From: Tubulanus polymorphus
Taxonomy: Eukaryota; Nemertea; Palaeonemertea; Tubulaniformes; Tubulanidae
NCBI RefSeq assembly: GCF_964204645.1
Contig: NC_134025.1
Span: 6,205,001-6,269,000 of the forward strand
Direction: 5' to 3'
Length of the DNA: 64,000 nucleotides
Made by a program: the position numbers and the translations under genes. The notes under the pieces were generated by a model. The model was given only the letters and a program-made list of their open reading frames with translations, was not told the DNA's origin and made no database searches. Shown here piece by piece: positions 1 through 64,000 of this stretch. Position 1 is the stretch's first letter; each line of letters starts with the position of its first letter.

Positions 1-841
1 CATTTCGTAAATAATATGTCTTCCACGGCCATGTTAGAGCACATTCTACCAAATCACCAACTTCCAAACGTTTAGAACTGCTTTCAACGATCACTCCTAC
101 TCCGCTCAGACCCCGCATTGTGTTGCCTGGTAGCCATGGTTTAAGATAATGCACTCCAGTGTCTTCATTCATGCAGCATCTCTGAAAATGTCAACAAATA
201 AAGCAATCCTCTAGAAGTAGGAATTTTTGTAAGACACAAGATTTTTAAGCCCTCCATTTATATATAGCTGGTAAACTGATCCATCAGAGATCTTTATGGC
301 AGCAAAGTGGAGATTAACTTACAAGGGCAGGGTCAACAGATAGGTACAGCGTCTTAACAATAACCTCTCCAGGCTGTAAAGGACCTGTCGGATACGGACA
401 GGATTCATGGCGAAAGTGTTCAATTTTGGGCACTCCATCGACCCCTATAATCAGAAATGATAAATGTTGACAGATTATGATGATTACAAGAAAAAGTATG
501 GAAGGGTGTGGTTACATTAGTACAACAAATATGTCCATGTTGTAATACACTACTACGACGATGTCTGCCTTTGAATTAAAGAAAGTACGGTAGTCTGAGC
601 TCAGAGGTACCTACCAATGCCAGAACCTTGGCACTACATTCAAAACATAGAAAAAAACAACGCAACTGAATTCATTTGACATGAAATTGAAAAAATATAG
701 AATGAAGCCACCCAGGCGAAGATAATATTTGTCCTCGATCTCTGACGTATTTTTTTTTATCATCTTTCGTCACATTTTAGATATTTTTCAAGATATCTTA
801 CCTGGCCTGGATGCCAACACAACGTGGAAATTAGCAGGCAT
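1..841 (-). CDS. PTGR2: Prostaglandin reductase 2-like oxidoreductase, 5' exons (partial)
   Basis: Three exons on the minus strand are visible: 841-802 (initiator ATG at 841), 444-323 and 181 to the window edge. Each is bounded by AG and GT and the phases agree. The product begins MPANFHVVLASRPG and continues through VKTLYLSVDP, CCMNEDTG and WPWKTYY. These follow the N-terminus of vertebrate PTGR2 (LYLSVDPYMRCRMNEDTG, WPWQTK) almost residue for residue. The family consists of NADPH-dependent medium-chain reductases of the leukotriene B4 dehydrogenase type that reduce the double bond of 15-keto-prostaglandins in the cytosol. Only about the first 114 residues, the GroES-like substrate-binding part, lie here; the Rossmann cofactor domain is beyond position 1. 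PTGR1 or another MDR paralogue is possible, but the MNEDTG block favours PTGR2. It is divergent from TRAPPC10. Confidence 0.88.
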
Positions 842-1162
842 GCTGTAATAAGAGGCTTAGAAACTGATATTATCGATAATCAACACCGCCAGCTGTGACT
901 ACATATGACATCTTTCAAACCGTTTCAAGCGATAATTAAGCTTGCTACGCAGTAACGCGGGTGGCTCCGAGAATGTCAAGGTAATCTAACGTTTTGTTTC
1001 CGCTAGTTGCCGCTAGATGGCGGCGTAAACCCGGAAATCAAATAAGTTTTATTGAATTGAATTTAAATGGCTTTTTTTAATCAAAAGGCATGTTTTCAAC
1101 GAAGAAAAAAGCGATGAAATAGTCATTGATTAACTATGATGTATGAGACGTGACGGGATAAA
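842..1162. promoter_or_regulatory. Divergent promoter region between PTGR2 and TRAPPC10
   Basis: Only 321 bases separate the two initiator ATGs, which point away from each other, so both promoters and 5' leaders must lie here or overlap. The stretch is locally richer in CpG (around 955-1035) than its surroundings. I see no TATA box placed convincingly for either gene. The role is inferred from geometry alone. Confidence 0.5.
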
Positions 1163-4100
1163 ATGGAGCACAAGCCTATCATCACATGTAAGTCTACCAA
1201 CTAGCGTGAGGCAAACCAAAGGCACAACCAGTCAAGTCTTGTTGTTAGAAAAAAGATCTCAACAAGTTCAACGAGAACCCTAACCCTACTGCAAAGGGCA
1301 AGGCTATTCTTGCTTTAGGTGTGTTCGATTGGGCTGACTGAGATGACAAGTGGTGCCTGTTCACTGTTTGGTTGGTCAGCTTGGTGATATTGACCTATAT
1401 AAACCAGCTCTTCTGATGAAGGCTGTGTGATTAAGTCAGTCGGAGTGGTCCGGTCAATTGAGTTAGCAAACGCACCTTTTCTTTGATTGATTTTATAAAT
1501 TGACGAAGTCCAACAGAAGTTGAGATATTTCATTTTATTTTAGGTCATGGAGATCAAGCACTATTCGCGAAATTACATAATACACTTAGTCAAAACTTAC
1601 CCAAAGAGCCTGTAGAATGGAAAAGGTGAGTCATATGTAGCGTCCTTTGGCTAAAAATATTGTAAGTTGTAGTGTGATAACCCGTGCTAATGGATATCAA
1701 CTAATGACCTTACAACTTATATGAATCTTCCAGGTCTTACGGGCGTCCAAGGAATGTGCATATTGATGGTATATTCGTACCATTTAGTACTGAAATTCTT
1801 CCGACTGAGCGAGATCGATCACTTATCAAAGTACCGTTCTTCCATTCATACTGGACTGATTGTGTAAGTTGACTGAAAACTGAACCGGGTAACCAACTGA
1901 GAAGCCATTGAATGAATTTAGAAATGCGTTTGATGTCATGATTCATCAATGAAGTGAACGTTTTTTCTCTAGGATACTGATGTTTATAAAACCAGTGTTA
2001 AAGAGGACATATCCCATTGGTTAGCGAGGTTAAAAGAACGTAACATATCAGACTGGTTAATAGTTTCTGTAAACTATGACGATGGCAAGAAGAAGTTGTT
2101 ACCGAGATCAACCGTTATTGACCGGGTTAAGAGTGATTTCTGTAGTAAATATCCTGACCGGTAAGTGAATGATTTATTTCCTGCTTATAAACGATCAAAT
2201 CTTGATTCGTCCGAAATTTGATCTTGTCTTAGGGTCATTAAGGACTACTTATTCGGGAGAGAAGATCCACTAGGTAGCCACATATTTGTCATGCATTTGA
2301 TTCAGAATAGAAATAATCCAGTAGGCCTATATGTTTTTAGATGTTTGTCTTTGCGGAATCCACTAAGAATGGATTCTCGGAGTATGGAATCATGGCAAGC
2401 CTTACTACAGCGTATTCGTCAACTGGCTGTTCTATCCATCGATCGCAACGTTAGTAAATATGAAGAACACATGAGAGCTCAACGTGAACGGAGAACTGAA
2501 GCGGGCTGGAGTTTCTCGAAATATTTCATGTTACAAGTTAGTTATCAACTGCTTTTAGTTGTCGGGAATGAGAATCATAGACATAGAGATGTTTGAGCTT
2601 CAGTAGCCAACCATTTGCATAATGATGACATTATATATTTCAGGAGGAGTTGGCGTTTATGCTTGAGATGTTGGGTTTATTTGAAGAAGCTATGATACAG
2701 TACGACGAACTAGATGCTTTGTTTACTCAGTTTGTTGTTAATCATGCTGCTGGAGGTATCTACGAATGTATTTCAACGCCTTTTAGAAATGTAATGAATG
2801 ATAGTAATCATAGTTTGAATGTAGATTTTGATTTTAAAATTTAAGCTATTTTGTTGTAGTAACTGTTCAATGGTTGACGTCGTTCTCGCAGAATATTACG
2901 TGCTGGGAAGGTCTGAGCTTGTCGCATACAGTTGATAAAGTGAACCGCGGACTGATCGAACAAAATAAAGCTTCGCTGCTCGATTTTCGTAATTATTTAC
3001 TATCGAGACAATGCTCGTTGTTGTTGATGTTGAATCGGCCGTGGGAGGTGGCTTCACGGTCGATACCATTCATTCATAATACTGTACAAGAGCTCGGTAT
3101 ACTAGATGTAAGTACATGAACCCGTCTAGAATTCATATTCAATTTTGAAGACTTTTGTATTGGCCGAACAGATACATGATATCCGTGTAAGATGAATACG
3201 TAAGAAGTCCCACCATAATTTCAGCAAAAGATGGAAAGTTCTTGAGTAAAATTTCGGCTTTAAACTAACAGCCATCATCAATAATTTAAAGATGAAATTT
3301 TGCTCAAAATATATACTCATTTACACAAGAACTTTCAATCTATTGCTGAAATCATTATGGGACTTGTTTATATTAAAAATTTTATTTGATTTTGTTACAG
3401 TTAAGTCTTCCACGTGGTGCTATTGCTTGTTGGGTGTTTCTGAGTTGTCGGGAGGTTTTGCAAACGTGCGAACGTTACAACGATACATCTCAGATTGTCA
3501 ATTATTCATTACACACGGCCAGTCTTTGGGAATATTCACGGAAGAAGTTAAAGGAATTGGGTGAATTGTGCGGCTTAATGCCCGATTGCGAGACTTCATC
3601 TCATCATCTAAATACAGTTGTAGATCTGATAGCTGGACTACAACATCAATCAATGCAAGAAGGTATGGTTGTGGTTCGACATGTAGAACATGCTTTTTAC
3701 ATTGAGAGGAATCTGATCCGTTGTAAATTCATATCTTTCGTATAGAGCGTCCTTCAGTTCCGTGTGATAAATTGCGCGAAGCATTATCATCGAAAGAACA
3801 TTTTCAGAAACACTATTTAGTAAGTTGTTACTATCATGCAACACTTCTTGTAAACCAATGAATTCGGGAATTTGTGAAGCAGATGTGGAAATCTATATTT
3901 GTTTTTTGCAGGAGTCAATTGAGCTGGCAATGGGAACGTTTAAGCACATCGGTCGATTGCGGTCTGCAAGGATGATTGGCAAAGACCTGGCTCAGTTTTA
4001 TCTGTAAGTTTCTTTGTATCAATAATGGATTAATGCAGCAGTTAATTATTCTTAAAAATGAATGTACCGCGTATTTGTCATGAATATTGTTACAGGAGTT

Positions 4101-6781
4101 CCGGAGAATATCCCAAAGCAGAGTCATTTCTTATAGACGCATATAAGATGTACAGATATGAAGGTTGGCACGAGCTCGCCGATACAACCCGAATAGAAAT
4201 AGCTGACTGTCAGTTATTGCAAGGCTGTGATAATAAATACATCAGATCATGTATAGTATTGTCTGGTAGTAAAACGCTCCCTGATAGTACCAGGAAAAAA
4301 TACATGGATAACCTGGTACAAAAATCTACGCAGTTAGGTTCGTAGCTGATGGAAGTGGAATTTTGTATTTTGAGTTAAACAGTGTCTTTACCACAAAAAC
4401 TGACGTTCATTACTCTTGCTTCTTTCAGACTCACAACAGTATTTACGCTTGTCCACGTTGTTTGCGTTGGATCGAATATTCATGTCTAGTCGAAGGATTG
4501 TATGCGGCGACACGGTGAAAGTAGAATTGGAAATTCACAGTAAACTGCCCGAGTCGATTGTCGTGGACATCAGTATCGCGGTTGCGCGTACGCCGGGCGA
4601 CCAGTTGACTCAATCGACGGACAATTGTTTGGATAGTTCGAACGACGATTCGCGATATCGATCTTCGAGCATATGCAGTACAACGAGTACAACCAGTTCC
4701 GGCGAGGTAGCGCTTCCGAAATTTATACCATCGTTCTCGGAGACGGTAGCGCTCGAGGAACACTACGAGTACAAACGAAAGGATTTACTAGTGATGAGTA
4801 GTTTAGTGTATCGACCGTTGTCTAGCGTCACCGGTATGAAACGACACAACAGTAATCCGCAATTAGTCCGCGACAAGGAAATCACGAAAGACAATTATGC
4901 ATCGTGTTTACATGCGCAGTCAGTAACATTGAGTCCTGGTGGCAATAACGTTGTCATAACTGGAAAGGTTTGTTTATACTATAATGTATGAATTACCAGT
5001 AGTTGTAATTTTACATTTTAACTATGAACGACCCTGTTACTTTTATATATATATTGGTACATTTACAGTATTCAGATAACTAACAAACCTGAACCTGCGT
5101 ATTTATTAGTGCCATTTTATTTCCATTCTAGGCTGAGGAACAGTCAAATTACCTCATGACACAGTTATGCATCGTCTATAATCGGATAGAGTTTCTGCGC
5201 TCACTTGTAGATATCAATCTCTCATATAGTATTGTCTGGGACAATCCGACTGTCTCTATGAGTCCTGTCGATCACGGTAAACATTTCCAAATCAAAAACA
5301 ATCAGTTCAAAAGAAATCCACTTACCGGGATCTAATGATTAATGTGACTTCTTTTATAGATTGTTTATTCGGTGGTTTAGCTCAGAATTTGTCTATCACA
5401 GTCCATTCGGGTAGTGGCGAAATAAAAGCTGGATATATCGTACGACTTAGGACTCCCAGCAATATGCGACTTTCCATATCAGAAATTGTACTGCCCGAAC
5501 TTAAACCATACCAAGATTACACTGAAACTGCCATAGTAATCACAGAATTTGTTAATGTACCAGAAATTCAGTATCAGGTAAGGTGAAGTTGAAATGTCAG
5601 TATATAGTGAAGCCAGTCTCCCAGTATGCCTAATGATGAATGAAATCTTTGTTATCCTAGGTTATGATTGAATATGACTGGCTGAATTCGAAATCTGATG
5701 TTGACTTGAATTTCCTGAGACCATTTTCGATGTCGCACAAAGTGCATACAATTATCGATCAGTGAGTAGAAAAACCTTTTATTTTCAAAGATTACAATTA
5801 CTAGTGAATAATATAATAACACTTGCACCTTATTGTTTGATCATTCATTTGGTAGTCGTAACATTATAACATTTGTTTTAGGAAATTTATACAAATTATG
5901 GTACGCAACGAATCGCAGGAAAAAGTGCATTTCATGGCTCAACAACTGGAAGTGTCACAAGCTGGTGAGGAATTAACGAATCCAAAACCAGATTCAATTC
6001 ATGTAAGGTTCTTTATAGATGTTGTTCATTGAACGATGAATTTTTCCCATCTTACTGATATTTCCAGCTATGTTAATGCATTTCCATTTAACCCATAGGA
6101 AACTAGTCCCGGCGACAAGACAATGTTTGCATGGAATCTAAGTCAATCAATGCTTTCATCGTCGTCCTGCGAGTTTAGATTGTCATATCGCAATGATAAG
6201 ATGACCAAACCACAGTCAGCCTCCTATGAGATCTCGATCAACAAGGTAATATTCGGCTCTATAAAATGGGGCCCCTGTATATTATTTATGCACTGTAATA
6301 TGAGGTTATAATATTACATTGTAGATACTGTACAACCTGAACACATCAATCACCTCGGATGGTAAACTGTACCAGTATCAGTTAGAAGTTTCACCAGTAG
6401 ATGAGCTCCCTGCTAGTCAGTTAATGTACGAAATATCATGTGATCCAAAGTATTGGCTCATACATGGAAAATACAAAGGTAACCCGACATTGCATTTACT
6501 TCCGTACCGTTACATAGGTACATTCTTTCATTTCATTAAAATGCCTCATTGATTATATTCTAGGCATGCTCCAAGACAATAATGCCACTATTTCCATGGA
6601 ACCTATCTGCAAGGGAAATTTGCCATTTCCGTCAGTTCAAATTTATCGTTATGAAAGCAACTCGATGGATGGTATCAAAAATCAAGTTGCTATTGATGAG
6701 CGCGAAATCTACGACTCCAGTCCTGTGCTAAACTTTCATATTCCAGATGATGGAAAAAATAGTAATTGTACCAGTACTTGA
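1163..6781 (+). CDS. TRAPPC10: Trafficking protein particle complex subunit 10 (TRAPPC10/TRS130)
   Basis: Nineteen exons: 1163-1187, 1544-1625, 1734-1863, 1973-2160, 2341-2536, 2644-2755, 2860-3107, 3401-3662, 3746-3819, 3912-4003, 4096-4337, 4429-4967, 5132-5276, 5360-5577, 5661-5761, 5882-6002, 6099-6245, 6325-6478, 6564-6781. They sum to 3294 nt (1097 residues). The start MEHKPIIT joins across intron 1 to CHGDQALF, matching human MENKPIVTCAGDQNLF. Further matches are PFFHSYWTDC, GWSFSKYFMLQ, QYDELDALFTQFVVN and GRLRSARMIGKDLAQFY. The protein is a core subunit of TRAPPII, a Golgi Rab exchange factor and tether for intra-Golgi and endosome-to-Golgi traffic. The N-terminal half (to about residue 550) is the helical TRAPPC10 region; the rest resembles the beta-rich trunk. 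It is about 160 residues shorter than the human protein. The last exon may carry a one-base frameshift at its A run, and exon 5 has a second in-frame acceptor (see findings). Confidence 0.95.
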
Positions 6782-6794
6782 CCATATGGTTTAA

Positions 6795-9700
6795 CAGAGT
6801 AAGCGGTGGAAGAAGGGATTGATAAATTAGACTGGTGCTATACTGAGGTTTTTTCAGAGGATTTGCTTATTAATAGAGACAAGTTCTAGTTCAACGATGG
6901 TCTTTTCAATTTAGGATAACATACGTAACGGTATTTTCGTTTCTAGGCCATAAGAATAGTTGTGTTGTCTGTCGTCTATGTAAAATTGAACTTTTACTGG
7001 TGATTATAAGCGTTTATTGAGACAAACCACCAAATCCTTGTACATATGATCAGTTAATTGACGTGTGCCATAATACTGAAAAGAATTGGTAAAATGTTAC
7101 CCAATAAATGAACTGTTTGTTTGTTCTAACCTAAATCAGGGAATATTAATGATATCGATCATGTTTTCCATTTTACCTCCAGTAACATTGTATTTACAGT
7201 TCCTAACATTATTGTTTTAGGTAGTACTGAAGATTCTTGTTAAATTTAATTTTTAGGTGTAATACCCATTTCAACCATCACCCAATCGACACATTGACTG
7301 ACTTATATACAATAACCCTTGATTTGTCCAAACATCAAGTTTGTTGTTCTCATTAACAATCTAATAAACAGAGCAATAGTTCATTAGCATAATGGTTAAA
7401 ATGGGCATTACTTTGTGATATACTTAATACATGGTGATTTTCATTGCTGCTCCTTCAAATGTGTATTTATGTACATGTACTACATAAAATTGATTAATAA
7501 AAGTGATTTTTATTCAAATATATTGATTGACACTCTTACATTGTTATTTGGGATGGAAGAAATTAGTCCGCCGAGAAAATTTGAGGAATTCAATTCTGGA
7601 TCTGACAAATACCCGGTAGTTGGCCAAGATTCCAACTAAGTTCCACAACATTCTTAGAAGTCTTTCAGCATGATTCACAGCGACAAAAAAATAAAGATCC
7701 GACTATAAAATTCTTTATAAATCAATGTGTATATCTATTAACGTATGAATTTTCACAAATCATGATTACAATAATTGCTGTAGAAAAACATCATTAAACA
7801 TCAATTTGATCTTGGGTGTATTGAACAATCATGAAGTTGAATTTGAGCGTAATTTGATTTACATGCATTCTTAACTTGTTTAAAATATACATATACATTA
7901 CAAGTACTTCTTTGCATAGTCGTAGACCTTCGGTTGAAATGATTAGCATGTATAATGAATTGAGCGTGTATAAATTCATGTTGATTTTCAAAATATGAAG
8001 ATCATGTTGAGCAAGATGAATCTTATAGGAGAGCATTCAAACGGCAGTTATCAGTCGCTTGAGATAAATGAACCAATATCTGGAGAAAACTAATCTTGAC
8101 AAGAATTGTATTTTTCTATTCTATCAACAAAAGTCTGGGAATTTTGTAAAAAAATCAGTGAATTTTTTTTAGATAGATCATGTGTATTTTCAAACAGTTT
8201 CTGTTAATGTTTTACATATTTTGGACGTGTTGACTGATTCTTACCAGATGAGAAATGAAGCTAATCATACCAGAAAGAAAAGACTAAAAGGAGAGTTAAT
8301 AACAGCGTCTCACTAAGTCCTCGTGTACAGGCACATGGTAGGACCACACGGCCACTAAGCCGCCGTATAAATAAATACTATTTGTCTAGTTCTAATATAC
8401 AGATAAATATATATAATTAGAATACTTTTAATTATTACAACATGAATAAAATATATACATTACTTCTACTCCTACTCCTCAGTTAAACAATATCCATTGG
8501 CACCTTAACTTTAGAATAGTGTGAGTACTCTGAATTGAATTACATCTAAGGCATGAATTTCGACTTCTTATTTATGTCAGGACGGTATCAATACTCATAT
8601 ACATGAGGTTCACCAATTTGATTTAAGGCCTTTGGTGTATATTGCATATTTCTGAAATCGTTATCATCATTTTTGAGGATAGTAAAATCTCAAAAATTCT
8701 TAGTTTCATTTCAATGTATAGTAAAATAAACTTATACGTATATTTAAGAACAAGAGCAAAATATATACAACTACATAAAAATATAATAATATAGTTATTC
8801 ATATCCAGCATAGAAAAAAAAACAGGACTTCTGTCGAATAACGGTATACCGGTGGATAATAATAACACGTGGCAACAGCAGTCATTTGATAAGCAAACAA
8901 GACTCACAAGCCTGTCATTATGGACAAAATTAAACCCTGGCAAGTACAGAAATCACTGGGTAAAGAGGTCAGAAAAATATTGCATGCCAGCTCAATTCTA
9001 GCTTAGCGATTTTATATGGTAGCTTTAAGTTCTTCCATCACTGGGTTCAAATAGCACAACCTTTGAGAGTTTTCTTTTTTATCACAGTATAGATCGTAAC
9101 AACATCATCATGACATGATTTCTAAAGTGATTCCTTCGTCATCTGAAAAATGTTTATTCAAAAATATTTTCAGTTAAATATATCACAAAATGCATATTTC
9201 ATATACATTACCCAAATGTTACTAAAATCAACTGCAAATTTTTTAAGTACTGTTTTATAACAAATGGTATTTAACAATCGAAACTGATTTCAAATTCCAC
9301 TCTCCTGCACCTTAAAACATGCACATAGCAGCATTCCATGCTTAATCAATGATTAGTGATAATGATAGTATGACAGTTGGGAGGCAGAGAAGTGTTCAGC
9401 TTTAAACTAAGAAGTCTTTACAACCAAATAATTGTTCATGTTTAACCATCAACTCCAAGCATTTCTTCCACCGATTTCTAATGAGTTCATACTAGTGCAA
9501 TATGCATGGATGAACTGAAAGCAGTTTGACGAAACAGAAATGAATCTTTGCCTGCCAGGAAATTGAAACAGATATTTCACAACAAAGCTCTGTATTTGCA
9601 GCAGGACAAGGATTGACAAAGCAAAGTTATGATATGTTACATACAGATGGGAAAGGGGCCGCACATGTATACCACATGTTTTAGACTTACGAGAATGTAA

Positions 9701-10440
9701 TTTCAAATATGGCCGACCGTTATAATATTCAATTGCATAATCATCTACAAACATAAATAATTCAAGCCAATCGTTAGAAGTGATTATCATACTGAGGTGC
9801 GACCTAGGAGACCTGTGCGCAACAGATTACTGTCAACTATATATGCACAATATCTAACTGAAAAGCAATGGTCAGTTTAGTATGCAACTAAATACAATAA
9901 AATACAATGCACTGAATGCAAGAATAAGATTCATAATCTGTAAAACTATACTGTTAGATTTGTTAGAATTTATTATGTTATACTATGATACATGCATAGC
10001 ATAATGTAATTGTTAACACTATCGTAATGCTGTACTGAAAGAAATATTCTTGTTTTGTCAGTTATTTGCCAGTCAATAACGACAAACTAACGCAATTCAG
10101 TGCCATTCGCCTTAACTTCATGCTTGATAAAACGTTGAGGTTTACCTCTCAATAAGGATGTCTGGAACAACTTTTTGGCCTATTGAACATGCAACAGCAC
10201 AAAACTCAGTGAAAATGGGAGGTCAAGGTTGAGCCTAAGGGGCTGGAGATCCACTATATATATCGCAATATATATCGAATAAAATTTGAATTTTTTTCAT
10301 TTATAAAATATTCACGCGCAAGATTTTGTTGTGGGTTATTTCGGCATATATTTTACTAAGGTTGCATTACAAGCACAAAAAGCGTGTCATTGATACTGTT
10401 TGATGGTGACTGACTGGATTGTACATAACCGTAACACTTT
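6795..10440. other. Convergent intergenic/3' UTR region
   Basis: This lies between the TRAPPC10 stop and the stop of the minus-strand phosphatase, so both 3' UTRs must be inside it. The sequence is AT-rich. Short ORFs occur at 7415-7639, 7794-8036, 8623-8943 and 9449-9790, but none shows splice context, codon bias or a family I recognise. Minus-strand AATAAA candidates occur, for example at 9153-9158. Confidence 0.5.
7103..7108 (+). terminator. Candidate polyadenylation signal of TRAPPC10
   Basis: An AATAAA hexamer lies about 320 bases after the stop codon. No competing hexamer is nearer the stop that I noticed. Assignment rests on position only. Confidence 0.4.
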
Positions 10441-22011
<11,571 letters not shown>

Positions 22012-23146
22012 GTAAAGGTAAACATAACAGTTCAACACAACTGTGAATAGCCTAAATAGTTTTGATGATGTAGAGGTCGATCATCGTCGTCTCCGCGACG
22101 ACTAAACTTCGACACTTTCGACTTTTTGATTGCTTTTTGACCCTTTGTTAGTCTTCATATAGTCAGCGACAGAGAAAATGGGTGTATCGTTACGTATTCC
22201 TGAATAGATCCTCGTTAACTTCTCAATTAATTTATTACGTTCACAAGTTTTAAACTAATTATTGTTTTGTATCCGTAACTATCGAGCAATGGCGTGTGTA
22301 AAACTGTAGGCTACTTGTTCCATGTTGTTTCTCCGCCTTGATTGATGACGTCAAAGACAATCCCAACTTTGGGATATCCAAGGTAGCGAGCGCTATAATG
22401 CGTGATGTGGACTCTAATGTGGAACCGGAATAGCAATTGCGGTAAATTAACTCCTTGCAGCCTGGCCCGAATAGGATTTTCCATGACTTGCCAAATCTCA
22501 ACGACTATTTTTGCTTAATTCATTAACTCGATACTGTTATTTCCAGTGTTACCCAGTCTTAGTAAGTAACCTAATCTTAGGTGGGTTTTTTTATTTGGTT
22601 AGCTTTTTATCGGATGGCTTAATACCATCTCTCACCGTTCAGACAGTGGTTACTTAACCCCAGTCTGAGCTATTTTTTTGTATTTTCCATTCTATTTTCA
22701 AAGGTCCAACCATCCTACGCAAGAGGAACTCTGGTGGACATCCTTTTTGCGGGTTCTTCCATCCCCTCCCCGTGTCAATGAGCTATGAATATACCGTTGT
22801 AACCACGGGTACAGGATTTTCGATTCGCGAGCTGAGTTCCGGCGGGTGGCAATCAACCCCTGGCGACTCACCTCATTGAGATCTTCTAACCGGACTGCCG
22901 AGCGCAGAGACCATGAATGGAAAAACGATTTTAATATACACGATCGTTTGTTTATTGTACAATAAGGAATTACATCATTTAAATTTGTATGAAATCCACC
23001 TATGATTACTAATTTATCGAATTAAAAGTAGTTTTTCCAAAAACAACTTTTGATGCGTTTCCCGAACAAAATCTACCAAGTCTTTACTATCCTTGGCATT
23101 TCGACTCTACAAAAAGCACGATGAAAGACATCTTAATTTTCCAACT
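22012..23146. other. Upstream region of the phosphatase gene
   Basis: This separates the phosphatase start from the next minus-strand exons. It probably holds the phosphatase promoter and 5' UTR. It includes a TGACGTCA-like core (ATGACGTCAA near 22345) that resembles a CRE/ATF site. An ORF at 22259-22501 on the minus strand has no recognisable family. No tRNA or snoRNA was seen. Confidence 0.35.
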
Positions 23147-24307
23147 CTAGCAAGGATGACATTTCGAATAAAATTCATAATGAGAAGTTAAACGGTTGAA
23201 ATTTTGATAAATTCCCACCAGAAATTCATACTCACTTGGAGTTATTTGAGGAATTGCAGGCTTCGGCGTAGGGTTTGCTGGATTTGTGGGTGGTGGAACC
23301 GTCGCAGTAGTTGTTGGCTTGATTGTAGTTGTAGTAGTAGGAGGAGGAGGAGGCATTGTAGTTGTAGTAGGAGGAGGCGCTGTAAGAGAGAAGAATTGAA
23401 CTACGTGTAGTTGGTCTACAACAAGTTATGGCGAACACGTGGTTAACAACGAGGATCCGCCAATAATATGAATGTTAAGTTAAGAGATATTATAATTGTA
23501 TCCAAACTAGTGACATATCTATATAAAAGTATAGGAATGATAGGATATGATTGAATATGGAAATACTCACGGGGTGGTTTTGTCGTACGCTTTGCTGAAG
23601 TAAAAAGATTAATACAATGTATTGAAAATGAGATAGAATGTAAGCTTTTTGTTCACATGGTCGTGGGGACCCAGCTTGTAGTTTTAGAAAATATTCATGA
23701 TCCATGTCTACTCAAACTTAAGTCCGTTTTAATTACTTGGAGTACGGATCGGCCTCCAAGAATTCTGCAAAAATTATCAAATGAAAAAAGAATTTAATTC
23801 ATCATTGTTTTCATCACAATGATTTTTTTGTTGTTATTTCCGTCCTGATTTTCAATCTAGTAGCTTGTAAAAGTTTCAATCTTATGATTTGCAAAAAAGT
23901 TAGTTTTTTCATTTCTCCAATCATTTGAATAAAATTTATCACAATTTTCACTATTTTTTTAATCTTTTCTACAGTCCTTCCGTTTTATGTGGAAAATACT
24001 CAAATAATGAATCATGTTATTCGCCAGCCATCCATTGATGAAATACTATGGAATGACGCTATCAATTCTTGACATGATTCAAATATAGTTTTACAAGAAC
24101 TTACCACATAATGAGTTGACACCCGTCAAATTGCATACGAACACTATCGCCACTAAAACAACGATTCCTGAAAAATAATTACACACTATTACAAACTATC
24201 AATCATCAAACCGTCATTGCAAACTGACTTCCTTATTTAAACAATTGTCGCCTGTCGCTATCTATCTTTCTATCTTTGCGCACTGACTTACCATGATGGA
24301 AATTCAT
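23147..24307 (-). CDS. Small secreted Pro/Thr-rich (mucin-like) protein, or alternative 5' exons of the phosphatase
   Basis: Four exons share one frame: 24307-24292 (MNFHH plus one base), 24167-24105, 23594-23571 and 23379-23147. They total 336 nt, 111 residues. Residues 1-24 form a good signal peptide (GIVVLVAIVFVCNLTGVNS). Residues about 28-76 are almost only Pro and Thr, typical of an O-glycosylated mucin-like stalk. A 34-residue tail with two Cys (SKCHPC) ends at the stop. Only this frame links all four exons with correct phases and gives the Pro/Thr reading; the other frame (Ser/Tyr/Asn-rich) cannot be joined. A GTGAGT donor at 23235-23230 could skip the tail and splice in phase to a weak acceptor inside the first FN3 exon (21643), giving a mucin-FN3-phosphatase isoform. 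I do not recognise a family. Confidence 0.5.
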
Positions 24308-26830
24308 TTTGATACGCGTACGTTTATACTGCAATACAATACAAAACATATCCTAACATGGGGTTTATATATACACGTTTCGTATTTTCAAGCATCATCG
24401 TTATCATTTCCGAAGATAGGAGAATTGAAGATCTCTTTCATGAAGAAGTGGAAGTCAATGGGAATCCTCGAAGACGACCAGCTGTTACGCCGTTTGAAAA
24501 GTTGCGCAAAGCTTAGTGCATGGAACGCACGAACCCGAAATATTAGACACCGGCACGGAACAATTATATGTTTTAGGCCTAATTACCGTGGACTAACGTC
24601 ACTATAATATTCCCCTATGAAAATCTCGTTTCAGTGATTTTGGATTTATCTCTCACTACGATTACATTACATGCCTTATCCACGGCAGATTGATGGGGTA
24701 TAGAATCGAACGGGCACTTATAGCAGAATAATATTAATAAAGGTACGGTACGTTATTTCCAATTTTGGCCTTTGTATGAAAATATACCTATTGGCGACTT
24801 TTCTGAATGGAAGCTTTTCGAAGCATTTTCATGAGTGTGCGATCAATGCTTTTTCACGTTTTCCAAAGAGGAATCTAAGAATTTATGATGATAATAGTAA
24901 AGTGCGAGATAACAGGTGTTCACAAAATTATAGGTAATTGAGAAGGGGTTGTTAAATCGATAGTAAAAGAGTGTGAAATGCTTGAATATTGATCCTCATA
25001 TAATGGGCGAAATTTGCCCCGCGTACGGCCGATTTTTCAGCGCAGCATGCGTTTTCCTAAAAAAACTGATGATTGCGGCAATAGTGTGTAGCAATTTTGG
25101 AAAATGAAATCATCGATTTATTACATTTCTGCATATTTCGTTTTCTATAGAATTAACCTTTCGGTCGAATGTTAAGGACTATTCCCAAAATTCAAATTTT
25201 TTGAAAAAATTGGTCTTTTAATGCAGTAATGCAGAAAAAACTAAAAGCACCGATCTTCAAAAATGGAAAAAGATTTCCCAGTCCCCGTTCGGTGAAGCGA
25301 CTTCGCCAACAAATTTCTTTCTGTAGACCCAACCTCCCCCTGGTCTCCTATGGGTTGGAAAAAACTGAGTCATTAAATCAATTGAAAAAAGTTGCTCTGC
25401 GATGTACGTGGTTGATTGATACATGTATAAGAATTCGCGGGACGCGCAGCCCTACAATGTTGAGTGCACCGATTAAGATTTTCTAGTGTTTCTCTTGATT
25501 TCAACGTACAGTGTTTATACAGTCTCATGGACGTCTTTTTCTAGGCGACTGTTTGCTCTGTCAGCCCTCGGATACGCACATGTCGATCGAATTCCGGAGC
25601 ACCAAGTCGGGTAAAATGGTCAAGCTCCGTCTTAACTGAATACGATGCAAAAATTTCCGGTATTCACCTGACAGTGGGTAGGTCGCCGTAAATAATTTTT
25701 TACGGGACCAAATTTCCAGTTAAAAATAAGATTAGCAGCTAGACGACCACAAGAATAAAGGGAAGTTGATGTTTTTGTATTATATTTCACACTTGGAAAC
25801 TGCTTATAAAAAGAAAAACATCAAAATCTTGAATATAATAATAATAATTTTATTTATATACCGCTTTACACTGCGTTTCAAGGCGGTTTACAATAATTAA
25901 TACATTAAGATAATAATATAGTTTTAATAGGCGTATAATATATCGTATACGGAATTCCTGGAATTTTACAATCCAAGGTCGCCATCAATATCTGATCAGC
26001 AACGTTGTCTGAGCACATCCACAATAAAATTGTTAAATCCGATGTAATAAGATATTCTTATCATGTCGTCTCGGTGCCGACATCACGATTAAGAAAAAAT
26101 ATTTACGAGAATGGAGAGCTTTGTAGTCGGTCGGCCACATATATATATATTTTTGAAAATAGTTATTTCATCCACAAATTTGAAATAGGGTCGGCAGGCA
26201 ATTTTATTTTATTTCGAAAATAATTATTTGAAATGACGAACTATCGGGTCGGTCGGGCCCGAGAAACAGGGTTTTCTTTTGGTGTGGCCTTGAGATGTAA
26301 TTTCCAGGCAATAAAGAGGAAATCATGGAAAATGTGTGCCTGTTGAAATTATCTGCCCTTTTTCTGTGACTAAAAAACGACTATAAGTACCCTATTTTTT
26401 TCGGAATTGATTGACGAACGAATGAGCCTTCTTTTTAAATTATCTGCCCAGTCTTGTAAGAATGTGCCCTTTTCTACTTTCGTGATGAGGACGACTACCG
26501 CGCCCTTTTTTACTTTGGGGATGACATTTTTGAGAAAAAATTTGCCAACATTTTCAGACGTTAAAGAATTTGAAATCGGGCATTTTCACCAATGTATGGG
26601 AGCGATACCGGGCCCCTGGTGAGAAGTTGAGGGAAGGCTGGAATCGATGCATCCTCGCACGGTGGGGTAAATCAAAACCCTGGCATTCCGTGGTAAGACT
26701 CATATTAACCTCACAGACAAAGCTCGTTTTCTTTTGTGGAGCCATGCCCAGGGTAAGAATAAATGAAACCCTGATCGCTTACCGGGTTCCAGTTTTAAAT
26801 ATTGCGTAAATTCCACAATCGACGAAAAAA
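24308..26830. other. Gene-poor region with dispersed repeat remnants
   Basis: I find no supportable gene. ORFs at 24293-24607, 25229-25486, 26005-26223 and 26407-26622 lack splice context and family resemblance. The stretch about 26400-26640 has recurring TGCCCTTTT words and resembles 39990-40160 in layout, so it is probably a decayed interspersed repeat. Confidence 0.45.
25838..25905 (+). repeat. SINE/LINE-like 3' tail with AAT microsatellite
   Basis: An (ATA)n run is followed by TTTTATTTATATACCGC, a short CG-bearing stem and GGCGGTTTACAATAA. I know this arrangement from 3' ends of non-LTR or SINE families in marine invertebrates. The family is not identified and boundaries are approximate. 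Confidence 0.35.
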
Positions 26831-27005
26831 TAAAGTCCGAAAATGTTTCCTTGAGCTAGTTCAATTAGTCTCTTTCTTCTGGATCGTGTATACTTTTCAC
26901 AATTTCTGTTTTATGTCAGTATTCCTGAAGATGACCGACTGGTTTATAGTCGAAACGTTGAATAAAACTGCATGTATACCCTCAAGGAAACATTTTCGGA
27001 CTTTA
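26831..27005. mobile_element. Foldback/MITE-like element with perfect 25-bp terminal inverted repeats
   Basis: Positions 26831-26855 (starting TAAAGTCCGAAAATG) are the exact reverse complement of 26981-27005, so a 175-bp unit has perfect 25-bp ends. The interior carries CTGAAGATGACC and TCGAAACGTTGAATAAAA, a core also seen near other inverted-repeat elements in this window. There is no coding capacity of its own; the ORF crossing it is not a real gene. It is probably a non-autonomous DNA transposon, though a hairpin-forming SINE-like element is possible. Confidence 0.6.
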
Positions 27006-28800
27006 AGAGGATTGTGTGCCAAACCGACCAGGGGGCACAGTTCCACAAAAATGATCAATAATCCTAAATGGATTTCATTAATTAATCAGTTAACTGAATT
27101 TGTCCTGGATAGTCTCAAAATCTTAAGATTCATCATTTTCAAAAAGGCGAAGACCCACGCAATTCTATCACATTCGTTTGTGCCTTTTGAAATGATTTTG
27201 GGCATGATTTGCCCTTTTTCAATCTAACTGACGACGCAACAATATGTTTTTCACTATGCCCTTTTGAACAAAGGAGAGTACCTCAAAGCTTCTTTTTAGG
27301 GACAAGTGAAATTTCAGATGTGTGTGCTTGGCCCCGGGCAAGTGTATCCCAACCAGAAACCAAAATTATTTGTAGTCGCAGTCTGGACCGCGCCTGAACT
27401 GGGTAGGTTTTGGTCTATGATGCGGGAGTTTCAAACAGTTTAGAAGCCAGCAGTTTCATGCGCATACACTGAGGGTCCAGTTTCACAATAAACTCCTAGA
27501 TTGATTTAGGATTAAGTTTAAACTACATTGGTGAAACCGGATCCACAGGATCCGTTTAACAAACATAGAGGACTCAATAAGATAAGTTTTTGAGTAAATG
27601 ATTTTTATGAAACTGAACCTATGCGATGTAGGTTTATCGCCCACGTAAGGTTTATCATGTACGTGACGCAGAGTCTATGAAACTGCTGGCGTCTGTGATC
27701 ACAAACGGAACAACAGAGAAAATATATATTTATTTCAAATAACACGATACAGCAGTTCATACAAAATAAAGTCCCATGATAAAAGAAAACGTGTCATTGC
27801 ATGTGGGACTATAAGCCCGTTTACAATACATTATTATACAAGTTTATACATACATGCCCAGAAAACTGGGTTCTGAGGTAGAAACAATTACAAACTAATG
27901 CAATTACATGGAGTGTGTAAAATATCTCATGCCCTTGATCTATCTCAGAATGCCCATCATTTATCTTTAATTTCAATTTTCAGTAAAAATCAAAATAAGA
28001 TTAAAACTACAAATTTAAAAGAATTAAGACACAACGTTTTGGTGTCTCTCTAGAGACCATTGTCAGATGTGAACAAATAACTAAAACACAGGTAATAGGA
28101 AGGAAAAGTTAATTGAAAAAGGAGAGGGGTGTTAAGTGCTTAGGTTGAGAGGTTTTGTGATTTTGTGCATAGGTTGTTCTAGTTATTTCTTCATTTACCT
28201 AAGTTTATTTTGATTCTGATTCTTGATAAATAAATTACGTGTCTAATCTCTTAAATTTGTATATAGCGGGTTCAAATCATCTATTATCTACACCTGACTA
28301 AGTGAACAGGCATTACTACAGCAAAAATGACGTCACAGCATTGTGGGATGAATCAGGGGATGACTCCATTGTTTTTATGGATACATGATTCGCAGTCATT
28401 GAAACCATCAGAAACAGAACAACAGTAGCACTGGCCGGCACAATATAAAAATTTTCATTTAGCTTCATGTATAAACTTTAAAATTGCAGATGTCTGAAGT
28501 AAGTGGCAGTCAGTATATCAATCTCAAGGTAGATGGCGTATTGGTCTGTGTCCCTGTCAAATGGCATTTTGGTCCCCACTTCGTCCTAGAATAAACTCGT
28601 GTCTGCAAATATGACATCGAAAATGTTGGATTAGATTAACAGTCAAGTGGGAATTTCATGACATACATGTACTTCAGAAACAAGAGTTTTATAGGGAATT
28701 TTTACGAAATAGGGGTAGATACTATTAGAAAACCAACCATTTTGAAACTTGTGTTTATCTGATTAGTTCAAGCTCAAGTTTCTGAGTCTGGATTTCACCA
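27006..28800. other. Gene-free stretch with repeat fragments
   Basis: No exon or RNA gene could be supported. 27170-27330 again has TGCCCTTTT words like 26400-26640. About 28030-28070 holds, on the minus strand, GACAATGGTCTCTAGAGAGA then CCAAAACGTTGTG, the same kind of core as in the foldback elements at 26.9 and 50.4 kb. Confidence 0.4.
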
Positions 28801-31800
28801 AGGCAGTCTTGTAAGTGTTGTACCATTTCGACAATTTCCATTTCTAGCAGGATTTCACTTCCAAGAGCCATAATATCATTAAATAGCAACTTCAGCAACA
28901 ACGAGCTTCTTCATTATTTAAAGATGAATATTCTCAATTTCTCCAGCTGCAATTTGTGTCTGGTGCACCGCATTCTGGTAAGAGAAAAATTATGCCAGAA
29001 AATAATTGGTGAAATAAATAGAAACTGCAGCATGTGTGTTCGATTAACAGAAAACCCACCAAACCTTTTGAGTAGCTTATCACAATCCGTTGAGTGAATG
29101 CAGATTTCTGACCCACCATTTTGCTGAGTTGATTTGAAGAGAATTCTTTTGAAACCGGACGAAAAATGATAAATATATTTTATATCTGATAAATCACTAC
29201 ATGATAAATCACTACAAATTAATGCAATAAATCGATATAAAACTCACCACTTCTGACTAGTGTTTGATATGTAGAACGCAATGTTTACTGTTTGCAGATT
29301 TGCAAAGGTTCAGCTTCATTTTGACCCCTAAAGTACAAAAGTTGTATCATTTAGACTTGATAATTCTAACTTTGACCAGGAAAAAAGGAATTGAAAATTC
29401 ACCTTATCTGTAATTCTATGGTGTTTAATTCTGGTGGAATGATTTCAAATTCTCGACTGTTTCTAGCTCAGAAGTTATTCGTTCTATGTGTTGAACTGGA
29501 TGGTCATTAAAGACAAAGCTTTATAACAGGAAATGACTTCATACATTTACAACAGTCAAACAGCAGCAAGTTTTATAGAGACTGGAATCTGCAGAGATAT
29601 TTACCGGTGCTTGCTTGGATCTAAAGCAATGTCTATCATTTTTCAAATCTTCAGTGAATTCCTACTATTTAATGTTCACAGATTCTGTCAAGGGATCCAC
29701 TTATTTCGACTCCTAAAATACAAATGTATAAATGTTAGAAATTGTCAGTTACCGGTAAGTTGCTATGAAATAAGATCTGTTTCAGATTGAAGCTCACAGC
29801 TTTCGTCTCACTTGTTTGCAGAATTGTTAGGCTAGTGTGAGGAGGACCAATATGTTTGAGGTGAACTTTGAACCAGGTCTTTTGAGCTGTAAATTCTAGT
29901 GATGAACTTTCTTCTGTCACGAGAAAATTGATAAGTGAAATAAAAAAAACATCGTGTGTGTGTGTGTGCTATTCTGGGAATTACTATTTTTCTTACCTGT
30001 TTTGATTATTGTAGCATATTGTCCACGATATTCCCGAAGGCGATTTTGATAGGGGATGCAGCAGCAGCACTTCTTACAAAGCTTTTGAGAGAATGACGTA
30101 TAAAAATACTGTATAGAATAATATATAGGTTATTATCAAATTAAAGCAAAACTCACCATTTCCAAACTTGTATCGGATTAGTTTAGTGCCTTTTGACCAC
30201 GCAGACTATTTCCATTTCCAGCAGGATTTCACTTCCAAGTGCAATTTGTGATGGGTTGCAATTTGTGATGGGTGCACTGCATTCTGGAATGAGAAAAATT
30301 ATAACAGAAAATAATTAGTGATATAAATATGAAATGCAGCTTGTTCGTGTTCTATGGGCTGAAAACCCACCAGATTTTGAGTAGTTTATCACTATGTGTT
30401 GAGTGTATGCAGATTTCTGAGAAGTCTAATGGTAGCTATAGAATGTCCTCAAAAACAAAATGTACGAAAAGCATTGATATCTATCTGCTGACATTGATCT
30501 GAAACCAAAAGAATTTTCCTGACTTGATCTAAAAATATATCTATTTAAACCGGACAAAAAATGATAAATAAAGTTTATAACAAATAAATAACAAATTACA
30601 CCAATAAATCGATATAAAACTCACCACTTCTCCGATGTTTGTAGCTCAGAAGTCTTTCATTCTATGTATCGAACTGAATGGGCACAAAAGAAAAACTTTT
30701 TATCAGGAATTGACATCATATATTTATTTAGAAACAGCAGCAAGTTTTATAGAGACTGGAATCTGCAGAGATGTTTACCAGTACCTGTTTTGAGGAGCTA
30801 AAGAGATGTCCATCATTTATAAATGTTCTGTGAAATCACAATACTGTTCACAGATTCTGTCAAAGGCTCCGCTTATTTTTACTCCTGAAATACAAATGTA
30901 TAAATAATATAAATTGTCAGTATGGTTGTTATGAAATAAGAGCAGTTTCAAATTGAAACTCACAGTTTTCATCCCACTTGTTTGAAGAATTATCAGCTAT
31001 GTGTGAGGAGGATCATTCATGGTTAACTTTGAACCAGGTCTTTTGCGCTGTAGATTCTGGTGTTGTGTGGATTTTATTCTGTAAAGAGAAATTGATTAGT
31101 GAAATTAAGAAACATTACAAATGTGTCTGCTTTTCTGAAAATTACTATTTTTCTTACCTGTTTTGATTATTGTAGCATATTGTCCACGATATTTCCAGAG
31201 GAAATTTTGATAGATGATGTAGCAGCAGCAGCAGCACTTCTTATTAAGCTTTTGAGAGAATGACACATAGAAATACTGTATAGAATAATATTTTGCACAT
31301 GATATTATCAAATCAGAGCACAATGGAGTGATGAAAAACTCACCGGATTATCGGATTAGTTTAGTGCCTTTTGACCATGCAGGCTATTTCCATTTCTAGC
31401 AGGATTTCACTCCCGGGAGCCTTAATGTCATGAAGATAAGAGCACTAATGATTTCCTGAAAAAATAATAAAGACATAGATAATTGAACCATATAGTTGTA
31501 AACAAGGAAGAACCAGGTCGAATCATGTAGAGAAAATTACTTACATACAATACCACAAATTACTGAAATAAATCGAAAACTCTCTACTTCTGACTTGTTT
31601 GATTTGTAGAATGCAATGTTTACTGGTTGCAGATTTCCGGAGGTTCAGCTTTATTTTGGCACCTGAAATACAAATGTTGTAGAGAAGCATACATTACAGA
31701 AGTTGTTATGAAATAAGAGCAGTTTCAAACCATATCTCACCATTTCCCTCAATGCTTTTAAGCTAACAGTATTTGAGGTCGGCTGTTGGGCGTTTAAACC

Positions 31801-31840
31801 TCCATCGCTCTGTCCACTGAAAATATATATGAAAAACATA
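28800..31840 (-). repeat. Tandem array of ~1.2-1.4 kb units with exon-like segments
   Basis: Diagnostic words recur at regular spacing. GGATTTCACT occurs near 28850, 30223 and 31402 (offsets about 1373 and 1179). CAGCAGCAAGTTTTATAGAG occurs at 29561 and 30735 (1174). The segment TTTTGATTATTGTAGCATAT occurs at about 30000 and 31161 (1161). Copies are diverged but clearly homologous over most of their length. Some minus-strand segments are bounded by plausible splice sites in more than one copy, for example the unit ending ...YATIIKTG just before GTAAGAAAAA. Other copies carry in-frame stops. This may be a duplicated-exon gene, a long non-coding RNA locus or a decayed repeat family; I recognise no protein domain. 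Confidence 0.6.
31741..31816 (-). other. Candidate exon at the upstream end of the tandem array
   Basis: On the minus strand a 76-base segment is preceded by a TTTTCAG acceptor and followed by a GTGAGA donor. It is open in one frame (GQSDGGLNAQQPTSNTVSL...). Only the splice-site pair and open frame support it. The next acceptor downstream would introduce an early stop, so a non-coding exon is also possible. Confidence 0.25.
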
Positions 31841-32217
31841 AGATGTCAATAATTTCAATTTCAATCAGGGTTAAAATGACTGAAAACTCGCCTCAAACTG
31901 CTGTGATATGGAAAATAAGCAGAAACATAATGAATACTGATATATTTCCAAACTGGTTAAATCTGCTGCCGGTGCTGTGTGTTTCTGAAATAAGAGTAAA
32001 AAACAGCAGATGAGATTAAAACAGCAGTTTATCGTTCGAAAATAATGCAGATCATCGACAGAGACTGAAGAATTCTGTAGAGAAATGCATCATTAGCTTT
32101 AAACTTAACTTTTAGTAGATTCAAGTAGATTCTATTGCGTTTATTTCATTCTCAAAAGAAAAAAGAAACAATAATCAATGACAAGTAACATCTCAAAGTT
32201 TTCAATCAATTAGAAAT

Positions 32218-32463
32218 TGGCCCCTAGTGTCAATAACACAACTATTATCAATTATGTTCCTTCATCACAATCAGATGTGTTCACTATTTCTCTAGATTAT
32301 ACAGCTGTAGATATCAAACTGATGTACATGTAACATTGTGTGCAGATACGGAGTACAGATCACTGCATTACTTCATCCTGTGAATGAACAGTGAATTTTT
32401 CTCTCATCTTCACAATTCCCATCCGTCTAACTAAAACATCAACTCACTTCAACTCACCTAACC
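32218..32463 (+). repeat. Left arm of a ~245-bp inverted repeat
   Basis: This is closely similar (about 85-90% by eye) to the reverse complement of 37612-37860. Shared blocks include TCTCTAGATTATACAGCTGT, AGATCACTGCATTACTTCAT and CTTCACAATTCCCATCCGTC. It abuts a C-rich array on its inner side, as does its partner. Confidence 0.75.
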
Positions 32464-32948
32464 TCCCGTCCCAACCCTCCCAGACCCCATCCCTCCCGCC
32501 CTCCCTCACCCCTTCCCTCCCCCTCCCAGACCCCTTTACACCCCATCCCTCCCGCCCCCCCCCTCCCAGACCCCTCCCTCCCTCCCAGACCCCTTCCCTC
32601 CCTCCCTCCCTCCCAGATCCCTTCCCTCCCTCCCAGACCCCTTCCCTCCCTCCCTCCCAGACCCCTTCCCTCCCTCCCTCCCTCCCAGACCCCTTCCCTC
32701 CCTCCCTCCCTCCCAGACCCCTTCCCTCCCTCCCCCTCCCAGACCCCTTCCCTCCCTCCCCCTCCCAGACCCCTTCCCTCCCTCCCCCTCCCAGACCCCT
32801 TCCCTCCCTCCCCCTCCCAGACCCCTTCCCTCCCTCCCCCTCCCAGACCCCTTCCCTCCCAGACCCCCTCCCTCCCTCCCCCTTCCCTCCCTCCCTCCCC
32901 CTTTCCCCCTCCCTCCCCCTTCCCTCCCTCCCTCCCTCCCTCCCTCCC
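32459..32948 (+). repeat. C-rich CCCTCC array (minisatellite)
   Basis: About 490 bases of polypyrimidine built from CCCTCC with recurrent CCCAGACCCCTTCCCTCCCT units of 20-30 bases. The plus strand is almost free of G apart from one per unit. The G-rich minus strand could form G-quadruplexes. Long ORFs on both strands here are repeat artefacts. Confidence 0.9.
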
Positions 32949-33869
32949 ATCGAGCTTCAACTCTTCCCTCTCTTCCTATGACATCACTCATCTCTACAAT
33001 ACCTCAAAAATGATTTGCCATTTTTCACGACCATATCAATTGAAGTAACAAATCGAAATCCTTAAATCGCTTGCATCATTCACTAGACTAAAGAGATGGA
33101 AGAATTCAAACGATCAAATACCGAGTTCACAAACTAATCACAGTGTCGAAAATCACAAGGCCTCATTTTTTATAGATGAAACTTTTATCATTTGAGGAAT
33201 TTATTCAAATTAATCCTTTCTATTTTTCCTAGCCGTCCAATTAGTAATTATGTGTCCATAATGCGGTTCAAATCAATGTAAGTTTCACAGCATGTTGCTG
33301 TCAATAGATTTCGTTTATCAAATCAAGCAAGTTTCTTTAAATCATCAAACCAAACCTAAGAAACTAAACTAACATTGTTGCGAGGGAGGCATGGAGGGTT
33401 CACTAGACCAGAACCAGACCAAACTTCAATACTGACAATGTTGTGAGGAGGGCAAACACAAACCAAGGACAAGAATGATGGGTTGATTCGGAATAGATCA
33501 AAAACAATCAACCTAATTATGTTGCTTCACAAATTGTGCACATGTAATCTTTTTCACTATGAAACCATCGTGGACCAATGACAGTTGAAAGTCAGATTAG
33601 ATTTTTCTTTACTCTCTACTACTGCTACTACTACTAGAGGCTTTATATGAGCAAGTTTTTTTATGGAATCCTTTTCTTAAGATTTATTAATCAATGCTTA
33701 TCAACTGCTGATGTCTATATGTTATAAAATACATAAACAATATGTTTCATTGTCTCTTCAAGTTACACTTGAACCCAGCGGAACCCAGCGGAACTCCAGC
33801 CATATTTCATCATTTGCCATTTGACATTTTTCCTTTTTTCTTTTTCACTCTGTTTTTGTTTCAGTACTC

Positions 33870-34075
33870 AGTACTTTTTTGAGTCGAGGTAGGGATAGAC
33901 CCCTGTCCGCCCTCTAAGCGTGCAGGACACTAAACCTTCGAATTGCTCTCAGACCCCACTCTTTATATTGTTCTCTGTGTTTTGAGTCAAAGTAAGAATA
34001 GACCCCTGCCTGCCATCTAGGCCAGCAGAACACTAAACCTTTGCTCTCAGACTCCACTCTTTATATCAGCATTTT
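33870..34075 (+). repeat. Two-copy tandem duplication (~110 bp unit)
   Basis: Two adjacent copies share GAGTC, GGATAGACCCCTG/GAATAGACCCCTG, CAGGACACTAAACCTT/CAGAACACTAAACCTT and CTCAGACYCCACTCTTTATA. The copies begin near 33880 and 33985. No gene is associated. Confidence 0.6.
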
Positions 34076-34315
34076 ATGCTGTTTTTCATTCACTTCCTAT
34101 TTTTCTCTTCATATTTTTCTTATTGGCTTTTCTCATTTTATAATTTGTCTTTTAACTGGCACTCATCAGTTCCAACTGGGGTCAAATCTATATGTCTTGT
34201 AGAGACAAGCAGCAATACATCAATGACAGTAACATGTCTGTTGATTTAGAGAATCCCATACAGCTGCCAATAAAACCAGTAGTAGCAGCAGCACTAATAT
34301 ACAATACTGTATACA

Positions 34316-34880
34316 GGCCCTGGTTTACTGACCAGGGAGTCGAAGTTTGGTTCACAGCCCTGGTTTTGAGACCAAGGAGTCAAAATTAGGTTCGCGACCC
34401 TGGTTTGGTAACCAGAGTAAACATTTGGTTCACGGCCACATTTGGTGACCTGAGTAAACATTTGGTTCACCACACTGGTTTGGTGACCAAAGATTCAAGG
34501 GTTGGTTCACGGCCCTAGTTTGGTGACCAGAGTCAACTTTTAGTTCACAGCCCTGGTTTGGTGACCAGAGTCAATGTTTGGTTCACAGCCCTGGTTTGGT
34601 GACCAAAGATTCAAGGTTTGGTTCACGGCACTGGTTTGATGATTGCAGGGTCAAAGTTTGGTTCAAAGATTCAAGGTTTGGTTTGCGGCCCTGGTTTGGT
34701 GACCAACGAGTCAGCATTTGGTTCACAGCCCTCGTTAGGTGACCACAGATTCAAGGTTTGGTTTGCGGCCCTGGTTTGCTGACCAAAGAGTCAAAGTTTG
34801 GTTCACAGCACTGGTTTTGTGACCAAAGAGTCAAAATTTGGTTCACGACCCTGGTTTGGTGACCTGAGTAAACATTTGGT
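34316..34880 (+). repeat. Minisatellite, ~40-bp unit, about 14 copies
   Basis: A recurring unit reads approximately CCCTGGTTTGGTGACCA, then RAGWSTCAA, then GTTTGGTTCACRG. Some copies are shortened (for example 34655-34685). Copies vary at several positions, so this is an old array. The short ORF ending inside it (34192-34389) is not a gene. Confidence 0.85.
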
Positions 34881-36456
34881 TTCAATGCGCATGCGTCGCG
34901 ATCATATTATTGATTAATTGGCCACTTGACCTACAATCGTGGCAGATGCAGCACCTGAAGCCATGTCGTTGTTGCTAGTGTGCAGGAAAATTTTGCGGCG
35001 TCAATGTCACTGATAAATTGCCATGGCATCGTTTTTGCAGCGTAGTTGTTGCTTTGACACTAGTGTGCGGCCCGCTTTAAGATTATACCCTATCATGGGT
35101 TCACAATCTGTACTAATTAGTTATGTCAAAAATAAGTCAGGAATCAAAAACCGCCGTTGACGAGGTGGTACAAGCAGTCGGTCCTATAGCCCCCCCTGAC
35201 ACCCTTCACAGCCTGATATCCATTCAGAAACAATTCCTTAAATATATTCCTGGCTAAGATTTTTTGCCCTAGGTGGTGCTGATAATAATAATAATAATTA
35301 TATAATCGCATTATTGATATCAACGTTCAATGGCTATCGCATTATTGACACCACTGTTTGATGTGCGGTAAAAAAAATATATATTGAGGTGGCGCTAGAG
35401 AATGGATTGAAAATATGTTAAAGTGGCAATGAGCATTTGGCAACAAACAATTGGCAATTTGCAACTAGCAACTGGCATGTCCCTTTAGCGCTTCTATAGA
35501 AGTGGTCGGCTGATACCAACGCGTGCGCTAGTGGACAAGCGAATTTTATGAACTCTACAAATATGAATTGTTTCAATTCGAGGCGGATTTTTTCTTTAAC
35601 GTGGGAGCAATAAATGAATAAATAAAATAAAATAAATTATAACGCAATTACCTTCAAATGGAGTTCATGAAAAAAATTGACGCGTTTTTACTACAGGTAA
35701 ATCCATAAGATCTTAAATAATTCTAATCACAGAAATAATTTGAGATTTGTAACTAAGATGTATAAATCTGCTTCCAGTATGTGAGAGGACCCCTAGGTGG
35801 CGCTCCTTAAAGGAGCCGTTCATTTTTATGAACTGATTTTGACGAAACATTCGTACGCCTCTAAGTACGAAATTTAATCCAACAAGGCTGAAACCCGTTA
35901 TTGCTGCTTTGCGACTATATTCTTAAATCCATAACTAAGATGTATAAATGTGCTTTATCAAAATGAACTACTCACTCAAAGTAGTGGGAAACTGTTGAAA
36001 ACTCAAGTAAAAACTAGATCAGGTTTAAAAATATTTCCTGATATAAGTATAATTAGTCCACAATGCCTTTTATTCTGTTGAGAAAACAAGAATTCTCAGC
36101 TTGAAATATACTGATGTCAATAGAATCTATTCAGAAATATGAATGTTCCTACAAATATCATAGAACAATAGTCTCTCTGTCTTTGTCTTTGTCAATCCGT
36201 GTCATCATTGTTCCACCTATAAATCAGTTTATTTCAGAAAATGTGTCCCCAGAAACACTAGGATAACTAACTATTAAGGATATTTATCTATCTTCAAATA
36301 ATCTAGTAGCGCTTTTTTTTCAACAGCTTGAAATGAACAAATGATGAAAATAAACCGCTAGTTTATTTTCAGACTTTTTCTATCCAGATTATATACATAT
36401 TCAATAACTACTTTACTACTGATTATGAATTCGATTTTAACTAAGAATAGACTAAT
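34881..36456. other. Unassigned repeat-rich spacer
   Basis: No gene or RNA is supportable. It contains an AAT microsatellite near 35285. ATTTCAGAAAATGTGTCCC near 36231-36249 recurs as its exact reverse complement near 37189-37208, suggesting a further foldback component between the large inverted-repeat arms. Confidence 0.4.
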
Positions 36457-36497
36457 GAAGCACGCTGACGACGGCTCAGCCGTCGTCAGCGTGCTTC
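36457..36497. repeat. 41-bp perfect palindrome (20-bp arms)
   Basis: GAAGCACGCTGACGACGGCT, one central C, then the exact reverse complement of those 20 bases. It is GC-rich in an AT-rich setting. It lies between the two large inverted-repeat arms. It could extrude as a cruciform or be the end of a mobile element. Confidence 0.9.
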
Positions 36498-36974
36498 GCA
36501 GGTGCTGAACTCAAAAAGGGGGTCTGGGCATCATCCTTACAAAATTTCACCATTTGTAAAAGGGAGCAAGCGTCCCCGCGACCCCTCCTGGATCTGCCAA
36601 TGAACGTGAACTGCATTTCGACAACTCCTTAGGCTGCACTCCCCCTACTACAGTTATTCAACTACAGTCAGTATTTTGAATGATATTTAAAGGAGCACAA
36701 AAGAAAGTAAAGTACAACTTTCTATTGGCAACGTATTCCAAAAAGAGGCAGTACGCCACCACCTTTCAACAGTAATTATTGTGTAAATAATTGTTGATTA
36801 ATAATTGAATTGCTCATTAAGCTATATTTTGATCGCTTCCAGGGAGCAGTTTCTAATCAATCAAAAAAAATTAATTACTCATTCGTGGCCAACTTGAATA
36901 ATGGCCCTAGAATTGAAAAGTGCCCAATCAAAAACCTGGGGCAATTATCACTTAACGATTTTAAGAGAAGTGAC

Positions 36975-37050
36975 AGTGAAATTACGCACACTAACGGGGG
37001 ATCGAACCCAGGTCTCGTAGAAGGCAATCGCGCTATAATCCAGTAAAACA
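36975..37050 (-). repeat. tRNA-derived SINE fragment
   Basis: On the minus strand a B-box-like GGTTCGATCCC follows CCTTCTACGAGACCT, preceded by a truncated A-box-like TAGCGCGATTG. The layout is that of a tRNA body with a shortened D arm and no clean acceptor stem, which favours a tRNA-derived SINE head over a functional tRNA. Confidence 0.5.
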
Positions 37051-37252
37051 AATAGAACAAGTCCATCTTACCAGCTTGTCGTATGCGTAATGACTGTAAT
37101 ACGATGTATTCAAGTCTAGTGTGACGATGCCTAACAATTAAGGTGTTTTATACTAATCATATTGGTTATATTAGAATACAATAAAAAAGGGACACATTTT
37201 CTGAAATATCCTGACTAAGAAAAACTACTACAACTAAACCTGAACCTGACCC

Positions 37253-37615
37253 TACACTACCCCCCACCTAAACCGTTCACCACCAACCACCTATACCCTA
37301 AACCCCTCCCTCCAAAGTCCTACCACCACCCATCCTCCCAAGCCCACCCTTACATCCCACCCTCCCTAACCCTATCCCTCCCCTACGTCCCAGACCCCAT
37401 CCCTCCCTCCCACACCCTATCCCTCCCACCCCTGCACCCCATCCCTCCCGCACCCCTTCCCTCCCGCCCTCCTAGACCCCTTCCCTCCCGCCCTCCCTCT
37501 TCCCTTCCCTCTCACCCTCCCAGACCCCTTCCCTCCTGCCCTCCCAGACCCCTTCCCTCCCGACCTCCCTCTACCCCTGCCTCCCCCAACCCTACCCACC
37601 CTCCCCGAACCCCAT
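37253..37615 (+). repeat. Second C-rich CCCTCCC array
   Basis: About 360 bases of CCCTCCC with CCCAGACCCCTTCCCTCCCG units, the same motif as the array at 32.5-32.9 kb and on the same strand. It abuts the inner side of the right inverted-repeat arm. Its outer part is more diverged (CCACC, CTACCC). Confidence 0.85.
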
Positions 37616-37860
37616 GGTTAGATGAGTTGAAGTGTTACGATGCATTAGTTCGACGGATGGGAATTGTGAAGATAAAAGAACAAATCACTGTTCAATCACA
37701 GGATGAAGTAATGCAGTGATCTGTGCTCAGTATCTGCACATGCATCAGTCTAATATCTACAGCTGTATAATCTAGAGAAATTGCAAACACATCTGATTGT
37801 GACGGAAGGAACATAATTGATAACAGTTGTGTAATTGACATCAAGGACCAGTTTCATATT
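37612..37860 (-). repeat. Right arm of the ~245-bp inverted repeat
   Basis: This is the reverse-complement partner of 32218-32463, about 5.1 kb away, with the same internal blocks in opposite orientation. The homology stops at the C-rich array on one side and near GGTCCTTGATG (minus strand) on the other. Confidence 0.75.
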
Positions 37861-38139
37861 GATCAGAAATAACATTTGAGTTGATCAATTTAGAAAACCT
37901 GTAAACCCATGTTATTCTTTTATGTATTGCTAAGACAACAATCCCAACCATGAAATCCCTACCAAATATACACCAATATCAAGACATCTGAATGGATTCA
38001 ATAAACAAATGTAAAAACCCAGATTTGATTTCAAAACATGGTTCATAACAAAAACTATCAAACTGGTCCCTTAAAAACAAATCAACAACTGATAAATAAA
38101 AGATGAAATATGTAACTTATCTTGAATTTCCTTTTAGTG

Positions 38140-38430
38140 ATTCCTGATGTCCTGTACAGAATCCAAGAGTCTTATTGTAAAACAGTGATAATCCATGAAG
38201 AAAGTCTTATTGTAAAACAGCGATTCTTGTTGTCCTGTGCAGAATCTAAGAAAGTCTGATTGTAAAGCACTAATTCCTTGTCCTGTACTAAATCCAACTG
38301 AATCCAAGTATTACTGTAAAGCACTGATTCCTGAAGCACTGATTCCACTGATTTGTATCCCGTTCTGATTCCAAGAAAGTCTTATTGTAAAGCATTGATT
38401 CCTTGTTGTCCTGTCCTGAATCCAAGTTCC
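38140..38430 (+). repeat. Imperfect tandem repeat, ~60-bp unit
   Basis: Repeated words GTCTTATTGTAAA, CTGATTCC, TTGTCCTGT and AATCCAAG recur four or five times with irregular spacing. It looks like a degraded satellite. No coding potential. Confidence 0.6.
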
Positions 38431-38912
38431 CATTGTAGTGATACCTATGATAAACAAATCAAAGATGGTTTTCGTTCCTTAGACAACTGCAGAATTATCA
38501 AATTCAAAATTCAAACTTACAAATCAAATTGTTCGCTCCAATCTGTAGTTCATTTATCAAGGGCTTTCTATCTACGGTTTAGGTTCTCCACCAGAGTTCA
38601 ACATCAAACATAAAAGAAAGTAATGAAGATACGAATAGATGAATATTATCTGTTTCTGAAACTGATGGAGAAAACATTTAAAAGATGAAATAGACATACA
38701 CTGTTTTCACTGTTTCAGATATCAATTCTTTAGCCTATATAAAATGGTTTACACATCTACAAATGAAAACAGAGAGTATTAAAATTAATACTGGATGAAA
38801 AAAAGACTAAATACATTATAAACAATCACTGAAGAATCATTTAAGAATATATTAGGCCCACAACACAGCAACGCCAAGCCCATGATCTAAATATATCTGA
38901 ATCAGATGACCG

Positions 38913-39290
38913 TCAGCTCTTGAAGTTTTGGGCCCCATATTCTAAATTCCTGAATGCACCCTGGTCAGTCAATCCATCATTGGCCCTTTTTAGTTTTTCA
39001 ACTCGTCTTGCTCGACTGGTTTTCACCATGTGCGCCTAGATTCACCTCTGAAATATAATTACCCGCAATATCTAAATATCTAAGACGAAATATTCTTCAC
39101 CATTCTAACAAATATTATGAATACTTACCGAATATTGAAAAACTGAGTCCTGGAGTCTTAAAGGAGGCTGCCTTTGTTTGAAATTAGGCAAGGTTTTTTG
39201 CTTTTCGCGTTAGTTTAGCACGCCATTTTGATATTGATATTGGTATTGATATTTTGATAGTGTCTCAGATTCCCGCGCCGCCGCGCACGT
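38913..39290 (-). CDS. Candidate small two-exon gene start, 38 residues (uncertain)
   Basis: A CpG-rich block (39270-39292) is followed on the minus strand by a possible non-coding first exon ending at 39129 with a strong GTAAGTAT donor. An acceptor ATATTTCAG precedes 39047. The second segment contains ATG 39029 with an open frame to a TGA at 38913: 38 residues, strongly basic at the start (MVKTSRARRVEKLKRAND). I do not recognise the protein. It could be a short peptide gene, the first coding exon of a longer gene continuing leftward toward the array at 31.8 kb, or a non-coding transcript. Confidence 0.25.
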
Positions 39291-39579
39291 CAAAATGTAC
39301 AATGTCGGTATCGAGTTTCAATCGAGGTCGAATCCTGGCAGGGGAGATCTCGTGCAGGTTTCAGAAATCATCTGTCCTCATCAGAGTTACGAACTAATGC
39401 CAAACCAACATCTGTTATTCCGGTTGCTAAAGATGTAACAGTCGGTTATCCGTTGTAGTAAAACGCTTCAAGGCCCCGCACTAAAATCAGAGATATACCT
39501 GGCCAAAACTCTGGAGAGGGTCAAAGTGAATTAACTCAATAATCCAGATGATTGGCACTGAATCCAGCCGAAAACTAGA

Positions 39580-40160
39580 CTTTGCTAATACAATGCCCAG
39601 GGCCCGTACACAGGATTTGTTCAGGAGGGTGTTCTACTTGGGGCAAAAAGGGTCACCAAAAAGCACCCACAATGGTAGTGGCGGCGACTGTGCTATCGCG
39701 CAGGGGTGAGAAAATTGTTTATATTTCGATATCCTGCATTCATGAGCAAGGACGGATTAAAGGACTACTTGTAAAAAATGGCATTATCCACGAAAAACGA
39801 GTCTGGGGTCCTCCCCAAGAATTTTTTGAAAATTAACTGCTTTTTGGTAATATTTCCAAGCAATAATGAAGCCCTGATGCAAATTGTGCTTTCTAAGAGA
39901 TTTACTGGCATTAAGATGTACTTTCAAGGCAATAAATTAGATGAAATCCTGAAGAATGAACCTTTTTGTTGAAAAATATCTGTCTCGTAAAAATATGCAC
40001 TTTCCTACTTTTAGGATTGAAAAGATCGACTAAAAGTGCCCTTTCTTGTTTTTTTTTTGTATTGATGGACGACTGTGCCCTTTTTCTTTGAGAAAAAATG
40101 ACCTGACGTCAAGAAATTGAAAAAGGGTTCTTTCACCAAAGGGGTTCGATTCGGTGGAAT
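39580..40160 (+). repeat. Diverged interspersed repeat
   Basis: It begins near AGGGCCCGTACACAGGATTT and contains GGGTCACCAAAAAGCACCCA. The later part shares the order of words TGCCC-TTT, CGAC, CTTTTT-TTGAGAAAAAAT, GACGTYAA, TTTCACCA with 26440-26600. No reverse transcriptase or transposase domain is visible. Boundaries are approximate. Confidence 0.4.
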
Positions 40161-40504
40161 TTGCGTAAACTATTAAAATCAAAGACGCGCATTTTTAGTT
40201 CACGGAAAATCAGCAGGAGAATCTTTCAGACTTCAAATTTCAAGTCATACTTGCCTAGCCACAGCGGTAAATCTTTGTAGATTCGTCATCGCATTTTTGT
40301 TCTTACATAAATCTAGAATATAATCCTACTTTCGACAGGTTTATATTGTTTAGTTCGATGAATGTGTTACTGATAATATATTTGATGTTTTGTAGTTTGA
40401 AAATATACCTGGTGAAGTACGTTCTGAACACACGTGAAGAATGGAAGATGATTTTTTTTATACATGTATAAACCAACCAACAAGAATATTCACTGTAATG
40501 ACAA

Positions 40505-40536
40505 TTTATTGTCTAGATTTATAATAATTGTTTATT
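40505..40536 (-). terminator. Two polyadenylation hexamers at the RPS4 stop
   Basis: Minus-strand AATAAA at 40536-40531 overlaps the stop codon (CAATAAAC), and a second lies at 40510-40505. The 3' UTR is therefore probably only a few tens of bases, as is usual for ribosomal protein genes. The second is the more likely functional signal. Confidence 0.5.
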
Positions 40537-43500
40537 GTTTGCTGCTAATACGTCTGTCTCTCTCTTCAGAAATGGTCAATCTGACGCCTTTACCAGCTGG
40601 AAGGGAAACCCATGGTTTGTTTCCTTTACCGATGATGAAGATATTGTTCAACCTGGAAAAGTTAAGAAAATAATGAATAATTCATGATAACTAACGACAA
40701 AGATATCGGATAGCTATTATTGGAAGATAATTGAGGCAAGATTCCATGTACAGTAGACTCCGCTTAGACTGGAGTCCATTCACTCAGATTATCCCATGCC
40801 CCAGACGAAATGACAGCCAAACTCATCAGATCATCTACGTCATCACTATTTGTATTTCCAATTCAATTAGGATAAATCGCTAGTTATCTGAGGCTGACTG
40901 AACTACGAATTTCTTAACTCAATTGATCACAAAAATGACCCATTCCTGTTCCGGACAGCCCTGGTATTTGGCCCTGATCGGTCCTTTAGGAGGTGGGCCA
41001 AGTGGAGTCTACTGTATATTACATTACATCAATACAAAATCTGGATCCTGGACCCTTTAATCGCAAAAATTAAGATGTTATAACGAACCTAGTTGCAAAC
41101 ATATGGCCCACTGAATCCTTGACATGAACGATATCGAATGATCCTGGATGTCGCTCACGATGTGTAACTATTCCAACTCGCCCCAAGTTATGACCACCAG
41201 TTACCATACACAAGTTACCTAAAAAATTCAACATTTAAACATTTTTTAACATCACGAACACATAACAACCGTACGACGTATTTCACGTCTGGAGCCAGAA
41301 TTTATGGCGTCAGATGACACCGAAGTCCACTGTCTAGTGTTAAATAAAGAGCATTCAGGTGATCATCAATGCAATGTCATTTCTTTTGGTAATGCAAACA
41401 TGAACATCCATGCGGACAAATCGTACTCGCGACCGTAAGAAATAGTTTCATATAGGCAATAGTTTGACCATATTAGTCTAAAATGAAACTAACATGACTT
41501 CGATATGCCAACCTTAATTGAGTCCTTTTAGTTACCAATTAACTATACATAAGATCCTAATGTATTATTGCTATTGCCCTATTGTTGGGGACTTAGACTA
41601 GGTTATTTCTTATTTGGTTTTGTAATTCTAGTAATGCTATCATTCCTACTTCATCGCCTTACTCAATCCACTAACACAACTCCATTTCCATATTTTCCAT
41701 ACGATTTAAGACAACACATCCTATACTCATGGACGCCATAATTCTAACCATCCTTTGAAATGTTATATATGTCATTTCTTTTGGTAATGCAAACATGAAC
41801 ATCAATGAAGACAAATCATACTCGCGACCGTAAGAAATAGTTTCATATAGGCAATAGTTTGACCATATTAGTCTAAAATGAAACTAACATGACTTCGATA
41901 TGCCATCAATGTATCAGGGTCCCAACAGATCAAAAATTTCAAAAATTCATGGAGGCAATTAATGTAGTAGTCACCTCTTAAATCAGTACTGTTCTCAAGA
42001 ACTATTAATTTGGTGCTTTTTTGAGAAAATTTTTATCCTATACACAAGCTAAACTCGGTTTTGAATTCAATAAGTAAGAAATCCTAGACCCAACTGTTCC
42101 GATTTAGGCGTAGTAACTGTTCATCTACAAACTAGACAAAAATTTCAAATTTTTCAAATTAAAGGAGTTTCAAGTACTGTTTTGAAGGAGTTTTTAAGGA
42201 ATCAAGGAGCTGTAGGGACCCTGTATATAATATGAAGATCTTTATGTATCATTTCGATTTCTATTGTTTGAAACTAATGGATTAGGTTATTAAGTGGTTT
42301 TGTAAAATCTAGTAACGCAATCATGAAGGAGAAATTCAGATCGCGACAATGTTACTAGAATTTCATTAAATCTACGCCCTCGTTTGAGCCAACAAGTAGT
42401 CGCAGTACATAAGTTAGCTTCAGTAAGAGCACCATTCCTGCTTCATTGAGTCTATTACAAAATAAATATACATGCTTCCATTTCCATACATTTTAACATG
42501 ATTGAAGACAGCACAGCGCTGTACTCATGAACCCCTAACTTTCAACAATCCCTTCATCTTTCATTTAAGCCTTCAGCAACAATAATATCATTGACGATAA
42601 GTTAAATAAATATATGTCATTTCTTTTGGTAATGCAAACATGAACATCCATGCGGACAAATCATACTCGCGACCGTAAGAAATAGTATCATATAGGCAAT
42701 AGTTTGACCATATTAGGCTAAAATGAAACTAACATGACTTCGATATGCCATAAATGTATGATTGATGAAACAACCAAACACTACAATTCAAAATCACCTC
42801 CTTAACGAACAACAGTTAAGCAAAGATAGAGGGAAGTTCTCTCCGATTGATACAATGTCGGTTAAAGGGCTGCTTCTTACCGGACTCGAATTTGATGAAA
42901 TCTCGAATCTTTCCAGTACCGATGTCTAATTGAACTGTGTCGTTGACTTTGATAAGCGGATCCTGGTATCGGATTGTACGTCCATCGTGAGTCACAATAA
43001 ACGGTACACCTTTCGGCGCTACACCGACTTTCTTTACCTTACACAACTTGTACTAAAACGGGACAAATAATTCATTTTGCTCAATAATTGATTGAACGCC
43101 AATCAAAAATGAAAAGCAGAGCAGCGTTTTAAGTCAATGACTAACTTTAGACTCTTCAGCCGTAATACGATGAACAGCGAATCTTCCTTTAACATCATAG
43201 ATCAATCTGAAGTATTCATTCGTTTTCTCGATCGAGATGACATCTAAAACAAACAGTTACATTCATTTACCTACATGCATCGTAGGACAATATTAGATCA
43301 TTGTGAACATGACTGATAAATTTGGACACCTACCCATATATCCGGTAGGGTAAGTTTTATCTGTTCGTACTTTCCCGTCGATCTTGACAAGGCGCTGCAT
43401 GACGATCTTCTGGGTTTCGTCGTATGTAAGGGCATACTTCAATCTGTTTCGCAGGAAAATACACAACGGCAAACATTCCCGACTTTTGTGCGGACCACAA

Positions 43501-44015
43501 CTTGGTTTTGGAGCCTACCAAATCATAAAAACATAGATCTCTCTTAAATATAGATCCTAGAAGTGAAGGCAAACAATCGATTCCGGTTTAATAGATTAGA
43601 TCTCTAACTTCGAAAGGTGGCAAGAGATTTTTCAATCGGAAAACAACGATCAACAAATATCGAAATCGAATTTCCAACATATTCATTTATAAGATACTTA
43701 CAAAAGTTCCCCCAAGCTTGTCCAGCATCCAATGCTTGGGTGCGCGAAGACGCTTCAAATGTTTCTTGGGACCTCTGGCCTAAAAACAGAAAACGATGTT
43801 AGAATTCGGTACTTCCTGGTTAGCCGCATCGCATGCCAAGTAAAATCAATTCGGTCATTCCACTTGAGATCGCGGACATTCCGGCAGTAAAAACATGTAA
43901 ACATTAGAAATAATCAATTGCGTTTCATTTGTACAATAAAAAACTTATATCGCCCTTGGGTTCAAGCGATGAAAGCGGATAAAAAGCAAATATTTCTAAA
44001 AATTTTACCCACCAT
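40532..44015 (-). CDS. RPS4: 40S ribosomal protein S4 (eS4)
   Basis: Seven coding exons on the minus strand: 44015-44013 (ATG only), 43779-43702, 43514-43334, 43243-43146, 43052-42881, 41218-41089, 40652-40532. They sum to 783 nt, 260 residues; vertebrate RPS4X has 263. Exon 1 carrying only ATG is the arrangement of RPS4 genes. Hallmarks in order: [32 protein letters not shown] (S4 RNA-binding region), [59 protein letters not shown] (KOW region), [17 protein letters not shown]. It is a structural component of the small subunit. It hosts three H/ACA snoRNA-like copies in the 1.66-kb intron before exon 6, and is divergent from MTF1. The position before DE reads Y where vertebrates have G. Confidence 0.97.
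41372..41510 (-). ncRNA. H/ACA box snoRNA, intronic copy 1
   Basis: The minus-strand RNA starts TGGCATATCGAAG. A 9-bp stem CATGTTAGT/ACTAATATG (one G-T pair) closes a 10-base loop. Outer CATAT/ATATG pairs complete hairpin 1. A hinge AAACTA (ANANNA) follows directly. Hairpin 2 is closed by TTTCTT/AAGAAA. The ACA of TGACATTG lies three bases from the proposed 3' end. The size of about 139 nt and a sense intronic position in a ribosomal protein gene fit animal H/ACA snoRNAs, which guide rRNA pseudouridylation with dyskerin. Two near-identical copies lie in the same intron. The target is not assigned. Confidence 0.75.
41767..41905 (-). ncRNA. H/ACA box snoRNA, intronic copy 2
   Basis: Same architecture as the copy at 41372-41510, with identical hairpin 1, hinge AAACTA and ACA box (TGACATAT). 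The differences cluster in the apical part of hairpin 2 (CTTCATTGATG for CCGCATGGATG), sparing the closing stem and boxes. This is the pattern expected of duplicated genes under structural constraint. Confidence 0.72.
42612..42750 (-). ncRNA. H/ACA box snoRNA, intronic copy 3
   Basis: Third copy in the same RPS4 intron. The hinge reads ATACTA rather than AAACTA, a change at an N position of ANANNA, so the box still fits. One base at the inner edge of hairpin 1 differs (AGCCTAA for AGACTAA), costing one base pair. The closing stem TTTCTT/AAGAAA and the ACA box are intact. Sequence around copies 2 and 3 is also related (compare 41640-41730 with 42430-42530), so part of the intron was duplicated. 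Confidence 0.72.
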
Positions 44016-44281
44016 CTTGGCTGGTCGCTATAAAAGAGGAAGTGAATGAGTGATCCCGAAATGCATTGTCCGCACCATCTACGAAATCCGAGGTTGACAC
44101 GACGAACAACTGTTTTTCTCAATGCCAGAAGAGAAAACTTGTTCTGGAAAATTTAATTTCAATATTTTTCTTATTTATTATAGAAATAATATTTCGATAA
44201 TGTTTTGACGTCTTCGATCACTTTTTCGAATGACTATCGAAACCAAAATGTCGGTACTCGGTATTTCCCTCGAACCAGGAA
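44016..44281. promoter_or_regulatory. Divergent promoter of RPS4 and MTF1
   Basis: The two initiator ATGs are 266 bases apart and point away from each other. On the RPS4 side the leader reads CTTCCTCTTTTATAGCGACC before the ATG. This contains a pyrimidine tract (CCTCTTTT) suited to a 5' TOP transcription start, the signal for growth-controlled translation of ribosomal protein mRNAs. No MRE core (TGCRCNC) was seen on the MTF1 side. Confidence 0.5.
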
Positions 44282-47231
<2,950 letters not shown>

Positions 47232-49980
47232 TATTGCCATGACAACCGTATTTATTAATCCGATTCTAGCTAGTTTCATTGTTGTTCATGAACGTGTTAG
47301 TCATAGACTTTTCTAGGAACATTTATCATGTATTTTGTTTTTGTTATACATCATCAGAACTAACAGGGTTCAAAGCGGTCATTGAAAGACATGAAATGGG
47401 AATGGGTCAATTGAAGGCCTTGAAAGTCATTGAATTGCCTCTAAGGTCATTGATTCATGGTCACGGTCATTAATAGCGAGCTACCTTACAGAGTAGATTT
47501 TGAAGTTATTAGTCACAGATAATCTATAGCTAAAGCATTATCAGATCTGATCATTGTATTGTTAGGTCTAGTTCACACTCAAATTATCTCAACTACAATG
47601 AAGACAATGATTCTGTCTGGTCAATGCAAATATAGGCTAATTGCTACACACTGTCTAATTGATATTCCAATTGAATGTAATTTGCTATAGGCAAACAGTT
47701 AAGCATGATCCATGAGTGGCCTTCTTTTGTTCTCTTGACTCTTCTGATGTTTCAATTGATTTTTCATTTGAAATTAGCAGTGGTGACAAATTAATTAATT
47801 ATTGCTGAGACAAATTTTCAAATGGCTTTAACTAGATCAGTCATTAGTTATCATCTGCAGGTCAAAGTTACAAGGTCACTGTTACAGCTCTTAAAATCTA
47901 CTGATTATAAGAATCAATGGAAAATGGAAATGTCGATTTCAGGATTCTTGGCTTAAAGGCTGACTTATGTCAACAAGCAACGCGACGCCTATCGACGCAA
48001 CTGGGTTTATTGCCGATTAGCGGCAACTAGCGGCCTATGCAACATCGACTCCTACCGTCTCGTCGCAAGCCGTATCCGGCTAGTTGCCCATTTTCTACTC
48101 CGGCCTGCAGTAGGCGGACAGTTGCTTTCGATCGCAACCGACATAAGCTCATCTGCGACGCGACGGAACTGAGCGCAAGGGTTCCAGCCAATAAGAGACC
48201 GCATATACATAGTACAAATTATGTCCGCTACTTAGCGTCATTCGTAATTAGTCATAAACTTTCAAATTCAAGTATTTCGAAATGTAAACCAAACCTTCAG
48301 CACCGCAGATGACTGGACCGAAGAGAAAGTGATGGAATGATACTGGTCATGGAGACTATGAACCCTGCACTAATTTCCGTCAGTATATGAACTGAAGGTA
48401 TTGAATATTTTACAAATGTCACCCTTTCAAAATAAAATGAAAGCATTTTCAGGTAGATATGGAGGATTTGATTTTTTTCTGAATTGACTGACCAAATTGA
48501 CTGACCTCCGTAAGCCTAACTTTTTTATTAGATATATAAACTTATTCCAAGCTTTGTGTATATGTTTCAAACGGCTTGGAACTCTTATTGTACTGGTAGT
48601 TTGAGATTGGTTCAGGTGCTAATACAGTAGTTTTGGTTAGTTAAATGTAAATGTGATTTAAATGCTCAAATTTTAAAAGATGCCTTGAATCGAAACAGAA
48701 TATACAACTTAAAATGTCTTTGATGTCATATTAATATGGACGATCAATTATTGTATTTAACATCAGTCAACTGCCGATGACACTGTATCTACTATTGTCC
48801 CTTCAAAATAACTTGTAGCTGATCATTCTTTTATTGCTGCTTGATATTTCTAATCTGGCGATGGTAATGACATTGTTCGTGGTAATAGTCCGAGCCATTA
48901 CTTATGAAGTTTAGGCAATGTTACTACCGTGTAAACTTGGAATAATTGGGACCATAAAATTTTGTTTGGGGAATGCGAGTCAGATTGTTTAAAGTATTGA
49001 ATTGCTTTTCTAAGATTTTATTTGAGCTAAGTGGAGCAAGACTAAGTTTACTGCATAACAAGCTGGAAGAAAGATCTTGGCGGCCATATCAGATAATACA
49101 TGTATTCAGTACATGTACCGGTACCTTAACTTCAACTGGTTTCCATAGCCTTTGCTTTTAGAAGTTTCAAATGCGTATCTGCTTTTGGGATCTTTAGTAA
49201 TAGTTTTAAGCGGCCTTTTAGTTGTATAAAGGAGTTTTAAAAACACAAACTTAACATATGATTATGAATATCTTGTTATTGTATCTACTAGTGAATTAGT
49301 TTATTTTTGTAAAAAAGCAATTAAAATCATTATGTCTAGTCAGTTGTCAACATCGTTTTGATGACTAGTGGTACTTACGTGCTCTGTTCTGCCCAGGGCT
49401 AGGTTTCGCGAAGTTGTGATTTGAAAAGAATGTTTTGAATAATTGAGAAAAAAATTCACAATTTAACCAGAGATAATATCCATGGTTTACTGTTGTGATG
49501 TAACCGTTTCGAGTATTTCTTAGTTAAAGTTGGCCCTGTGTGCGTACATTGTATCTTCCTACTTGGTATAATATGTATCATAACATATCAGTTGCATAAT
49601 TAACAACTGTTTGTCTTCAGTATTATACTATATTTCTCAAACATCTAAGGGAAATCACCTAGTGGTTAGTACAAAATCGTATTGATGTTGTGCAACGAAT
49701 CGTGCAATGTATTCTTGAAGCATGTTCTACTGTGTAGAACTGTTTTATCTTTGATTTATTAATCATAATAAATTATGATCTTAGTAAATATCCTCGTAAA
49801 TTGTAGTTTTCTTAGTTTGGTGTTCAAAGAAACTTAATCTATGCTCAGTTGCGCCACGTCAGTGATCTTCCGCATGAATTCATCTTGCATATTGAATACT
49901 AACCAGGCAGAAACGATATTGTTTTTAAAATATTGTATTTTTACATTTATTACTAATCATTAATATAAACAATCAACACT
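47232..49980. other. MTF1 3' UTR and spacer to APEX1
   Basis: An AATAAA at 49767-49772 is a candidate end of the MTF1 transcript. A minus-strand AATAAA at 49951-49946 is a candidate end for APEX1, giving a tail-to-tail arrangement about 180 bases apart. The ORF at 48037-48312 lies in a locally CpG-rich patch (47980-48200), probably an inserted repeat. No gene is supported. Confidence 0.45.
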
Positions 49981-50103
49981 TTGTTCATTATGAAATGCGA
50001 TATTGCAGTTATTCAGTTTAACCAAATGGTGGGGTATGAAGATCAGATAAGTCCAGCTCTCAAAAACCTGCCTTGGGCCAATGGCAACATGAAAACCTTT
50101 AAA

Positions 50104-52633
50104 TTATGCAGCTGCTTCATTGTCAAGGTTCATGAAGAGAGCGAGTGGACAATGATCACTGCCATAAACATCTGTCCTAATTATTTGGTCGCACAAGTTT
50201 GGTACCAATCGCTTCGACAGGACGAAATAGTCTAAACGCCTGAAAAAACAGAAATAATTCTAAGGAAATCAGAACAAAGCATATTACTATTAGAAATGAA
50301 AAAAAGTCCCACCATAGAATTCTATACTATGAGTAAAAAAGTCCAACAATTTTATGAAATAAGATTTTGAAGATTTATCATAAGAAAACCATAACGTTTT
50401 GGCTGTTCAATAATATCCATCATCATCAGGTGGTCACCACCCCACGTTATGGCTTCGTTTTAATAAATCTTCAAAATTTTATCACATAAAATTCTTGTAC
50501 TTTTTTATTCATCTACATTGATGCGGACAAAAATGTTTTATTCGACGAACACTACATGTTTTGTCATGCTGACTAAGTAGTGTAATACCATATTATCTTA
50601 AGGTCTATTGAATAATATGTTTGAAACGTACCATCCTGTATTCTTAGCTCGAGCGTTCATCATGTAAGTCCAGAATGAGTAAATATCTGTTTTATCAGGG
50701 TAAAGATGTCTGAAACTATCGACAAAACCATCATCCAGAAAATTACCAAAACTTTCTCGTTCCTGTGGCGTGAAACCTGCTGTCTTCTTGTTCGTTTTTG
50801 GATTCTTTAAATCTGTAGAGATCATGTAACATAAGGTATGAAGTATATTTCTTCATCTGGAGGAGAATCAAACAGTTTCAAACTGATACCACAACGGTAG
50901 AGGATTCGTACCTATTTCCTGATGGGCTACATTCAGATCTCCGCACCAAATAATTGGTTTCTTCTTATCGAGCTCTTTGAGGTATGCAAAAAAGTCTTTA
51001 TCCCATTCCTTAGTACGGTAATCCAATCTCACCAGTCCTTTACCGGAGTTAGGTATATCTGTAATGAACCGAGTTATAGAAAGATGAATATTTGAGTAGC
51101 TTAAAACAGTAAGTCTCCAGCTTCCCTGATAGCGATGACTATTGAAAAGGGTATTTTCAGAATATTCGCAAATATACAAGAAAGCTGCTTCTATCAACAT
51201 CAAATTTTCAATTAACGCATTAACAAAGACTAGAAGGAGATTAAGAAGATGCCAACAACATCTAGGCCTATAGTGTTTCAAAAAGCAGTCATATTTTCTG
51301 GAAGCTAGTATTTCTAGTTGCTGACTGTATTTACATGAACCGATCAAGTAGAATTTTTCATATTCAGCTGTAATTACTCGGCCTTCTTCATCATGCTTAT
51401 CGATTCCTGTAATAAAGAAACTTAAAATCATCACTTCTGTCAAACCTACAAGATCAATGCAATCATGATTTCCCCCATAAACTAGATATGAATTTGACTG
51501 ATAATAAATTCACATCAATCTCTATTTCACTAACAATACATAATACATGTAGCTTATATGCATTAATTTACCTATTCCAAAGGTGACATTGATGGGTTTA
51601 ATTTTACTAAGTAAACCAGTTCCCGCATATCCTTCTTGCTTAGCGGATGACCAATACGAGTGGTAACCATCAATTTTACAATCATCGGGAATTTTCTCCT
51701 CACTGCATTTAGTTTCTTGAAGGCAGATTACATCTGGGTCTTCTGCTGTGATATAAGATTGGCCGTTTTTCTGGAAGAAAATTTTTTAAAAGTTGTCTAA
51801 TCTTTTTCTAGGGTGTGTATAATTAATTGATTCATCAAAATCCAATATTCACCTCAACCCAAGCTCGAATTCCATTAACGTTCCACGAAGCTATTTTGAG
51901 ATTCCACGGTTTTCCTTCTGGTGTTTTAGACTCGCATGAAAAGTCGAGTTCGGTCACATCGGGAATTTTTTTCTGAACCTGAAAATCAGAAAATCAAATT
52001 TTCATTCTGAGCATACTTCATAGAAGCCATATTAGATTTATGAAAACGAAACCAAGAATAAGATAAGATATGGATACAGACACACGCACACACACGCACC
52101 TTTTTGCTACTTTTCTTATCTCCAGCTTCATTCTAAATAATACATAACACGTAATAATCATGAATGGTTATATAAAACACGAATGCACTAGATTTCTAAC
52201 ATGTAGGTAAATAAAAGCCATCACACATAAACAGCAAACATTATTACCAGGATTCAATGATAGCTATATACATATACAAACATACAAAAAGCTAACCCTA
52301 CATAAGTAACCAATAAACTATCTACAGCTTGAAAGTGAGTGAAAAGTTGTAAGTTACCTCAGCCTTTGCTTTCTTTGCTGGACTAGTAGCATCCCCAGCT
52401 TCACTTGTATCAGCTAACTTTTTCTATAACCAGAAAAACTAATCAATAATAAGTATTAAGTCATTCTTCAATGACAATGAACTTGTAATTTAAGTCAAAT
52501 TCCTTTGCAAACAAGTGATTTCTGAGCGATCGAGCTTGTATCAATCAAACAGGGTCGTGTTAATAAGGTAATCAAGTAACTAAAAATGAATACAACATTA
52601 ATTTGACTGCGGTGTTACCTGTCGTTTAGGCAT
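50104..52633 (-). CDS. APEX1: Apurinic/apyrimidinic endonuclease APE1
   Basis: Nine exons on the minus strand: 52633-52619 (MPKRQ), 52423-52358, 52132-52100, 51978-51853, 51770-51572, 51406-51335, 51058-50912, 50812-50632, 50239-50104; 975 nt, 324 residues (human 318). A Lys-rich N-terminal tail is spread over three small exons, then the exonuclease III fold. Active-site segments are present: [10 protein letters not shown] (Asn), CLQETKC (metal-binding Glu), [15 protein letters not shown] (Tyr), WCGDLNVAH (Asp and Asn), TGW then RLDYF (Asp), [10 protein letters not shown] (catalytic His). The enzyme cleaves DNA 5' of abasic sites in base excision repair and acts as a redox factor in the nucleus. 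An in-frame upstream ATG at 52732 would add 33 residues resembling a mitochondrial presequence (see findings). Confidence 0.96.
50333..50510. mobile_element. Foldback/MITE-like element in the last APEX1 intron
   Basis: About 50333-50397 is an imperfect reverse complement of 50445-50510: AAAAAGTCCAACAATTTTAT, TGAAGATTTAT and CCATAACG pair with ATAAAATTCTTGTACTTTTT, ATAAATCTTCA and CGTTATGG. The roughly 65-bp ends flank a short centre containing CATCATCATCAGGTGG, so on the minus strand it has the TGATGATG...CCAAAACGTT core seen in other elements here. It has no coding capacity. Confidence 0.65.
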
Positions 52634-52732
52634 GTTGGTGTAAGCTGTTACTCGAATCTGAAGAAGTGAGGATGAAGAGACAGGACGGCGAAGAAAGAAC
52701 CGACCGATGCTTTGTCTTATCAATGCTGCCAT

Positions 52733-52779
52733 CTAACGGGTATCTACCAAACATCGGCTATTGTTGACGCCAAATCAAG
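52733..52779. promoter_or_regulatory. Compact divergent start region of APEX1 and LYRM2
   Basis: Only 47 bases separate the upstream APEX1 ATG (52732, minus) from the LYRM2 ATG (52780, plus); 146 bases separate LYRM2 from the downstream APEX1 ATG. Either the two transcripts overlap at their 5' ends or the core promoter is very small. No TATA box is visible. Confidence 0.45.
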
Positions 52780-53871
52780 ATGTCAGCCTCCAGGTTGCCG
52801 CCAGCGGCGATGAATTTAAAACAGGTTTCTTAAGAGGTTTTCTTACGCATCATTAACTTTAACGCACCTTTTACGTTTCAATCGTAGACATACTTGTGTT
52901 TGCTAGCATATTTGCGTGTTGCCATACTGCATCTTTGCTTTGGAAGGGTTTAAAGTGTCAAAAATGTATCCACCCGGACGTCAAATTCAAATACAAATAA
53001 ACTTTATTGTTCTAGTTGTATTACATATACTCTGTCGGATTTCTTACAATAAAGTACACGGAACAATGAGAGGGTGATTGGCAATTGAATATAAGATACG
53101 ATAACATAGATACATGATTTTGAACGCGCTGTTGTTTATAAATAAATTTTCAGTTACATCAAAAAATGAGAGAATTGCAATCCAAATGTGTTGTAATTTG
53201 GCTCACTAATTAACGAAGTAGAATAATGAGGTGAGGTCACATCTGGCGCTGAGACCAGGGTCGTGTTCCAGACAGTATCCTTCTTCTTAATTACTATCCT
53301 TTGTTGGCAGCTCGATTACAAGCAATGACTTGCAAGATTTCTCAGAATCATTATCTATTACTAATTCCTTATTATGGTAGTCTTCGGTTTCTGTTAGTCA
53401 CATCATTAATAAGGCTTTTTCTTGATCCTTTATCAGTTCAGTACCAATATGAATATTATCTTGCATTTCAGTTTATGCTGCGTCAGGAAGTTTTGAAATT
53501 GTATAGAGAAATCATGAGAACCATCAGAACAGTACAACATGAAGAATACCGAGTGGAATTAAACACATGGGCCCGAAGTGATTTCAAGAAATGGAAAAAT
53601 TTGACCAGTGAGGTAATTATTTGTTGATTTAATGATAATGATCTCTATTGCTATGTTATTTTCTATTTGCCTGATATATGATATATGAGCTGGTGATGAC
53701 TAAAACTGTAGCCAATAACTAAACCTATTAAACTGTCAACTCTGAAGGACTCTAACCTTAATGACTGTTGACAAAATATGAATTTATTTTTAGGAGGATA
53801 TAAAAGCGCGATTGTTACAAGGACGTAAACAACTTAAGGAATTGACTGATGCCCTAAATCTTTCGCGGTGA
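52780..53871 (+). CDS. LYRM2: LYR motif-containing protein 2
   Basis: Three exons: 52780-52824, 53472-53612, 53794-53871; 264 nt, 87 residues (human 88). Exon 1 encodes MSASRLPPAAMNLKQ, nearly the human MAASRLPPATLTLKQ. Exon 2 follows with FMLRQEVLKLYREIMRTIR, carrying the LYR motif (residues 25-27). RSDFKKWKN and a C-terminal LLQGRKQLKELTDAL align with human REEFRRNKS and ITQGNMQLKELEKTL. LYR proteins are small mitochondrial matrix proteins that bind acyl-ACP and support respiratory-complex assembly; LYRM2 has been linked to complex I. A polyadenylation hexamer lies at 54501-54506. It is divergent from APEX1. Confidence 0.93.
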
Positions 53872-56800
53872 TATTTAGGATATAGATAAACATTTACTGA
53901 TTTGAATTGTGGAACTATGAAGTGGATACGATTGGACTATAATCGGATTATACATGCATATTAGTTCCTGGACATACGAATGATGTGTGCGATTCCGTGG
54001 ATTACTTTTGCACAATTTTTAATACGCATGGACATCAATTCATAAGCATTGTACACACAGTTTTAAACCAGTTATTGCTTAATTTCAACACATTGCCTAG
54101 AGTTATTCTACCAGTTGAATGGCAAGTTATAAAGCCTCAAAGCACACAATTGAATTTCAGTTAATCTAAACTAGCACATTAACCTAACATATTTCTAAAT
54201 AGTTTTTATCCAATAGCACCTATTCACTGTAGATATTGGCACTTAATTGATTAAATTTGTTGTTATTATCATTAAAAACCATTTACCAAAATTTCTGCTA
54301 AAGTTATTTGATTATTGAGGAGTTGTTGGGTTTATATCGAACAGCTGAGAAGTACATTGTCTGTCTGTATCATGTATCGTCCCACGAGCTAATCACATGA
54401 GAGATTTAGGATTAGCTCCAGACATGACGTAGGCTGCAGTGAAGTGCGTCTTTGATCTTTAGAATGATATCGCCCCATTTCACTTTCACCTTGACTTTGA
54501 AATAAAAAGTACAATGTTACATTAAAAGTACCAGTAAATCACCATTACTCGAATACTCGATACTGAAACAAGAATGAAGGGGATGTTTTTAATTTGTTTA
54601 AATTACATAATACAGTTCCTAGAACGACAGATTGAGAAGTATTAGGTGAGGGCTGCTGATGCGCAGTGATTTAAAAACATTAGAAATGAGTTGTAAAATC
54701 AATCCAGATTATTATTAATGTCATTCTTCTTAGTAATCATTTCACATAGATACAGCAAATAAGATTGTTAAAATGTCATATTTTTGGTAATTGCAAACCT
54801 CAAATTTCTTGTTCCTAGATAGATTGATTCTTATGATTTTCATACCGTATGTACCATAATGAAATAATGAACCAACGGTCCAAACCAATTTCCTGGTCCC
54901 ATGAAGTTCATCGCAACAAGGTTCGCTGTATTAAATTCGTACACTATAATTGAAAGTATTATAAGAATTATCTACCAGTTAATATTACTCAATTGTTATT
55001 ATTGGATACTACAGTATATTGGATATACTGCAGATTGAATATGGTTGTTAGACCCGGTAAATGTGAATTCATTTTCTGTCGAATGTTGTTGTAAGTTACA
55101 TCATTAAAAACTGAGATTTACTCATAATCCCGCGATAGTTCAATCATCAGTCAGTGCTGCTCCGTTGCCATGGTTATCGTGAGTCGCGAGAAAAACAAAG
55201 CATGTCAATGAGCTTCCCCCACAACAGAATCCTGCAAACTTCTCTCCATTTCTGAAAATACAGAGGCAACCTCAGCGTAGAAGTGACTTATACAGCCTGT
55301 TAAGAAATTATTTGTATTCAGTAATAACATTTTCGATTTTATTTGTTATGGGCATTTTCTGAAATTGCTAAGCGGAAATAGGGTTGAAAAAATCCTTTAT
55401 TTTGTTAATATTCCTCCAGAGGCTGTATTCGGTAAATGATAGGGAAACATTGAAATTCTATATTGATTTACTGGGGAAGAAAGATACCGTTGATTAAATA
55501 CGCCATTTCGTTCTTGACTGATGGAATATTTCCGGTTTTCGATCTTGACACAACCCGAGGGTATTTTTCTAAGCAACAGGAATGTCGCTTTAAATAATCT
55601 TTCAACAATATACATTTTATTAAAAGTCTGATGTATATTTTTGAAATTGCCGAAGTATTAATTATGTATGCAGCACTTAACCCAGATATACCTCGAAAAA
55701 TCAGCCTCAAGAATTCCAATATCGGTTAACATCGCACCCTGGTACATTAGTTTCACAGAAATATATCGACTGAAAAAATATGAAAATGTAGTAATACAAT
55801 TAGAACGCGACATGTATATAGACCTGTTCACCCACGTAGTATATATCAGTAAAAATATTGATGGTGATTTATCAGCATTGTGAGTGAAGCTGAAGGCTTC
55901 AGAATCCTGTATAATTACTGTAACGCGCGCATCTCTCCAATCAGAAACTGACTTGTATCCGCATCAAGAGTTGGAATTAAGTAAAGATAATTGAGTACAG
56001 CCTACTCCAAAACCACGCGTGGTACATCCCCAAAATCAATGCATAATGTGATTGAACAACTCGGCTAGTTAAACTTCCCCAGTAGATACAACTGCCTTAA
56101 TATCATCACCAACTACACTGCGAAATCTCAATATATCAACGATAAAATATCGATATATCAGAAGTCACATATCCGTGGTGGAGTATATGGCGTCCTTTGG
56201 GATGTTTCCTTCAAGTGCAACTTGTAGCTGTTACCAGGGTAATGGGAATTGATAAAACGTAATTCATCTTAGCAAATTTGTCGAATTCAATCACTGGCAT
56301 TTAATGCGTCTGCGAAATCCGTCGTAGACCAAGTGTGGAAATGTGTGATCAGTGAAATCCGGGCCCTGAGTTTTATAGAGTCACTATGACTAACCCGGTG
56401 TATATTTTGAAATCTTCCCTCTGTTAGTTATTTATGGCCATGTTTTAGAATTTCAAAGTCAGGCAAACCTAAGCCCGGTTTTATTAACTCAATTCATTTT
56501 CAATTGATTTAGCCCTGGGTTAAAGATAATACCAGTCCATAAAACCGGCCCCTAGATATCATCTTTTTGATTCCGACAAACTGGATGAATTTAGTTGGTT
56601 GCAAAAGATCTGGATCGAGCAAGTTTAATTGTAATCAAGCATTTGGCGTTATTAACGATGATACCAGATTCGCACAGATTTTCTTTTATTGAATTCCATT
56701 CTTTTCCGTGTTCTACGATGAAGATCTTATGGTTTTAGATCACGTTGATGTACGCAGGGAGCTCGGCTTTGATTTGTGACACATCATTTAGCTCAAGGGA

Positions 56801-59765
56801 GTAAAGTTTCCGCACTCGTTCCATCAATAATCAGGAATTTTAGTCATCGGGAGAAATTAACATCAATACCACGACACGTTTGCAAAGGGTTAACTACGAT
56901 ATTCCCATATTACAAGAATCAGCACAGCTGTCGCTCAGCGCTCTGCAGTATTAGAACAGTGGTGACTGTCACCGAGGCAGACACCATCAGCTGAGTACTG
57001 GGGCTTCCTATTATAATCAGCATTACCGCAAAACGCCGACTACACAATGATTAATCCTTGAAGATCTCGGCACATGTCGGATTATCACTTGCTTACCAAC
57101 CAACATTTGATGATTCTATGGATTATAAGGATATTTGATAATAATACCCTTTTTCTGCTTTTCCTCGGAGTTCATCCGGGGATAAGACGTTTATTTCTCG
57201 TCCAGAAACGTTTTCGCCTTTCTCGAGGATTCAAGAAATAGGATTAAGTCGGATGTGGTCGGTGGAGATCTGATATAACACTCGCATAAGCTGTTAATTA
57301 CACGTGTGTAGACAAAAGGTAAATGCCGGAAATTCTTTGATAGCTGTCTATCATCATTGTTAGCTACTTAGCTGTTCAGAATATTCTGTTAGAAGATATT
57401 AAATCATCGATTAATGATTTGATAATTACGATGCTAGAATTTTGTTGTAGGTTTGGCAATTTTACAGGTAATCGAATTGTTCAGTGGAGAAATTTCCTCT
57501 CTTACATTTGACTTAGATATCGATTTTAAGGTTTTTCCTTCAAAAAAGTCTGCGAAAATATTTATTGCCCAACACATTGGAAATAGATCCATCTACGGAA
57601 TAATCAATTACGCTGGTTTCCTTAGTTTGTTCCGAGAACCCATAAATTTTGATTATGAAGACGAAGACTCTCAAAGTCTTGATGTGTGGATTTTCTCCAT
57701 AAGGATGTTATTGAGACTGAGTACAAACTTATGCAAATATTTCAAAATTTCTATTATATAGGGCTGTATTCTATACTGGGGTAAGATGATTACTACTGTC
57801 GATGAATGAAAATATGTTCTACACTTTTTGGACTGTAAAAGTACTCGCACAGATTTCTATTTAACTTTGTATTAAACCATTCTTTTTGACGTGGAATTAC
57901 TTTAGTTTTTTTGTGAAAACTACAGACATGCTGAGAGTACACACAATCATAGCGAATGATATAAAACTCAAAACCCTTGAAGAAAGTATTTGAACGTTGT
58001 TTGCCTGATTTATGTGTTTTCTGATTTCTTCCATTGTATTCGTCTCAAAGTAACTGGTTTTTTCTCGACTTATAACGCGACTTACGAGCGTGAATTATTT
58101 ACCAATTTTATGGACCTATTTCTCATGCTCATTGTTAGTTGCTCTACCTCAGTTAAATATGATTGGAATCTAGAACTAGATTGATATTCCCACGGTGGGG
58201 ATTTTTCATATTCATTAACTTTGTAGATATGTATATATGCTCGTTATACATAACGTATATGTATAGACTTTTAAGTGAATATGTGATTACTGATCATTCA
58301 ATATGGACAATATTTTGATTAGCAGCCAGACACTACTGAAACATTGAGTAAGTTTTGTATTTCTACTTTTAAGCGGTGGCCACACCTTTGCCTCCTAGCC
58401 AACCTGCTTGAAGCCACTACTATATCTGGACAGATTTGCTTTGAAGGCCAGCCTGCACTCGGGACATGAGTAGCAATTTGATTTGAAACTCTGAATCTGG
58501 CACATTAAGTCTTCAAATCCATCGATTTACTCTAAAAGCTCTTGATGGATTTGAATTTTTTTACGGACTGGAATCGTATTGTCGTATGGCACGCTATTTC
58601 TCTATTTATTATCCTGGTGCATTACAAAATGTATTTACAGTAGGTACCGTTATATAAGTTGTAGCTGTTTGGCTTAAAAATTATGTTTGGCTTGGACTGA
58701 TTTTTCTTCTTGTTGAATGCCATGAGATAAGAATTGCCCCTATAGTTATGATTAGTTTATTCAATCCAACAGTTACGTAAAAGTCACCTATAATTATGAA
58801 GAGTTAACAACATATCAGTTATACAAGTGCCACCTTGATTGCATTTATACAACTTAGCTTTTCAAGTACAGTATTGACTATCATTTTTGTTGATTAGAAA
58901 AAAACGTATTGGTAAAACAAATAACGAAGGGTAATAGAATATGTTAAACATGTCCCACAATATATATTAGAATGAATTATATATGAGAATTGCGACCTAT
59001 TAAGAGTAGGCCTACTGAGTGAAGTGAGAAATTTTAATTCGTCTATCGATTGTCATTTGTATGCTGAACCTGTTAAGTTCTGGCATATTGGTGAAATGGC
59101 AAGTCAATTAGTAAGTTTTATCCCAATGTAGAATCTGAAGGAAAACTGGTATCGTATGAATCAACTATGCACCAGAGAACATCGTAAGCCAGCTACCAGT
59201 AGCCTCAAATGTAGACTCAGTATAAAAAGATATCGTGGTAACTCGAAACGTGCAAATATTCCAACCAATTTCACGATTTGCATTACATTTATCAATCTAT
59301 AGATTTACAGGATATGGCCCTGGCTGAATAATTCAGTTCGCAAGCGTAGATTCTAGCGGTTGCAAAAGGGGCACAGGCCACAATCTAGAAAGAATGTGTC
59401 CTTACAAGTTTCTCTGGGGGCCCTGCTCCTCTCTGTTTTGGTACAAACCTATTCAAGGTTTATTTGGCTTTTTCGATCCACGCATTACATGCCCTGGATC
59501 AACCACTGGTTTTCTTAAATCTGTGATAGTTGGTGACAGGACTTGGTGGCCAGCTATGTGGAAGGGGTTAAAATTCTTCCATTTCCATTTATGTACATAA
59601 CGCTGTAAAATGTATGTTCATGTGGAGGTCAAAAATTGGGGCATATTTATTCATACCTAACTTTATGAACTGTTAAGAGGTACATTCATATGAGTGATTC
59701 ATCTAAAATTGATGTGATAACTAATTATCATTGATTATATGGATATTTATATAGGGAAAGCGTCA

Positions 59766-60021
59766 GACCAGATCGCGCTCATCACGAGACTCTTGATTCC
59801 TTTCTTATTCGCCGATGACTGGTTTACCTATTAGTTCACGGTTATCTGCATCTTCTTCTCACAGCATCCCGTCTACTACGGCATCACGCCATACACACAC
59901 ACTAGCACGTCGTACGGATCTCTCGGATCGAGCGTTCGTTCGGCAGAATCAGTTTGAGCGGTTTAAACGGATTTATCAAAACCTGAACTATACACATATA
60001 GCACACACATTCCAGATTTAA
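59766..60021 (+). other. Candidate terminal exon (unrecognised)
   Basis: A locally GC-richer segment in AT-rich surroundings. One frame is open from an internal acceptor-like CCTATTAG (ending 59833) to a TAA at 60019: Ser/Thr/His-rich, then charged (SDRAFVRQNQFERFKRIYQN). Base composition resembles coding exons elsewhere in the window. No upstream partner exon was found and no family is recognised. Confidence 0.25.
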
Positions 60022-63000
60022 CATGTGTTATATTAGCTGATCATTAAGTTATAAGGTAAGGAGACACTCGAATCAAAATAAACTCAAAACCCTTCGTGAC
60101 ATTGAAGGATCTGATCACGAGCTAGGCATGTTTAACAAATATTTACATTGACAACAGTGAACTCCTCTTTTCCTCATTAGAGAGAATGCATATACATCAT
60201 CCAATAATTTTAACTGTTTGATTACATGATATTGAAGTTGTCACGTTGTTTGTTTAAATGTTAACCTATGTGACCATATTGTTTGTCATTGCCGTTGCAC
60301 TTCTATATATAGTAGATAGTTACAACAGCATGAAGTTCCATGATAGATACTATTTGTTTATCATTATCATTAACATACATTTACTATATCTTTTTATCTT
60401 TTTGCTACGAATATGACATGTTCATCATCCTCATTGTATTCAACTTCTAGTTTTGAAAGATTTATAGAGTTGTTTTGTTGGTGCCTTTGAGACTCAAATA
60501 AGTGCTATATTGGTGGCATTATGTTGCTATACCTATTTGGGATCTTGTAAACTGGTACGGCCATGACAATTATGACATTATGACGATTCACCAAACCTGG
60601 AAAAACATTCTTTACAGTTTTCCATTACATCATAGTACATTTTATAGCAACATTGCTATCAGACATATTTTCGATTATTGCAAATTGGCGCACAAATGAC
60701 ATTTGGCGAATCAGGTATGTATCGGTTAACAATATCCGCTAGAACCAGGCATTCAGTAATTTGAAACATCCCAACTATAGGATAGTATTGCTGGGATAAT
60801 AATTCTCGCCAACCCCTGATCTGGCATGATGACTTATTTGACCAAATGCAAACAAGCGAATAAGGGAAACTTTATCATTTGTTACCACCATCATGTATAC
60901 TGTTTTCCTATTCAATTTTTGCGCACATATTGTTGAAAAAGACAGAAATCAAGATGACAGACGAACCTGATCAATTTATGGTTTAGTTATGACTATAACA
61001 ACTGGAACGATGCAGAAATAGTTGTTGCACAAGCTGCTCGGAATTATTTCATATTAATGTCTTATCTTGCCGCAGCACTGTTGGTATTTCACTATTATCA
61101 CTTCCAGAGCAGAACCCTCAGAGAAAACTGCCAATGTTACCAAGATATTTCATTCCTGTAGCTGCATTATATAATACTGCATAAAATGTCTGTTCATCTA
61201 TCCATGGAAAACCTGTTTCTAAAACTGTAGATGTACTTTGTATTAAGGATACGTGAGATATAACTGCCAGCTGCCGGTGACCGGTCAACTATAACTAAAA
61301 TTTTCATCATCAATCAGTTGAACTATAGTCACAGCTGTATCTGATATTTGTCAGCTGTTACTGCCGGCTTTTATCTATACGAGTGACCGCTCCAAATCTG
61401 TGCAGTGTCTCTGAGTCTATTGGTCACAACCGCCCTATTTTCATCATAAATCATAATTGGTAGACTAGACTCGGGGTTCCAGTTCGATATTCACACTCAA
61501 GAATCGAGATGAGATTACCGTTGAAATGTGAACCCGCAACTGGATCATCACTTAGTTTTACTAGTTGAACAAGAGCTCCATTTCTTCCAGACCTTTCCTA
61601 GAATCTGGCCCTAATCATCATTGATGACGTTGAAGTTGTCTTTGCATTTGTCAGCGCTATTTCTACGGGTTATTTGCGGGTAGTCTGGCTACAGATAGCT
61701 GCTATATCTTCTATCTTTTGCATCTTCGTTAGCGGCAGTCCTCAAACCTCCGTTATCCAGATGACTTTGTGACCTCGCTACAACACAAGAACAAATCACA
61801 GCTTTGCAGACCTTCCCTGCCGATGTATTTCTCCCTCTACTCAACCGTGACAACTCAATTACTCAATTTTCCGAATTTGTCTTTCGTCCACAGATTTTCC
61901 TGTCAGTTGTTGACGCAATTAAAACTACTGTGTTGCTGAATGAGCACTGTGGCCGGCAGCTAAACTGAGAAAATAATCTCGTTATATTTACTGTCATTCA
62001 CGTTTCGACGATCATCATCAGGACCTGGCAGACACAGTACTTCGATGTAAGGTCATTGGTTTAACTATCATTGGCACGTTTCGTAAATGAGAACATAAAT
62101 GAGTGAGCAAAGTATCGGCAGTTGATTGAGACATGGGTTCGAAGGCTCTGATTCATTTTTCATGCCAGCGAGAACATTATCCAATTAATGTCTTATATGA
62201 ACTTATATATGGACTAAGCTGATTTTTTATGGCAGTTTTTATCGCCGATCCATTGTATTTATCATGCGCACATTTTAATTCTGGGAATAGTGGAATCCCG
62301 GTTATGCAAAACAATACACAGTACGGTAACATATGGTACGTTATATATTTACAATCGTTACGTATATAATTTAATTACACGCTGCTGTACAATATATTTT
62401 TCTGGAATTGATCATCATATGATTAATTCCATTGGCATGTTAGAATTGTCTGTATGTCGTAATTTCCGTGACTGCGTTGCATCGATTTGAACTAAGTCTT
62501 CATCGCTAGTTTGCTGTTTTCAGGCTGTGTTTCAAATTCAAAAACTAAGAAATGAGTAACATTATCACAGGACCATATGGTCGTATAGGCTAAAGTACTC
62601 TTGATCCAACTCTAGGCGTTTGCTTATGATTTCGAAATTGGAATACGAGATATGCAGCACGCAGGTTTAATGTCCGGCGAATGTAAAGCATTATGCTGAA
62701 ACAAAGCTGAACAGTTGGACTTCAGTACAAACTGTAGTTCCGTAATGATACAGAGAATCCCACAATAATGCTAAGTACTCGAGTCCGAAATGTTTCCTTT
62801 GTACCTTTATATTCCGGGGGCGAAACTAAGCAGTATGAATTATCTCATTATCTTTGATGGTGGCGGCCATGAATTTGGACAACTCGCAAGTAGCTATTAA
62901 AATTCAGTTCAGCCACTGATGATAATCATATATATTCACGGATCGATACGGGAGAAGACGAAACAGCAACAAGTTCACAGTCAGTTGAGGAAATGCACAC

Positions 63001-63866
63001 TATCTTCGCCAGCCTAATGAATGTAGCAATAAAATGTATATAAGTTGTCTATTTCTATTCGCGTCAGGCAATATTTCGTCCAGGATTCGTCCAGTCAATG
63101 ATGAGCGGTGTCTATCCTAAAAATGACTTTTTCGTGACGTGATACAATAAAAATGTTAAGCTCGCGGTGATAAACAACATTAGAATGGTTTGAGGCTAGG
63201 TATCTGGCCATCACTTTCCAACTTTGCGGTGCCGCTTATCTGTAAATCTATTTATTGAGCTAGCCCGCAGCCATGAATTTTCACATGAAAAGGCATCTTC
63301 GAGGGAAAACTAAGATATAATAGAATCGAAAAAAACCTAAATCTACTCATATTTATCTTGGTTGATTTGAATTAAGTATAGTTGATAAAAGTTAGCAATT
63401 GTTAACTTCATAGATATTATGTGTATAATATACGTGCAATTTTCACGAAATCTGAAAAACTTGCGTAGTGAAGAAGTACGTCGGTGAAAAACATGCTTTT
63501 ATTAGATCCTCATATTACTGCAGGATATTAGAGTAGGCCGAGGGAGAAGGGAGGATTACTTTAATTTATTTCTCATGCGAATTCACAGTCTGGTGTTGTG
63601 TTATTTGGTGACTGTTGTTTTCTTGGAAAACGACGATGCAAACAAAACTGAAGTTCTGTATTTAGATTTCAGAGTGGGAGAAAGTTGTCATTTGTACACG
63701 TGTATTCATTGTTTTGTTAGTTATTCCGCATTGTGTGTCGTGGTGACATGATAGAAAATGAAACTAAGATTTCTGTTTCTCGCGACTGTATGTGATTGGA
63801 TTTGTTGCGTTATTCATATCGGACTCTAAGTCCGTGGCTGGCAAGTGGGGTAGGGCTAGCGAATGA

Positions 63867-63931
63867 ATCAGCGTAAAAAAGTTTGGGTCAAGATTTTGTA
63901 ATCAGCGTAAAAAAGTTTGGGTCAAGATTTT
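63867..63931 (+). repeat. Perfect 31-bp direct duplication, 34-bp period
   Basis: ATCAGCGTAAAAAAGTTTGG and the following 11 bases occur twice, at 63867-63897 and 63901-63931, with no mismatch. Perfect identity suggests a recent tandem duplication. Confidence 0.85.
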
Positions 63932-64000
63932 TGCGATATTTTGATACAATTTCAATGTTGGAAATTAAAAAGTAATCCATTCTCAAATGATTTATACAGG

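Follow-up and report, generated by a model that had tools for sequence, protein, structure and literature searches.

What RNA, if any, is encoded by three near-identical segments that lie in direct orientation within a single intron of the ribosomal-protein gene RPS4 of Tubulanus polymorphus, and how did they come to share that intron? We analysed this locus in a 64,000-nucleotide stretch of the genome (the window; all positions below are counted from its first letter unless another contig is named). With a probability of roughly nine in ten, we read the segments as one box H/ACA snoRNA, of the SNORA16/ACA16/snR46 type, that is present in tandem copies; it would guide modification at 28S U4412/4442, and it belongs to a tandem-duplicated unit whose RNAs have been kept. 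This reading draws on features of the sequence, namely the host gene, the copies, their fold, boxes and box spacings, the match between guide and target, and the homology of the spacers.

The host intron and its three copies

The minus strand of the window carries the RPS4 gene, the exons of which are colinear in a tblastn comparison with a vertebrate RPS4 protein. The coding exons found in this way span 40535..43779 (43779-43702; 43514-42879, with introns inside; 41219-41088; and 40657-40535), and the host intron, at 41219..42880 on the same strand, is 1,662 nt long, has GT-AG ends and interrupts the reading frame in phase 1, splitting a Gly codon. Ribosomal-protein genes are a type of host that often carries snoRNAs. 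In Drosophila S2, they make up 30% of the snoRNA hosts (PMC13228274).

A repeat search of the intron returned three direct copies, whose starts lie 395 and 845 nt apart, all on the minus strand: copy 1, the 5'-most in the transcript, at 42614..42749; copy 2 at 41769..41904; and copy 3, the 3'-most, at 41374..41509, which is 155 nt from the 3' splice site. Together with the tblastn result and the intron ends, this confirms an earlier sequence-only reading of the locus, which had described three H/ACA snoRNA-like copies in one RPS4 intron; the number of copies stands, and the length of ~139 bases then given to each is replaced by a core of 136 nt that runs through ACA+1 (the mature 3' end of copy 1 is expected near 42612). 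Compared in register, the cores differ pairwise at 5, 3 and 4 of 136 positions, with 5/136 separating copies 1 and 2. There are six variable positions (nt 33, 63, 87, 96, 97 and 101), three of them in or beside the loop of hairpin 2, in keeping with the earlier remark that most changes outside the hinge fall in one loop region, and the pockets, H box, ACA and base stems are invariant across all three copies. When the species' own 268-Mb genome was searched with one copy, exactly these three places, and no fourth, were found at E<=10, and a custom covariance model likewise returned nothing else in the window. Since the snoRNA sequence occurs in only three places, all in one intron, it is not a dispersed repeat, and the transposon-like scatter through the genome that the sequence-only reading had named as grounds for giving up its claim was not seen.

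Predicted fold and boxes

Both hairpins form in the minimum-energy fold of every copy (-33 to -36 kcal/mol), which gives the hairpin-hinge-hairpin-tail arrangement of a box H/ACA snoRNA and answers favourably the proposed check for a stable two-hairpin fold. Hairpin 1, the hairpin-2 stem and the terminal ACA are kept in all copies, as had been claimed, and the base stems and ACA are identical. Against dinucleotide shuffles the fold z-score was -4.2 for copy 2, the best of the three, and -1.9 and -2.0 for copies 1 and 3, which are modest values. The change at nt 33 in copy 1 costs one pair near the hairpin-1 loop and that at nt 87 in copy 3 costs one pair of hairpin 2. As there are no compensatory base changes among the three copies, the backing for the fold comes from energy and homology, and the copies neither prove nor contradict it by covariation.

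The canonical distance from pocket apex to H or ACA box is ~14-16 nt, and distances of 14 and 16 nt, respectively, were counted on the predicted structures. The H box, AUAUGA (nt 57-62; minus-strand positions 42688-42693 in copy 1, 41843..41848 in copy 2 and 41448-41453 in copy 3), is the same in all copies, fits ANANNA, lies 14 nt from the apex of pocket 1 and aligns with AgAGUa of SNORA16. The ACA box (nt 133-135; 42615-42617, 41770..41772 and 41375-41377 in copies 1 to 3, minus strand) is 16 nt from the apex of the hairpin-2 pocket and immediately 3' of the hairpin-2 base stem; the RNA would be expected to end 3 nt beyond this box, as is usual for H/ACA snoRNAs. The sequence-only reading had placed the hinge at AAACTA (ATACTA in copy 3), which does match ANANNA, but AAACTA is 19 nt from the pocket apex, and both the Rfam alignment and the 14-nt spacing point to AUAUGA as the true H box, so that the hinge change once thought to fall on an N position affects a stretch that is not part of the box.

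Family assignment

At the gathering threshold, Rfam gave no match anywhere in the window. With an E-value threshold applied to a 1.7-kb region, all three copies matched RF00190 SNORA16 from end to end (1-135/135) on the host strand, copy 2 with 27.8, copy 3 with 26.7 and copy 1 with 24.5 bits (E 0.005-0.03 for a search of this size); the comparison with Rfam H/ACA models that had been suggested earlier thus produced full-length matches, but none that reached the gathering score of 35. The matching elements in the alignment are CGAAG, GGUCAAA, the H box, ACGGUCGC and GAAA.GACA. No H/ACA family outside the clan of SNORA16 was among the matches to E 10 in the 1.7-kb region, the three copies were the only matches to E 1 in a 7-kb search, and a genome-wide SNORA16 search, in which only the best candidates were scored, reported the RPS4 locus as its only match (27.8 bits, E 0.19). 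With scores below 35 and a genome-wide E of 0.19, the placement in this family depends on score, guide and target in combination, and because the three copies are not independent tests of it, the assignment was checked through guide function.

Guide pocket and its predicted target in 28S rRNA

The 5' guide strand of pocket 1, UAUCGAAG (nt 5-12; 41893..41900 on the minus strand in copy 2; copies 1 and 3 have the same sequence), pairs with 28S CUUCGAU(G), and the 3' guide strand, UCAAA (nt 43-47; 41858..41862 on the minus strand in copy 2), pairs with UUUGA in the consensus or with UUUGG in a 28S fragment from the species' own genome; in each copy the two strands adjoin the upper stem (U13-G42/C14-G41). 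On the LSU consensus that Rfam gives for eukaryotes, the pocket forms 8+5 bp, i.e., 13 bp, round one U in UUUUUGA[UC]CUUCGAUG, and the own-genome fragment, UUUUUGG[UC]CUUCGAUG, allows the same pairing with one A-U turned into G-U. Written over both versions of 28S, the predicted target is UUUUUG(A/G)[U]CCUUCGAUG. Among 1,500 random 7-kb sequences, one contained a site with 7+5 or more contiguous pairs when G-U pairs were counted. The own-genome fragment is a diverged insertion, and it was all that a search of the assembly for an intact rDNA or 28S gene returned. It is inserted in contig C2 (28952948-28953159 and beside), near GPCR-like coding DNA, and a further 28S piece adjoins it in the opposite orientation.

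ACA16 and snR46 have a common target, 28S U4412 and 25S U2865, respectively (PMC3542256). The human position, 4412 in the old numbering, is 4442 in the new, and the U4442 that has been assigned to SNORA16 is part of H89/90 in the peptidyl-transferase centre (PMC12288042). In yeast, Psi2865, the product of snR46 guidance, stands five bases before m5C2870 (PMC8307265), and the U predicted as target here has the same spacing, being five bases 5' of a C. The pocket is complementary to the very position known for SNORA16/snR46 guides, and the proposed comparison of pocket and rRNA sequences led to the known site of this family; the RNA most likely marks one site in the catalytic centre of the ribosome. 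The view that these are triplicated H/ACA snoRNAs gains support from the fold, the spacing of the boxes, the pairing of guide and target and the match to the covariance model over its full length, but the RNA is not an unfamiliar one: the end-to-end Rfam match and the 28S target make it a SNORA16/ACA16/snR46 type. For pocket 2, the 5' strand ACGGUC complements GACCGU within UUUAGACCGUC of 28S, but the 3' strand misfits, and a scan of the available 28S segments gave no good site, so no second target is claimed.

Origin of the array

The spacer between copies 2 and 3 (41511..41765, minus strand) and the one that separates copy 1 from copy 2 are homologous. With a 309-bp element removed from the latter, the two align by blastn in two colinear blocks, one of 78 nt (74%, E 1e-8) and one of 96 nt (74%, E 1e-10), which in the first spacer are separated by an additional ~150 nt. 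As both snoRNA and spacer are homologous, the duplicated unit consisted of the snoRNA plus its spacer, about 395 bp, and the array arose by tandem duplication of this unit. The homologous spacers also serve as an internal yardstick for what has been preserved within the unit: the spacer blocks differ at 45/174 positions as against 5/136 for snoRNA copies 1 and 2 (Fisher p 4e-8), and identity is 96-98% among the RNAs versus ~74% in the spacer blocks. Purifying selection or conversion may have kept the RNAs alike while the spacers decayed, and the two fit the data equally. The 309-bp element (41915..42223), which has ~14-bp terminal inverted repeats, CAGGGTCCC(T/A)ACAG, and is perhaps flanked by ATA, has partial relatives in more than 40 other places in the genome; it is this element, and not the snoRNAs, that accounts for the many genome matches of part of the intron.

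Each of these results bears on other ways in which the segments might be read. It is unlikely, though it deserves the most weight among the alternatives, that only one or two of the copies are expressed and functional and that the others are decaying duplicates; the upper-stem pairs lost at nt 33 in copy 1 and at nt 87 in copy 3 would suit such decay, and the 3-5 changes between copies could signify either recent origin or homogenisation by conversion. The pockets, H box, ACA and base stems are, however, identical in all three, and with spacers ~26% diverged while these RNA elements are unchanged, the copies are not simply recent.

We regard it as very improbable that the segments belong to a snoRNA family that reached the intron by retroposition or as another kind of mobile element, for such a family has just three copies in the whole genome, none of them outside this intron, and the colinear, homologous spacers 3' of copies 1 and 2 fit tandem duplication, even if copy 3 has little flank in common with copies 1 and 2 in a three-way alignment and similarity stops near the snoRNA ends. 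Slighter still are the odds of an intronic repeat that forms hairpins by chance and only looks like an H/ACA RNA: a score below the Rfam gathering score is what such a repeat might produce, but it would also have to match SNORA16 end to end in every copy, pair over 13 bp with the known site of that family, space its boxes canonically and reside in a type of gene that often hosts snoRNAs.

A model for the three snoRNAs

In the explanation that we favour, tandem copies of a SNORA16/snR46-type guide, we infer expression, processing, modification and the effect on dose from the sequence. The copies would be released from the intron of the RPS4 pre-mRNA, and each is predicted to be bound by the H/ACA core proteins (dyskerin/NHP2/NOP10/GAR1). 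The pocket of the 5' hairpin would then hold 28S UUUUUG(A/G)[U C]CUUCGAU, and the target U, corresponding to human 28S U4412/4442 and yeast 25S U2865 in the peptidyl-transferase centre, would be made pseudouridine. The ~395-bp unit would have been duplicated in tandem, its RNAs held near identical by purifying selection or conversion as the spacers decayed, and the three copies probably raise the dose of the guide.

How three snoRNAs leave one spliced intron is a question in itself, since exonucleases that trim from the ends would by themselves release no more than the outer termini. Mammals are known to have composite RNAs that span two snoRNAs from the same intron (PMC11028025). Here, with both outer ends shielded by H/ACA particles, trimming could conceivably leave composite RNAs (copy 1-2 or 1-3) beside the single snoRNAs, i.e., a tandem H/ACA sno-lncRNA from a ribosomal-protein intron, an outcome that we consider rather doubtful.

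Comparison with known arrangements

Many multi-copy H/ACA isoforms exist in Drosophila, some of them in shared introns. The sequence-only reading had called a triplicated set within one intron unusual, and animals do mostly have one snoRNA per intron (PMC1821038; PMC11028025), but intronic snoRNA clusters are a recognised class (PMC11028025), so that three copies in one intron are uncommon rather than unheard of. Several snoRNAs occur in one intron in plants and Plasmodium (PMC2656528), and in chicken intragenic duplication is one of the main sources of new snoRNA copies (PMC2653536). The array resembles the intronic clusters of plants, Plasmodium and some animals in that several snoRNAs share an intron (PMC11028025; PMC2656528), and differs from them in consisting of three near-identical H/ACA copies of one guide. 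The four DmSnR60 copies of the Drosophila mfl (minifly) gene are also tandem isoforms that arose by duplication in one host gene (PMC1821038), but these are box C/D RNAs with one copy per intron.

The RNA shares with SNORA16 (ACA16, RF00190) its two hairpins, hinge, tail, CGAAG / GGUCAAA, the hairpin-2 ACGGUCGC and the predicted 28S target, whereas its copies, at 24.5-27.8 bits, lie below the gathering score of that family, and human SNORA16A has the introns of SNHG12 as host (PMC7154078) in place of RPS4 with three copies in one intron. Yeast snR46, compared by target only, has the same target position (25S Psi2865; PMC3542256, PMC8307265). RPS4 is not named as a SNORA16/snR46 host in the literature cited here. 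The family of the RNA is, by its sequence, a known one; what appears to be new is an added member in an uncommon arrangement, for in this animal genome the Rfam cut-off misses an apparent counterpart of SNORA16/snR46.

Other observations

An RNA of unknown function from Plasmodium, RUF2 of Rfam, can be aligned from end to end with 41765-41909 of the window (22.4 bits, E 2), far below the RUF2 gathering score of 90. It has the pocket-1 elements UCGAAG / UCAAA in common with the copies described here and may be the form that SNORA16/snR46 takes in Plasmodium. Elsewhere in the window, positions 32391-32991 are occupied by a long strand-biased simple repeat that is open in several frames on both strands.
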